IMG/VR virus record: IMGVR_UViG_3300030385_002049
Span: 1-50,523 of that record
Source: a virus
Length of the DNA: 50,523 nucleotides
Strand: one strand, 5' to 3'
Positions 1-50,523 of this stretch are shown here, piece by piece (the stretch's first letter is position 1; the number at the start of each line of letters is the position of its first letter). The translations under genes were made by a program, and so were the position numbers. Under the pieces are notes generated by a model. That model was not told where the DNA came from, did no database searches, and saw nothing but the letters and a program-made list of their open reading frames with translations.

Positions 1-108
1 GGTAGTATTATTGTGTTTCCTTCTTTTGTTTGGCATAGAGTGAAGCCAGTTACCAAAGGTATAAGACACTCTTTAGTGTGTTGGAATGTAGGACAACCCT
101 ATGTTTAA
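1..108 (+). CDS. 2-oxoglutarate/Fe(II) oxygenase, C-terminal fragment
   Basis: An open frame enters from the left edge and stops at TAA 106-108, giving the last 35 residues of a protein. It contains FPSFVWHRVKPV followed by a Gly-Ile-Arg-His segment. This is the usual end of prolyl-4-hydroxylase/PKHD-type dioxygenases: a distal iron-binding His (His12 of the fragment) and, ten residues later, the Arg that holds the 2-oxoglutarate carboxylate (Arg22). The next gene starts at 101 and overlaps the end by 8 bases, so the two are probably co-translated. The N-terminal part with the HxD motif is outside the window. The substrate is unknown; phage members of this superfamily have been proposed to act on protein, sugar or nucleobase targets. 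Confidence 0.75.
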   Translation, partial: GSIIVFPSFVWHRVKPVTKGIRHSLVCWNVGQPYV

Positions 109-718
109 AGTTATTAAAAATGCCATATCAGAAGAATTAGCTAATTTTTGTTATCAATACTTTTGTAATAAACGAGCAGTTGCCAGATTATTGTTTGATG
201 AAAAGTATATTTCCCAAGTTAATACAGATTTTGGAGCTTGGAATGACGAACAAATACCAGAAACTTATAGTCATTATGGCGATATGGTGATGGAAACATT
301 ACTCCAAAAATTAAAGCCTTTAATGGAAAAAGAAACCAAATTAAAGTTAAATGAAACTTATAGTTACGCTCGAATTTATAAAAAAGGGGATGAGTTAAAA
401 AGACACAAAGATCGGTATAGTTGCGAAGTTTCTACTACCCTGCATTTGGGGGGAGAACAATGGTCTATCTTTTTAGAGCCTTCTGGAGAAGAAGGGAAAA
501 CAGGTACAGAGGTTAAATTAGAGGTAGGCGATATGTTGATTTATAGTGGCTGTGAATTAGAACATTGGCGAGAACCTTTTTTTGGTGAGAATTGTGGTCA
601 AGTATTTTTACATTATAATGACGCAAACCAAGAAACAGCAGAAAAGAACAAATTTGATGGCAGACCTATTTTGGGTTTACCATCTTGGTTTAAAGGTTAT
701 AATAAATCAAATGGTTAA
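101..718 (+). CDS. 2-oxoglutarate/Fe(II) oxygenase-like protein
   Basis: A 205-residue protein with the double-stranded beta-helix oxygenase pattern: HKD at residues 102-104 as the HxD iron ligand pair, a GDMLIYSG strand near 142-149, and a distal His155 in ELEHWR. A following QVFLHYND strand closes the fold. The 2-oxoglutarate-binding basic residue is less certain than in the preceding fragment; Arg157 lies close to His155. It starts inside the previous oxygenase gene (8-base overlap) and itself overlaps the next start by 8 bases, so these are one operon. Two oxygenases in series suggest a two-step or two-substrate modification, but nothing here identifies the substrate. Confidence 0.7.
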   Translation: MFKVIKNAISEELANFCYQYFCNKRAVARLLFDEKYISQVNTDFGAWNDEQIPETYSHYGDMVMETLLQKLKPLMEKETKLKLNETYSYARIYKKGDELKRHKDRYSCEVSTTLHLGGEQWSIFLEPSGEEGKTGTEVKLEVGDMLIYSGCELEHWREPFFGENCGQVFLHYNDANQETAEKNKFDGRPILGLPSWFKGYNKSNG

Positions 719-887
719 AAAGACAGTAATGGAAGTATCTGCGCATTTAGAAAAACACGAAGCGGTTTGTACTGAGCGTTGGTTAGAGACGATACACCGT
801 ATTAAACGATTAGAGTTTTTTGTCATTGCAACTCTTGTCACTTTATTGATGAGTGCAGGAACAATTTTAACAAACCAATTATTTTAA
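711..887 (+). CDS. small membrane protein (XhlA/holin-like architecture)
   Basis: A 58-residue protein starting at ATG 711, overlapping the oxygenase stop by 8 bases; ATG 729 is a possible alternative start. A frame open further upstream exists, but it would overlap the oxygenase by more than 130 bases and is not needed. The first 30 residues form a charged, helical stretch (HLEKHEAVCTERWLETIHR), followed by one hydrophobic segment at about residues 34-54 near the C-terminus. This layout resembles XhlA-type lysis accessory proteins or single-span holins. The gene sits just before virion module A. The lysis assignment is inferred from shape and position only. Confidence 0.5.
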   Translation: MVKKTVMEVSAHLEKHEAVCTERWLETIHRIKRLEFFVIATLVTLLMSAGTILTNQLF

Positions 888-898
888 AGAGGTAAACA

Positions 899-2788
899 AT
901 GCCTTTACAAAAGTACATATTTAAACCTGGCATAGATCGTGAAGGAACGGATTATTCTAATGAAGGGGGGTGGTTTGACGCTAATTTAATTCGTTTTCGT
1001 AAAGGAAGGCCTGAAAAAATAGGGGGTTGGATAAAAGCTTCTTCTAGTACTTATCTTGGAATTGCACGCGCTTTGCACGCATGGATAGATCTCGCTGGAA
1101 CACGTTATTTAGGTTTAGGCACTAGCAAAAAATATTATGTAGAACTTGGAAGTGTTTTCCACGACATTACGCCTATTCGAGCAACTACCACTAATGGTAT
1201 TACATTTTCAGCCACTAATGGATCTTCTACTATAACGGCTACAGATTCTAGTCATGGGGCCGTCGCTGGGGATTTTGTAACTATTAGCGGTGCAGTGTCA
1301 TTAGGGGGTCTAGTTACCGCAGCGGTTTTAAATCAAGAGTATGAAATTGCAACCATACCAAGTGTTAATACGTACACTTTCACAGCAAAAGATACCTCTG
1401 GAACAACTGTTACAGCTAATGCTAGCGACTCAGGAAATGGTGGTGCTGGTGTTGATGGAGCGTATCAAATAAATATTGGATTGGATAATTATGTGCAAGG
1501 TACTGGTTGGGGGCTTGATACATGGGGAGCAAGCACGTTTGGTAGTACTTCCTCTTTAGACGTAACCAATCAACTGCGTTTATGGACGCACGATAATTTT
1601 GGCGAAGATTTAGTGTTAAACCCGCGTTTAGGGGGTATTTATTATTGGGACGAGTCTGGTGGCACAACGGCTAGAGCGGTTGCTTTACCTGATGTATCCG
1701 GTGCAAATTTAGCCCCAACCAAAGCATTGCAAGTGCTAACTTCAGAAAAAGACCGACACGTAATTTGTTTAGGAGTTGATCCAATTAATGACGCAGGAAC
1801 AGCGCGTACAGGAGTTTTAGACTCCATGTTAATTGCATGGAGTGACCAAGAAAATGTAGCGGAATGGGAGCCTACGGCAACCAATACGGCCGGGTCTTTA
1901 CGAATTTCTTCTGGCTCACAAATTGTGGGGGGTTTAACTTCAAGAGAAGAAGTATTAATTTGGACGGACAGTTCGTTGTATGCGATGCAATTTATTGGGC
2001 CGCCTTATACTTTTAGCGTTAATTTAATTAACCACGGTTTAGGTCTAATTGGACCAAAAGCTGCGGTTAATACACCCAATGGTATTTTTTGGATGGATCG
2101 TAAAGGATTTTATAAATATTCTGGGCAGCTTGAATTGGTTCCGTGTAGTGTGCATAGTTACATTTTTGAGGATATTAACGACGATCAATCGTACAAAGTT
2201 TTTGGCTTTTTAAACAAACAATTTAATGAAGTAGGTTGGTTTTATCCTTCTTCTTCTAATTTAGAAATAGATCGTTATGCTGTGTATAACTACGCAGAAG
2301 CAACTTGGAGTATTGGACAATTAAGTCGTTACGCGTGGCTTGACGAAGGCGTTATTAGTTCTCCTAGAGCTACAGGGACGGCTAGTTCTAGTGAATATTT
2401 ATATTTGCATGAATCAGGCAACGATGCGGATGGGTCGCCAATGGAAGATGTGTATATTGAATCCAGTGATCTTGATTTAGAGGATGGCGAGGCCTACACT
2501 TTTATTCGTCGAGTCATCCCAGATGTGCGGTTTACTGGAAGCGGGGGCAGTGACCAAACCATTAATTTTGTACTAAAATCACGCAATTTTCCTGGTGATA
2601 GTTTAACCACCGACACAACCCAAACGGTTACATCGTCTACTCAAAAATTAGACACGCGCATACGCGCGCGACAATTAACTTTTAGAATAGAGTCCGATGA
2701 CGACAATGCGTCGTTGAATGCGCGTTCGGGCGTAGGGTGGAGATTAGGAGATACTAGATTTGATGTAAAACTCGATGGCCGAAGGTAA
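899..2788 (+). CDS. tail structural protein, P22 gp10/nozzle-like family (copy A)
   Basis: A 629-residue protein preceded by GAGGTAAACA, a good ribosome site. It begins with a conserved block (KPGIDREGT, NEGGWFD, LIRFR) and continues with repeated short beta-rich segments such as GLGTSKKYY, FGEDL and DRHVICLG, consistent with a propeller-like tail hub. I recognise the family from marine podovirus-like genomes, where it is often named stabilisation or tail protein; the P22 gp10 link is from memory. A second, diverged copy lies at 27378-29213. Over residues 9-36, 23 of 28 positions are identical between them. The stop overlaps the next start as TAATG, which implies translational coupling. It probably forms part of the tail nozzle through which DNA leaves. 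Confidence 0.72.
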   Translation: MPLQKYIFKPGIDREGTDYSNEGGWFDANLIRFRKGRPEKIGGWIKASSSTYLGIARALHAWIDLAGTRYLGLGTSKKYYVELGSVFHDITPIRATTTNGITFSATNGSSTITATDSSHGAVAGDFVTISGAVSLGGLVTAAVLNQEYEIATIPSVNTYTFTAKDTSGTTVTANASDSGNGGAGVDGAYQINIGLDNYVQGTGWGLDTWGASTFGSTSSLDVTNQLRLWTHDNFGEDLVLNPRLGGIYYWDESGGTTARAVALPDVSGANLAPTKALQVLTSEKDRHVICLGVDPINDAGTARTGVLDSMLIAWSDQENVAEWEPTATNTAGSLRISSGSQIVGGLTSREEVLIWTDSSLYAMQFIGPPYTFSVNLINHGLGLIGPKAAVNTPNGIFWMDRKGFYKYSGQLELVPCSVHSYIFEDINDDQSYKVFGFLNKQFNEVGWFYPSSSNLEIDRYAVYNYAEATWSIGQLSRYAWLDEGVISSPRATGTASSSEYLYLHESGNDADGSPMEDVYIESSDLDLEDGEAYTFIRRVIPDVRFTGSGGSDQTINFVLKSRNFPGDSLTTDTTQTVTSSTQKLDTRIRARQLTFRIESDDDNASLNARSGVGWRLGDTRFDVKLDGRR

Positions 2789-3171
2789 TGGCTAGGTTGT
2801 TAGAAACACAGTTACCGCTTGCGTACACCGAAGTTAGTCCCGATACGTACAATCGAATGGTGCGTGTGCTACAAATTAATTTAGATCGATTTGATCCTAC
2901 GGCTACTCCCCAATACACTGAACTTGAAATCACCTCTAATAAATTTAATGCCGGCGATGTTATTTGGAACACTTCGGCCAATAGTCTACAACTTTGGACC
3001 GGAAGCAAATGGGCTATTCTTTATATAAACAAGCAACCCGGAGTAGAAGGAGTTGGTGCTGTTGGGGGACTAAGCGTGTCGACTAATACTGGTGGGTCAT
3101 CTAATGCTAATATTACCGTACCAATATCGGCGCCAATAACCGGTTGGGACAAAGACACATACTACACATAA
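2788..3171 (+). CDS. small tail-associated protein (copy A)
   Basis: A 127-residue protein starting within the TAATG overlap of the previous stop. The N-terminal half is Leu/Arg-rich (YNRMVRVLQINL) and the middle carries GDVIWNTSANSLQLWTG, a short beta-hairpin block typical of small virion proteins that cap or decorate a tail. It ends in GWDKDTYY. The counterpart at 29210-29581 has the matching motifs FNRLVRILELNL, GDVIWNTS and GWDIEKWY, and also directly follows the large tail protein. The pair is therefore a conserved two-gene unit. No enzymatic motif is visible. The function is inferred only from constant adjacency to the tail hub gene. Confidence 0.65.
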   Translation: MARLLETQLPLAYTEVSPDTYNRMVRVLQINLDRFDPTATPQYTELEITSNKFNAGDVIWNTSANSLQLWTGSKWAILYINKQPGVEGVGAVGGLSVSTNTGGSSNANITVPISAPITGWDKDTYYT

Positions 3172-3614
3172 TGGATAAAAATAAACTTATAGAAGAATTA
3201 ATTTTAGACGAAGGGTTTAAATACGAAATTTATTTAGATCATTTGGGCTACCCTACTCTTGGCGTTGGGCACTTAATTTTAGACAGTGATCCAGAGTATA
3301 AGTTGCCTATAGGCACCGGCGTTCCAGAAGAGCGTATTCACGAATGTTTAGAACAAGACATTGATATTGTGTGCAAAGAACTGGATTGGAATGAACCGTG
3401 GTGGCGTCAATTAAGTGACAATCGTCAACGTGTAGTTGCTAATATGTGCTTTAACTTAGGCTATCCGCGTTTTAAAAAGTTTAAAAAGTTCATTGGCGCT
3501 ATGCAAGTGTCTGATTGGGAAAAAGCGGCTGAAGAAATGATGGACAGTCGATGGAGTACTCAAGTGGGGGATCGTGCCGTTAGATTAAAAAATAGGATGT
3601 TAAATGCCCATTAA
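3171..3614 (+). CDS. T4-type lysozyme (endolysin, GH24)
   Basis: A 147-residue protein starting at ATG 3171, one base into the previous stop codon. LDEGF and YLDHLGYPTLGVGH give the Glu14-Asp23-Thr29 triad, with the same spacing as Glu11-Asp20-Thr26 of T4 lysozyme. Later NRQRVVANMCFNLG and the C-terminal RxxR/Asn-rich helix also fit T4 lysozyme. The length is close to the usual 160. It cleaves peptidoglycan between N-acetylmuramic acid and N-acetylglucosamine. No signal peptide is visible, so release through the holin at 3735-4226 is expected. A second, different GH24 lysozyme lies at 26934-27377. An upstream frame would extend the start to 3144 but has no support. Confidence 0.9.
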   Translation: MDKNKLIEELILDEGFKYEIYLDHLGYPTLGVGHLILDSDPEYKLPIGTGVPEERIHECLEQDIDIVCKELDWNEPWWRQLSDNRQRVVANMCFNLGYPRFKKFKKFIGAMQVSDWEKAAEEMMDSRWSTQVGDRAVRLKNRMLNAH

Positions 3615-3735
3615 TAAAGTAACTTCTTCTAGCAGGCCAGCTGCACAACGACGATTAAGAGCCATTAAAGCAAGACAATCAGCACAAAAAAATGGTACAG
3701 TATCTAATTATAAAAAATCCTTGCGGAGGCCTTAA
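3604..3735 (+). CDS. small basic protein (43 residues)
   Basis: A short frame from ATG 3604 to TAA 3735 encodes a 43-residue, strongly basic protein beginning MPINKVTSSSRPAAQRR. It overlaps the lysozyme end by 11 bases and shares its stop with the next start as TAATG. Such exact packing on both sides is the pattern of real genes in this module. The Arg/Lys-rich, Ala/Gln-rich composition would suit a nucleic-acid- or membrane-surface-binding peptide or a small virion component. No domain can be named. Confidence 0.6.
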   Translation: MPINKVTSSSRPAAQRRLRAIKARQSAQKNGTVSNYKKSLRRP

Positions 3736-4226
3736 TGAAATTTGGATTAATAAAAAATTTAATAGGAGCGGTAGCTCCCACACTAGGCACTGCATTAGCA
3801 GGGCCTATGGGTGGAATGGCGGCCAATATGATTTCCGATGTATTGGGTTGTGGCTCCGAACCAAAACAAATTCAAAAAGCTTTAGAACAGGCTACTCCAG
3901 AACAATTAGCCGAATTAAAAAAAGTCGAAACCGACTTTGAAATAAAGATGAAAGAGCTGGATGTAGATCTCTTTGCTCTACAAACGGCGGACATACAAAA
4001 CGCTCGAACTGCTTTTCAATCGGATTGGACTCCCAAAGTGTTTGGGTTAATCGCTTTAATTGCTTTTGTGGGGTATATATTTACGGTAACTCTTCAACCA
4101 CCCGATCAAAATTCAGACACCATTGTATCGTTGGTGTTGGGCTATTTAGGCGGGCTAGTTTCCGGTATTGCTAGTTTTTATTTCGGTGCATCAAATAAAG
4201 AGGAAAACAGCTCTAAAACGAGCTAG
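3735..4226 (+). CDS. holin, GTA_holin_3TM type
   Basis: A 163-residue protein with an N-terminal Gly/Ala-rich hydrophobic stretch (about residues 5-35), a charged coiled segment with ATPEQLAELKKVETDFE, and two clear membrane spans at about 102-120 and 130-150. The organisation and the TDFEIKMKELDVD/QNARTA region match the 3TM holin family first described for gene transfer agents. It would form the inner-membrane lesion that lets the adjacent lysozyme reach the cell wall. The start overlaps the preceding stop as TAATG and CGGAGG lies 9-14 bases upstream. No counterpart of this gene is seen in module B. Confidence 0.8.
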   Translation: MKFGLIKNLIGAVAPTLGTALAGPMGGMAANMISDVLGCGSEPKQIQKALEQATPEQLAELKKVETDFEIKMKELDVDLFALQTADIQNARTAFQSDWTPKVFGLIALIAFVGYIFTVTLQPPDQNSDTIVSLVLGYLGGLVSGIASFYFGASNKEENSSKTS

Positions 4227-4235
4227 AATATAATT

Positions 4236-4982
4236 ATGGACGTATGGGGATTTTTTGAGGATATGTTTGAAGGCATAGGTGATTTTGCAAGTGACGCTAT
4301 TGAATATGTGATTCCGGGTAAGGATGATCGTCATCTTTTGGATAATTTAATGGGTGGTGATGATGTTAAGCCTTATAGCAATACAGAAATCGATCAAATG
4401 CTAGAACATATGGACCCTTCTAAAGTAGAACAAATAGTAAATGAAAGAAATGCTTTGATAAGTCAACAGGGAGGTAGTTCTTTTGGAGGAGGAGGAGGAA
4501 CACCACAATTCATTAAGTCTATTGGTGACGCACTAGGATTTGGTGGATCCAGTGGTTTAAGGGATGTTTATGGCCAAGAAGGCATAGGAGGTCTTTTAAA
4601 CGACAATACACTTGTGCAATTAGCAATGGCGGAGTATTTGCGTAAAAGAGACAATGAAAAAACTTACGCTCCAGTTGGAGGCGAAGCGTATGGAGATACG
4701 GGCAATCTAACCGATTATCGCGTTAATAATTTAATTCCAGCGTTAATGCCGGGCGTAGCGTACGGCAATGTAGGAGGCGCTTCACAAGAAACCGATTTAA
4801 CTTCGGCTAAGATTGGGATGAGACAAGGCGGCATTGCTAGTTTATCCGATAAAGAGGGCCCAGGAGACGTTACGTTGGCAAGATTAGAGCCGGGCGAATT
4901 TGTCATGACACGAAAAGCCACTCAAAACATAGGGGCTAAAAATTTATACGATATGATGCGTAAAGCAGAGAGGATAGGATAA
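4236..4982 (+). CDS. virion structural protein with LEPGEFVM motif (copy A)
   Basis: A 248-residue, Gly-rich acidic protein. A segment near residues 92-113 (FIKSIGDALGFGG, SGLRDVYG) reappears in the 506-residue protein at 29605-31125 as LIKSAGDAIGLGG, SGLRDFYG, so the two are homologous despite different lengths. Near the C-terminus, ARLEPGEFVMTRKATQNIG is the recurrent PGEFVM-type motif of many marine phage structural proteins. It lies between the holin and a second structural gene and shares a TAATG junction with the latter. A tail or capsid-interior role is inferred from context. It lacks the LysM domain of its module B relative. Confidence 0.62.
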   Translation: MDVWGFFEDMFEGIGDFASDAIEYVIPGKDDRHLLDNLMGGDDVKPYSNTEIDQMLEHMDPSKVEQIVNERNALISQQGGSSFGGGGGTPQFIKSIGDALGFGGSSGLRDVYGQEGIGGLLNDNTLVQLAMAEYLRKRDNEKTYAPVGGEAYGDTGNLTDYRVNNLIPALMPGVAYGNVGGASQETDLTSAKIGMRQGGIASLSDKEGPGDVTLARLEPGEFVMTRKATQNIGAKNLYDMMRKAERIG

Positions 4983-6025
4983 TGGCATCTGATTTAGTAG
5001 ATTACTTACAAGGCCAAAGCGGGGATCCTCAATACTTAAGAACAAGCGCTACTTACGAGGAGCCGTATGCAGGCGCTATGCGCCGTGGATTTTTAGAATC
5101 CGGAGCCGCTTTAGCTAAGCAACCCATACCTATTCCTATCCAAAAAGTTGCTCCGTTAGATCCTTACGAAATGCGATCAAGAGAACTTGCTTCTGGGCTA
5201 GGTGGATTTACGCCGTATATTAAACAAGGCAGTCAAATGATGCACGAAGGCGCAGGCTATTATTCGCCGTCGGGCATAGAAAGTTTTTATAATCCGTACG
5301 AAGAAAGCGTTATTGACCAAGCCATATTAGACGCACAAAAAGTAAACGAACAACAAGGAATTAAAGATCGATTCAGCGCAGTGAGTTCTGGGGCGTACGG
5401 TGGTTCACGGGGTCGATTAATGGAACAAGAAAGAGAAAGTGCTTTTGGTCGAGGGATGGCAGAAGGCATCGCTGGGTTGCGAGCTAAAGGTTACGATACA
5501 GCGGGGCAAAACGCTTTTACAGCCGCTCAAGGTTTAGGCACAATGGGAACTAATTTTGCTAATCTTGGTATTACAGGGCAAACAGGGCTACAAAATCAAG
5601 TAAACACTTTTGATAAATTAGGCACTACTGGGCGTAATATTCAAGACGCAATGAACACAGCGCAATTTACCGGGGCTCAAACTATGGCAGCCGAACCTTG
5701 GGCGCGTTTAAATAAATGGCAAGATATGTTGGGTGCATTGCCAAACACTAGAGCTACAACAACTTGGAATCCTATAACTAATTCAAACGATTATTTAAAC
5801 GATGTATTAGGAATTCTTGGTGTTAAAAATACTCCGGATGTCATGGGTGCCTATAACCCTAGTGCAACTGAAAATGCAAATATAGAAAATTTGTTTAATC
5901 AGTTCCTGCAGTGGCAAGCTGCTAATCCTACTTCAAATGCGTATGGAACAACGGGTACCCCAAGCATGGGAGGCACGACCACTATTCCTGCTCCAGCAAC
6001 AACACCCTATTCGACACCAGGCTAA
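4982..6025 (+). CDS. virion structural protein (copy A of fibre/ejection-associated family)
   Basis: A 347-residue protein rich in Gly, Ala, Asn and Gln with no membrane span. Residues about 95-180 carry SFYNPYEESVIDQ, SRGRLMEQERESAFGRG and AEGIAGLRAKGYDTAGQNA. The protein at 31125-33323 has equivalent blocks (FYDPYENQVVQQ, SRARLTADERRASLGRG, LSRIRSSGFNQSQA) in the same order, so they share ancestry. Repeated LGTMGTNFANLG-like segments suggest a helical repeat. It is coupled at both ends by TAATG junctions. Position directly before the large internal proteins suggests a component of the tail or DNA-ejection apparatus. Confidence 0.6.
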   Translation: MASDLVDYLQGQSGDPQYLRTSATYEEPYAGAMRRGFLESGAALAKQPIPIPIQKVAPLDPYEMRSRELASGLGGFTPYIKQGSQMMHEGAGYYSPSGIESFYNPYEESVIDQAILDAQKVNEQQGIKDRFSAVSSGAYGGSRGRLMEQERESAFGRGMAEGIAGLRAKGYDTAGQNAFTAAQGLGTMGTNFANLGITGQTGLQNQVNTFDKLGTTGRNIQDAMNTAQFTGAQTMAAEPWARLNKWQDMLGALPNTRATTTWNPITNSNDYLNDVLGILGVKNTPDVMGAYNPSATENANIENLFNQFLQWQAANPTSNAYGTTGTPSMGGTTTIPAPATTPYSTPG

Positions 6026-7410
6026 TGAATTGGAAAGATAGACGAATATTTTCTGGCCAAGAGCGGGGGATTCTTTCCGGAATGACTCCTGTCGAAATGA
6101 CGCACGGCGGAATGACTCCTTATCCTCAAGAGTATCAAACAGGGGGACTGGTAGGCACGGAATTATTTGAAGAAGGCGATGAGGACATTAACAATGCTTT
6201 AAATGATATGGCAACAACAACCAATCCGGAAGTGCCTGAGATGCCTGGTATGCCCGTGGGTCCATTGACCGAGGTGGAAGAAGCCGTTGAAACAGGGCCC
6301 ATAGACGAAGATTACCAAAGCACAGTTGTTGAACTGAAACAAGTCTTTCAAAATGAGATAAAAGAATTTGTTACTACCACACAAGATGTTGCTGAAATAG
6401 ATGGGTTTATTAAAGAAATGAATATGGTGTATTCAGATCAATTAACGCAATTAAAAAAACGTTTTAAAATAAAAATATTTAGCCCCGAAGAAGATTTATT
6501 AGATCCAGTGTTTATGCAAGAATTAGAACAATTAATTTCAATGGGGTCTTCTATGCCCATTAACGACAGCGACGAAATTCCTGGCTATAAAAACGGAGGA
6601 CTGATAGAAGTTATTAAGAACATTCAAACCCAAGCGGACTTAGAAGAATATGGAGTGAAAGGATTACCCCTAGAAGTTTTTAAAGGGATGAAGACAGAGC
6701 AACAGACAGCATGGATTTTAGATGGACTACAAAAAAAACAGTTCGAAGCTGAAAACAACCCAGAAAGCGCTGGCAGCTCTAATAGAGCTTTGCTCGAACG
6801 CAGAATAAATAATGCTAAAAAAATAGGTCAAGCGGTACGAAGCAATTATCGGTCGTCTGGTTCAAGAGCGTCTCATTACCGAGACGCATCAAACGCTGGA
6901 AAATTAGCCGAGCTTGAAGCTTTGGACGACATTTACAAAGACGCAACAACTGCAAGCACAAGGGCTGGGGGAACAGGTGGTAAGTGGGACACTCCTCACG
7001 CGGTAAAAGAAGCACAAGTAGGCTTAGGAGGACCCAAGAAAAAGATAATAGATCCGTGGAAGTTAGAAGACGACTTATATCAAAGCTTTGCAAGTAACCG
7101 TAATGTGAAATACCCACGACTTGCCGCTCAACTTCGAATGATTGAAGGGGGGCAAACCCCCGCAGGGTTTGCCGCTCAGCAATCTTATGGGGGAATAACA
7201 TTTACGCTTGCCACATGGCTTGAAGCAGCACAAAATAAGCTGAGAAAGAACTTCCCTAAAGATTTTTCAGAAGCTAGCGGCGAGCTATACTATAAAGCGC
7301 AGCTAGTAAGGAAGCACGGCACTTATAATACCTTATATATGCTGGAAATGGAAAAACTCCTTCAAAAATGGCAGCGGGGAAAAGAAGCTTTAGCTGAAGC
7401 TCTAAAATGA
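6025..7410 (+). CDS. virion protein of unknown function, module A
   Basis: A 461-residue protein starting in a TAATG overlap. The N-terminal 60 residues contain three 'Gly-Met-Thr-Pro' type motifs (GILSGMTPVEM, HGGMTPYP) and QTGGLVG. A long acidic, helical middle follows (about 80-190), then a Lys/Arg-rich C-terminal half. The position equals that of the 715-residue protein at 33337-35484, but I see only weak similarity, chiefly a GGL motif and acidic composition. One base separates its stop from the start of the giant gene. It may be a scaffold-like or internal virion protein; no enzymatic motif is visible. Confidence 0.55.
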   Translation: MNWKDRRIFSGQERGILSGMTPVEMTHGGMTPYPQEYQTGGLVGTELFEEGDEDINNALNDMATTTNPEVPEMPGMPVGPLTEVEEAVETGPIDEDYQSTVVELKQVFQNEIKEFVTTTQDVAEIDGFIKEMNMVYSDQLTQLKKRFKIKIFSPEEDLLDPVFMQELEQLISMGSSMPINDSDEIPGYKNGGLIEVIKNIQTQADLEEYGVKGLPLEVFKGMKTEQQTAWILDGLQKKQFEAENNPESAGSSNRALLERRINNAKKIGQAVRSNYRSSGSRASHYRDASNAGKLAELEALDDIYKDATTASTRAGGTGGKWDTPHAVKEAQVGLGGPKKKIIDPWKLEDDLYQSFASNRNVKYPRLAAQLRMIEGGQTPAGFAAQQSYGGITFTLATWLEAAQNKLRKNFPKDFSEASGELYYKAQLVRKHGTYNTLYMLEMEKLLQKWQRGKEALAEALK

Positions 7411-7411
7411 T

Positions 7412-10400
7412 ATGGCTTTGTCTCCAGAGGAACTACAAGCACACTTCGATTCACTAAACGCAGGAAACGCCCCTCCAGAAGTCCCTCCGGACGCTGCTCT
7501 AGACATCGTAACACCTGAAAATACTTCGTCTTTGTCTCCAGACGAACTACAAGCATTCTTCGATTCACTAAACGCAGACACAGACACAGACACAGACACA
7601 GACACAGACACAGACACAGACACAGTCACAGACACAGAAGAGAGAGGCGCGTTTGACGACTTGGGTAAAGCTTTCAAATCTGGAATAGATCAACAGTTTG
7701 AACAAGTTGCTGAAGGGCTAGAATTCTTTGGAGCAGAAGGCGTAAGCGACTGGCTTGAAGACTTCACGGACGCACCAGAAAATTACGAAAGTGCTACACA
7801 AAAATTTATTGGGCAAAACGACGATATTTGGTTTGATTATGATTGGTCAGAAGGCCCTAGATTTCTTATGGAAGTAGCGGCGCAATTAGTTGGGAATGTA
7901 GCGCTTCGAATAAGCGGTGGCCTCACCGCTGCAGGGACAGCATTTGTTGCATCTGGTGGTAATCCTCTAGCCGCAGCTACTGCGGGTGCGGCTGGGGCCT
8001 TTCTTACTCCAGCTGTGTTTAATGCTGTTCGAGTAATAGGATCAACTATGCCCGATCGATTAGAAAGAGACGGTCGTGCGGGGCAAGATCCAACATGGGA
8101 GGATTGGATGGTTGTAGGTACAACGGCAGGAGTATCAGGAATATTGGAATCTGTTGGAGTAAAGAATCTTGGAAAATTAAATAAACTTTATAATTCGTGG
8201 CTAAAACGCACGGCAATGTCGGCAGGACGAGAAGGAGGAACTGAATTTGCACAATCAATTGTTGAAGAAACGGGCGCAGCAATAGGCACAGAAAAAGGAT
8301 TTAGAAGTTCTCAACAAATTATTGAAACCGCAGTGGCGGAAGGAGGAGCTGGAGCAGCGGCTGGAGGCGGTTTTCAAGGTATTGTAGAAGCGAGTGCGGC
8401 TGGGGCACAGGCAATAATAGGGCCACCAAAAGCAGTTCCTACAACTAACGAACCTGATCCTAATTGGAGAGAAAACACACAAGTAATTGTAGACGAAGAA
8501 GTACAAACAAAACTTCAAGAAATAAACGACAAGAGCCCGACTCCATTAAAAGAAATGAGCCCAGCGGACTTAGCGGAAGTAATCAAGTCTATTGGGCACA
8601 ACTATTCGGTTCTCCCCGGAGAAAAAAAAGAAAGTGTCTATGCCAAATTAGTTGGTTTTATAGAACAAGATGCAAAAATGGAACAAGCATTAATCCAAGC
8701 TAAAAAAGATGTTTTATCTTATGTTGACGACTCTAGACTTCTTAGAGAGGAAAGAGAAAAATTAGACAATATGTCTCCTGAAGAATACGCAGACTACATA
8801 AAACAACAATACGGACCGGAAGCTACTCCAGGGCAATACTCTAAAACGCGGGTGGCACGAATTAACGCAGACACACAAGTAGAGTATTTAAAAACTACAC
8901 CGATTTATAATCTTGGAGCTGCAGGGAGGACAGAATATGAAGCACAATTAAAAGAAAAGTTTTCTCAAAAAGAATTATTTAATTTTGTTCAACAAGTTGG
9001 TTTTAGGGACAGCCCAGAAAATATCAGCATAAATCCTAAAACAGGAAAAAATAAATTAGCTCGAATATTAGTCGAAAATATGGCTAGTGGAGAATTGCAA
9101 AGAGAACGATTAAAAGACAAGCCTTTACAAGAACACGATTTATTTTGGGAAACTACATACGATAAAGACGGTGGATTAACGCCATCGTCTTTAGAAGACC
9201 AGCAAGGACCAATGTTAGACGCGTTACTTAAAGACGATGGCAATGCGCTATCCGTGCAACTTCTTATAGTAGATCAAAATGTAAAACACAAAGAGAGCAT
9301 GGTAGATCAAGCTAGAAAACGTTCTGTTCGTTTTGAACGAACAGGTATTGTGAACTTAAACAAAAACGCTTCTATAGAAGAAAGAATACAAAGTGGGCGA
9401 GGAGAATTAGTTTTAGCCCCCGATGATGAACAAAATAAACCTGCAAGAGAGTGGTTAAATAAAACACGCGGAGAAACTCCAGCGAACGCACAGAAATATG
9501 CTGTGGGCCAACCATTACGTTCATTTATTCCTGGAAATGCAGTAGTAGCGTCTACATCAATAAGTTTAAGTGCATTGCCGCATTTGAGTCGAGGAAAAGA
9601 TGCTCTTGCAACTACAATGTCATTTATATCAAAACAAATAAGACCTTATGCAGTATTAGGTGTGCCAGGTTCATTGTTAATGGTAGACCAAATTGGAAGA
9701 ACAAAATCTTTTGAAACACAAGCTCTACAGATTGGCGAAGACATTGATAAAGCCATACTTACCAGTAAACAAAAAGGAGAAATTAAAAGTATAAAAGAAG
9801 GAGACGACATACTTCGAGCTTTTTTACAAAAAAAAGGAGGCCAAATAGAGCTAACGAAAGAAGACGAAGCTAATATACAAGAACTTCAAGACGTCTATCG
9901 ACAAGAATTAAACTATCCTGATCCAAGCGGATCAGTACTTGGCATGACTCCAGCTCAATTAGAACACGAAATAGAGATACTTGAGGGGCTAAAACAAGGC
10001 GCACAAAAAAGTGAAATTTCTTTAGCCCAACTTCCTGAATCTATGCGCGATGTAGCTCTTGAAGTTCGCGCAACAATTGATGCGTTAAGCACTCGTCTTA
10101 TAGAAGAATTTAATTTACCCGAAGAAACTAAAGATACAATAAGAAAGGGATTAAATTCTTATGTAACACAGACAATGGAGTTATTTGAAACAGAAAGAGG
10201 ATATAACCCATTATTCGCTTCAAGGGCAATATTTAAAAAAAGTGACGAGGGAAAAGCAGCTCGAAAATTAATCGACGCTGCAGTTACTGAATTAATGGCA
10301 TTAAACAGAGGAGATCCTCGGTTTAATGAAAAAAAAGCAAGAACGATAGTACACGGCGTACTTTCAAGCAGAACTGCTTATGCTCAAGCCGCAGATGTGG

Positions 10401-13066
10401 CAACTCTTCCAGAAATTTTAAAAGGGGGTACTTTACAAGGGGGAGCAACTTTTGCTAATCCGGGAGCGTTATTAAAAAGTCGTGCTCACTTAACCCCAGC
10501 TATGAAAAAGTTATTAGGAGAAGTAACAGATCCTAGAATAATGGCAACTCAATCTATAGCTCGTATTGGAAAAATGGTAGAACTAACTAGATTTTTTAAT
10601 GATCTTATTCAACTTAATAACCTTCCCGGAGAAATGATGTTTTCTCCTAAACCAGTAGCTAATTTAACTGTGCAGATTGCTCCTAATCCATTTAATCCTT
10701 TATCAGGATATTATACTTCTCCTGACATAGCTAAAGTACTTGGTATTACAGAAAATACCGTTACACAAACCGAGGACGGTGTTTGGTGGATGCTATACGA
10801 AGTAGGTTTTATGATTCCTAAAGGATTAACTCAATTTGGTTTAATTGTATTATCTCCTGGAACTCAAGCAAGAAACTTATTTGGAGCTGCCGCTATGTTT
10901 ATGACCGCTGGGTATTTACAAAATGATGGCTGGGGAGAATCAATTCGTGCAGTTAGAGAGCAATTAGGTTGGTTTGATCCATACGACGCCGATGGAAACG
11001 TTACTCCAGAATCAGCTAAAGGCAGAAAGTTTATGCACAGAGCACAACAATTGGGAGTTAGTAATACTTCTCCACAATTACTTGAAGCAATGTCTATGTT
11101 TAATAAGCTAGGGAATATAAACAACCCAACTTTAAAAGACGTTTTACACGCAGCGTATTATTTAAAAAATAAGACTGCTGTTGGAGAAGCTTTAAAAGCT
11201 CCTAAAGGGATAGCTCCACGAGTAGTAGGATCAGCAGTAGTAGGATCTGCTTTTTGGGCTGGAGCATTTATATTGGGGCTTTTGCCAACTGCTGCGACTA
11301 TACTCGGAGCAGGAATAGGAGCAGTTGGCTTCGGTAGAGTTATTAAAGTTGCAAAAGATACGTATGCTGCTGCCGATGATATTTTTAAAATGTTGGCTTG
11401 GGGTGTAGACATGACTCAAATAAGAGAAGCTTTGGCAGAATTAGATCAAAAATCTGGTTTAAAAAACGGCTTAACAAACGATATGAAATTAAAAGTTTTA
11501 TTAGAATACGCAAACACATTAACTTTTAATTTTGGTGGTTCTCGTTATAGACGAAAAATTGCTCCGTTAGCTCCTGATGATTCAAGCAATGTAGAATATA
11601 CGTCTAGTTTAGGCAAAAAATTACGTACTTTAACTAATGTAGATGAAGCTATTGAAGAAATATCGGCATTTCACGTACGTCAAAAAATTCCTAATTATGA
11701 TTATTTAGGTCTGTTTGCAGGGTGGTGGCGTAGATTAATAATCGGTAATTTTATTGCTTTTCCTACTTTAATTGCTTCTACATCTGCGAATATAGTTAAA
11801 ATTGGATCGAAACAACTTAGGTTTGAACTATCTGATGGATTAATGGAAGAAGCTAAATTGGCAAAAGAAGGAATAGCTTACCGATTGGACGACGGAACAG
11901 AATCAATAGTATCTAGAAACGTAAAGCCTATGAACAGCATAGGACGAAGATCTTTATTATATGGAGTTATGGGTGGTGCTGCCTCAAGCGTTTTAGCTAC
12001 CGCTGCAGCATATCATTTTGATACAGACGAAGAAGATTTAGAAGCAGCAGCTGTTGTAGGGCCGGAATATGCGTTTAACCATGAACTATTAACTGCTAGT
12101 AGAATTGAAAAAGGTGTACAATATTTCTTGGATTTGAGTTATTTGTTTCCGCACACTGGTATTACTCAAATGAAACCAACTATTCTAAATGCGTTACGCC
12201 AAGGAGAGTTTGATGACGAAGCGGCAGCGATAAGTGTAGCTAAAGGAATAGCATGGTGGGCTTATGACTATGCTAGTACTTATACTCAGGTATCTATTGG
12301 ACCAGGAGTAATGCTAGAAGTGCTAAACAATCAAAAAAACAATCGTGCAAAAAGTGCTATTTATAACCCAAAAGAAAGCGGTACGGCAATTGTTCAAGAC
12401 GTTTTAAGACACATATTTACCCAAGCAGGGCCTGGTGTATTAAGCCAATACGGTAAAGTAGCACGAGCTTTTGCAGAAGGGGATGAACGATTTGATAAAT
12501 ATGGAAATACTGTGTCTAAAATGGAAGCACTTTTGCGTATGGGAGGCGGTATGCTTTCAGAATACGATTCTAATAAAAGTATTAAGTTTCGTGTAGGTGA
12601 TTTTGTTAGCAAGTTTGAAAGGTATGCTGAAAGCATGATGCGAGATGCTAGGATATATCAAGGCCCTATGACAGAAGAACAAATTATGGCGGATTATGAT
12701 ACAGCGAATAGAATTTGGCTTGGGCTACAAAAAGATTTTTATTACCAATATCTTGCTTTTAAAAGCAGGCAAATGGATGAAAGTACGTATGATGAGGCTA
12801 TTGAACGTTTAACAAGTCAAGCAGGCATTTACACTGATACTTTGTATAATCTTAAAGACGGAATATATACGCCTTGGGAACTGCCCAAGTCAATTGAAGA
12901 GGGTTTTGACAGAAATACTGAATTAATGAAAGCCACACAAAGAAAACAAGGTAGAAATCCATCAGACATTAAACGAACATTTCCTTGGGAAAAAATACAG
13001 GATCGTTACGACTTTTTACTTGACGCTAAGATTAAACTGTACGGGAAGGATACTTTTCCTGATTAA
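7412..13066 (+). CDS. giant internal virion/ejection protein, 1884 residues
   Basis: The largest gene of the window. It opens with a duplicated motif (LSPEELQAHFDSLNAG, LSPDELQAFFDSLNAD) and an Asp-Thr repeat at about residues 55-70. Hydrophobic, Gly/Ala-rich segments occur at about 156-209, 1270-1311 and 1510-1537, separated by long charged helical regions; PGTQARNLFGAAAMF near 1153 is a motif I associate with large marine phage virion proteins. Size, membrane-prone segments and location at the end of the tail module suit an ejected protein that helps DNA cross the cell envelope, as T7 gp16 or P22 ejection proteins do. No lytic or protease active site was recognised. The gene at 35481-38612 is the positional counterpart. 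Its 3' end overlaps the convergent nuclease gene by 35 bases. Confidence 0.65.
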   Translation: MALSPEELQAHFDSLNAGNAPPEVPPDAALDIVTPENTSSLSPDELQAFFDSLNADTDTDTDTDTDTDTDTVTDTEERGAFDDLGKAFKSGIDQQFEQVAEGLEFFGAEGVSDWLEDFTDAPENYESATQKFIGQNDDIWFDYDWSEGPRFLMEVAAQLVGNVALRISGGLTAAGTAFVASGGNPLAAATAGAAGAFLTPAVFNAVRVIGSTMPDRLERDGRAGQDPTWEDWMVVGTTAGVSGILESVGVKNLGKLNKLYNSWLKRTAMSAGREGGTEFAQSIVEETGAAIGTEKGFRSSQQIIETAVAEGGAGAAAGGGFQGIVEASAAGAQAIIGPPKAVPTTNEPDPNWRENTQVIVDEEVQTKLQEINDKSPTPLKEMSPADLAEVIKSIGHNYSVLPGEKKESVYAKLVGFIEQDAKMEQALIQAKKDVLSYVDDSRLLREEREKLDNMSPEEYADYIKQQYGPEATPGQYSKTRVARINADTQVEYLKTTPIYNLGAAGRTEYEAQLKEKFSQKELFNFVQQVGFRDSPENISINPKTGKNKLARILVENMASGELQRERLKDKPLQEHDLFWETTYDKDGGLTPSSLEDQQGPMLDALLKDDGNALSVQLLIVDQNVKHKESMVDQARKRSVRFERTGIVNLNKNASIEERIQSGRGELVLAPDDEQNKPAREWLNKTRGETPANAQKYAVGQPLRSFIPGNAVVASTSISLSALPHLSRGKDALATTMSFISKQIRPYAVLGVPGSLLMVDQIGRTKSFETQALQIGEDIDKAILTSKQKGEIKSIKEGDDILRAFLQKKGGQIELTKEDEANIQELQDVYRQELNYPDPSGSVLGMTPAQLEHEIEILEGLKQGAQKSEISLAQLPESMRDVALEVRATIDALSTRLIEEFNLPEETKDTIRKGLNSYVTQTMELFETERGYNPLFASRAIFKKSDEGKAARKLIDAAVTELMALNRGDPRFNEKKARTIVHGVLSSRTAYAQAADVATLPEILKGGTLQGGATFANPGALLKSRAHLTPAMKKLLGEVTDPRIMATQSIARIGKMVELTRFFNDLIQLNNLPGEMMFSPKPVANLTVQIAPNPFNPLSGYYTSPDIAKVLGITENTVTQTEDGVWWMLYEVGFMIPKGLTQFGLIVLSPGTQARNLFGAAAMFMTAGYLQNDGWGESIRAVREQLGWFDPYDADGNVTPESAKGRKFMHRAQQLGVSNTSPQLLEAMSMFNKLGNINNPTLKDVLHAAYYLKNKTAVGEALKAPKGIAPRVVGSAVVGSAFWAGAFILGLLPTAATILGAGIGAVGFGRVIKVAKDTYAAADDIFKMLAWGVDMTQIREALAELDQKSGLKNGLTNDMKLKVLLEYANTLTFNFGGSRYRRKIAPLAPDDSSNVEYTSSLGKKLRTLTNVDEAIEEISAFHVRQKIPNYDYLGLFAGWWRRLIIGNFIAFPTLIASTSANIVKIGSKQLRFELSDGLMEEAKLAKEGIAYRLDDGTESIVSRNVKPMNSIGRRSLLYGVMGGAASSVLATAAAYHFDTDEEDLEAAAVVGPEYAFNHELLTASRIEKGVQYFLDLSYLFPHTGITQMKPTILNALRQGEFDDEAAAISVAKGIAWWAYDYASTYTQVSIGPGVMLEVLNNQKNNRAKSAIYNPKESGTAIVQDVLRHIFTQAGPGVLSQYGKVARAFAEGDERFDKYGNTVSKMEALLRMGGGMLSEYDSNKSIKFRVGDFVSKFERYAESMMRDARIYQGPMTEEQIMADYDTANRIWLGLQKDFYYQYLAFKSRQMDESTYDEAIERLTSQAGIYTDTLYNLKDGIYTPWELPKSIEEGFDRNTELMKATQRKQGRNPSDIKRTFPWEKIQDRYDFLLDAKIKLYGKDTFPD
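7414..7580 (+). repeat. direct repeat of a 17-residue coding unit
   Basis: Bases from about 7415 to 7461 and from about 7532 to 7578 are near-identical (shared core TTTGTCTCCAGA, GAACTACAAGCA, CTTCGATTCACTAAACGCAG). They encode LSPEELQAHFDSLNA and LSPDELQAFFDSLNA at the start of the giant virion protein, about 117 bases apart. Confidence 0.85.
7576..7637 (+). repeat. hexanucleotide GACACA/ACAGAC tandem repeat coding for (Asp-Thr)n
   Basis: Roughly ten copies of the six-base unit GACACA encode alternating Asp-Thr in the giant virion protein, with one unit changed so that Val replaces Thr. The unit keeps the reading frame whatever its copy number, so slippage can lengthen or shorten the linker without breaking the gene. 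Confidence 0.9.
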
Positions 13067-13736
13067 ACTTTTCTACTCGTTCCATCCAAGTATCAGCGGC
13101 TCTTTTAAATTCGTCGCCTTCCAAAACAAATTCTTGATACAAACAATCTATAGAGCACATCATAATAACTCCTTTTTCAATGTCTGTGCCGTAAAGTTCG
13201 TTGTGCGCCAATGCGTATGCAGCTAATTGTTGGAAGTAGTCCCACACCCATTGTCTGCGTTTAGGTCGATTGGTTTGTTTAAAGTCCATAATAGCTAATT
13301 CATTTTCGTGAACTCCTACCACATCTGACTTACCCGCATATTTTTCTGGGTAATACAGCGATATTTCACAACCGTACACTTGAGAAACATTAGGCAACCC
13401 TTCGTCCATAATGGTACACGCCATTTTGTACGCTCGTTTTTCATCCGCATTGTTAGGCTTGTAATCCCAGATTTCGCCGTCTCGAAGTTGGCGCTCCAGG
13501 AGGTCGTGCATATAGGTTCCTCTTGCTGCAGCTTCTGTTCTAATGCGTTCGGCTTCTTCCTCGCCTACTCTCTCACGCCATTTTTTTAAGCTGTCGCCTT
13601 CTTTAGTAGCAGACAAAATCGTTGTGACCGAAGGTAGTTTATTGCCGTTGCAATCGTAAAACCTTCCGTCTTTAGTATCTTCACTTTCAAATACGCCATA
13701 CTCGTACGGTGATTCGTACAGTATTTTGTTCTTCAT
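13032..13736 (-). CDS. RecB/Cas4-like PD-(D/E)XK exonuclease
   Basis: A 234-residue nuclease. Residues 68-80 (EAAARGTYMHDLL) carry the His77-containing helix typical of RecB-family nucleases. Glu124 lies in YGCEIS, AGKSDVVG gives Asp138, IMDFKQT gives Asp151-x-Lys153, and QQLAAYA gives the QxxxY motif near 170-174. All catalytic positions are present. It should degrade or process DNA ends in replication or recombination. It is the last gene of the minus-strand replication operon, two bases after the small gene 13739-13909. It converges on the giant virion gene with a 35-base overlap and no visible terminator. A second end-processing nuclease is at 43447-44289. Confidence 0.82.
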   Translation of the reverse strand: MKNKILYESPYEYGVFESEDTKDGRFYDCNGNKLPSVTTILSATKEGDSLKKWRERVGEEEAERIRTEAAARGTYMHDLLERQLRDGEIWDYKPNNADEKRAYKMACTIMDEGLPNVSQVYGCEISLYYPEKYAGKSDVVGVHENELAIMDFKQTNRPKRRQWVWDYFQQLAAYALAHNELYGTDIEKGVIMMCSIDCLYQEFVLEGDEFKRAADTWMERVEKFNQEKYPSRTV

Positions 13737-13738
13737 AG

Positions 13739-13909
13739 CTACGATTTAGGAACGTCGTTCAAACGGCCACTTTTAAGATCCGCTTCTAGCCTTTTTACGG
13801 CGAAAGCAAATACATTGCTAGTAGGTCGTTCAGTCTTTTTACCAATTCCATTAGCTAGTTCAACAATCTCTTTACGTATTGCTACGCTTTTCCATCTATC
13901 TGTATCCAT
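13739..13909 (-). CDS. small regulator-like protein (56 residues)
   Basis: A 56-residue protein beginning MDTDRWKSVAIRKEIVE, preceded by AGGAGTAAAAA, the same leader as that of the gene starting at 19798. 'WKSVAIRKEIVELAN' followed by a second helix (SNVFAFAVKRLEADL) resembles a ribbon-helix-helix DNA-binding protein, with the short strand at WKSVAIR. It lies between polymerase and nuclease genes in the replication operon and could autoregulate it. The RHH assignment is inferred from the strand-helix-helix pattern only. Confidence 0.65.
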   Translation of the reverse strand: MDTDRWKSVAIRKEIVELANGIGKKTERPTSNVFAFAVKRLEADLKSGRLNDVPKS

Positions 13910-13964
13910 TTTTTACTCCTGTAATTTTACATTATACACTGAAAGCTAAGATATATCCTAACTT

Positions 13965-15830
13965 TTATTCGGGGTTTCCCATAGAATCGCCCCAATTCTT
14001 CCCAAGTTCAGCATCTACCTTATTAGGAACATCCAAAGGAACTGCTTTCTCCATTAACCGACAGATGTTTTTTACCGCATCCTTGTCTCTTACTGAAAAC
14101 ACGAGTTCGTCGTGTACCTGTAAAAGAGGCAAATAGCCTGCTTCGTAGCAATGCACCATCGCCTGTTTAGTCATGTCCGCAGCGGACCCTTGAATTAGTT
14201 TATTTAAAGCTTTGTAAACAAAAGCTCTTTTAATTTCTCCGTTGTACTCATGCACCGCTTCTTTGTGTTTTAAAGGTCTGCCAGTACCATATTTAAGAGG
14301 TTCCCACATATCAAAGTGACACCTCCTTCCTAAAATTGTTTTAATATATCCTTTTTGATTAGCGCTACGCATAACGGAATCCGCTAACTGCCTTACAAAC
14401 GGAGCGTACGTATTAAACTTCTGTAAAATCTCAGACGCTTCGTCTACTGTAACGCCTAACTGATCGGCTAGTTTTCCTTTACCCATACCATACATAATGC
14501 CAAGACCAATAGTCTTTGCCGTTTTTCTATCAATATCCACAAGATTCGCCACCTCTTGATGAAAGTCTGCGTCTCCTTCGTGGTACGCATCCGCAATCGC
14601 TTCGGCTCCCTCATACTTAGAACGACTTGCGTAGTGCGTAAGAATTCTAGGCTCTTGTTGAGAGAAATCCGCAGAACACCATTGCTCTCCTTCTTCGGGC
14701 AAAAACAAAGAACGAATCAATGGGCCAATTTCCTTGTTTCGTGCAGGCACTTGCTGTAAGTTTGGATTGCTCATGGACAACCGACCTGTGACAGTGCCAC
14801 CGGCTTCTCCTCGAAGTTGTCTAATCTCGGCATGAATCCTTCCGTTGTGTTCGTGCTTTAATATAGAATCAATAAAAGTACTGTGTGTTTTATTTACTTC
14901 TCTGGCTTCTCGTATTAAGTTTGCAACAGGGTGTGTATGGTTCTCCAAAAACGCTTTTGTAAAACTAGGCAATCCAGTAGGCGTTCGTACATAAGTTAAC
15001 TTCAACACATCAAATACTTTTGCTAAAGACTTCGCTGCCCATAACTGGACTTCGGGAACACCGGACTCTTTTTTGATTTTCTGTATAATCTGTTTCTCGC
15101 GCTTGACCAGTTCTATTTTTAAACTTTCTGCTCGTTCTATATCGACGCGAACTCCTTTTTGTTTCATTGCCAACACAACTGGGAGGACATCTATTTCTAA
15201 ATCGAAGATGTTCCAAAGATTTTGTTCTTCTAATAAAACTTTAAAGTGATTCCATAACTTTAGCGTGAGAGCGGCGTCCTGTGTTGCATAAGTCCCCACA
15301 TACGCTGATGGTAAGCGCCACATTTCAGCCTTGGGATCTAGCCCCCACTCTTCGGCAGCTGCATTCAAGTCTGCTTCAGTTTTTCCTTCATTAATGTATT
15401 CACGACCTAACGCATTAAGCGTATACCAATATTGATTCTCATCGATAAGCGGAGCAACAATCATAGTATCAATAATCCTACCGCTTACTGTTATTCCTTC
15501 TTTAGCCAACCACCCTATATCGTAAGTTGCGTTGTGAAAAATCTTATCGCTATTGGTAGCACAAATCTTTTTTGTAAACTCCAATACTTTCTTTTTAGAA
15601 AAATTAAAACCGGCTTCATGACCAAAAGGAAAATAATCTGCGTATCCATCAATAGCAAAAGAAACGCCAACCACTTCTCCATCGCCTCGAATATATCCAG
15701 GACCTAACTGTTTTAAATTAGGATCGCGTGTTTCAAGGTCAATAGCAATTTCTTTTGCTTGGCATAATTGTTCGGTTGGAAAAGAGTCGGGAGCAATCCA
15801 TTCCGTTGGGGGCTTATAAATAAAACTCAT
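13965..15830 (-). CDS. polA: DNA polymerase I-like (family A) with 3'-5' exonuclease
   Basis: A 621-residue polymerase. The N-terminal proofreading domain has all DEDDy residues: Asp31 and Glu33 (AIDLET), Asp104 (NATYDIGWL), Tyr181 and Asp185 (YATQD). The polymerase domain shows motif A (SADFSQQEPRILTHYA), motif B (KTIGLGIMYGMG) and motif C with HDE at 573-575. The 5'-3' exonuclease domain of bacterial PolA is absent, as is usual for phage enzymes. The residue after the motif B lysine, which often influences nucleotide-analogue discrimination, is Thr, followed by Ile-Gly-Leu. It is the replicative polymerase of the minus operon and overlaps the helicase gene by 4 bases (ATGA). No other DNA polymerase is present in the window. 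Confidence 0.95.
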   Translation of the reverse strand: MSFIYKPPTEWIAPDSFPTEQLCQAKEIAIDLETRDPNLKQLGPGYIRGDGEVVGVSFAIDGYADYFPFGHEAGFNFSKKKVLEFTKKICATNSDKIFHNATYDIGWLAKEGITVSGRIIDTMIVAPLIDENQYWYTLNALGREYINEGKTEADLNAAAEEWGLDPKAEMWRLPSAYVGTYATQDAALTLKLWNHFKVLLEEQNLWNIFDLEIDVLPVVLAMKQKGVRVDIERAESLKIELVKREKQIIQKIKKESGVPEVQLWAAKSLAKVFDVLKLTYVRTPTGLPSFTKAFLENHTHPVANLIREAREVNKTHSTFIDSILKHEHNGRIHAEIRQLRGEAGGTVTGRLSMSNPNLQQVPARNKEIGPLIRSLFLPEEGEQWCSADFSQQEPRILTHYASRSKYEGAEAIADAYHEGDADFHQEVANLVDIDRKTAKTIGLGIMYGMGKGKLADQLGVTVDEASEILQKFNTYAPFVRQLADSVMRSANQKGYIKTILGRRCHFDMWEPLKYGTGRPLKHKEAVHEYNGEIKRAFVYKALNKLIQGSAADMTKQAMVHCYEAGYLPLLQVHDELVFSVRDKDAVKNICRLMEKAVPLDVPNKVDAELGKNWGDSMGNPE

Positions 15831-17371
15831 ATAACATACCTATAATAATCGTCTTGGGCTTGGATTAAGTACAAGTTCTCAATTGTCCTTGTAATAGCGA
15901 CATAGAACTGTCTGTGTAGCCCATCTGGTTGTAACATAGAAGTTTGTTTCTGCGCTTTAGAAAGATCTAAATACACAGCTACATTCTCCGCTTCCCCACC
16001 TTTTGCCTGGTGAATAGTTGAAATGACAATTCGTGGTTCTCCTTTTAAATCTTCGTTATTCGTCCTTGCTCTTTCGATAAAACCTCTTCGTTCTACATCG
16101 ATCGTTGTTTTAAATACTTCTTTCCAATCCTTGCCTAAACACTCTTCTCGTAATCCATAGTTATCAATGATCTCTTTAACATTAACCGTTTGATTTTTAT
16201 TAGGGGCTTGGGTTACTTGCGTTAAAAAACCTCGTTTTACTCCAGCTTTACCTAAATAAAAATACAAATCATCCAACTCGCCAAGAGTCACTTCTTCATT
16301 TTTAGCTAACTTTTCCCACACCGTTAGTGCAGACATCATCTTACGAGAGATATATCGAAAATGATTGTGTGTAAATGGATAACCATTATCAATTAAATAC
16401 TTTCGTACATTGTAGCCTTTCGAAGCATCCGTCAACATATAGTCACACGATGCAAGAATGAGCCATTGACCACTGTGCACAGGCAATAGTTCTACGGAAC
16501 TCACTTTACTGACTGTTCCTTTTTCTGCTCTAGGCTTATATGTCTTAGGTTCTCTGACACTAATTCTGTGCGATATTCTTTCCGCTAATGGGTGTACTAA
16601 CGAAGGAATACGATACGATTGATCTAAAATAACATTCTCTCCTCGGTAATTTACAAAACGCTGAGGTTTTGCACCATTCCATTCATAGATAGCTTGGTCG
16701 TCGTCTCCAGCAATATAGGTTTGTTCGGCATTAGCAGATAAAGCATCTACTAACCTCCAATTTAACTCCGCTAAATCTTGCGCTTCATCAACAATTAATA
16801 GATCTAATTCTGGAGGAGTGCCGTCTGCTAAAAACTTATTAATCATATCTGCAAAAGAATGAATTGGTGGCACTCTAGACAAACGAAATGTTTCCCATGC
16901 TTCGGCTATCGGTTCTAGCATATGTATAACCACCCCTTTACGCTCCTCTTTCTCTAAAGATAAACGCTCCTCTTTCAAAGAGCGACAGTTTGCTTTTGCG
17001 CGCTCTATGATGTCGAAGTAGGGATCTTGGACCACTGTCCTCAACGCTCTCGCGCTATTATTATACTTTTTTGTTAAATTGAACTCATACTCTTCAAGAA
17101 ACTCAAATACATTTCGACCATTCATAACTTGAGAAATACCCATAGCTCTTTTACAAAACGCATGGCTAGTACAAAAATAAGGCATTTCATCAAAGCCTAA
17201 ACCAAATCGTGCATGGGCTCTATTCTTACCTTCGTCCGCTGCTTTCACTGAAAAAGAAATGAACGCAATTTTTTGTGGGTTCACTCCTTTGTCTAAGTGT
17301 TCCTCTATTATGTTCATTAATGTAGTTGTTTTTCCTGTCCCTGGTGGGCCAAAATACTTAGTTACTCCCAT
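15827..17371 (-). CDS. UvrD/PcrA-like superfamily 1 DNA helicase
   Basis: A 514-residue helicase with Walker A GPPGTGKTT at residues 8-16, motif II IVDEAQD, motif III AGDDDQAIYEW, motif IV-like LDQSYRIP, motif V STIHQAKGGEAENV and motif VI QFYVAITRT. All canonical SF1A motifs are present, in a compact form compared with the 700-residue bacterial UvrD. It would translocate 3'-5' on single strands and open the duplex for the adjacent polymerase. The gene overlaps the primase by 10 bases and the polymerase by 4, so primase, helicase and polymerase are translated as one unit. Confidence 0.92.
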   Translation of the reverse strand: MGVTKYFGPPGTGKTTTLMNIIEEHLDKGVNPQKIAFISFSVKAADEGKNRAHARFGLGFDEMPYFCTSHAFCKRAMGISQVMNGRNVFEFLEEYEFNLTKKYNNSARALRTVVQDPYFDIIERAKANCRSLKEERLSLEKEERKGVVIHMLEPIAEAWETFRLSRVPPIHSFADMINKFLADGTPPELDLLIVDEAQDLAELNWRLVDALSANAEQTYIAGDDDQAIYEWNGAKPQRFVNYRGENVILDQSYRIPSLVHPLAERISHRISVREPKTYKPRAEKGTVSKVSSVELLPVHSGQWLILASCDYMLTDASKGYNVRKYLIDNGYPFTHNHFRYISRKMMSALTVWEKLAKNEEVTLGELDDLYFYLGKAGVKRGFLTQVTQAPNKNQTVNVKEIIDNYGLREECLGKDWKEVFKTTIDVERRGFIERARTNNEDLKGEPRIVISTIHQAKGGEAENVAVYLDLSKAQKQTSMLQPDGLHRQFYVAITRTIENLYLIQAQDDYYRYVI

Positions 17372-18951
17372 GCTTTTGGTTCCTCCATTACCTTAAAATC
17401 AGACGCTGAAATAGTTGTTTCATCAAACTCCTCTATATCCAACACCCAAACTTTCTTATTACCTACCGACTTATCAATATATTTAGCTAGATTAAATGCT
17501 CCCATTTCTTTCAGTTCTGTAAAAACTTCTGCTTCTTTTATGGTGCGCATCTTTTTAAACTCTTGAATAAAAATAACCGCATCTCTTCCAGTAAACCACC
17601 ATTGCTTTTCTTTATCTTCTTCGTGTCTATATACTCCGCTAGAAGCAATTGCTAACTTTGAGGAAGACTCTGATAAACGACAAAATTCATAAATAGCGGC
17701 TTGCAATAAACCATGCTTTGTCATATCAGACGGCACATCCACTTCTTGTACTTCTTGAAGCAAGCTGTTTAATCGTGCTACCCAATCCGATTTCTTTAAA
17801 TCCGGTGGGCATTGATTTAAAACTTCCATACACCGTTGCTGAAACATAGAAAAGTTATGTAGTTGTTTAGTGTCTAAAACAATGGTTCGTCCATCTACAT
17901 CTAAATGCCAAAGTGGAGGATCTGTTAAATACTTTCTTAACCCACCAAAATTAGGCTCTCTTTCTGACGCATCAATGCCGTGACGACGAGTCACACAAAT
18001 ACCACTTTGACAAAAATCCACTAGAGGTTGTTTACCGCATTGATATTTATATTCGGTTTTTTCCAAGCTTAAAATAATTGTGCTTAACTCACTATGAGAC
18101 AACTGCTTTGCGCACACAGTTTTATTAATTTCTTGCAGTTTGTCTTTCCATTCTTCTCCTTCTGGGAAAGCTTTGCGTAGAAAAACGCCATAATTAAGCA
18201 ACGCATTATTACGCATTCCTTCTGGGATGCCGTTTAATTTCATATGAACTAAACAAGGAGGCGCTTCGTCCCAAAGACTTTCACCTTTTGCCACTTGCTT
18301 TCTGCGACTCTTCTTAACAGGGATATAGGCGTCTATTTGTTTTTCAGTGATAGAGGCCTTCTTTACAATCTCAAAAAATTCTTCAATACTAGCTGCTTCG
18401 CCTTCTTTGGTTAACGCATACCGCGTTGTGTCTTCTCCAGCAAAATAAGGCATATTTAACCAATTACCGGTTTGCCTTTCTTTAGGTAGTTGTTTAGACC
18501 ATTCGTATTGTTTGGGGAATATTTCGTCTCCCGTTCTCCCCATTGCGGCAGCTATCTCTTCTAGTTTCCCTTGTAGTTTAAAAGCTGGTATGGGTTCTTT
18601 AGTGAATAAAAATAAATGCACCCCTCCTGATTTGGTCATGCACGGCACTAAAGGAAGCGCCATATCTTTAATCTTTGTTAATAATTGATTCGTGTTAATG
18701 GGGTATTCATCTACATCAATACACCCCCATTTACAGGTTTCATCATCTTTTAATGGAATGACACCGATAGATTTTTTACCTTTCAAATGTTCTTGCCACA
18801 ATTCTAAAGTTAGTGGCTCTTGTAAAGTTCTTCCGTGTCCGTCTTTTTTAACACCCTTTGCTGTGCTTTTTTGTCCAGTTATTTCATATACACCGTGCGC
18901 TCTCTCCAGACCGGAGAATACTTCCATAAATTTTTTTGCAATTTCTTCCAT
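17362..18951 (-). CDS. AEP-family primase, TOTE type
   Basis: A 529-residue protein. CKWGCIDVDEY at 73-83 supplies the catalytic Asp79-x-Asp81 pair, and TKSGGVHLFLF gives the S-x-H motif at His112, as in archaeo-eukaryotic primases. EIFPKQYEWSKQ and GNWLNMPYF match the TOTE-conflict-system primase subfamily. The C-terminal 300 residues include CVTRRHGIDA and a helical domain ending in acidic residues, possibly a primase-associated module. It should make primers for the downstream polymerase. A stem-loop just upstream at 18969-18993 may reduce read-through into this gene. A different AEP-like primase, fused to a helicase, is at 39220-41340. Confidence 0.8.
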   Translation of the reverse strand: MEEIAKKFMEVFSGLERAHGVYEITGQKSTAKGVKKDGHGRTLQEPLTLELWQEHLKGKKSIGVIPLKDDETCKWGCIDVDEYPINTNQLLTKIKDMALPLVPCMTKSGGVHLFLFTKEPIPAFKLQGKLEEIAAAMGRTGDEIFPKQYEWSKQLPKERQTGNWLNMPYFAGEDTTRYALTKEGEAASIEEFFEIVKKASITEKQIDAYIPVKKSRRKQVAKGESLWDEAPPCLVHMKLNGIPEGMRNNALLNYGVFLRKAFPEGEEWKDKLQEINKTVCAKQLSHSELSTIILSLEKTEYKYQCGKQPLVDFCQSGICVTRRHGIDASEREPNFGGLRKYLTDPPLWHLDVDGRTIVLDTKQLHNFSMFQQRCMEVLNQCPPDLKKSDWVARLNSLLQEVQEVDVPSDMTKHGLLQAAIYEFCRLSESSSKLAIASSGVYRHEEDKEKQWWFTGRDAVIFIQEFKKMRTIKEAEVFTELKEMGAFNLAKYIDKSVGNKKVWVLDIEEFDETTISASDFKVMEEPKAWE

Positions 18952-18964
18952 AAATAATTTGTAA

Positions 18965-18993
18965 GAAACCCCAACACCCTAACGATGTTGGGG
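18965..18993 (-). terminator. stem-loop terminator or attenuator inside the replication operon
   Basis: On the minus strand, CCCCAACA and TGTTGGGG form a perfect 8-base-pair stem around a 9-base loop, followed by TTTCTTAC. It sits between the ssDNA-binding-like gene and the primase. The T tract is short and interrupted, so partial termination (attenuation) is more likely than a full stop. Confidence 0.65.
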
Positions 18994-19009
18994 ACCCTTC
19001 TATATAGAT

Positions 19010-19798
19010 TTAGTCTTCCCAATCTTTGTCGGTAGACGACTTATCTTCTATAGTGGAAGCTTTAGGACCCTGCAATGAATCCATGCCTCCAGCTGAACAG
19101 AACTTCGAGAATTCTTCTGCCTCTTTAAAGAGTTCAGTATCTTTCTCTGCTAACACCCGTTCTTGCGTAATACTATAGCTGTACCACGACCCACGATCAT
19201 TGGATTCCACCTGAGTTTTTAGGCGATACCAGTGAGAATAAGCAGGTGGGGTAAATAACCCTTTCTGCCCCTGTATCTTTGTGCCTTGTATCAAGGTGTT
19301 CCAAGCGCGAGAATGTTTTAGCTGCGAGCCTGTCATATTAATGACGCATTTTTGAGGTGCATCATTTACTAGCGCGTAGCCATAATGGTTAGCTGTTGTC
19401 GTCAATTGAGTTTCCCCATTTGGCGTTATCAACCTACCTTGACTATCGCGTGTGCATCGATTTAAAAGATCTGAATCGGATTGATGTACGGTAACAAGCC
19501 CTCCACCTTTTTCACGCAACTTCCACTCAACTAGAGTTTTGTTGTAGAAAACTGGTAGAAATGCCAGACCTTCGTCGCCACTTATAGAAGTAGCATTACC
19601 TGAGAAAAAGATGTCTCCTTCCTCTGCGTCTGGCACATAATCAGCCGAAGCTTTTTGTCTTTGTGGGGACAATGCTTGGACTATGCTCACACGCGGAGTT
19701 CTGAGGTCTTCCGCTCCTACATCACCGAAACCTTTCTCTTCGATGTTCTCAAAAAGGGACGTTAAAGCCGTCCCATCACTTTCTTTCTTCGTTGCCAT
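19010..19798 (-). CDS. putative ssDNA-binding / replication accessory protein
   Basis: A 262-residue protein preceded by AGGAGTAAAAA. The central region (RTPRVSIVQALSPQRQK, GDIFFSGNATSISGDEG) is typical of a phage family found beside PolA-type polymerases. The C-terminus ends in an acidic tail, with the last residues TDKDWED, as in many single-strand binding proteins whose acidic tip recruits partners. No OB-fold motif can be proven by eye. The position as second gene of the minus operon, upstream of a candidate attenuator, would let it be made in larger amount than the enzymes below. The ssDNA-binding role is inferred. Confidence 0.6.
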   Translation of the reverse strand: MATKKESDGTALTSLFENIEEKGFGDVGAEDLRTPRVSIVQALSPQRQKASADYVPDAEEGDIFFSGNATSISGDEGLAFLPVFYNKTLVEWKLREKGGGLVTVHQSDSDLLNRCTRDSQGRLITPNGETQLTTTANHYGYALVNDAPQKCVINMTGSQLKHSRAWNTLIQGTKIQGQKGLFTPPAYSHWYRLKTQVESNDRGSWYSYSITQERVLAEKDTELFKEAEEFSKFCSAGGMDSLQGPKASTIEDKSSTDKDWED

Positions 19799-19821
19799 TT
19801 TTTACTCCTTAGTTTTTTCGT

Positions 19822-20394
19822 TCAACGGTTTATTTTTGTACGCTTGCCTTGATACACAGAAAATTTCTTCTGCACATCAGGGTCAAACGCGCCATTACCC
19901 GATTCGATTTGTTCTTTTACAAACGCACGAAGGGTACTTGAGTGAACTGCTTCTTTCTCATCGGGTATATGCCCTTTTGAAATCAACATTTCTCCCAATT
20001 CTTTTGCGATCTCATCCTCGCCTTGACCAAAAGTTAAGGTCAATGTGTTCTTGATGATGTCGCCGTGACCATTTTCACGCAACCAAGTATGTGCAGCTTC
20101 TAAATTATCTGCACTAATACGGGCGCTATAAAAAGGATCAGCGGTAATACGTGAGCCATCTTCTAAACGTAAGTCAGTTACGCCTAGTTGTGATAGTTTA
20201 TCTGGGATTATTTGTTCAGAGAGTTCTCTCTGTTGCTCTTTGAGTCTTTTAAGCCTTTCTTCAACATTGCCAACCATTCCTTCCACTCGCAATAATTTAT
20301 TACAAAGTGTACTAAGGTCCTGGACAGAAGAGTCTTTTATTTCTTCTACGGCTTTAGTGGTGCTATCTTCAAACAAGTCTTTAATTTTTGTCAT
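19822..20394 (-). CDS. conserved phage protein of unknown function (coiled coil)
   Basis: A 190-residue protein, the first gene of the minus replication operon, preceded by CCGGAG. Residues about 20-65 form a charged coiled coil (VEERLKRLKEQQRELSEQ). The second half contains ARISADNLEAAHTWLRENG, GDIIKNTLTLTFGQGEDE and SSTLRAFVKEQIESG. I recognise this arrangement from phages with PolA-based replication, always near the polymerase, but know of no function. The downstream SSB-like gene is 23 bases away. Confidence 0.65.
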   Translation of the reverse strand: MTKIKDLFEDSTTKAVEEIKDSSVQDLSTLCNKLLRVEGMVGNVEERLKRLKEQQRELSEQIIPDKLSQLGVTDLRLEDGSRITADPFYSARISADNLEAAHTWLRENGHGDIIKNTLTLTFGQGEDEIAKELGEMLISKGHIPDEKEAVHSSTLRAFVKEQIESGNGAFDPDVQKKFSVYQGKRTKINR

Positions 20395-20426
20395 TTTTTC
20401 TCCGGTTATTCGTTAATCAACTCAAG

Positions 20427-20466
20427 GTTGCATAGTTACTATAACACTATATAATAAATATGCAAC
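20427..20466. promoter_or_regulatory. symmetric divergent sigma70-type promoter pair
   Basis: GTTGCATA (20427-20434) and TATGCAAC (20459-20466) form a perfect inverted repeat. Read rightward, TTGCAT (20428-20433), 16 bases, then TATAAT (20450-20455) make a promoter for the SNF2 gene. Read leftward, the mirror TTGCAT (20465-20460), 16 bases, then TATAGT (20443-20438) make one for the replication operon. The two promoters overlap almost completely, so polymerase can occupy only one at a time. Confidence 0.7.
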
Positions 20467-20516
20467 ACGTCCCAGAGAAGAATAGGATGTATAACGAAGA
20501 ATAAAGGACTGAACTT

Positions 20517-21965
20517 ATGAACTTACAAAATTATGAATATAAAACTGAACCATACCAACATCAAACCGATACTTTAGAGCTTAGCTTAGACAGCCCCTTA
20601 TTTGCTCTTTTTCTAGAAATGGGGCTAGGCAAATCAAAAATACTTTTAGATAACGCCGCATTATTATTTGAGCATCAAAAAATTTCTGGGTTATTGATTG
20701 TAAGCCCAAAAGGAAATTTGCCTAATTGGGATGTGCATGAAATTAATAAGCATTTGCCAGATCGCATACAAAGAAATGTTTTAGTATGGCAACCTAACCA
20801 CACACAACGATGGACCACGGCCTATAAAAAGATGGTCGAAGAAGATAGCACCGGAGTTTTAAATATTTTTTTAGTAAACGTAGAAGCTTTTGCAACAGTA
20901 AAAGCGTGCAAATTTGTGGAAGAGTTTTTAGTAACACACGATGCTATGATGGTAGTCGACGAATCTACTACAATTAAAAACCCCAACGCAAAACGAACAA
21001 AACATTTAATTAAATTGGCTCCTTTAGCGGACTATCGAAGAATTCTTACAGGATTCCCAGTTACCAAAGCGCCATTAGATCTTTATTCTCAATGTTATTT
21101 TTTGTCCCCTAATTTATTAGGCTTTAGTAGTTTTTTTGCTTTTCGCGCAAGATACGCTATTACTCAATCACGGACAATGGGCAGACATTCCTTCCAACAA
21201 ATTACAGGATTTCAAAGATTAGAAGAACTACAAGAAAGTCTTAAAGATTTTTCTATACGAAAAACAAAAACAGAATGTTTAGACCTCCCAGCTAAAGTCT
21301 ATATTAAGCGTTATGTAGAATTAAGCGACGAACAAAAAACTGCGTACGGCACTATGAAAAGAGAAGCATTGATGGTGTTGGACGAGCAATTGTTTTCTAC
21401 CATGAATATGTTGACACAGTTAATGCGACTTCAACAAGTTGTAGCGGGTAGCTTACGCAACGAAGAAGGCGAAACTATTTTGTTAAAAAACAATCGTGTT
21501 TCTACTGTATTAGATCTATTAGAAGAAACTTCTGGGAAAGTAGTAATATTTGCCGTGTTTCAAACAGACATTACTGAATTAGAACGAGCCATAAAAGAAA
21601 AATTTGGAGAAAATTCAGCGGCTTCTTATTACGGTAAAACGCCACAGGACCAAAGACAAAAAATTATTGATAAATTTCAAGACCCAGAAGATGATTTAAA
21701 ATACTTTATATCTAACCCACAAACAGGGGGTAGAGGTATTACTCTAACTGAGGCGAGCACCATGATTTTTTATTCTAACTCCTATGACTTAGAACTCAGG
21801 GTTCAAGCCGAAGACCGCATACACAGAATTGGGCAACAGCGCAGCTGTACTTACATTGACTTAGTTGCTCAAAACACAGTGGATGAGCAAATTTTAAGAA
21901 ATTTACTTAATAAAGTAAAAATTAGCAACGAAGTGCTCGGAGAAGTTCGCAATTGGTTTGAATGA
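20517..21965 (+). CDS. SNF2-type superfamily 2 helicase/ATPase
   Basis: A 482-residue protein. Residues 34-40 (EMGLGKS) are Walker A, VVDEST near 146-151 is motif II in place of the usual DEAH, ILTGFPVTK is motif III, SNPQTGGRGITLTEA is motif V and AEDRIHRIGQQR is motif VI. This order and the IHRIGQ signature are those of SNF2-family translocases. It is minimal, without extra domains. Phage members are thought to act in replication or recombination by remodelling protein-DNA complexes or branched DNA. It is driven rightward by the divergent promoter at 20427-20466, alone among the replication genes here. The next gene starts 16 bases after its stop with no terminator. Confidence 0.9.
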   Translation: MNLQNYEYKTEPYQHQTDTLELSLDSPLFALFLEMGLGKSKILLDNAALLFEHQKISGLLIVSPKGNLPNWDVHEINKHLPDRIQRNVLVWQPNHTQRWTTAYKKMVEEDSTGVLNIFLVNVEAFATVKACKFVEEFLVTHDAMMVVDESTTIKNPNAKRTKHLIKLAPLADYRRILTGFPVTKAPLDLYSQCYFLSPNLLGFSSFFAFRARYAITQSRTMGRHSFQQITGFQRLEELQESLKDFSIRKTKTECLDLPAKVYIKRYVELSDEQKTAYGTMKREALMVLDEQLFSTMNMLTQLMRLQQVVAGSLRNEEGETILLKNNRVSTVLDLLEETSGKVVIFAVFQTDITELERAIKEKFGENSAASYYGKTPQDQRQKIIDKFQDPEDDLKYFISNPQTGGRGITLTEASTMIFYSNSYDLELRVQAEDRIHRIGQQRSCTYIDLVAQNTVDEQILRNLLNKVKISNEVLGEVRNWFE

Positions 21966-21981
21966 GGTATAATAATGAAAG

Positions 21982-23112
21982 ATGAATATAAAGAGACTAT
22001 TGCTGTTAATAAGTCTGGGGATGCTTTTCACCGGAGGATTGCAGGCGGCAGAAGCGCAAACAGGCACAGGCTGTACGAATGGTACAGATAATTGTGAAAA
22101 TAATAATTTAACGACTGTAAATTCCACAACGACGACGAATACCAATACTAATACCAACGCTAATACCAATACTAATACCAACAATAATACCAACGCTAAC
22201 ACCAATGTTAACACCACTACGACAACAGCTACCAATACTGCTAATAATACTAATGTTAACACTAACGCTAACACCAATGTTAACACCACTACGACAACAG
22301 CTACCAATACTGCTAATAATACTAATGTTAACACTAACGCTAACACCAATGTAAATACATCAACAGCGACTAGCACAGCGACTTCAAATAATACGAATAC
22401 CAATGCTAACACCAATGTAAATACGAGTACATCAACCAATACTTCAAATGTTACTCAGGCGGTTACTAATAATACGACATCCAACAACACTAGCAGTAAT
22501 ACATCAACATCTGCTAATACTAATACGAATGTGAATAACAGCACTTCAGAGTCCAATGTTACAACGAATAATCAGAACACAAATAACAATAATATAAACG
22601 CCAATAACACGAACACAAATGTTAACCAATCAAATTCTACCCAAGTTATAGAGCAACGAGTTAAAAGTCCTCCAGCCTCGGCCATAGCACCAAGTATTAT
22701 GAGTTACAGCCAGGACCTTTGCACGACAGGGCGTAGCGGAGCTTTACAAGGGCAATTATTTGGTTTTTCTGGCGGTACTACCGTGCGTGATATGAATTGT
22801 GAAAGGCTTAAACTTAGTAAGTATTTATATGATATGGGAATGAAGGTGGCCTCTGTTAGTTTACTTTGCCAGGATAATCGAGTGTTTCAAGCTATGGAAA
22901 TGGCAGGAACTCCTTGTCCATATAAAGGCAAAATAGGTAAAGAAGCAACAGCAGCATGGGCGTCCAATACAGACGAAAGACCTGATTCAGAAGGGTTGTA
23001 TGATGCGTTTATGAAAAAATGTTGGCTTTCACCTAATAAAAAAGGCGTAAGTAAATCTAAACGTACTTGTAAGAAAGAATGGAAGAAACAAAATGCCACG
23101 CAAGAAGGATAA
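21982..23112 (+). CDS. secreted Asn/Thr-repeat protein with conserved C-terminal domain
   Basis: A 376-residue protein with a clear signal peptide (MNIKRLLLLISLGMLFTGG, probable cleavage after QAAEA). Residues about 35-220 are an almost pure Asn/Thr tract, partly built of 24-residue units. The C-terminal 150 residues form a separate domain with five Cys (LCTTGRSGA, LFGFSGGTTVRD, NCERLKLSKYLYDMGMKVA, AMEMAGTPCP), which I recall from marine phage genomes without a function. The protein should pass the inner membrane. A long Asn/Thr stalk with a folded tip suggests a surface-displayed or periplasmic factor. The end overlaps the next gene by 20 bases, so the two are made together. Confidence 0.7.
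   Translation: MNIKRLLLLISLGMLFTGGLQAAEAQTGTGCTNGTDNCENNNLTTVNSTTTTNTNTNTNANTNTNTNNNTNANTNVNTTTTTATNTANNTNVNTNANTNVNTTTTTATNTANNTNVNTNANTNVNTSTATSTATSNNTNTNANTNVNTSTSTNTSNVTQAVTNNTTSNNTSSNTSTSANTNTNVNNSTSESNVTTNNQNTNNNNINANNTNTNVNQSNSTQVIEQRVKSPPASAIAPSIMSYSQDLCTTGRSGALQGQLFGFSGGTTVRDMNCERLKLSKYLYDMGMKVASVSLLCQDNRVFQAMEMAGTPCPYKGKIGKEATAAWASNTDERPDSEGLYDAFMKKCWLSPNKKGVSKSKRTCKKEWKKQNATQEG
22195..22353 (+). repeat. 72-base tandem repeat in the Asn/Thr tract
   Basis: Two complete units of 72 bases begin at 22195 and 22267, and a third partial unit begins at 22339. Each full unit starts GCTAACACCAATGTTAACA and encodes 24 residues. The period was read from GCTAACACCAATGT at 22195-22208, 22267-22280 and 22339-22352. 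Confidence 0.9.
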
Positions 23113-25444
23113 ATACTGGGCAGAATTAATTGTTATTGGTGGAATGTTATTAATAGGGTTAATAACTTTATTTTTATCTTTTTCAGCTAAAGCGGATTAT
23201 GTCTATGAAGGAAGTCAATCCCTATATGATTTGCAAACCAATTCATCAGGTGCAACAGGATTAGGTTCAAATGATGATTCAGTTTCTTCTGCATTTAATT
23301 TAGGATTCACTTTTACTTTTTACGATAATGATTATACCCAAGCAAGAATGGCTACTAATGGCTGTTTACACTTTAACCTGACAGGCAGTTATTGCGGAGA
23401 TTATACCCCTGATCCTCTACCTCAATACACCAATACTTTATTTCCATTTTGGACTGATCTAATAAAAGATGGCGGTTCAGCCATGAAAGCTAAAGCCTTT
23501 GATGATTACACGATTTTTGGTTGGTATAACATGAGGGAATACAATCGTGCTAATTCTGATAACAGTATAGAAGTATGGTTATACCCTAATAACACTTATG
23601 AGTATCGTTATGGAGAATTGGATATTATTAGCCATGATGTTTTAATAGGCGAACAGGGAAGTACCTCACAACTTTATACCTACCATTTTTTTGATGAGTG
23701 CAGTACAGGAACGACTGATGTTTCTGGAACTTGTGTTAGCTATGACTGGAACTCCAGTAGTAATGCCAAGAATACGTTATTAGAAAATGGTGGCTCTTTA
23801 TTTGGTGATGGTACAGCTCAATCATTATGTGCAACTGTACCTTTAACCTCAGTCAACTGTTCTGGTTATGCGGTTGCTTATCTGGCTCAACAATGTGCGT
23901 TAAATTCTTTATATGATGAGGATTGTAGTGGTTATACAGCAGCCTATTTAACCCAACAATGTAATGTCACTCAGCTTTATAGTGAATCGTGTCCTAGTTA
24001 CTTACAAGCGTATGATGACCAACAATGCGATGATGATTCACAATACGCACCCTTTTGTGCTGGTTATAGCCAAGAATCTTCTGTAGCTTATTATAATCCT
24101 AATGATTATGCACAAGAAACTATGTGGTACGACTCAGCATATGACGAGTGGCTAGATCCTAGCGATCCTTGTTATGAGAACGCTTGTGAAAACTTTACCG
24201 ATGCAGATTGGTACGCACTAGACACTGAACAGTTTGGACAAACAACAGTAGACGAATGGTTTGGTACAGATGTTACTTTTGGTGATGATGGCATGGTGAA
24301 TTGGAATACCACAGACCTAACCTCTTATGACGATGTAGATGTACTGATGGATGTGTATGATGCAGAACAAGAACAATACTACCAACAAGAAATACTATTA
24401 GAAGAATTTACATTTCAAGAAACTTTTTTAATAGAGGACTATAGCGAGCCAGAAATATTTATAGAATTTAACAGCATAGCAGAATTAGACGAATGGTTTG
24501 AAGAAGAAACAGAACTACAAGAAGAATTAGCAGAAGCAGAAGAGGAAATTCAAGAAATATTTGAAGAAATAGCTAATTTAGAAGAAGCACCAGAAGAAGA
24601 ATTTATCGAACAAATATTTGAAGAAGAAGCGGTAGAAGAAGTGTTTGAAGCGATAGAAGAACGACTAGCTGAAGAAGAAACACTAGAAGCAGAAGAAGAA
24701 ATATTTGAAGAAGAGTTAGATGAGCTTGAAATAGCCGAAAGAGAAGAACGAGGCGAAAGTTCTATGACCAGAAAACGAGCGTTAAGTATTGTAAACAGCA
24801 CCATTAGAACGGCTAATAATAGTTTTTCTAGTGCAACTATAAATAATTCTAATAGTAGTACAAATACTATTAGTGCAACAAATAGTACAGGTTCTTCTGG
24901 AGGAGGAATTAGTACCACCAGTTCACCAAGTAGATCAGACCAGTTTGCTTCGGCTGCTGTGCAAACCAATACTGTCCTTTCGTTAAGTAGTGATACAGGA
25001 GCAGTAAGTAATGTTTCTATTAGTGTAACGCCTATGCCTACTGTAGATAATAACCCACAAATAGTAATGGCTGATGTGCAAGTCACTACTATGGACAATC
25101 AAATTGATACGGCTATATCAGGAGTGATGACTTCATCAGAAGCAGATCAAATAGCCGATAAAATAATAGCGAACAATATTAAAGAACAACAAGAAGAAGG
25201 ACAAGCCACACAAGAAACAACAGGAAAATACGGAGAAGAAGCTAGTTTAGTAGCGTATATGGGGTATGTTCCTGGATTTAATACTTATAGTGACGCAGTG
25301 ATTCCCCCTCAAACAACATGGTATAAAAGCGAAGATATTTACAGTAACGCGTATTTACCCGATAATATAACTGGGTATTATAGTTTAGCTGGGAATAGTA
25401 TCACTAAGATGAATAGTATGATTAATTTACAACCAAATTTGTAG
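23093..25444 (+). CDS. large secreted protein: NIDO-like domain, Cys repeats, Glu-rich stalk
   Basis: A 783-residue protein. The N-terminus has Lys/Arg residues and a hydrophobic segment (about 12-33) ending in SAKA, a signal peptide or anchor. Residues 35-205 resemble a nidogen-type (NIDO) extracellular domain, with NLGFTFTFYDNDYTQ, ATNGCLHF, LFPFWTDL and NSIEVWLYPNNTYEYRYG. Four units of 22 residues with CSGYxxAYLxQQC follow at about 256-325. Residues about 425-560 are extremely Glu-rich and helical. A Ser/Thr/Asn-rich linker and a C-terminal domain with GYVPGFNTYSD end it. This is an adhesin-like or virion-surface architecture. It is co-translated with the preceding secreted protein and lies before the spanins. 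No function is known to me. Confidence 0.7.
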   Translation: MPRKKDKYWAELIVIGGMLLIGLITLFLSFSAKADYVYEGSQSLYDLQTNSSGATGLGSNDDSVSSAFNLGFTFTFYDNDYTQARMATNGCLHFNLTGSYCGDYTPDPLPQYTNTLFPFWTDLIKDGGSAMKAKAFDDYTIFGWYNMREYNRANSDNSIEVWLYPNNTYEYRYGELDIISHDVLIGEQGSTSQLYTYHFFDECSTGTTDVSGTCVSYDWNSSSNAKNTLLENGGSLFGDGTAQSLCATVPLTSVNCSGYAVAYLAQQCALNSLYDEDCSGYTAAYLTQQCNVTQLYSESCPSYLQAYDDQQCDDDSQYAPFCAGYSQESSVAYYNPNDYAQETMWYDSAYDEWLDPSDPCYENACENFTDADWYALDTEQFGQTTVDEWFGTDVTFGDDGMVNWNTTDLTSYDDVDVLMDVYDAEQEQYYQQEILLEEFTFQETFLIEDYSEPEIFIEFNSIAELDEWFEEETELQEELAEAEEEIQEIFEEIANLEEAPEEEFIEQIFEEEAVEEVFEAIEERLAEEETLEAEEEIFEEELDELEIAEREERGESSMTRKRALSIVNSTIRTANNSFSSATINNSNSSTNTISATNSTGSSGGGISTTSSPSRSDQFASAAVQTNTVLSLSSDTGAVSNVSISVTPMPTVDNNPQIVMADVQVTTMDNQIDTAISGVMTSSEADQIADKIIANNIKEQQEEGQATQETTGKYGEEASLVAYMGYVPGFNTYSDAVIPPQTTWYKSEDIYSNAYLPDNITGYYSLAGNSITKMNSMINLQPNL
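23858..24064 (+). repeat. 66-base Cys-Ser-Gly-Tyr repeat
   Basis: Cys codons opening each unit lie at 23858, 23924, 23990 and 24056, an exact 66-base period. The encoded units are NCSGYAVAYLAQQC, DCSGYTAAYLTQQC, SCPSYLQAYDDQQC and FCAGYSQ, each with two Cys 12 residues apart except the last. The units have diverged in sequence, so the repeat is old and maintained at protein level. Confidence 0.88.
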
Positions 25445-25453
25445 GAGAAAATT

Positions 25454-25780
25454 ATGGACTGGTTTCAAAATAAAACAACACAGATAATAGCATTAGTTAC
25501 CATAATAGGAACTTTAGCTGGTTTTGGCTATACAGGTGCAACGTATGTTAACCGATTAGAGAACCTAGAAGCTAAGATTGGCGGTATTGGTGAAACTGAA
25601 AATGAAATGAAAATTATTGAAGAACGTTTTGCTAGTATTGAAACATCAGTACAGTTTTTAGAAAAAGAAATAGATGGAATATCAATACCCGATGTGACTG
25701 AAATTAAAACAGATATAGCCACTATAAAGGCTGAAATTAAAAGTTTAAAGGAAGACAATAAAAACCCTTTAAGCAATTAA
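25454..25780 (+). CDS. membrane-anchored coiled-coil protein (possible holin/lysis accessory)
   Basis: A 108-residue protein preceded by GTAGGAGAAAATT. One membrane span at about residues 9-30 (IIALVTIIGTLAGFGYTGA) is followed by a coiled coil to the end with repeated I/L heptads (RLENLEAKIGG, SIETSVQFLEKEIDG). A short cytoplasmic N-terminus plus long soluble helix facing the periplasm is expected. It is the first gene of the lysis cluster (i-spanin starts 1 base later), so a holin-like or antiholin-like role is possible, but similar proteins also serve as structural anchors. Confidence 0.55.
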   Translation: MDWFQNKTTQIIALVTIIGTLAGFGYTGATYVNRLENLEAKIGGIGETENEMKIIEERFASIETSVQFLEKEIDGISIPDVTEIKTDIATIKAEIKSLKEDNKNPLSN

Positions 25781-25781
25781 A

Positions 25782-26165
25782 ATGAAAGCTGCTCTGGTCT
25801 TGGCTGGAATACTGGTTTTTGTAACAGGTGGTTCTTTTTATTGGATAAATTATCTAAATGACCAAATTGCTACTCTTAAAGGCAATCAAATTGTTTTAGA
25901 AATTGAGATAGAAAAACAAAACGAATCTATCAAAAATTATTTAGAACAACAAAAGAATCAACAAACACAACTTAATCAACTTGAAGCTGACAAACAAAAA
26001 GCCATGCAAGATGTAAACAGATTAAGAAAAACATTTGCTAACCATGATTTAGATGAATTAGCTTTAGCTAAACCAGGTTTGTTACAAAGCAAAATTAATA
26101 AAGCATCTACTAGAGTTATGGCTACTCTTGAAAAATTAAGCAATCCTAATCAATTCAATGAATAA
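25782..26165 (+). CDS. i-spanin (Rz-like inner-membrane spanin)
   Basis: A 127-residue protein with an N-terminal membrane span at about residues 4-24 and a periplasmic coiled coil rich in Gln, Asn and Lys (about 30-90). It ends with a conserved block, LRKTFANHDLDELALAKPG, then QSKINKASTRVMATLEKL, which matches T4-like/cyanophage-type spanins. It should span the periplasm with the lipoprotein encoded next and fuse the membranes after lysozyme action. The overlap of 8 bases with the o-spanin gene is the classical arrangement of separated spanin pairs. Confidence 0.8.
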   Translation: MKAALVLAGILVFVTGGSFYWINYLNDQIATLKGNQIVLEIEIEKQNESIKNYLEQQKNQQTQLNQLEADKQKAMQDVNRLRKTFANHDLDELALAKPGLLQSKINKASTRVMATLEKLSNPNQFNE

Positions 26166-26523
26166 AATAATAGCGATTAGTTTAGTTTTTTTATTTGCTG
26201 GATGTTCTATGATGTCTAGCGTAAAACCTGTTGAAGTCAGAAGTATTGCAGAAAGACCTCCCATGTATCACCCTCCTCTGCCCTATCCAATGAGTCTTAC
26301 TAATGTAGATTGGGAAATTATTACGCCAGAATTAATGCAAGAATATTTGGATTTAGTAGAAAAAGGTGAAGCACCACGAAAAGCTTATTACGCACTCTCT
26401 AGTAAAGAATATGAGAATTTGAGTATGGATATGGCAGAAATTACTCGTTATACTAAAGATATACTTTCCATTATTAAATATTATAGAGAATTAGATAAAC
26501 CAAAAAAGGAAAAAAATGAGTGA
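26158..26523 (+). CDS. o-spanin (Rz1-like outer-membrane lipoprotein)
   Basis: A 121-residue lipoprotein. The signal peptide ends in the lipobox LFAGC, making Cys16 the acylated residue; the next residues (SMMSS) do not give an inner-membrane retention signal. A Pro-rich stretch (ERPPMYHPPLPYP) follows, as in Rz1 proteins. The C-terminal half (ALSSKEYENLSMDMAE, IIKYYRELD) is a conserved helical domain I associate with marine phages. It would sit in the outer membrane and join the i-spanin encoded by the overlapping gene to complete lysis. Confidence 0.75.
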   Translation: MNKIIAISLVFLFAGCSMMSSVKPVEVRSIAERPPMYHPPLPYPMSLTNVDWEIITPELMQEYLDLVEKGEAPRKAYYALSSKEYENLSMDMAEITRYTKDILSIIKYYRELDKPKKEKNE

Positions 26524-26932
26524 TACACCAGAAACTTTTGTATATAGGGCCACTTTAGAAAGAGTAATAGATGGTGATGGGTTTGTATTAAGTGAAATTG
26601 ATTTAGGATTTAATATTAAGTTAGCAAATCAAAATGTTAGAATGGCTGGCATTGACACACCAGAATCTAGAGTCAATACCAAAAGGCAACCTGAAAGAAT
26701 TAGAGAAAAAGAGCTAGGCTTACAAGCCAAAGCGAGATTAAAAGAGTTGTTGACTGGTGACATAACAATTAAATCATTAGGGCGTGGCAAGTACGGGAGA
26801 TTGCTTGGTATTCCTTACGATTGCAATGGAAATGATATTTGTGCGAAACTTATTGAAGAAGGTTTGGCTTCTCCTTATTGGGGTGGTACAAAAAAAGCTA
26901 AAGTTAGAAAAGATGGGACTTGGGGAGAATAG
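26516..26932 (+). CDS. thermonuclease (staphylococcal-nuclease-like)
   Basis: A 138-residue protein with the SNase fold signature: VIDGDG at 17-22 (Asp19, Asp21 for calcium), VRMAGIDTPES with Arg42, Asp47, Thr48 and Glu50, then KYGRLLG with Arg95. These align with Asp21, Arg35, Asp40, Thr41, Glu43 and Arg87 of staphylococcal nuclease, so the enzyme is probably active. No signal peptide is visible. It lies between spanin and lysozyme genes and overlaps the o-spanin by 8 bases. It may degrade host DNA at the end of infection or act on incoming DNA. Confidence 0.85.
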   Translation: MSDTPETFVYRATLERVIDGDGFVLSEIDLGFNIKLANQNVRMAGIDTPESRVNTKRQPERIREKELGLQAKARLKELLTGDITIKSLGRGKYGRLLGIPYDCNGNDICAKLIEEGLASPYWGGTKKAKVRKDGTWGE

Positions 26933-26933
26933 T

Positions 26934-27377
26934 ATGAATATATCAAAAGAAGGATTGGCTCTAATTAAACGCTTTGAAGGATGTGAATTAAAAGCGTATA
27001 GATGTCCAGCAAATGTTTTAACAATTGGATATGGGCATACAAAAAACGTTACAGAAAATATGGAAATAACTCAACAAGAAGCAAATGACATGTTGGATGA
27101 AGAGTTAATAGAATATTGTGAATACATTGATAAAATGGTTAAAGTTTCTTTAAATCAAAATCAATTTGATGCTCTTGTTGCTTGGATTTACAATTTAGGA
27201 CCTACTAATTTTAGAAATTCAACTTTATTAACTGTATTAAATCAAGAAAGATATTCTGATGTGCCTGAACAAATAAAACGATGGAATAAAGCTGATGGAA
27301 AAATTTTAGACGGTTTAATAAAAAGAAGAGAAGCAGAAGCACTTTTATTTGAAAGTAAAGAATGGAGAGAAGTATAA
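26934..27377 (+). CDS. phage lysozyme (GH24 endolysin), E-C-T type
   Basis: A 147-residue lysozyme, ATG at 26934 one base after the thermonuclease stop; a longer frame that opens upstream inside the nuclease gene was rejected. IKRFEGCELKAYRCPANVL then TIGYGHT gives Glu15, Cys24 and Thr30, with Cys replacing the Asp of T4 lysozyme, a variant common in phage GH24 enzymes. It differs clearly from the T4-like E-D-T enzyme at 3171-3614, so the two lysozymes come from different subfamilies and are not a simple duplication. It ends directly before the start of the copy B tail protein (ATG 27378). Confidence 0.9.
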   Translation: MNISKEGLALIKRFEGCELKAYRCPANVLTIGYGHTKNVTENMEITQQEANDMLDEELIEYCEYIDKMVKVSLNQNQFDALVAWIYNLGPTNFRNSTLLTVLNQERYSDVPEQIKRWNKADGKILDGLIKRREAEALLFESKEWREV

Positions 27378-29213
27378 ATGGCTTATACTAAATTACAATT
27401 AAAGCCAGGCATAAATCGAGAAGGAACTGCTTATGACAACGAAGGGGGATGGTTTGACTGTAATTTAATTCGTTTTAGAAACGGACATGTTGAAAAAATG
27501 AGTGGCTGGGAAAAATTAACAACTGAGACTTATTTAGGAACTGCTCGAGCATTACACAATTGGGTTGCTTTAGAAGGTAATAAATATCTAGGATTAGGTA
27601 CTACATGGAAATATTATATAAAAGAAGGTGCCGCTTATAATGATATTACGCCTGTTAGAAAAACCAGCACCAATAGTATCACTTTTTCAGCAACATCTGG
27701 TTCTGCTATTATTACAGCAACGGATTCCAGTCATGGAGCGGTTGTTAATGATTTTGTGACTATAAGTGGTGCTGTTACTTTAAATGGTGTAATTACTGCT
27801 GCCGTTTTAAATACAGAACACCAAATTACTTCTGTTCCATCAGCCAATACTTATACTTTTGTAGCATCGGCGACAGCTAATGGCTCTGATACTGGGAATG
27901 GTGGTTCTGGAGTAGATGGAGTTTATCAAATAAATGTTGGATTAGATGTTTATGTTGAGTCTACAGGTTGGGGTGCAGGACTTTGGAGTGCTGGCACTTG
28001 GGGAAGCCTTACTGCATTAAGTATTACTAATCAATTACGTTTATGGTCGCAAGATAATTTTGGTGAAGATTTAATTATTAACCCAAGAGCAGGGGGCATA
28101 TATCGTTGGGTAGAAGAAAATGCACTAACAACCAGAGCAGTCGCTTTATCAGGAACTTTAGTCCCTACGGTTGGTTTACAAGTTATTACTTCTGAAATAG
28201 ACAGACATTTAATTGTATTAGGTGCTGATCCAATATCAGGCAGTTCTAGAACTGGAACTATAGATCCAATGTTGATTGCATTTTCAGATCAAGAAGATGC
28301 TACAAATTTTGAACCTTTAATATCTAACACAGCAGGTTCTTTACGTTTATCAAGCGGTTCTGTAATTATAGGCGCGGCTAAATCTAGACAAGAAATTATT
28401 ATTTTTACTGATACTTCGATTTATTCTATGCAATTTGTAGGTCCACCTTTTACATTTGCTATAAATTTGGTGAATGAGTCTACTGGTTTAATAGGCCCTA
28501 AAGCTGCAATTACTGCTTCTGATGGGATTTATTTTATGAGTTATGGTAATTTTTATGTTTACAATGCAACCGTAAACAAATTGCCGTGTAGCGTACAAAA
28601 TTATGTTTTTTCTGATTTTAACAATGGACAAGCTTGGAAAGTACATGGGTTTACTAATAGTGAAAATAATGAAGTAGGTTGGTTTTATTGTTCTTCAGAC
28701 AGCACAGAAATAGATCGTTATGTTATTTATAACACTTTAGAAAAAGTTTGGTATTACGGTCAATTAGAAAGAACGGCTTGGCTAGATTCAGGTGTAGAAA
28801 GTTATCCGCAAGCTGTTAAAGATAATTATTTATACCAACATGAAATAGGTTATAACGATGACGGTAGTGCTATGACTAATGTATATGTAGAATCTAGCGA
28901 TTTTGATATAGGTGATGGCACCCAATTCACTTCTATTTCTTCTGTTATTCCTGATATACGTTTTTTACAAGACGTTAATTCTGGTAGTGTTAATATTGTA
29001 ACTAAAGTAAGAAATTTTCCAGGTGAATCTTTAACCACTAAAGCAACATCAGAAATTAGTTCTTCTACTACAAAAGCCAATATAAGAGCAAGAGGCAGAC
29101 AAGCCGTAGTTCGTATTGAATCAAATGACGACCAATCAGGTATAGGTAATGTGTCATTAGGATGGCGATTAGGTGCTACACGTTTAGATGTAAAAACTGA
29201 TGGCAGAAGATGA
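27378..29213 (+). CDS. tail structural protein, P22 gp10/nozzle-like family (copy B)
   Basis: A 611-residue homologue of the 629-residue protein at 899-2788. Shared blocks run through the whole length: KPGINREGT, NEGGWFDCNLIRFR, ATDSSHGAV, DNFGEDL, GLIGPKAA, NEVGWFY and the C-terminal GWRLGATRLDVKTDGRR (copy A: GWRLGDTRFDVKLDGRR). Copy B uses AGA for many Arg codons where copy A has CGT or CGA, and the two differ at many synonymous sites, so the split is old. It overlaps the small partner gene by 4 bases (ATGA). A tail hub or DNA-retention role is inferred as for copy A. Confidence 0.72.
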   Translation: MAYTKLQLKPGINREGTAYDNEGGWFDCNLIRFRNGHVEKMSGWEKLTTETYLGTARALHNWVALEGNKYLGLGTTWKYYIKEGAAYNDITPVRKTSTNSITFSATSGSAIITATDSSHGAVVNDFVTISGAVTLNGVITAAVLNTEHQITSVPSANTYTFVASATANGSDTGNGGSGVDGVYQINVGLDVYVESTGWGAGLWSAGTWGSLTALSITNQLRLWSQDNFGEDLIINPRAGGIYRWVEENALTTRAVALSGTLVPTVGLQVITSEIDRHLIVLGADPISGSSRTGTIDPMLIAFSDQEDATNFEPLISNTAGSLRLSSGSVIIGAAKSRQEIIIFTDTSIYSMQFVGPPFTFAINLVNESTGLIGPKAAITASDGIYFMSYGNFYVYNATVNKLPCSVQNYVFSDFNNGQAWKVHGFTNSENNEVGWFYCSSDSTEIDRYVIYNTLEKVWYYGQLERTAWLDSGVESYPQAVKDNYLYQHEIGYNDDGSAMTNVYVESSDFDIGDGTQFTSISSVIPDIRFLQDVNSGSVNIVTKVRNFPGESLTTKATSEISSSTTKANIRARGRQAVVRIESNDDQSGIGNVSLGWRLGATRLDVKTDGRR

Positions 29214-29581
29214 GTAAATTATTACAAACTAGATTACCCATTGAATCTAATGAATACGCAAATGGAGATACTTTTAATCGTTTAGTAAGAATATTAGAAC
29301 TTAATTTAGGATCTTTTGATCCTAATTCTACTCCTCAATTTAACGATCAAGACATCAGCACTTTGGCTTTTAGTCAAGGTGATGTAATATGGAATACATC
29401 TATTGGCGTATTGCAAGTTTATACTGGCGCTCAATGGATACAGCTTCATACTCCAGTGAATCCACAAGGATATGAACTGCAAGCATCTGTTGGTTCCGTT
29501 TCTGTAAAAACAAATGGAAATGTAACTGTCAGTTTAACAAGTCCCATCGAAGGATGGGATATAGAAAAATGGTACAATTAA
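29210..29581 (+). CDS. small tail-associated protein (copy B)
   Basis: A 123-residue counterpart of the 127-residue protein at 2788-3171. Matching motifs are LLQTRLP (LLETQLP in A), FNRLVRILELNL, SFDPNSTPQF, GDVIWNTS and the C-terminal GWDIEKWYN. It begins in a 4-base overlap with the tail hub gene. The conserved pairing in both modules is the best indication that the two proteins work together. No lysozyme or holin gene follows here, unlike in module A, because module B has its lysis genes upstream. Confidence 0.65.
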   Translation: MSKLLQTRLPIESNEYANGDTFNRLVRILELNLGSFDPNSTPQFNDQDISTLAFSQGDVIWNTSIGVLQVYTGAQWIQLHTPVNPQGYELQASVGSVSVKTNGNVTVSLTSPIEGWDIEKWYN

Positions 29582-29604
29582 AAAAATAGTATATAAAAAT
29601 TAAT

Positions 29605-31125
29605 ATGTTAAACAATGAACAAAAACAACAAATGCAAGGAATCGCAGCGTTAGGAAGGAACGAAGATGTTTATTTAGCTCACGTAGCTCCAGATGAAATG
29701 ATCGTACCTGCTCAAGCTTTACGTGACAATCCTCTTTTAAAAGTAGCAATAGAAAAATCCATTTCTAAATATGGGATTGACCCAAATCAATTTTTAGTTG
29801 GTCATAATGATATGGATTTAAACCCATTAACGGGTCTTCCTGAATTTGGTTTTTTATCTAAACTTTGGAAAGGTGTTAAAAAAGTTGTTAAAGTAATAGC
29901 TCCTGTAGCTTCTATTGTACCTGGTCCCTGGCAACCGTTTGCCGCAGTTTATAACAAAGGAAACGCTTTAAATAATATAGCAAAAGGCAACGCTTCAATT
30001 GGGGACATATTGGCTTTAGGCGCTGGTGGAACACAAAGCGTATTTGGTAAGGGTGGTGCTTTAGCAAATATTAGCGCTGGAACAGGAATTATGAATCCGT
30101 CTGCTTGGGGTACAGCTTTAGGAAATATAGGACAAGTAGGTGGTAAATTTGATCCATTTGGATATATAAAAAATCTAGGAAGTACAGCTTCTAGTAATTT
30201 AAAACAAGGCTTTGGAGGAATCTTTCAAGGCAATCAACAAGTAGTAGTTAAATCAGGTGATACTGTAGGTAAAATTGCCACAGCAAATGGAACAACTGTG
30301 GCAGAAATGATAAAAGCTAATCCAGCTTTAGCAGCATCTAAAGGTAATTTTATTTCAATTGGGCAAACGTTAAACATACCTGGTAGTGGAATATTATCTA
30401 ATGTGGGTCAAGGTGTTAGTAATTTATTTAATGCTCCAGGAGGGGGAACACCATCATTAATAAAAAGTGCTGGTGATGCAATAGGACTAGGCGGCCCAAG
30501 CGGTCTTCGAGATTTTTATGGAACAGGAACTGGAACAGGAACAGATTCAGGTTCAGGACTATTTGGAAATTTTCCTGGTGGAATAGCAGGTCTTGCTGGT
30601 ATGGGTCTTTTGGGTAAAGCAGTTTACGATGATTTTAAAAGAAGAGAAGGCGGTATGGCGGAAACTCCTTTAGTAACAATGGATCAATTAGGCAGATACA
30701 ACCTTTCAAAAGAATTAGGTACAGGAGGTACGAGAGGGCAATTTGGTCTAGGACCAGCGCCTAAAGTTTTAGATTTTGATGCAATGGCGCAAACTGTAGT
30801 ACCAGAAGAACAACCAAGAGTCCCAGTTTACATGGGCGGCCCAATTAATAGACAGTATTTTAATCAAGGAGGTTTGGCAGCAGTCGAACTAGATATGCGT
30901 GATGGTGGTGAATCAGAAGGTTTTGGTACGGGAACTTCAGATGACGTACCAGCAATGTTAAGTGATGGTGAATTTGTAATGACAGCAGCAGCTACTAAAG
31001 GAGCAGGTGCTTTTAATGTAAATAAAACAAAATCTGGTATTGAGTTAATATCAGACGGAAAAGCGTCTAGAGATAAAGGCGTAGAAAATTTACGTGAATT
31101 AATGAATATATTTGAGGCGGTCTAA
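29605..31125 (+). CDS. virion structural protein with LysM domain (copy B)
   Basis: A 506-residue protein. Residues about 212-262 form a LysM repeat (VVVKSGDTVGKIATANGTT, GQTLNIPGSG), a peptidoglycan- or chitin-binding fold. Residues about 283-306 (LIKSAGDAIGLGG, SGLRDFYG) and the C-terminal PAMLSDGEFVMTAAATKGAG are shared with the 248-residue protein at 4236-4982, which lacks LysM. The N-terminus (VAPDEMIVPAQALRDN) and hydrophobic Gly/Ala stretch (about 95-180) are unique to copy B. Binding of the cell wall by a virion protein suggests help in DNA entry through peptidoglycan. The ribosome site is weak; the 23-base gap before it is AT-rich. Confidence 0.65.
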   Translation: MLNNEQKQQMQGIAALGRNEDVYLAHVAPDEMIVPAQALRDNPLLKVAIEKSISKYGIDPNQFLVGHNDMDLNPLTGLPEFGFLSKLWKGVKKVVKVIAPVASIVPGPWQPFAAVYNKGNALNNIAKGNASIGDILALGAGGTQSVFGKGGALANISAGTGIMNPSAWGTALGNIGQVGGKFDPFGYIKNLGSTASSNLKQGFGGIFQGNQQVVVKSGDTVGKIATANGTTVAEMIKANPALAASKGNFISIGQTLNIPGSGILSNVGQGVSNLFNAPGGGTPSLIKSAGDAIGLGGPSGLRDFYGTGTGTGTDSGSGLFGNFPGGIAGLAGMGLLGKAVYDDFKRREGGMAETPLVTMDQLGRYNLSKELGTGGTRGQFGLGPAPKVLDFDAMAQTVVPEEQPRVPVYMGGPINRQYFNQGGLAAVELDMRDGGESEGFGTGTSDDVPAMLSDGEFVMTAAATKGAGAFNVNKTKSGIELISDGKASRDKGVENLRELMNIFEAV

Positions 31126-33323
31126 TGGCAATACCAGGCGATTTTAGAAATCTTGGATTGGGCAGTTTAAATCCTTACGGTGAATTTGAAATGACACCAG
31201 AAATACAAGCTCAGATTGCTGCTTACCAACAAAATCAAATAGCTCCTCCAATAACAAATGCTAATGTAGGTTTACCCCCGCAAGGTCTTGATTTTAATTA
31301 TCAAGGGGATCCTTTTAATTTTAATTATCAAGGAAGTCCTTTTGGTTTTGAAATGACTCCAGAAGTACAAGCTCAAATAGATGCTTACCAACAAAACAAT
31401 CAATTACCCTCTGTAGATTCAATTCCTGTAGTAGCACCACCTGTAGTAGCTCCACAATCCATTGCAGGAAACGATACGGTTGGGACCATGGGGGGTCCTG
31501 GTTACGGAGAATATCCATTAGGAACCGCAGGACCAAGAATTGACCCAAGCGATCCAAATTACATACCCCCACCTGCTGCTGATATAGCTCCACCTGTAGT
31601 AGCACCACCTGTAGTAGCTCCTCCAGTAGCTCCACCAGTAGCTCCACCAGTAGCTCCACCAGTAGCTCCACCAGTAGCTCCACCAGTAGAAGATACTGTA
31701 CCAGCTCCATATATACCTGCTGATACATCGGGCCAAATTAATCCAGTTTTAAAAGATAACATTAAAAGGCAGGAACTTTTATCCGATCCATTTGTACGTG
31801 AAGCGTATTTTGGATCCCCTGATACTCCAGGCGCTATTGCACAAGCAACGGATGCAGCACAAAGAGCGTATTTAGATCAACCTGCTATTTTAAGGGAAAC
31901 CGCAGGCATGTCTCCGCAAGAACTACTTGCAATGGAACAATCGCAAGCAGGTATAGGTTCTTATCAACCTTATTTAGATAGACAAGAAGCAGCAATTATG
32001 GAAGGAATGGGTGCTTCGCGTAGTGCAGAAGGATTGCAACAACCTTATTTTGATAGGCAACAAAGTTTAATTGACCAAGCCGTTTCTCAAGCAAGACGTG
32101 CTGAAGCGTTACAAGATCCATATTTAGGTAGAGCGGAACAACAATACGGTCAAGGACTGCAATCATTATTAGCAGGTACGCAAGAATCAGGAGACATTTC
32201 AAGACAAGCTGCGGGTATGCAGTTTGATCCTAGTCAAACTCAAGCATTTTACGATCCTTATGAAAACCAAGTCGTTCAACAAACGATTGATGATATGACT
32301 AAGTCAGCTGAAATTGCTGATGCAACGCAACGTGCCAGAGATATAGCATCGGGTGGAGAATCCGCTTTTGGTTCTAGAGCTAGATTAACTGCTGATGAAA
32401 GAAGAGCCTCTTTAGGAAGAGGTCTGGGAGAAGCACTTTCTAGAATTCGTTCATCAGGATTTAATCAATCACAAGCCGCAGCTCAACAAGATTTTGCCAG
32501 AAGACAAGCTGCCCAAGAAAGATTAGCGGGTAATATATCTTCATTAGGCGCTCAATCTGCAACAGGGCAAAGAGGATTTGGAACAGATTTAGCTGGATTA
32601 GGAACCCAAAGAGGATCAACAGCAGCCACATTAGGCAGAGAATTGTCAGGACTAGGAACTCAATTTGGACGGTTAGGTACTGATATATCAGGAGCTAGAC
32701 GTGGTCTAGGTGCAGATATAGCTGGTTACGGCAGTCAAATAGGACAACTTGGTACTACACAATCTAATCTTGCTCAAGGACAACGAGGAGAATTAGCAGG
32801 ATTCGGACAAGCCGCTAGAGGTCTTGACGAAACTAGATTAGGCAGAACATACGATCAAGCTCTTGAAACTAGAATGGCACCAACGCAAGCATCTAGTTAC
32901 GTGCAAAGTTTCTTGCCTCAATACCAAAGTGGTAAAACTCAAATTGATAAAACCTACGGTATACCTGCCGATCCAGCAACTATGGGACTGGGTACGTTCT
33001 TTAATACGTGGGCCAGTTTTGCTAATAATAAAAATAATCAACAACAAAATCCCAATCAACAAGTAGTCCAACCAGGAGGACAACAAACAGGAGCAGCTTA
33101 TAATCCAGTACCAATGACAACAGCTACTCCACCTTTAACAAATCAATCTCCTTACGCATCAACAGGTCCAATAACAAGATCTCCTTATGACTTGGGCCAA
33201 TCTTCAGGAGTAACGTCGAATGTTCCTCCGATTCCTCCGTATTATCCTCAGTATCCTCAACCATCAGCTCCGCCTCCAGGAGTAGGTACAGGAATTCCCC
33301 CTCCTTACCCCACAGGAGGATAA
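31125..33323 (+). CDS. virion structural protein, repeat-rich (copy B of fibre/ejection-associated family)
   Basis: A 732-residue protein starting in a TAATG overlap. The first 200 residues are Pro-rich and contain a duplicated EMTPEVQAQIDAYQQN-type motif and the PVAPP repeat. Residues about 365-460 hold the blocks shared with the 347-residue protein at 4982-6025 (FYDPYENQVVQQ, SRARLTADERRASLGRG). A Gly/Leu repeat region (LGTQRGSTAATLGRELSG and similar) follows at about 465-560, and the C-terminus is Pro/Gln/Tyr-rich. It is twice the length of copy A through gain of the repeat regions. A structural virion role is inferred. Confidence 0.6.
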   Translation: MAIPGDFRNLGLGSLNPYGEFEMTPEIQAQIAAYQQNQIAPPITNANVGLPPQGLDFNYQGDPFNFNYQGSPFGFEMTPEVQAQIDAYQQNNQLPSVDSIPVVAPPVVAPQSIAGNDTVGTMGGPGYGEYPLGTAGPRIDPSDPNYIPPPAADIAPPVVAPPVVAPPVAPPVAPPVAPPVAPPVAPPVEDTVPAPYIPADTSGQINPVLKDNIKRQELLSDPFVREAYFGSPDTPGAIAQATDAAQRAYLDQPAILRETAGMSPQELLAMEQSQAGIGSYQPYLDRQEAAIMEGMGASRSAEGLQQPYFDRQQSLIDQAVSQARRAEALQDPYLGRAEQQYGQGLQSLLAGTQESGDISRQAAGMQFDPSQTQAFYDPYENQVVQQTIDDMTKSAEIADATQRARDIASGGESAFGSRARLTADERRASLGRGLGEALSRIRSSGFNQSQAAAQQDFARRQAAQERLAGNISSLGAQSATGQRGFGTDLAGLGTQRGSTAATLGRELSGLGTQFGRLGTDISGARRGLGADIAGYGSQIGQLGTTQSNLAQGQRGELAGFGQAARGLDETRLGRTYDQALETRMAPTQASSYVQSFLPQYQSGKTQIDKTYGIPADPATMGLGTFFNTWASFANNKNNQQQNPNQQVVQPGGQQTGAAYNPVPMTTATPPLTNQSPYASTGPITRSPYDLGQSSGVTSNVPPIPPYYPQYPQPSAPPPGVGTGIPPPYPTGG
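31626..31685 (+). repeat. 12-base GTAGCTCCACCA tandem repeat
   Basis: Five perfect copies of GTAGCTCCACCA start at 31626, 31638, 31650, 31662 and 31674. They encode repeated Val-Ala-Pro-Pro in the structural protein. Degenerate GTAGTAGC(A/T)CC units precede them. Confidence 0.95.
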
Positions 33324-33336
33324 AGGATATTAAAAA

Positions 33337-35484
33337 ATGAATGTATTAAAAAGAAAAATGTTTGCTAATGGAGATATTGTTCAAAACGCTCCTTTGGTAG
33401 ATGTTACAGCTCAAATAGCTAATTATTCTGTAAATGGTTTGTCTCCTATTGAAATATTTGAACTTTTACAAAGAGATTACGCTCGCAGAGGTATGGAAAT
33501 GCCAAGAGAATTAGGAATGTTAACTATTGAGCGTATAGCTCGAAAAGTTGGCGGACCGATGAAAGAAGATGCTGATATTGATTCTGTTAATCTTCCAGAA
33601 TTAGGAGGAACGGGCGGATTAGAAGAAGGTCCTTATAATACAGTACCTACAATAGCAGACCCAAGATTACCCCCAGCAGATATAACTTTAGAAAATAGGC
33701 TTGGCACTTATATACAAGGGGGTCAAAGTTTAAACCCAGCAGAACGACCAGTTGATTTATCTGTAGATTTAGATGCGTTGATGCAAGGAGTCACTACAGA
33801 TGATGATTTACCTGAAATTCAAAATCAAGAATTAGGTCCAAACGATATACGCCTAAGTACAGGGGAAATTAAAGATTGGAGTCAAGGTATCGAAGATATT
33901 AAAAATGGAAAAGGAGTTGGTCTGTGGAATTATCGTATATGGAATTCCGATCTAGAAAAAGGTGCTAATGTTCAAGCTGCTTTAAAACAATTTGTCAAAG
34001 AAGATGAGCCAGGTGCGTTTAAATGGTTGGGGGGTTTATTAGGAGGAACTCTTGAAGAAAGAAGAGGCGGGCAATTTAGTTCAGAAGATTTTGGAAGCGC
34101 GTTATCTACTGGTTTAAAAGGAGCAGTAGACGTAAGCAGAGAGGCACTACAAAGAACTATTCCAGGTATAACTGAATTTTTCTTGGGGGAAAAGGCAGCA
34201 GAGGTACCCGAATCTTTTTTTGAAGGAGAATTTGACGAGGGATACCTAGCCAGAGGAGGATTTAGTCCTGAAACAATAGATAATATAGTTGGAGATTCCG
34301 CGCTAGGAAGTGATGCAGCAGGAAAAATATTTCAGAAATCCCTGCTTGGAAAAAGGTCTAAGCCTATAGATGAAAGTTTAGCCGATCTTCTTACACCTAC
34401 ATTGGATGTGTCAAATGTGCCTGTTCTTGAGTATCCACCAGAAGTTGCTATTGAGGATATAGTGCCAGGAGAAACAATAGAAGAAAGCGAAGAATATGGA
34501 AGTTTAGCCGATAAAATAATTGCAGAAGTTTCTACTGGTGAAGAACCTGTTTCTACTGATGAAGAACCTGTTTCTACTGATAAAAAAGAACTTGTTTCTA
34601 CTGATGAAGAACCTGTTTCGTTTTCAAGAGAAAATACACCCGAAACTAATTTTGCTCAGTTTACTCGAAGTCCTGACTTTATTAGATTCATACGTAATCT
34701 TGGTAAAGGTATGGTTTCTACAGGAGAAATGGGTAAAGGTATTGCTCTAGGTTCTGCGGCTGCGGCTGAAGAAAAATATGTAGATGAGAAGAAAGAAGCA
34801 GAAGCTTACGCTAAGTTTTTAAAAGATCAAAAAGAAGCAAATAAGTTGGGATTAAAAGACAGAAAAGAAATTAAAAACTCACAAGTAGAACTAGCTAATG
34901 ATGTTAGAGATTACAATAATGCTGAAGCTGCTGAAATTTTAACTACTGAAATTTTAAAAGTTGTAGAAAATCCTAGACAAAATATTACTTCCTTTTCTGA
35001 CAAAATAGGCGTTACCTATGAAGAAATTTTAAATTATTCTGGCATAAAAAGTGTACAAGAATTTGAAAATTTGAAACCAGGTGCAAGAGCTAAAGCGATG
35101 TTAAAAGTTCTTACTAACAGAGATATTAAAGAAATATTAGGTGAATCTGGCAGAACCATATCAAATATAGACAGACAAATTGCTGAAAAAATAATGGGTA
35201 GCTTAAAGCTATTTACTATAGAGGATAGTATAGCTACTATGCGTTTTAAGTTAACTGAAAATTTAACCTCTATAACTTCTAAAAAGAAAGATGCACATAG
35301 AAGAATTAAAGCTAATATTGAATTTATATTGCCTTACGCACCTGATTACATAATAAAAGATCAGGAATTAGTAAATTTATTTACACAAGATATATCTTTT
35401 TTCGGTGGTAAATTACCGCAATATCAAGGGAACACTCCATACGATTCTTCTATAACTTTTATTGATGCAGTAACGCCAAAATGA
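33337..35484 (+). CDS. virion protein of unknown function, module B
   Basis: A 715-residue acidic protein preceded by AGGATATTAAAAA. The N-terminal part (LSPIEIFELLQRDYARRG, MEMPRELGMLTIERIA) is helical. Residues about 398-430 are a Glu-Pro-Val-Ser-Thr-Asp repeat. The C-terminal third is charged and helical (EAEAYAKFLKDQKEANK). Its position equals that of the 461-residue protein at 6025-7410, but similarity is weak. Its stop overlaps the start of the large internal protein by 4 bases. A virion or scaffold-type role is inferred from the location only. Confidence 0.55.
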   Translation: MNVLKRKMFANGDIVQNAPLVDVTAQIANYSVNGLSPIEIFELLQRDYARRGMEMPRELGMLTIERIARKVGGPMKEDADIDSVNLPELGGTGGLEEGPYNTVPTIADPRLPPADITLENRLGTYIQGGQSLNPAERPVDLSVDLDALMQGVTTDDDLPEIQNQELGPNDIRLSTGEIKDWSQGIEDIKNGKGVGLWNYRIWNSDLEKGANVQAALKQFVKEDEPGAFKWLGGLLGGTLEERRGGQFSSEDFGSALSTGLKGAVDVSREALQRTIPGITEFFLGEKAAEVPESFFEGEFDEGYLARGGFSPETIDNIVGDSALGSDAAGKIFQKSLLGKRSKPIDESLADLLTPTLDVSNVPVLEYPPEVAIEDIVPGETIEESEEYGSLADKIIAEVSTGEEPVSTDEEPVSTDKKELVSTDEEPVSFSRENTPETNFAQFTRSPDFIRFIRNLGKGMVSTGEMGKGIALGSAAAAEEKYVDEKKEAEAYAKFLKDQKEANKLGLKDRKEIKNSQVELANDVRDYNNAEAAEILTTEILKVVENPRQNITSFSDKIGVTYEEILNYSGIKSVQEFENLKPGARAKAMLKVLTNRDIKEILGESGRTISNIDRQIAEKIMGSLKLFTIEDSIATMRFKLTENLTSITSKKKDAHRRIKANIEFILPYAPDYIIKDQELVNLFTQDISFFGGKLPQYQGNTPYDSSITFIDAVTPK
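34528..34620 (+). repeat. degenerate repeat coding for Glu-Glu-Pro-Val-Ser-Thr-Asp
   Basis: Four tandem units built on GAAGAACCTGTTTCTACTGAT run from the end of 34528-34550 to 34620; one has an inserted AAAAAAGAACTT variant. They encode EEPVSTD-type units in the 715-residue protein, forming an acidic linker. Confidence 0.85.
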
Positions 35485-38400
35485 TATTTGACGTAAAACT
35501 AGCAGAAGATTTAATTGTCAGAGTTGAAGCAGACAATCAAGAAGACGCTGTAATAAAAGCCAGAGAAGAAGTTAACAAACGAAAAGGATCTGAGGCTTAC
35601 GATAAACTTAACTTTGATTACGACAAAGGTTTAAAAAGTATGAAGCTCAGAGGAATTTTAGGTTTGGGTGAAAAAAGAGATCAACGCGGTAGAGAAATAG
35701 AAAAAGAAAACACACTTCTTAATTACGTAGGTACTGAAGGATTTACGTACAACACTAAAGGCGACCTGTCCATCACTCCAGAAGGTCAAAAAAGTTTGAT
35801 AGAACAAGGTCTGTATGATAAAGACGATTATACTGACAAGAACGTAGTGGTAGATGAGACAGGATATTCACATGGGGATTTAGCGGATTTATCAGGATTG
35901 ATTGGTCCTATATTTGGAGCAGTAGCTGCGATGTCTCCTCATTTAAGAGGCGTTAAGTTATTACAAGCCGTACTTGGTTTAAGAGGAGGAAGAATTTTAG
36001 CGGCTGGTACAGGTGCCGCGTTAGGTAAAGGTGGTGAAGAAGCATTTGAAACTCAACAACAAATACAACTACAAGACAGAGAAGAAATACAAGATTTGAT
36101 GTTAAGAGAGTTTAAATTTGCAACTTTAGGTCAAGGAGCAGGAGAACTTATCGGTACAGGATTTGCAGCTTTCTTTGGCAAAAAAGCGCCCACCATTGAT
36201 ATAAGAGATGCGTGGGTCGTTAGTAAAGGCTTTGACATGGATGATGTGATGAGACTCGATCAAAAGTTAGGTAGAATGGCTAAAGAAAAAGACATAGTTA
36301 AAGCAGTAAAAAGAGGAGAAATAGCAGATTTAGATGCTAAAGGTGCCGTCAGTCAACGATTTTTACAAAGAGCCATAGCAGGTAGGATGCAGGGGATTGG
36401 TGAAACCATTGCGGGTAAAACAGGTAGAATACAGGGACTTACAGGATACAATATGGCAGCGCTTGCTAAGTTGCAAGAAAAACTAGTAGCTAAAAGAGCT
36501 GTTGTAAAAGAATTTTCTGAGTTTCAAGGAACAGGAGCGGCTTCTGGTGAATTAAAAATTGCCAGAGATAAATTAAACTCTGCTGAAAAAGATGTTTCTA
36601 ATTATCTTAATAAGCTGATGGAAGATCTTTCTGCTGAAACAGGGAGATTTGGTCCAATTTTAGAGGATATTAGCAGAGCTAAGTTGGGTAAAAGCGTACA
36701 AGACACTATTAGAGAATCTTACAAATCAATGCAAAGTAACTTTAGAGCAGATTACGATGATGCTTTTAGCGCTCTTAGAAATTTAGGAATTGATCCAAAA
36801 GGAGGTTCTGGAACAGCATCTATAGGAATCGGCGCACAATTTACAGCTAAATTAACATCGGATTTAAAAGGAATAGCTAAATACATAGATGATTATTTAG
36901 CAGTAGATAAGCCTCTTTTAAAATACGGCCCAGACGAAGAAGGAGCGCTAAGTCTTATTAAAGGCATCAGTAAAGAAATAAAAGAAGGTGGTGCTTATTC
37001 AGAAGGAGTCAATTTAAGCACGTTAGTTGAAATTCGTTCCTCTCTAATTGAAACACAACTTCTGGCTAGAAATAAAACAAGGGGAGTAGGTAAGTTTTTA
37101 CACGACATTATTACAAAAGTTGATGAACAAATAACCAAAGCGCCAACTAATTTATTAACTTCTGGTAAATATCAAAAACTAAGCACTCCGCAACAAAAAG
37201 TAGTAAAAGATACAGTAACAAGATTAAGAACAATTAACGACCGTTATTTTAACGACATGGTTCCTTTTAACAGAAACATTGTTCAAAAAATTGTTACAGA
37301 TGGAGTAAAAGGAAAACACTCGGATGATGTATACGAACAAATATTATTAACGGCTGACTCTACTGGTATGAGAAACATACTGGATGCAATAACTAGAGGT
37401 GGTTTGCGAGAAGGCATGGTAGGACCGCAAAAAGGATTAGCGATGGCTGAACATCTTAGAGCCGATTTAACCAGAAAATTATTTGCTGATTCTGTTAGAT
37501 CAGCTACCGATCCAATAACGGGAGTGTTTAATCCTACAAGATACGTTAGAGAAATAACTAAATACGACGCTGCATTAAAACCTTTGCTTGGAGAAAATTA
37601 CGGGCAAATGATGGCAACGCTAAATCAATTTAATAAGTACAGTCCTAAATTAAAACCTGAAGAAATAATAAAATTGGTAGATGATATAAGATTAAATCCA
37701 AAAGGAGAGTTTGGTCCAGGATTTAATAAGTTTTTAGAAACATTGGAAACCAAAGCAAAAGCAAGTGACGAATTAATTAGATTTGAACAGGCTAGAATAT
37801 TAACCAACGTAGAAAATGCAACGCCAGAAACTATTGCTCAAGTTGTTTTTAGACCTAACAGCGCAGTCTCAATTAATCAAGTCAGAAATCAAGTTTCTGA
37901 AGAAGCTTTTTTAAACATACAAGACGAAGCTTTAGAACAATTAATTAAAAAAGGCGTAACGCCTAGTGGTGGATCTGAGTTAACTGATATTTTTAAACCT
38001 GGCAATTTTCAAAAAGCATTAGATTCGTACGGAGATGAAACACTAGAGGCGATGTTTGGTAAAGATTTACAACAAGCTTTCAAAGGATTTGCAAGAGCGA
38101 TGGAAGTTACCGTATCAGGAGCAGAAAAAACAGGAGCGGGTTCTATTGTAGCGGGTACACTTGCAGCAGGGTTCTTTAATTTCAATCTTTTGCCAACGGT
38201 TGTAACATTAACCATTTATAAAACATTGTTTGCTAATCCTAGAATAGTAAGTTTATTATCAAGAACCGATAAAACTGCGATGGGCGAAGTATTAGACGCA
38301 GTAGAAAAAGCCATACGTCTGTCAGGATTCTCTGCTATAGGAAAATCAGGTGCTGAAGCATCAGAAGATATAGAAAGAAATATAAGGGATTCTGGAATTT

Positions 38401-38612
38401 TAGAGCAAACAGGTAGTTTTAAAGACCAAACAAAACAAATAATTGACCGAGTAGCTAAACCAATCAGTAGAGGTCTTAATATACCAAAAATTAATCCTTT
38501 TATTCCACCTCCAAGAACAGCAAATATCAGCAGAAGTCTACTAGGTGGATCTATTGCTAACGAAGATATAGCAAACCGTAGACAAAACCAAGGGATAGCT
38601 GGCTTAGTTTAA
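35481..38612 (+). CDS. large internal virion/ejection protein, 1043 residues
   Basis: It starts in an ATGA overlap with the previous gene. After a charged N-terminus, Gly/Ala-rich hydrophobic segments lie at about 138-190 (LIGPIFGAVAAM, GGRILAAGTGAALG) and about 887-925 (AGTLAAGFFNFNLLPTVVT). Between them are long amphipathic helices. The C-terminus (RTANISRSLLGGSIANEDIA, then RRQNQGIAGLV) is a tail I recall from marine phage virion proteins. It is the positional equivalent of the 1884-residue protein of module A and, like it, precedes a minus-strand block; the stop overlaps the convergent nuclease gene by 4 bases. A role in DNA ejection is inferred. Confidence 0.62.
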   Translation: MIFDVKLAEDLIVRVEADNQEDAVIKAREEVNKRKGSEAYDKLNFDYDKGLKSMKLRGILGLGEKRDQRGREIEKENTLLNYVGTEGFTYNTKGDLSITPEGQKSLIEQGLYDKDDYTDKNVVVDETGYSHGDLADLSGLIGPIFGAVAAMSPHLRGVKLLQAVLGLRGGRILAAGTGAALGKGGEEAFETQQQIQLQDREEIQDLMLREFKFATLGQGAGELIGTGFAAFFGKKAPTIDIRDAWVVSKGFDMDDVMRLDQKLGRMAKEKDIVKAVKRGEIADLDAKGAVSQRFLQRAIAGRMQGIGETIAGKTGRIQGLTGYNMAALAKLQEKLVAKRAVVKEFSEFQGTGAASGELKIARDKLNSAEKDVSNYLNKLMEDLSAETGRFGPILEDISRAKLGKSVQDTIRESYKSMQSNFRADYDDAFSALRNLGIDPKGGSGTASIGIGAQFTAKLTSDLKGIAKYIDDYLAVDKPLLKYGPDEEGALSLIKGISKEIKEGGAYSEGVNLSTLVEIRSSLIETQLLARNKTRGVGKFLHDIITKVDEQITKAPTNLLTSGKYQKLSTPQQKVVKDTVTRLRTINDRYFNDMVPFNRNIVQKIVTDGVKGKHSDDVYEQILLTADSTGMRNILDAITRGGLREGMVGPQKGLAMAEHLRADLTRKLFADSVRSATDPITGVFNPTRYVREITKYDAALKPLLGENYGQMMATLNQFNKYSPKLKPEEIIKLVDDIRLNPKGEFGPGFNKFLETLETKAKASDELIRFEQARILTNVENATPETIAQVVFRPNSAVSINQVRNQVSEEAFLNIQDEALEQLIKKGVTPSGGSELTDIFKPGNFQKALDSYGDETLEAMFGKDLQQAFKGFARAMEVTVSGAEKTGAGSIVAGTLAAGFFNFNLLPTVVTLTIYKTLFANPRIVSLLSRTDKTAMGEVLDAVEKAIRLSGFSAIGKSGAEASEDIERNIRDSGILEQTGSFKDQTKQIIDRVAKPISRGLNIPKINPFIPPPRTANISRSLLGGSIANEDIANRRQNQGIAGLV

Positions 38613-39076
38613 GTCAGTCCTAATTCTTCCCGATCAAATCCTAACGCGTGTTCTGACAGACACACCAATTCTTCTTTACTTAAATGTATGTACGGCTCTG
38701 AATCCTCTGGCAGTTGCGGTTCAGCTATCGTACCGAAACGCACGTCGTAGACTTTATCTTTGTTCCAAGTGTGTGAATACACGCTGTCCGTCATCGCAAA
38801 CACTAAAACAAATGGTTGATTGGTGGCTAAAGATAGAGCGGCTCCCATACGTAATTTAGACGCGCTCAGTAATAAAGTATCGTACTTATCAATACCAAAA
38901 CTACGACACTTAACTTCTAGCCAGAACGAAGACTCTTTACTTTCACACCAATAATCTAAGCCGTAACTAACGGGTAACTTATGACATCTTACGCCCCAAA
39001 GTCCTTCTATAAATCCAGCGACACGCTCTTCGCGCTTTTGATCGCTGATCGTTTCCATCTTCGGTTTTGTTTCCAT
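38609..39076 (-). CDS. PD-(D/E)XK nuclease-like protein
   Basis: A 155-residue protein. The start is set at ATG 39076 because AAGGAG lies 7 bases upstream; a longer frame to 39124 lacks this support. VSYGLDYWCESKESSFWLEVK shows the nuclease core as Asp41 and Glu54-x-Lys56, on predicted strands. The rest does not match a family I can name; VRR-NUC or Holliday-junction resolvase-like enzymes are candidates. It is the terminal gene of the second minus-strand replication block. Confidence 0.6.
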   Translation of the reverse strand: METKPKMETISDQKREERVAGFIEGLWGVRCHKLPVSYGLDYWCESKESSFWLEVKCRSFGIDKYDTLLLSASKLRMGAALSLATNQPFVLVFAMTDSVYSHTWNKDKVYDVRFGTIAEPQLPEDSEPYIHLSKEELVCLSEHALGFDREELGLT

Positions 39077-39227
39077 AAATAACTCCTTCATATATGTATT
39101 CAATTGAACGATGTAATATAACAAAAGGCATTATTAATAGGCTTATCAATAATACTGTTGTTATTAAAAATAGATAAAACCAAAGCGTAGCCATTTCATA
39201 TATCATTTCTTTTATTTCTTTAGTCAT
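38979..39227 (-). CDS. small membrane protein
   Basis: An 82-residue frame beginning MTKEIKEMIYEMATLW, overlapping the primase-helicase stop by 8 bases in the usual phage manner. A strong hydrophobic segment at about residues 13-40 (FYLFLITTVLLISLLIMPFV) predicts one or two membrane spans. The last 35 residues are basic and lie in a different frame over the 5' end of the nuclease gene, an overlap of 98 bases that is long for this genome. The membrane part is probably real; the C-terminal part may be less constrained. Confidence 0.45.
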   Translation of the reverse strand: MTKEIKEMIYEMATLWFYLFLITTVLLISLLIMPFVILHRSIEYIYEGVIYGNKTEDGNDQRSKARRACRWIYRRTLGRKMS

Positions 39228-41340
39228 CGAAAAAATTTGGATCTATAGCAACTATTCGTTTCATAGGGCGTCCCGTTGCTTTTACTCGTACATCTTTCTC
39301 TTGAATTTCTCCCGCGTTCATTAAACGAGTAATAATTTCTTTGATTTCAAAAGACTTCATTGATCTAAATAACTCGCGTCGGTCTATATCGCGACGACTG
39401 ATACCTATTTCTCCTTGCGTTCTGATAAAACTAAGCACTTGCTTGATACGGCTTTCCATTTCAGAACCCGCTACTTTATCTTCACACGTGGCTACCATTA
39501 TCTGATCGTAGTAGTAAACATAGTTTATCGCCCATTGCGTAATATCACCTGTAATTGTTTTAGCGTGTGGATTCTGCGCTATTTGACATATTAAAGCTAA
39601 TCGCATCGCTTTTTCTCTGGTTCTTGACAACAATACTTCTAAGCCGTCTTTCTCTAGTTTATTTTGTTGGTCCACTAACTCGTAGGCTAGTTTATTAAGT
39701 ATCTCTTTAGAATCGTCGTCAAATTTTACCACTCTTTGTTTAAAATCTACCTCTGAATTATCACGCGCTATTTGTTCCATTTCATTTTTAGTTTCTCTAA
39801 CCTTACGCACCCATTCTAAAACAGCGTGGGACGGTTCTGTAAATGGCACCATACGACTAACGGTTCTAGGTAATTTAGATTCCACTACAATAAAACGATT
39901 TAAAAAACCATCCACAATACGTCCTGTTGATAAAGCACCGTAAAAATTTCTAGGAACGGACATACCGACTAAGGTAATTGCAGGTTTAATTGTTGAGCGA
40001 TCCAGAGCTTCTTGTTGCTGTTTTGTTGTTAAAGTCATCATAGAGTAGTTGTCTGGTCTAATCGTTCCATGACAACGCCCCCACGTCTCCATAAGGACTT
40101 GTATAGCGTCTTCTTTATTAGAATTAGATGCCTTAGATATGCTTTCTAATCGTTTACCAAATTCATCCATTACGGTTATATGTGTGGGTTTATGCCTTAA
40201 TAAACTGTAAACCGCGCCGCTTGATGTGTAGCCGTCTCCTGCCATTATTTCAGCGTGTCCAGCTCCATCCAATACAGCTTCCATAACCGTCTTAATATTT
40301 TCTTTTCCTTGTCCCGATTTAGCGATACACATAAAAAACATCGAACTAAAATTATTCATATCGGTTTTATACATCCTACCCAAAGCAACAGAACCAATTG
40401 CTAAAGCCGTTTGCATAGACAGCGCAGGTTGTTGTATTTGCGCTACCTCTTCCGAGTATTCAAAAATATTTTTTAAAATACCTGGAGGATTGTATAAATC
40501 AATTGGTTCCTTCACGTTGTATTTTCTTTGTATGAAAGCGGGAGCCTGTTGGTTCTTTCTTTCGTGAGTCTTTAATATAGAGTTAACTGTAGTGGAAATT
40601 TCTGATTTTGGTAAGGGCGGCTTATTTTGTTGATTCCAAGATTGAACAAAAAACTCAACCATTTCTATACTGACATTCTTTGCTATTAAGTTTCCTGCCA
40701 ATCGAGCGGCGTTGTCGTTACGACTTCCCGCACTTACTCCCTCCATTGAAAATGGCGAAGTAATAGCATTGCCATTTAACTTTTCAGCACCCGTAATCAT
40801 TACCCAATGTTCTTTGGTAAGATTTGGTAAATCACTGGTATCGTGCCAATCCCATCCATCTATAAACTTAGGTTCGTAAATAGCGCCTGTAGCGTGAATG
40901 TTATAAGGCGCAATAATCAAACCACCCGAGCCTCTTATATCAATTAGTTTAGCGGGATCTGATGTCTCTGTTCGACGTGCTACGTAAGTAGTGTAGTTTT
41001 CTGGATTGTTGTAATAGTAGTGCATACCCTTGCCCGTTATTACTTTGCAAGGAGTATTGGGTAAATTCTTTTCTGCCCATATACACGCTTCGGGAGTATC
41101 CGCGTCCACCACTATAAATTTACCGCAGATTAAAGCGACCACTAAATCGTCGCGGTCTTTAAACCACCGTGTTATTTCTTCTGTTGTCGGTTGTCGCTCT
41201 TTAAACTGTTGCCAGCTCCCCAGTTCTTTTGGTGGGACTTTATTATGTCTTAATAGAGGTACAGGACTGTAACCACTTTCTGCATAAGCAAGAGCAAGCT
41301 CCAACGCAGAATCCTGCGCGGTTGCTTTGACGTTTAACAC
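39220..41340 (-). CDS. bifunctional prim-pol / helicase (AEP primase fused to DUF3987-like ATPase)
   Basis: A 706-residue protein. The N-terminal third is a prim-pol domain (PF09250 type): LAYAESGYSPVPLL, IVVDADT with Asp79-x-Asp81, ITGKGMHYYY with His107, and KLIDIRGSGGLIIAP. After a linker with EYSEEVAQIQQPALSM, a DUF3987-like ATPase/helicase region has the P-loop AKSGQGKEN at about 335-343 and HITVMDEFGK as Walker B. A C-terminal winged-helix-like segment (ISRRDIDRRELFRS) ends the protein. It should prime and unwind DNA for replication. It is a second primase besides that at 17362-18951. It shares one base with the regulator gene upstream. Confidence 0.82.
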   Translation of the reverse strand: MLNVKATAQDSALELALAYAESGYSPVPLLRHNKVPPKELGSWQQFKERQPTTEEITRWFKDRDDLVVALICGKFIVVDADTPEACIWAEKNLPNTPCKVITGKGMHYYYNNPENYTTYVARRTETSDPAKLIDIRGSGGLIIAPYNIHATGAIYEPKFIDGWDWHDTSDLPNLTKEHWVMITGAEKLNGNAITSPFSMEGVSAGSRNDNAARLAGNLIAKNVSIEMVEFFVQSWNQQNKPPLPKSEISTTVNSILKTHERKNQQAPAFIQRKYNVKEPIDLYNPPGILKNIFEYSEEVAQIQQPALSMQTALAIGSVALGRMYKTDMNNFSSMFFMCIAKSGQGKENIKTVMEAVLDGAGHAEIMAGDGYTSSGAVYSLLRHKPTHITVMDEFGKRLESISKASNSNKEDAIQVLMETWGRCHGTIRPDNYSMMTLTTKQQQEALDRSTIKPAITLVGMSVPRNFYGALSTGRIVDGFLNRFIVVESKLPRTVSRMVPFTEPSHAVLEWVRKVRETKNEMEQIARDNSEVDFKQRVVKFDDDSKEILNKLAYELVDQQNKLEKDGLEVLLSRTREKAMRLALICQIAQNPHAKTITGDITQWAINYVYYYDQIMVATCEDKVAGSEMESRIKQVLSFIRTQGEIGISRRDIDRRELFRSMKSFEIKEIITRLMNAGEIQEKDVRVKATGRPMKRIVAIDPNFFDD

Positions 41341-41684
41341 TAATCAACCGTTTCATTTGTCTCGTCTATAGAGCCAAAGATTGATTCAAAATCTAATTTA
41401 CCGTCGGAGGCCCTAATAATCTTTTTAGCTTGTTCAATTGAAGGTTGTCTCAAACCATATCTCCAGGCTTTAGTTGATGCAGATGAACAATCAAATAGTT
41501 CTGCTGCGGGTACAATGCCTATAAATTCAATATATTTTTTTAGTGTTATTCGTGCCACTTCGCGCTCCTTATATTCTGGCTTTAAACCTTCTCGATGTAA
41601 GTCTATAAGATTTTGTTCGCCAAGTTGTTGTTGTCGGTACAGATAATTAATCTTCCATTGGTTCTTGTGTTTTGCTTTGTTCAT
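41340..41684 (-). CDS. HTH transcriptional regulator (Cro/CI-like)
   Basis: A 114-residue protein with a helix-turn-helix-like region near residues 56-85 (AAELFDCSSASTKAWRYGL, then RQPSIEQA), the pattern of Cro/CI-type or lambda-repressor-like domains with the GxRxPS sequence after the recognition helix. It is the first gene of the minus block and faces a divergent promoter region that has a perfect 13-base inverted repeat (41697-41740), which could be its operator. It probably controls both its own operon and the Sak4/DUF669 pair. Confidence 0.68.
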   Translation of the reverse strand: MNKAKHKNQWKINYLYRQQQLGEQNLIDLHREGLKPEYKEREVARITLKKYIEFIGIVPAAELFDCSSASTKAWRYGLRQPSIEQAKKIIRASDGKLDFESIFGSIDETNETVD

Positions 41685-41696
41685 GTGTACTATATG

Positions 41697-41740
41697 TTTA
41701 ATTAAGTTTTATACGGATTGTAGTTTGAAACTTAATTAAA
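41697..41740. promoter_or_regulatory. 13-base perfect inverted repeat in divergent promoter region (candidate operator)
   Basis: TTTAATTAAGTTT (41697-41709) and its reverse complement AAACTTAATTAAA (41728-41740) flank an 18-base spacer in the 91-base gap between the HTH gene and the Sak4-like gene. Arm centres are 31 bases apart, about three helical turns, as expected for two dimers bound on one face. TATAAT at 41750-41755 may be a rightward -10 box; the -35 box is not clear. Confidence 0.65.
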
Positions 41741-41775
41741 AGCAACTTTTATAATTTTTTGGAGAAAGTAATATT

Positions 41776-42489
41776 ATGAACGATAAAATTTTAAATCGTA
41801 TAAAAAGTCCCAACGAGTTAGTAGAACAACAAGGCGCGAAGCTGTTGGTCTACGGCGAGAGTGGGGTCGGAAAAACTACCCTCTGTCAAACGGCTCCTGG
41901 TAAAACATTGGTCGTTAGTATGGAAAGTGGTTTATTGTCTATTAAAGACGCAACGAACTTAACGGCTATTGAAGTTAAGGAAGCGTCAGAGATAGAAGAG
42001 ATTGCTCAACTCTTAGAAAATGGGACCTTAGACTATGATACTGTCTGCTTAGATAGTGTTACTGAAATGTCTGAGATTTTGTTGTCTGATGAGAAAGCAA
42101 AAAGTAAAGATCCAAGACGAGCATACGGCGAGGTCATCGAAGTGATGATTAAGACGATGCGTCGTTTTAGAGATCTGCCGTTGCATGTGGTATTCATCGC
42201 CAAACAAAGTAGGGAACGCGATGAATCTACGGGCATGTTTCATTATCAACCGATGATGGTCGGACAAAAACTACCAACTCAGATACCGTACTTCTTTGAC
42301 GAGGTATTGGTACTCAGAACCTTCGAGGATGAAAATAAAGAAGGTAAAACCGTAACCTCTCGTTGGTTACAAACGAGACTTGGGCAAAATTATATTGCCA
42401 AAGATCGAAGCGGTAAGTTAGAAGAGTTTGAAGAAACTAATTTAACTGCCATTATTAATAAACTTGGATTTGCGGGAGGTGCAAAATGA
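41776..42489 (+). CDS. Sak4-like RecA-fold ATPase (AAA_24 phage nucleotide-binding protein)
   Basis: A 237-residue protein with ribosome site GGAGAAAG. Walker A is GESGVGKTT at residues 27-35, a Walker B-like strand is DTVCLDSVTE near 88-97, and VVFIAKQSRERD resembles a motif III/sensor strand. It matches the short RecA-like single-strand annealing/recombination ATPases of phages (Sak4, PF13479). It should bind ssDNA and promote annealing or strand exchange together with the DUF669 protein encoded next, which overlaps by 4 bases (ATGA). Confidence 0.85.
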   Translation: MNDKILNRIKSPNELVEQQGAKLLVYGESGVGKTTLCQTAPGKTLVVSMESGLLSIKDATNLTAIEVKEASEIEEIAQLLENGTLDYDTVCLDSVTEMSEILLSDEKAKSKDPRRAYGEVIEVMIKTMRRFRDLPLHVVFIAKQSRERDESTGMFHYQPMMVGQKLPTQIPYFFDEVLVLRTFEDENKEGKTVTSRWLQTRLGQNYIAKDRSGKLEEFEETNLTAIINKLGFAGGAK

Positions 42490-42995
42490 GTGATTTTGAA
42501 GGATTTGAATTTAATGTAGACGATGCGGGTAGTGACAATACCGCGATTCCTAAAGGCGACTACCCTTGTGTGGTAACAACGTGTGAGAAAAAGAAATCTC
42601 AAGCGGGTAACGACATGATATGGCTAGAGCTGGAAGTAACGGGCGATAAATACGCGGGTTGGAATTTGCGTAAACCATTTATGTTATGGGCGGAAAACCA
42701 AGAGCATTTAGGTTACGCAAAAGCGGATTGGGCTAGATTATGTAAAGCAACAGGCTTTGGTAACGACAATCCACCTAAAAACGCACACGATCTACACGGT
42801 AAAGCGTTTATTGTTTCGGTAGCAATAGAAGAAGCGGAAGCTGATTCTGATTACGGCGACAGCAATAAGATCGTTGGTTTTAAACCACTAGAAAAGAAAT
42901 CAGCTCCGAAAGCTGCCGATCTTCCTCCTAGTATGGTAGAATCAAAAGAGTCTTCCCAAAGTGAAAAGGCTGCCACCAATAAGCCTTCACTTTAA
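42486..42995 (+). CDS. DUF669 protein, putative ssDNA-associated partner of Sak4
   Basis: A 169-residue protein with IPKGDYPCVVTTCE, GNDMIWLELEVTGDKYAGW and KADWARLCKATGF, the DUF669 (PF05037) pattern. These proteins accompany Sak4 or other phage recombinases and are thought to bind ssDNA. The C-terminal 35 residues are Ser/Lys/Glu-rich and probably disordered. The gene overlaps the ATPase by 4 bases and is followed by the terminator at 43009-43052. Confidence 0.8.
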   Translation: MSDFEGFEFNVDDAGSDNTAIPKGDYPCVVTTCEKKKSQAGNDMIWLELEVTGDKYAGWNLRKPFMLWAENQEHLGYAKADWARLCKATGFGNDNPPKNAHDLHGKAFIVSVAIEEAEADSDYGDSNKIVGFKPLEKKSAPKAADLPPSMVESKESSQSEKAATNKPSL

Positions 42996-43008
42996 CCACG
43001 TCGGCTAC

Positions 43009-43052
43009 GCTAGGGGTCGCTAAGAGCAAACGCTCAACCTAGCATCTTTTTA
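43009..43052 (+). terminator. rho-independent terminator after the Sak4/DUF669 operon
   Basis: GCTAGG (43009-43014) pairs with CCTAGC (43038-43043), and inside it GAGC (43024-43027) pairs with GCTC (43032-43035). The structure is followed by ATCTTTTTATTT. It lies between the plus-strand operon and the convergent minus-strand genes. Confidence 0.75.
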
Positions 43053-43460
43053 TTTAGAGTACAGCTTCCAATTGGTCGCTAAGACCGACAAGAAATCATC
43101 CATAGATAATACGGCTACCTTAGAGTGGTCCTGTTCCCAATCCAAGTTGATAGCCGATAGAGGAACGCAAACCCGAATAGGTCTGCGATTAAATTTGTAT
43201 ATCAACGCAGGTATTTTACCGTCACTTGATTTGCACACTTGATTCCACCAGGCAGGCTTTAACAAATCTCCTTCCTTATAGAATTTACATTCTATTGCAA
43301 AGTACGGCATGTCCAGATCGCACTGATCTTTCTGTTGGTATTGATCCAGATTGCGTTTGGTCTGGTAATCAATACCTTCTTCAATAAAGAACTCATTTAA
43401 GATCTTAGCTATATCACGCTCAAACGCGGCGCCTTTGTTTCTGGAATTAATCTTCGGCAT
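43050..43460 (-). CDS. Holliday junction resolvase-like nuclease (Hjc type)
   Basis: A 136-residue protein. NKGAAFERDIAKIL (Glu14), CDLDMPYFAIECKF with Asp48/Asp50 and Glu57-x-Lys59, and PALIYKFNRRPIRVCVP follow the archaeal Hjc/phage resolvase arrangement of PD-(D/E)XK enzymes. It would cut four-way junctions or branched DNA before packaging. It overlaps the RecE-like gene upstream by 14 bases and ends against the terminator of the convergent operon. Confidence 0.72.
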   Translation of the reverse strand: MPKINSRNKGAAFERDIAKILNEFFIEEGIDYQTKRNLDQYQQKDQCDLDMPYFAIECKFYKEGDLLKPAWWNQVCKSSDGKIPALIYKFNRRPIRVCVPLSAINLDWEQDHSKVAVLSMDDFLSVLATNWKLYSK

Positions 43461-44289
43461 CCAGCTCCAACGTTACAATATTCGGACTGTTATGAATGGT
43501 AGGCTTGGTTCCTTTAAGATACTTCTTATAAGACTCTAGGCTTTCGGACATTTCTATCCAGGCTTCGTCCATGTGTTTGTCCGTTATCTTAAAGACCTTA
43601 CTGGCGTACGGTTCTTTCTTTTCTTGCGCGACGAATACAAACTCTTTGACTCGATAGCCTGCAGCTTCCAATCCTCTCCTGTACCAAGCCGCCTGTTGAT
43701 CGTAGCCGTACTTCAATACGGAATCCAAAAACGATGAAGGACTGCAACTGAACGTGGTCTTGTAATCCACCGCTACAATCTCAAAATCCTGGTGTGGTCC
43801 TTGCGGACTACATATAACATCTGGTCGGCATTTGCAAAGCACGTTGCCCTCATACCAATAAAAAGAGGCTTCCGCTATTTTGTTCTTGCCGTTTAAATAC
43901 ATATCGGCTTCTGGAATGAGGTTGGACGCCATACCTTCTATAGCTAAGTAATCTTTTTCGTTAATAGATACCAAACCACGCTCTATAAAGTCTTGTTTTA
44001 AATCTTTATTGACTTTGGTATAGGGAGATCCAACGATCACGCCTACGTTGTCGTTAAAAACGGCTTCGCCTTCTACTACCATGTAGTGTGATGCCGTCCC
44101 AAAATTCATCGCGGGTGTCGTTTCTTGTTCTACTTCGATTGCGTGAACTTGACTGTCTGCAAACTGACGTATAAAACTGGAACTGATGCCTACGTCTGAG
44201 TGATACACGTCGTTTGGTATCTCGCGTACGATAATCGCGTCGCCCTTTTCTATAGGATTGTATTCTTCTAATTCAGATATTGTTTTCAT
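43447..44289 (-). CDS. RecE/exonuclease VIII-like nuclease (PDDEXK)
   Basis: A 280-residue protein with an N-terminal YHSDVGISSSFIRQFADS, AMNFGTASHYMV containing the conserved His, CRPDVI, then AVDYKTT (Asp-x-Lys) and YDQQAAWYRRG. These are the motifs of RecE-type exonucleases used with annealing proteins for recombination. It would resect double-strand ends to produce the single strands on which the Sak4-like ATPase acts. The ribosome site AGGAGAAAACT precedes the start. Confidence 0.85.
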   Translation of the reverse strand: MKTISELEEYNPIEKGDAIIVREIPNDVYHSDVGISSSFIRQFADSQVHAIEVEQETTPAMNFGTASHYMVVEGEAVFNDNVGVIVGSPYTKVNKDLKQDFIERGLVSINEKDYLAIEGMASNLIPEADMYLNGKNKIAEASFYWYEGNVLCKCRPDVICSPQGPHQDFEIVAVDYKTTFSCSPSSFLDSVLKYGYDQQAAWYRRGLEAAGYRVKEFVFVAQEKKEPYASKVFKITDKHMDEAWIEMSESLESYKKYLKGTKPTIHNSPNIVTLELDAED

Positions 44290-44298
44290 AGTTTTCTC

Positions 44299-44727
44299 CT
44301 AAAACGGCACGTCGTCGTCCCAATTTTTTTTGATATACTTTTTCTTTTTCTTGGGTTCTTGTTGTTTAAGTTGGAACTCTTTTTGCATCTTAAAATAATC
44401 TTTTATATCTTCTTGTAATTCTTCTTCTTCATACTCTAAAAGAGCGGTTTGAATTACTTTGCTACAACTCATTGGCTCGGGCCAATACCCCGAATCGTTT
44501 GTACTTCGTCTTTGCAAATCTTTGAGTTCTGTTAGATTTTCTTGCAGGGATTTACGCGGGTCGTATTTGGGTTTGTTAATAGCCTCCCAATATTCTTGAA
44601 TATTTTTTAAGTCCTGGTCGCTACCAATAAACGTTAAATCAAATTCGGTTTTATCGTAGGGCAGATATATAAAGGTCCCGTCTTTTTTTTTGAACGGGTA
44701 ACAACGTAACGGCTTACCTATTGTCAT
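44299..44727 (-). CDS. unknown protein with SSB-like acidic C-terminal tip
   Basis: A 142-residue protein starting with MTIGKPLRCYPFKKKDGT. The middle is helical and acidic (LLEYEEEELQEDIKDYF). A Lys-rich stretch precedes the end, NWDDDVPF, which closely resembles the DDDIPF tip of bacterial single-strand binding proteins, through which SSB recruits repair and replication enzymes. The body shows no OB-fold I can identify. It lies just upstream (in transcription) of two nucleases of recombination. It may mimic or compete with host SSB; that is inferred from the tip alone. Confidence 0.6.
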   Translation of the reverse strand: MTIGKPLRCYPFKKKDGTFIYLPYDKTEFDLTFIGSDQDLKNIQEYWEAINKPKYDPRKSLQENLTELKDLQRRSTNDSGYWPEPMSCSKVIQTALLEYEEEELQEDIKDYFKMQKEFQLKQQEPKKKKKYIKKNWDDDVPF

Positions 44728-44935
44728 TTTTTAACACCTTTTCATAAGACTCTTCAAAAACACGTGGATGATGTTGGAAAATATAATTCATTGCTTCTGC
44801 CATTCTGCCCATTGCTCTTATATCTTCTAATAGCTGTTCGGTATGAGTTGGACTAAACAAACTGAGACGCTGTTTGGTTTCGTCTTTCAAACTGCTTTCT
44901 ATTAAAATTTCTAATTCTTCCATTTTTTTCTCCAA
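44714..44935 (-). CDS. small unknown protein (73 residues)
   Basis: A 73-residue protein, first gene of the 43-45 kb minus block, with ribosome site TTTTTGGAGAAAAA. It is acidic at its start (MEKKMEELEILIESSLKDE) and helical throughout, with FQHHPRVFEESYEKVL near the C-terminus. It overlaps the next gene by 14 bases. No family recognised. It faces the divergent promoter at 44941-44995. Confidence 0.6.
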   Translation of the reverse strand: MEKKMEELEILIESSLKDETKQRLSLFSPTHTEQLLEDIRAMGRMAEAMNYIFQHHPRVFEESYEKVLKNDNR

Positions 44936-44940
44936 AAAGT

Positions 44941-44995
44941 TAAGTTATAACAATACTAAAAAAGTTGACACTTGTAAACAACTTAATTTATACTA
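44941..44995 (+). promoter_or_regulatory. strong sigma70-type promoter with flanking TTAAGTT operators
   Basis: TTGACA (44966-44971) and TATACT (44990-44995) with 18 bases between make a near-consensus promoter for the plus-strand genes from 45023. TTAAGTT (44941-44947) and its inverse AACTTAA (44981-44987) flank the -35 box, and the latter overlaps the spacer. The same inverted TTAAGTT pair occurs at 41702-41735, so one repressor may bind both regions. Confidence 0.72.
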
Positions 44996-45022
44996 ACAGT
45001 ACATTACTTAGGAGAAAGTGAA

Positions 45023-45199
45023 ATGAATGACGAAGAAATGTTAAAACTTATTTACAGTTTATTACATCTTAATGAATACAGAAGAAAAGAATTAGCTATT
45101 CTTTTGATGGCTTCAACTTTAAATCCATTAGCGGTTGAAAATTTGGCTAAATATATGGTCGGTTTATCGGAGGAAAAGCATGAGCGAGTACAAAGTTAA
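45023..45199 (+). CDS. small helical protein (58 residues)
   Basis: Starts at ATG 45023 after GGAGAAAGTGAA, 28 bases downstream of the strong promoter's -10 box, so it is the first gene of the plus operon. The 58 residues begin MNDEEMLKLIYSLLHLNEY and continue with ELAILLMASTLNPLAVENLA, two amphipathic helices with Leu repeats. It overlaps the next gene by 20 bases. No family recognised. As the first early-promoter product it could be a host-directed or regulatory peptide. Confidence 0.6.
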   Translation: MNDEEMLKLIYSLLHLNEYRRKELAILLMASTLNPLAVENLAKYMVGLSEEKHERVQS

Positions 45200-45371
45200 G
45201 AACTACGAAGGCTACAGCGAGATTTTAGATTCCGTAAGGTCCATTGTTACACGCATTGCTCCAGAGTGGGCCGCCTCTTCTATTAATAAAGAGATAGACA
45301 ACCTGGAAACCACGATAGACGAAACGTTGGCGGGTCGAGCCGATATGCTAGATCCTCAAGAAGAGGAATAA
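45180..45371 (+). CDS. small unknown protein (63 residues)
   Basis: ATG 45180 is chosen since GGAGG lies 7 bases upstream and the alternative start at 45135 overlaps the previous gene by 65 bases. The protein is acidic and helical (MSEYKVKNYEGYSEILDSV, then NKEIDNLETTIDETLAG). No motif recognised. Confidence 0.6.
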   Translation: MSEYKVKNYEGYSEILDSVRSIVTRIAPEWAASSINKEIDNLETTIDETLAGRADMLDPQEEE

Positions 45372-45373
45372 CT

Positions 45374-45395
45374 TTTAACTACCTATCTAGTTAAA
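45374..45395 (+). promoter_or_regulatory. 8-base-pair stem-loop after the 63-residue gene
   Basis: TTTAACTA (45374-45381) and TAGTTAAA (45388-45395) pair around a 6-base loop. No T tract follows, so it is either a weak transcript stabiliser or a protein-binding palindrome rather than an intrinsic terminator. Confidence 0.5.
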
Positions 45396-45436
45396 GATAT
45401 AGTAACGTGCAAATAGAAACAAAAGGGGGAATTCGC

Positions 45437-45589
45437 ATGAGTAACGAAAAAGAGATAGTGCAGATACTTAAATTATTTCACGGTTTAAACAAGGAAGATC
45501 AAGAATACATCGCAGGATTACTACCCGTTATCTTAAAAGAAAAAGAAAAAGATGAAAAAGAACGAGAACGAGAACGAGAACGAGAATAA
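45437..45589 (+). CDS. small charged protein ending in (Glu-Arg)n
   Basis: ATG 45437 follows AGGGGGAATTCGC. The 50 residues begin MSNEKEIVQILKLFHGLNK and contain EDQEYIAGLLPVIL. The last 17 residues are Lys/Glu then Glu-Arg repeats encoded by the GAACGA hexanucleotide run at 45560-45583. It overlaps the next gene by 38 bases in another frame. The pattern 'LFHGLNKEDQEYI' recalls small helical phage proteins. No function recognised. Confidence 0.55.
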   Translation: MSNEKEIVQILKLFHGLNKEDQEYIAGLLPVILKEKEKDEKERERERERE

Positions 45590-45686
45590 ATTTAATTGGG
45601 TGGTTGAGTATGACATTAAAAAAGGTAAACGTATTAAACGCTATAAAAAAATAACAGAGGTAAACCACACGATCTCTATAATATAA
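45552..45686 (+). CDS. small basic protein with (Asn-Glu)n start, read from the same repeat
   Basis: A 44-residue frame starting at ATG 45552 inside the end of the previous gene. It reads the hexanucleotide repeat in another frame as Asn-Glu units, then FNWVVEYDIKKGKRIKRYKK. The second half looks like a real beta-strand rich, basic protein fragment rather than chance translation. AAAAAGAAAAAG upstream is a poor ribosome site; translational coupling to the preceding gene is likely. Confidence 0.45.
   Translation: MKKNENENENENKFNWVVEYDIKKGKRIKRYKKITEVNHTISII
45560..45583 (+). repeat. GAACGA hexanucleotide repeat
   Basis: Four perfect GAACGA units start at 45560, 45566, 45572 and 45578, then GAATAA. 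The repeat lies in the overlap of two small genes and is translated in both frames, as Arg-Glu in one and Asn-Glu in the other. Confidence 0.92.
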
Positions 45687-45729
45687 TAGATGTGCAGTTG
45701 CATCCCTTTCTCCGTAAGAAAGTAAACAA

Positions 45730-46752
45730 ATGGCTCGAGGCGCAGTCAGCAACGAAGCGCCTCACCTTATTGGGAAATATAAGATGCACGAACAAAAAGA
45801 TTTTTTTAACAATTTAAGTGAAATAACAATTAATCCAGTCAATAGGTTTGAAAGATACACCAAAGAGCATTGTTGGCAATACGACATAAGACTCAATAAT
45901 TTAAATCAAGATTTAATTACATCAGGGTTAAGCAAAGAAGAGGCACAGTTAATAAAAGTTTCTGATTTTAATTTTAAACAGGTTATGTCAGAAGAAAAAA
46001 ACAAGTGTGCAGAAATTAAACACTTTATTCAAAGACATGAATGGTTGGGAAAGATGCCCATGTCAATTACGCATAGATTTACTGCTAGATGGAAAGGGGT
46101 TTTGGTTGGTGTAATAGTTATGGCAACGCCTAATGCCTTTTCTAATCTTCTTGGGGTTGAATATAAAAATAAAGAAAAATTAATATCCAGAGGTGCTTGT
46201 ATATCTTGGTCGCCAACAAACACAGCTTCATGGTTATTAATGCAATCTATTAAATGGATGGTTAAAAATACTGATTTTAGAATATTTACAGCTTATTCTG
46301 ATCCAGAAGCAAAAGAATTAGGAACCATATACCAGGCTTGTAATTTTTACTATTTAGGACAACGCTTTGGTTCTGTCAAACAATACCTTGATCCAGATAA
46401 TCTTAATAGGGGGTGGTTTGGGGATGTTGGTTTTAATGATAGAAGCCAAATAGTTAGATACGCAAAACAATTAGGTATTGAGTGGCAAAAAGAGTGGTTT
46501 AAATTTGTAGGCAGTAAAAATCAATATCGAAAAATAGATTGGTCAGCTATGCCAGATGAAATTCAAGAGATATTAAAAAACGAAAGGTTACAACATAAAA
46601 AAAGATGTAAAAGCAGAGTTTCAGCAAAGAAACATAAATATGCTTATATAAAAGGTAGTAATAAAAAAGAAACCAAACAGTTAAAGAAATTATTTTTTGA
46701 AACCAATTTAAATTTGGACGTTTTTAATTACCCAAAAGAAAGAGGCGTTTAA
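45730..46752 (+). CDS. Mom-like GNAT-fold DNA modification protein
   Basis: A 340-residue protein. Residues about 186-212 (FTAYSDPEAKELGTIYQ, then ACNFYYLG) carry the hallmark of phage Mu Mom (the Ala-Tyr-x-Asp-Pro, Gly-x-Ile-Tyr-Gln-Ala and Phe-x-Tyr-x-Gly pattern), and ISRGACISWSPTNTASWLL fits the preceding helix-strand unit of the GNAT fold. In Mu, Mom converts adenine to N6-(1-acetamido)- or methylcarbamoyl adenine and protects DNA from restriction. The C-terminal 90 residues are basic and possibly DNA-binding (KKRCKSRVSAKKHK). The start may instead be ATG 45784, because a hairpin covers codons 3-12. The partner could be the GNAT protein at 46965. Confidence 0.62.
   Translation: MARGAVSNEAPHLIGKYKMHEQKDFFNNLSEITINPVNRFERYTKEHCWQYDIRLNNLNQDLITSGLSKEEAQLIKVSDFNFKQVMSEEKNKCAEIKHFIQRHEWLGKMPMSITHRFTARWKGVLVGVIVMATPNAFSNLLGVEYKNKEKLISRGACISWSPTNTASWLLMQSIKWMVKNTDFRIFTAYSDPEAKELGTIYQACNFYYLGQRFGSVKQYLDPDNLNRGWFGDVGFNDRSQIVRYAKQLGIEWQKEWFKFVGSKNQYRKIDWSAMPDEIQEILKNERLQHKKRCKSRVSAKKHKYAYIKGSNKKETKQLKKLFFETNLNLDVFNYPKERGV
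45737..45763 (+). promoter_or_regulatory. 7-base-pair GC-rich hairpin at the start of the Mom-like gene
   Basis: GAGGCGC (45737-45743) pairs with GCGCCTC (45757-45763) around a 13-base loop. It begins 5 bases after the first start codon triplet and ends 20 bases before the alternative ATG 45784. It could hide the ribosome site or start, as a hairpin does in Mu mom mRNA. Confidence 0.5.
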
Positions 46753-46753
46753 T

Positions 46754-46975
46754 ATGTTACAAGCAGACGGATTCGACGAAGCAATTATAGGAATGACTTA
46801 CGATATGGTGGTATCGGAGGACCGTCTCATTTACTCGATTGATAAGTGCATCGAAATATTGGTTAACAGAGACGATATGACGCCAGAAGATGCGCTTGAG
46901 TATTTGGAGTTCAACACACTTTGCGCTTACGTGGGCAAGGATCAACCCGTTTTTTTACGTGAATATGAGGAATAA
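46754..46975 (+). CDS. small acidic protein, conserved phage family of unknown function
   Basis: A 73-residue acidic protein beginning MLQADGFDEAIIGM, with IYSIDKCIEILVNRDDMTP and EDALEYLEFNTLCAYVG. I recognise it as a family that occurs widely in phages, including podoviruses, as an unassigned gene; the two helices around the Cys and the final strand (EYLEFN) are constant. It starts one base after the Mom-like stop and overlaps the GNAT gene by 11 bases. Confidence 0.68.
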   Translation: MLQADGFDEAIIGMTYDMVVSEDRLIYSIDKCIEILVNRDDMTPEDALEYLEFNTLCAYVGKDQPVFLREYEE

Positions 46976-47438
46976 ATTAGAACTCATACCGCTTTCTTTG
47001 AATGAAGCCAATCTTTTTGTTACTAACTTTCATCGCCACAATAAAAAAGTACAAGGCGCTAAGTACAGTTTGGGTGCTTCTTATAACGATCAATTGGTTG
47101 GAGTAGCGATAGTTGGACGACCCGTTGCTCGTAAACTTGACGACGGCTTTACTGTCGAAGTAACGCGAGTGTGTGTATTAGAAGACGCACCTAAGAATAC
47201 GAATTCATTTCTATACGGCAGAGCGTGGCGAATATGGCAACAAATGGGCGGTAAACGTATGGTTACATATACTCTACAGGAAGAATCTGGATCTTCTCTT
47301 AAAGCTGTAGGTTGGAAAATATTGGGAGAAACGGGTGGTTGGAAAGAGGGTAAAGGTTGGCAAACCCGTCCAGGCAGAGAATGGCAACCCGTAGTCGGAC
47401 AGATGAAGTTTCGTTGGGAGGTTCAAATAGAGCAATAA
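46965..47438 (+). CDS. XF1762-family GNAT-like protein
   Basis: A 157-residue protein starting at ATG 46965 inside the end of the previous gene; a longer frame is discarded. Conserved features are NEANLFVTNFHRHNKKVQG, VGVAIVGRPVARKLDDG, EVTRVCVLEDAP, SFLYGRAWRIWQQMGG and TYTLQEESGSSLKAVGW, which match the XF1762 phage protein family. The layout fits an acetyltransferase fold. It lies two genes after the Mom-like protein, and both use GNAT-like folds, so a two-enzyme modification of DNA or protein is possible. No substrate is known. Confidence 0.75.
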   Translation: MRNKLELIPLSLNEANLFVTNFHRHNKKVQGAKYSLGASYNDQLVGVAIVGRPVARKLDDGFTVEVTRVCVLEDAPKNTNSFLYGRAWRIWQQMGGKRMVTYTLQEESGSSLKAVGWKILGETGGWKEGKGWQTRPGREWQPVVGQMKFRWEVQIEQ

Positions 47439-47455
47439 TCGGCTATACTGTCGGT

Positions 47456-47758
47456 ATGGCACATTTAAAAATAGTCAATTTAGAGGAACGCAGACCGAAT
47501 CCTAGTCATACGGAAGGTAAGGAACGCCTGGATAAGTTATTTGAAGATTTTGTTAAACGTGGCGCGCAACCAGAAATGATCGCCGAGATGATTTTAGCGT
47601 ACGGGATCTGCGAAGTATTAAATTACTCAAGGAAACCTGAAAACGGTCTTGATTCGATCAGTCGTTTGCTCTCGGAGAGCTTTAATCTCAATATAGATCG
47701 AAATGAATATTTTGACCCCGAATTGGGGGGTTTTGTCAAGAAGGACGATGATGAATGA
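47456..47758 (+). CDS. small unknown protein (100 residues)
   Basis: ATG 47456 is chosen, as a longer frame from 47357 lies over the GNAT gene. The sequence MAHLKIVNLEERRPNPSHTEGKE is followed by helices (LDKLFEDFVKRGAQPE, IAEMILAYGICEVLNYS) and an acidic tail ending KKDDDE. The first TTTTGTCA of the array at 47731 is inside its last codons. No family recognised, but its composition and helix pattern look like genuine protein. Confidence 0.6.
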   Translation: MAHLKIVNLEERRPNPSHTEGKERLDKLFEDFVKRGAQPEMIAEMILAYGICEVLNYSRKPENGLDSISRLLSESFNLNIDRNEYFDPELGGFVKKDDDE

Positions 47759-48007
47759 CAAAACTATTGGCTTGAAACCCTTTTACTTAGAGGTTTTGGC
47801 GTTTTGTCAGTTTTGTCAGGGTTTGAGGCTTCCTGTAAAACCCTGTATACAAATAGTAGAAATCTAATAGGGGGTATAACTAAATATATGACAAAAGGGG
47901 TGTTTTATATAATATATACTATATATAGAGAGCTAAGAACCTTATTGTTGTTGCCTTTCTTGAAAAAATTAGTTTTGTCAGACTTTTTCTGCAAAACTCT
48001 GACAAAA
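47731..48007. repeat. seven copies of TTTTGTCA in both orientations around an AT-rich core (origin/operator-like array)
   Basis: TTTTGTCA starts at 47731, 47802, 47811 and 47973; its complement TGACAAAA starts at 47756, 47889 and 48000. The 47802 and 47811 copies are tandem, one base apart. Between 47903 and 47931 lies TTATATAATATATACTATAT, an easily melted stretch. Clustered short iterons beside an AT-rich region are typical of replication origins, and also of multi-operator promoters. Apart from short genes there is nothing else in this 259-base gap. Confidence 0.7.
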
Positions 48008-48009
48008 CT
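47971..48009 (+). promoter_or_regulatory. 12-base perfect inverted repeat in the iteron array
   Basis: AGTTTTGTCAGA (47971-47982) pairs with TCTGACAAAACT (47998-48009) across a 15-base loop. It can form a hairpin in RNA or a two-site operator in DNA. TTTTT follows only inside the loop, so it is not a standard terminator. Confidence 0.7.
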
Positions 48010-48017
48010 AAATAAAA

Positions 48018-48176
48018 ATGCCAAAACTAAAAGCCAACATCAGAAAAGAATTAGAACCAGAAATAGTAACATTATTAGAGAGTGAACCCATTGTTAAATT
48101 AGGAAAGGAATTTCCAGGAGCGAGAATACTATATGTCAGCAAAAGATATGACCATACGAAAGTCGGTAACGATTGA
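48018..48176 (+). CDS. small protein preceding the terminase (52 residues)
   Basis: ATG 48018 lies 8 bases after the inverted repeat. The 52 residues begin MPKLKANIRKELEPEIVTLL and continue with EPIVKLGKEFPGARILYVS; the LGKEFPGARILYV part resembles small DNA-binding or adaptor proteins of phages. It overlaps the terminase small subunit gene by 44 bases in another frame. No ribosome site is obvious. A role with the terminase is inferred from position. Confidence 0.45.
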   Translation: MPKLKANIRKELEPEIVTLLESEPIVKLGKEFPGARILYVSKRYDHTKVGND

Positions 48177-48711
48177 TAATACGTTAGAAGAAGATATAGA
48201 AGATATGCCCATTGAATATCTTAACCACGACGAGAAACAACTGACCAAGAAACAACGCTTGTTAGTCTGGAACGCAGTCAACGATCCGCCATTGACGTTT
48301 GCAGAAGCGGCTAAGAAAGCAGGCTACAAGAATCCCGTTGTTGTCGGAAGATTGATGCGTAAGCGAGAAGATAGTCCGTACGCGCATGTTCGTCGGGAAT
48401 ACGAACGCTTGATGTCGGAAGCTAAAAAGAAATTTGAACTCACGCATGAGCGAGCAGTTGAGGATTTGTATAAGCTCAGAGATGATGCGTGGGGTCGGGG
48501 CGCTTTTAACGCGGCGATACAGGCTCAAGGATTGCTGTTAAAGGTCGGGGGATTAATTATAGATCGTCGGGAAGTATTGCATGGGAAGATAGATCAAATG
48601 AGTCGGGAAGAAGTAGAACGAAGATTGCAAGACTTGTTGGGATCCAAGTCGGGTATCACTATAGAAAACAAGTCGGGAAAGAATTTGCTAGAAAGCAAGA
48701 AGTCGGGATAA
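48133..48711 (+). CDS. terminase small subunit (TerS) candidate
   Basis: A 192-residue protein. Residues about 38-65 (KKQRLLVWNAVNDP, TFAEAAKKAGYKNPVVVGRLM) form a helix-turn-helix resembling DNA-binding domains of small terminase subunits. A long charged helical region (YERLMSEAKKKFELTHERA) suits the coiled oligomerisation core, and the C-terminus is short and basic. It would recognise the packaging site and load the large subunit. The gene contains eight GTCGGG copies, a candidate recognition element. No large subunit is found after it; the next genes are small and on the other strand. Confidence 0.65.
   Translation: MSAKDMTIRKSVTIDNTLEEDIEDMPIEYLNHDEKQLTKKQRLLVWNAVNDPPLTFAEAAKKAGYKNPVVVGRLMRKREDSPYAHVRREYERLMSEAKKKFELTHERAVEDLYKLRDDAWGRGAFNAAIQAQGLLLKVGGLIIDRREVLHGKIDQMSREEVERRLQDLLGSKSGITIENKSGKNLLESKKSG
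48392..48708 (+). repeat. eight GTCGGG copies in one orientation (candidate packaging site)
   Basis: GTCGGG starts at 48392, 48494, 48544, 48566, 48602, 48648, 48672 and 48702, all on the plus strand, within 317 bases. Most are followed by A; the last three are preceded by AA. The six-base sequence is GC-rich and rare elsewhere in the window. The phage P22 pac site also lies inside its small terminase gene. Confidence 0.75.
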
Positions 48712-48864
48712 CTTATTCTTGTATAGCGAATCAAAAACAATCCTAGCCTCATCTTCGGAATACATCTTTTCTTTATACTCTCTGCGTTCCTTGTCGTTTA
48801 ATATCTTCCAGGTACGGAAATTAGACTCGTAAGAGTTATTGTTGTTGTAATAAAATTCATACAT
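48688..48864 (-). CDS. small unknown protein (58 residues)
   Basis: ATG 48864 is preceded by AGGAGAAAAATA, so it is preferred over the longer frame from 48885. The protein begins MYEFYYNNNNSYESNFRTW and continues with charged helices (DEARIVFDSLYKNK). Its 3' end overlaps the convergent terminase gene by 24 bases. No family recognised. Confidence 0.6.
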   Translation of the reverse strand: MYEFYYNNNNSYESNFRTWKILNDKERREYKEKMYSEDEARIVFDSLYKNKLSRLLAF

Positions 48865-49084
48865 TATTTTTCTCCTCATCTTCATAATTATTATAAACGT
48901 TAATAGCTATCTTCCAATTATTCTTGTTATAATCACTACGATTATCAGTATCTAATTCAATACCCCAATAAGTCATTTCTGATCCTATATTCTCTAAAGT
49001 ATCAATACAGATAACTGTATCGGGTTTGTAACCTATTTCATCTATAGAGTATTGCAGTTCGTTAATTAGTTCTTGTATTGTCAT
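48857..49084 (-). CDS. small unknown protein (75 residues)
   Basis: Preceded by AGGAGAAGCTG, which lies in the end of the upstream gene. The 75 residues include QELINELQYSIDEIGY and a strand-rich centre with VICIDTLENIGSE, then YWGIELDTDN. The alternation suggests an alpha/beta fold. It overlaps both neighbours (8 and 23 bases). No family recognised. Confidence 0.6.
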   Translation of the reverse strand: MTIQELINELQYSIDEIGYKPDTVICIDTLENIGSEMTYWGIELDTDNRSDYNKNNWKIAINVYNNYEDEEKNNV

Positions 49085-49268
49085 CAGCTTCTCCTACTTC
49101 CTTTCTAAATTCTTCTTCTGACATTAAACCATTATCAATATGATATTCTTCAAGACTTTCTCTTAAATCATCTTGACTATACCCTCTATTAGCTACCCAT
49201 AACAAAGTATCAATAGCTTCATCATAAGTTTCTGCCCAAGCCTTCATCATTTCTCTAGTTATTGTCAT
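49062..49268 (-). CDS. small acidic helical protein (68 residues)
   Basis: Preceded by GAGGTGAAAA. MTITREMMKAWAETYDEA, LLWVANRGYSQDDLRE and LMSEEEFRKEVGEADD are amphipathic helices with many acidic residues. It overlaps the zinc-ribbon gene by 14 bases and the next gene by 23. No family recognised. Confidence 0.6.
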   Translation of the reverse strand: MTITREMMKAWAETYDEAIDTLLWVANRGYSQDDLRESLEEYHIDNGLMSEEEFRKEVGEADDNTRTN

Positions 49269-49401
49269 TTTTCACCTCAAACTCGGTTAATTTAACTTCT
49301 TCACTACACCCCTCACAAACTACTGCGTACCAATCAAGATGATACACTTTAGAGATATGAGAGCATTTAGGACATTCTAATAGGGTTGTTGGTTCAGACA
49401 T
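49255..49401 (-). CDS. tiny zinc-ribbon protein (48 residues)
   Basis: The 48-residue protein has two CxxC knuckles: CPKC at 10-13 and CEGC at 29-32, spaced by 15 residues, a typical zinc ribbon. AGGAGAACGAAG precedes ATG 49401, and its end overlaps the next gene by 14 bases. Such tiny ribbons act as adaptors or nucleic-acid-binding proteins. Phage Mu Com is also a small two-CxxC protein and activates translation of mom; a similar role here would be with the Mom-like gene at 45730, but this rests on size and Cys pattern only. Confidence 0.65.
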   Translation of the reverse strand: MSEPTTLLECPKCSHISKVYHLDWYAVVCEGCSEEVKLTEFEVKNDNN

Positions 49402-49600
49402 CTTCGTTCTCCTGTTCTGCATATTTAAATCTATGCAAGGTTTGTTTTTGTATGGTTAATCTTGTTATGACATTCTCTAAAATACCTTTATCTCTTTTCT
49501 TGTATTTAGAGATAAGTCCGCCTTTTTGAATAACTTGCAAAAAATCTATTGCTATTTCACAGTCACTCTCTGCCTCTCTCGTTGCTCTAAAAATATCCAT
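49394..49600 (-). CDS. small unknown protein (68 residues)
   Basis: ATG 49600 is set by GAGGAGAACGAAA upstream; a longer frame from 49615 is less likely. The protein begins MDIFRATREAESDCE and has AIDFLQVIQKGGLISKYKK followed by basic helices (VITRLTIQKQTLHRF). Its last codons contain AGGAGAAC, the ribosome site of the zinc-ribbon gene. Confidence 0.6.
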   Translation of the reverse strand: MDIFRATREAESDCEIAIDFLQVIQKGGLISKYKKRDKGILENVITRLTIQKQTLHRFKYAEQENEDV

Positions 49601-49775
49601 TTTCGTTCTCCTCATCTATAACTATATGTTGTATGTCATTTGGCGAATGTAAAGTTATATCTACTATCTCTCCATTACCTAAATTTATCTCGGTATCATG
49701 TGCTTCTTCTAACGAATCAACTTCTAATATTTTTTCTCGTTCAACTAATTCATACCAAGTCATTTTAACTTTCAT
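49587..49775 (-). CDS. small acidic protein (62 residues)
   Basis: ATG 49775 after CAGGAGAACGAAG. The protein starts MKVKMTWYELVEREKILEV and contains EAHDTEINLGNGEIVDITLHS, an alternating strand pattern with many acidic residues. The ORF ends ENENGYF, where GAGGAGAACG serves as the site for the next gene. No family recognised. Confidence 0.6.
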   Translation of the reverse strand: MKVKMTWYELVEREKILEVDSLEEAHDTEINLGNGEIVDITLHSPNDIQHIVIDEENENGYF

Positions 49776-49977
49776 CTTCGTTCTCCTGTTGTTTAATAAG
49801 TTTGTCTAAGTACCACCTGGCTTTGTATAAATCTTCTAGGCCATTTGGATCTTTTTTACCTTGTCGGATAATATATTTAATAATATTGCCAGAACAAAAA
49901 TCCAGGTTGTATTCCATTATAAAGTCGGTCACTTCTATTTTCTTTCGGTAGTAGTCGGGATTGATGTTATCGTTCAT
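49765..49977 (-). CDS. DUF3310 protein
   Basis: A 70-residue protein with INPDYYRKKIEVTDFIMEY, NLDFCSGNIIKYIIRQGKK and DPNGLEDLYKARWYLDKLI. This is the complete DUF3310 (PF11753) pattern, a family found in many phages near nucleotide metabolism or replication genes; it is thought to be a nucleotide kinase-related domain, but the function is unproven. It overlaps its neighbours by 11 bases each. Confidence 0.85.
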   Translation of the reverse strand: MNDNINPDYYRKKIEVTDFIMEYNLDFCSGNIIKYIIRQGKKDPNGLEDLYKARWYLDKLIKQQENEDES

Positions 49978-50158
49978 CTGTAATCACCTCTAAATCATCA
50001 ATATCTAATCCGTCTGCTAAGTATGTGCAATCTGTTTCTGCTCTGTATGTAATTACTTTTCCGTTATCGTCTTTGAGTTCGTTTCCGTCATCATCAAACT
50101 TAAAAAAAGTTAAATCCCAAACTGCAATATTGTTGTATTCTTTTTTGTTATCGTTCAT
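49967..50158 (-). CDS. small acidic protein (63 residues)
   Basis: ATG 50158 is chosen because GGGAGTCCCGACA lies just upstream; a longer frame from 50206 is less likely. The protein begins MNDNKKEYNNIAVWDL and contains LTFFKFDDDGNELKDDNG, an acidic beta-hairpin, then VITYRAETDCTYLADGL. The first 12 bases of the gene are the same as those of the DUF3310 gene. Confidence 0.6.
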   Translation of the reverse strand: MNDNKKEYNNIAVWDLTFFKFDDDGNELKDDNGKVITYRAETDCTYLADGLDIDDLEVITDER

Positions 50159-50429
50159 TGTCGGGACTCCCTTGTTGGATAAATAAGTGCATTTCAGCAG
50201 TATCATTAAAATTAATATGTTTGGTTACATAAGATGAGTTTTCCCAGTCAATTTCAGAACCACCATGTTCACTTTTAATTATCCTGCCATTTTTATGTTT
50301 CTTAAAAACACGCTCTAATTCTTGATACTCAATAGAGGTTTCTTCAATATCAACCTTCATTCCATATTGTTTTTGAATATAATCGGTCAGAGCTTCTTGT
50401 ACTTCCCATTCATTTATTATTAATTGCAT
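50148..50429 (-). CDS. small unknown protein (93 residues)
   Basis: Preceded by AGGAGTCCCGACA. The protein begins MQLIINEWEVQEALTDYIQ, then GMKVDIEETSIEYQELERVF and a C-terminal HINFNDTAEMHLF. The alpha/beta pattern is regular. It overlaps the next gene by 11 bases. No family recognised. Confidence 0.6.
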   Translation of the reverse strand: MQLIINEWEVQEALTDYIQKQYGMKVDIEETSIEYQELERVFKKHKNGRIIKSEHGGSEIDWENSSYVTKHINFNDTAEMHLFIQQGSPDNER

Positions 50430-50523
50430 TGTCGGGACTCCTGTATTTCTAGTTCAAAACATCTTTCGCCTTCGTCTCCGTTCTCGTCCATAGGTTTAAG
50501 GTTTTTGGGTTCTTTTCTATAAA
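50420..50523 (-). CDS. C-terminal end of a small gene, cut by the window edge
   Basis: An open frame enters from the right edge and stops at TAA 50422-50420. It encodes at least 33 residues, including EPKNLKPMDENGDEGE and ending ESRQCN. The last codons contain AGGAG, the ribosome site of the following gene, as in its neighbours. Too little remains to assign it. Confidence 0.5.
   Translation of the reverse strand, partial: YRKEPKNLKPMDENGDEGERCFELEIQESRQCN

Follow-up and report, generated by a model that had tools for sequence, protein, structure and literature searches.

The small terminase subunit gene (terS) of the marine phage DNA analyzed here (a stretch of 50,523 nucleotides, hereinafter the window) carries eight copies of the hexamer GTCGGG, all in the same orientation, and comparison with related genes provides good support for the conclusion that this motif is maintained by selection at the DNA level. 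Judging from sequence comparisons, the copies most likely mark the start of viral genome packaging: together with the same-strand clusters that, in relatives, continue toward the large subunit gene (terL), they probably represent TerS recognition sites that make up a repeat-based pac zone.

Selection on the bases of the GTCGGG array

GTCGGG occurs 14 times on the two strands of the window, and 11 of these occurrences, all on the plus strand, fall in 48392-50436 (Table 1). An unbiased scan of 6-8-mers returned the motif as the top hexamer for the right-hand end of the window and showed that it is strand-polar, with 11 plus-strand and no minus-strand copies in 47500-50523, compared to two and one, respectively, in the rest of the window; the hexamers that are denser than GTCGGG elsewhere are in-frame coding repeats. 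The initial annotation had described eight GTCGGG of one orientation inside terS of an AT-rich genome, at a density beyond chance. All eight are present on the plus strand in 48392-48707 (the last copy stops at 48707, not at 48708 as originally noted), and the GC content is 38%, that is, the genome is not extremely AT-rich. The density indeed exceeds the chance expectation: when the window terS was shuffled 50,000 times among synonymous codons, the maximum was six GTCGGG. Taken in order, the eight copies lie in frames 1, 1, 0, 1, 1, 2, 2 and 2 and encode RRE, GRG, VG, RRE, SRE and, three times, KSG, so that the "Ser-Gly or Arg-Glu" codons mentioned in that annotation are roughly right; with all three frames used and the peptides varied, the array is not a product of a repeated peptide. 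Codon usage points in the same direction: CGG comprises 3% of the Arg codons elsewhere in the window, and all four CGG codons of terS are within GTCGGG, whereas TCG, which comprises 7% of the Ser codons elsewhere, accounts for 5 of the 10 Ser codons in terS.

A scan of viral contigs yielded 264 relatives, of which the best 80 (73-91% amino acid identity) were used; in each of these 80, the matched gene carries three to eight GTCGGG and has no copy on its complementary strand, with a mean of 5.6 per gene vs 0.79 in codon shuffles (69 distinct genes). In the codon alignment of 68 distinct related genes, the hexamer was retained in 251 of the 279 cases (90%) in which the residues are identical to those in the window, compared to a mean retention of 0.28 at identical residues for 374 other windows of the same alignment; the 68 relatives are non-independent, so these values are counts rather than probabilities, and the background windows share the same relatedness. 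Copy 5 is retained in 55 of the 68 relatives although the residues are identical in only 27. Retention of 90% vs 28% at unchanged amino acids indicates that the DNA itself is under selection. Thus, a comparison that could have uncovered the same protein with GTCGGG unconserved found the motif conserved, and the original suggestion that the bases themselves are selected is borne out by the frames, the codon shuffles, the rare codons and the retention in relatives.

Table 1. Features of the terS region in window coordinates; retention refers to relatives with the same residues as the window.
Feature	Position	Strand	Details
TTTTGTCA/TGACAAAA cluster	47731-48007	both orientations	seven copies, just upstream of terS
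terS coding sequence	48133-48711	+	terminase small subunit, 192 aa; carries the array; assigned by homology, profile and fold
Predicted helix-turn-helix DNA-binding domain	48238-48423	+	residues 36-97; match to SF6 TerS DNA-binding domain (2cmp, 4zc3)
GTCGGG copy 1	48392-48397	+	CGT CGG GAA, RRE; retained in 43 of 54
GTCGGG copy 2	48494-48499	+	GGT CGG GGC, GRG; retained in 22 of 22
GTCGGG copy 3	48544-48549	+	GTC GGG, VG; retained in 64 of 68
GTCGGG copy 4	48566-48571	+	CGT CGG GAA, RRE; retained in 58 of 68
GTCGGG copy 5	48602-48607	+	AGT CGG GAA, SRE; retained in 27 of 27
GTCGGG copy 6	48648-48653	+	AAG TCG GGT, KSG; retained in 9 of 11
GTCGGG copy 7	48672-48677	+	AAG TCG GGA, KSG; retained in 28 of 29
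GTCGGG copy 8	48702-48707	+	AAG TCG GGA, KSG, C-terminus; weak conservation, few relatives aligned
Polar GTCGGG beyond terS	49954-49959	+	within minus-strand gene
Polar GTCGGG beyond terS	50160-50165	+	minus-strand gene, gap between Shine-Dalgarno and ATG (CATTGTCGGGACTCC)
Polar GTCGGG beyond terS	50431-50436	+	minus-strand gene, gap between Shine-Dalgarno and ATG

The terS gene and its product

The assignment of the gene that carries the array as terS is supported by sequence comparison and structure modeling. The predicted protein is 30-34% identical to the annotated TerS of HTVC027P, HTVC023P and DSL-LC04 (tblastn, E down to 8e-10) and produces a weak profile match to the terminase small subunit family PHROG 51 (E=0.001). 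A Pfam search with the protein itself gave no match, and its relatives match Terminase_2 below the cut-off. A sequence search of the PDB returned nothing meaningful for TerS and no match for TerL, and comparison of the DNA of this region to phage records gave no match. The AlphaFold2 model of TerS has a pLDDT of 62 overall and 78-85 across the helix-turn-helix (HTH) region, which superimposes on the DNA-binding domain of SF6 TerS at 1.6-1.7 Å over 54-55 residues (VIA); the Z for this match is 6.8, a value equaled by unrelated helical structures matched to other parts of the model. Because a Foldseek search of structures with the whole model gave no significant match, the predicted SF6-type domain hangs on a domain-covering match of middling Z.

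A small ORF of 52 aa (48018-48176) overlaps the start of terS, and a similar one precedes terS in the related locus L018. Two adjacent Mom-like DNA modification genes are located nearby, at 45730-46752 and 46890-47438.

The motif field between terS and terL and its counterparts in other lineages

The copies inside terS are the beginning of a much longer feature. In relatives, same-strand GTCGGG clusters, often with a spacing of 7 or 12 bp, extend 4-7 kb toward terL; the window stops short of these dense arrays. In a set of 43 loci, GTCGGG is nearly lacking over the 10 kb preceding terS, and nearly all copies between terS and about +7 kb lie on the plus strand and form dense clusters. In G003 (45 kb), there are 18 plus-strand and no minus-strand copies within 19.5-24.7 kb, compared to none and six, respectively, elsewhere, and terL is located at 28.8 kb, that is, at +9.1 kb. 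Clusters in relatives occupy terS itself, the coding tail of a minus-strand gene (12-bp spacing) and an intergenic region ahead of the rightward genes (7-bp spacing). The strand of the motif remains constant across plus-strand genes, minus-strand genes and intergenic regions, which indicates that it acts as DNA rather than as RNA or protein. The field, spanning kilobases, is far wider than known pac sites, and because it runs through the terS-terL interval, the gene-internal copies alone do not constitute the pac site. The interpretation in the initial annotation is partly supported: the link to the terminase that it drew is well supported, but the terS copies to which it was confined are only one part of the field.

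In the window (50160 and 50431) and in L018 (5900-7100), GTCGG(G/A) forms the spacer between the Shine-Dalgarno sequence and ATG of minus-strand genes (CATTGTCGGACTCC); such start-site spacers seem to have been recruited as carriers of the motif.

When 2.9 million viral contigs were scanned for dense arrays of GTCGGG, with no use of protein information, at least 80 loci were obtained. Relatives of TerS or TerL are encoded in 16 of the 80 loci listed, and 12 of these 16 are among the 25 loci with less than 46% GC; many of the high-GC contigs are probably unrelated. The loci listed include some encoding TerS that are 46-51% (L240, L247, L296) or only 27-31% (L253, L278, L304) identical to the window protein, and in all six, the array lies downstream from terS, in the orientation of the gene; co-oriented GTCGGG is also present in the genome contig L357 (TerS 51% identical). 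These distant loci contain few or no copies within terS, which limits the gene-internal array to the 72-91% clade, and the presence of GTCGGG along with TerS that are 27-31% identical (L278, L304) indicates that the motif is not strictly tied to TerS identity. Among the GTCGGG-type TerS examined, Lys62, which precedes the 'AG/SG' turn of the HTH, is common to L278, L304, L240, L247 and L296 but not L253, and in the alignment, the TerS of the HTVC027P clade have Asp at this position, which makes it a candidate specificity residue.

The HTVC023P-type pelagiphages (HTVC027P and 023Pt_psg01, hereinafter psg01) and DSL-LC04 encode homologous TerL, portal and DNA polymerase and also have terS several kilobases away from terL. 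Compared to HTVC023P, HTVC027P, psg01 and DSL-LC04, G003 shows 56-61% identity in TerL and 51-55% in DNA polymerase but 20-34% in TerS; Pag-Yong1 was left out of the comparison because the available stretch has no annotated terS. Like the window lineage, the HTVC027P lineage (TerL about 60% identical, TerS about 29%) has polar short arrays in the terS-terL interval, but with a different motif: HTVC027P contains 25 GCTTG, mostly with 7-bp spacing, on the terL strand between terS and terL (16.5-18.9 kb), no such array inside terS, and few GCTTG on the same strand elsewhere. Equivalent GCTTG/CAAGC arrays are present in 38 HTVC027P-related loci; CAAGC is the top cluster in L360 and L365 (TerS 32% identical to that of the window), and L280, with TerS 54-56% identical to the HTVC027P lineage, keeps GCTTG arrays. 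The corresponding repeat in psg01 is GCTCGC, whereas HTVC023P and DSL-LC04 contain weak or ambiguous arrays only. In HTVC027P and psg01, terS is inverted relative to terL, and the arrays are still located in the terS-terL interval. Thus, the motif changes from GTCGGG to GCTTG with the TerS lineage while TerL is conserved. Divergence between the lineages is also seen in the primase and helicase (25-38%), so the covariation with TerS is not unique and, taken alone, is not decisive.

Several other candidate patterns were rejected. The trio of GTCGGG in L280 is probably due to chance because this genome uses GCTTG. The CTAGGAA cluster of HTVC023P is not a clear motif swap given that it lies upstream of terS, at the place occupied here by the TTTTGTCA element. 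Whole-genome counts hint that the polar orientation of the motif is avoided in G003 (4 GTCGG vs 10.9 expected) and HTVC027P (6 GCTTG vs 11.7 expected), but no such avoidance is present in the window.

Packaging and alternative roles of the repeats

The packaging reading draws on the copies themselves, their strand polarity, the selection on DNA, the confinement to the interval from terS to terL and the swap that accompanies a different TerS. Under this reading, GTCGGG would be the DNA recognition element of the phage's own small terminase, and the same-direction copies that start inside terS and continue in clusters toward terL would form a packaging-initiation zone. A TerS ring, with its multiple HTH domains, would assemble on the repeats and bring TerL to this zone of the concatemer, setting the direction of packaging toward terL and the head genes; on this account, the repeats would be read by TerS, TerL would cut in this zone, and packaging would be by the headful mechanism. 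Reading of many weak sites by a ring would fit phage P1 pac and the weak preference of SF6 TerS alike.

The closest known case is P1, where pac lies inside pacA and includes seven hexamers that have been shown to matter for packaging, with synonymous changes in the hexamers cutting the titre about 9-fold (PMC10028697). As with the eight GTCGGG here, short hexamers lie within the small-terminase gene, in coding sequence selected at the DNA level. The differences are that the P1 hexamers (TGATCA/G) include the Dam site GATC, which GTCGGG lacks, and that P1 pac is a single 161-bp site, whereas the array described here is strictly polar, extends in clusters over 4-7 kb in relatives and is found also outside terS. 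In SPP1 and SF6, pac includes direct repeats at promoters and at the start of the small-terminase gene, and the isolated DNA-binding domain of SF6 TerS shows little specificity for its pac repeats (PMC4737164). The SPP1/SF6 G1P protein has an HTH DNA-binding domain, and the predicted fold of the window TerS is alike, but the SPP1 boxes are three different sets of short repeats near the gene start, with no hexamer field toward terL. Repeat-based pac overlapping terS is of a known kind, whereas a polar field that extends over several kilobases and consists of lineage-specific repeats appears to be new: no earlier report of such a motif, or of a pac or terminase-gene repeat array in this group, was found in the open-access papers searched, and such repeats are not mentioned in the main text of a paper that covers 80 HTVC023P-type genomes.

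It is possible, and we put it forward tentatively, that the packaging address in these phages takes the form of a field and not of a single site, that is, a lineage-specific polar repeat spread over 4-7 kb from within terS toward terL and swapped wholesale with TerS while TerL stays similar, such that each lineage would package only its own concatemers during co-infection with relatives. How small terminases choose their own genome is still poorly understood; a conserved polar motif next to its candidate reader would be a direct evolutionary readout of packaging recognition, and the natural replacement of one repeat by another (GTCGGG, GCTTG and others) among marine phage relatives, including pelagiphages, opens the DNA code of packaging to testing and could permit packaging zones of uncultured phages to be predicted from their sequences alone.

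As the main alternative, a replication origin, the GTCGGG copies could be iterons for a phage replication initiator, with the AT-rich stretches between clusters serving as unwinding elements. In several relatives, two clusters indeed flank 71-78 bp of DNA that is 74-86% AT, and the divergence of primase and helicase parallels that of TerS; however, in other subclades, the gaps are short (26-35 bp) and not AT-rich. A search for the IHF consensus between GTCGGG clusters found none. The replication genes identified in the window lie elsewhere, at 13-21 kb and 39-45 kb, and the GC skew shows no clear origin signal in this region, only gene-orientation effects. We consider an origin unlikely because the field is confined to the terS-terL interval, partly within terS itself, and because the clearest iteron-like candidate, and the better one for an origin or operator, is the TTTTGTCA cluster with its copies in both orientations upstream of terS. 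In 12 relatives, 7-10 copies of TTTTGTCA/TGACAAAA occupy nearly fixed positions (about -440 to -110 of terS); more distant lineages have 0-2 TTTTGTCA copies there, some with other repeats in that place. This cluster is possibly an operator or origin, separate from the polar GTCGGG array.

A set of scattered operators or stoperator-like sites, bound by a repressor or another transcription factor of the phage, would account for the GTCGGG found at gene starts between the Shine-Dalgarno sequence and ATG. This role is quite improbable, however, considering that the strand of the motif is independent of the direction of transcription, the densest coding copies are deep within terS, and there is almost no GTCGGG elsewhere in the genome.

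Phage T7 has short arrays with 7-bp spacing near its packaging ends, adjoining the terminal repeat. The similar spacing here raises the question of whether the repeats instead accompany fixed ends, with direct terminal repeats as in T7 or with a cos-type site, and not a headful pac. The left ends of 10 of 49 contigs (group A) do fall at -22 to -295 of terS, overlapping the TTTTGTCA cluster, but the right ends scatter over 4.5 kb with no sharp position; the left ends, somewhat clustered near terS, may be assembly breaks or physical ends. In addition, no terminal repeat was identified, and we regard fixed ends as highly improbable. Unlike those of T7, the array reaches into terS.

Finally, a protein-level cause, namely, that an Arg/Ser-Gly-rich sequence and codon habit yield GTCGGG by chance, could be entertained for the three KSG copies in the variable C-terminal tail but is hardly credible for the array and is refuted for most copies by the three frames, the codon shuffles, the rare codons, the 90% retention at the same residues, and the copies that are intergenic or, in other genes, located on the non-coding strand.

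Apart from the terS region, the window contains a CAGACA tandem repeat (10.7 units, 7575-7638) in an ORF of 1884 aa, 72-bp tandem repeats (22138-22424) in the ORF at 21982-23112, and two paralogs of the virion structural family PHROG 3287 (899-2788 and 27378-29213).
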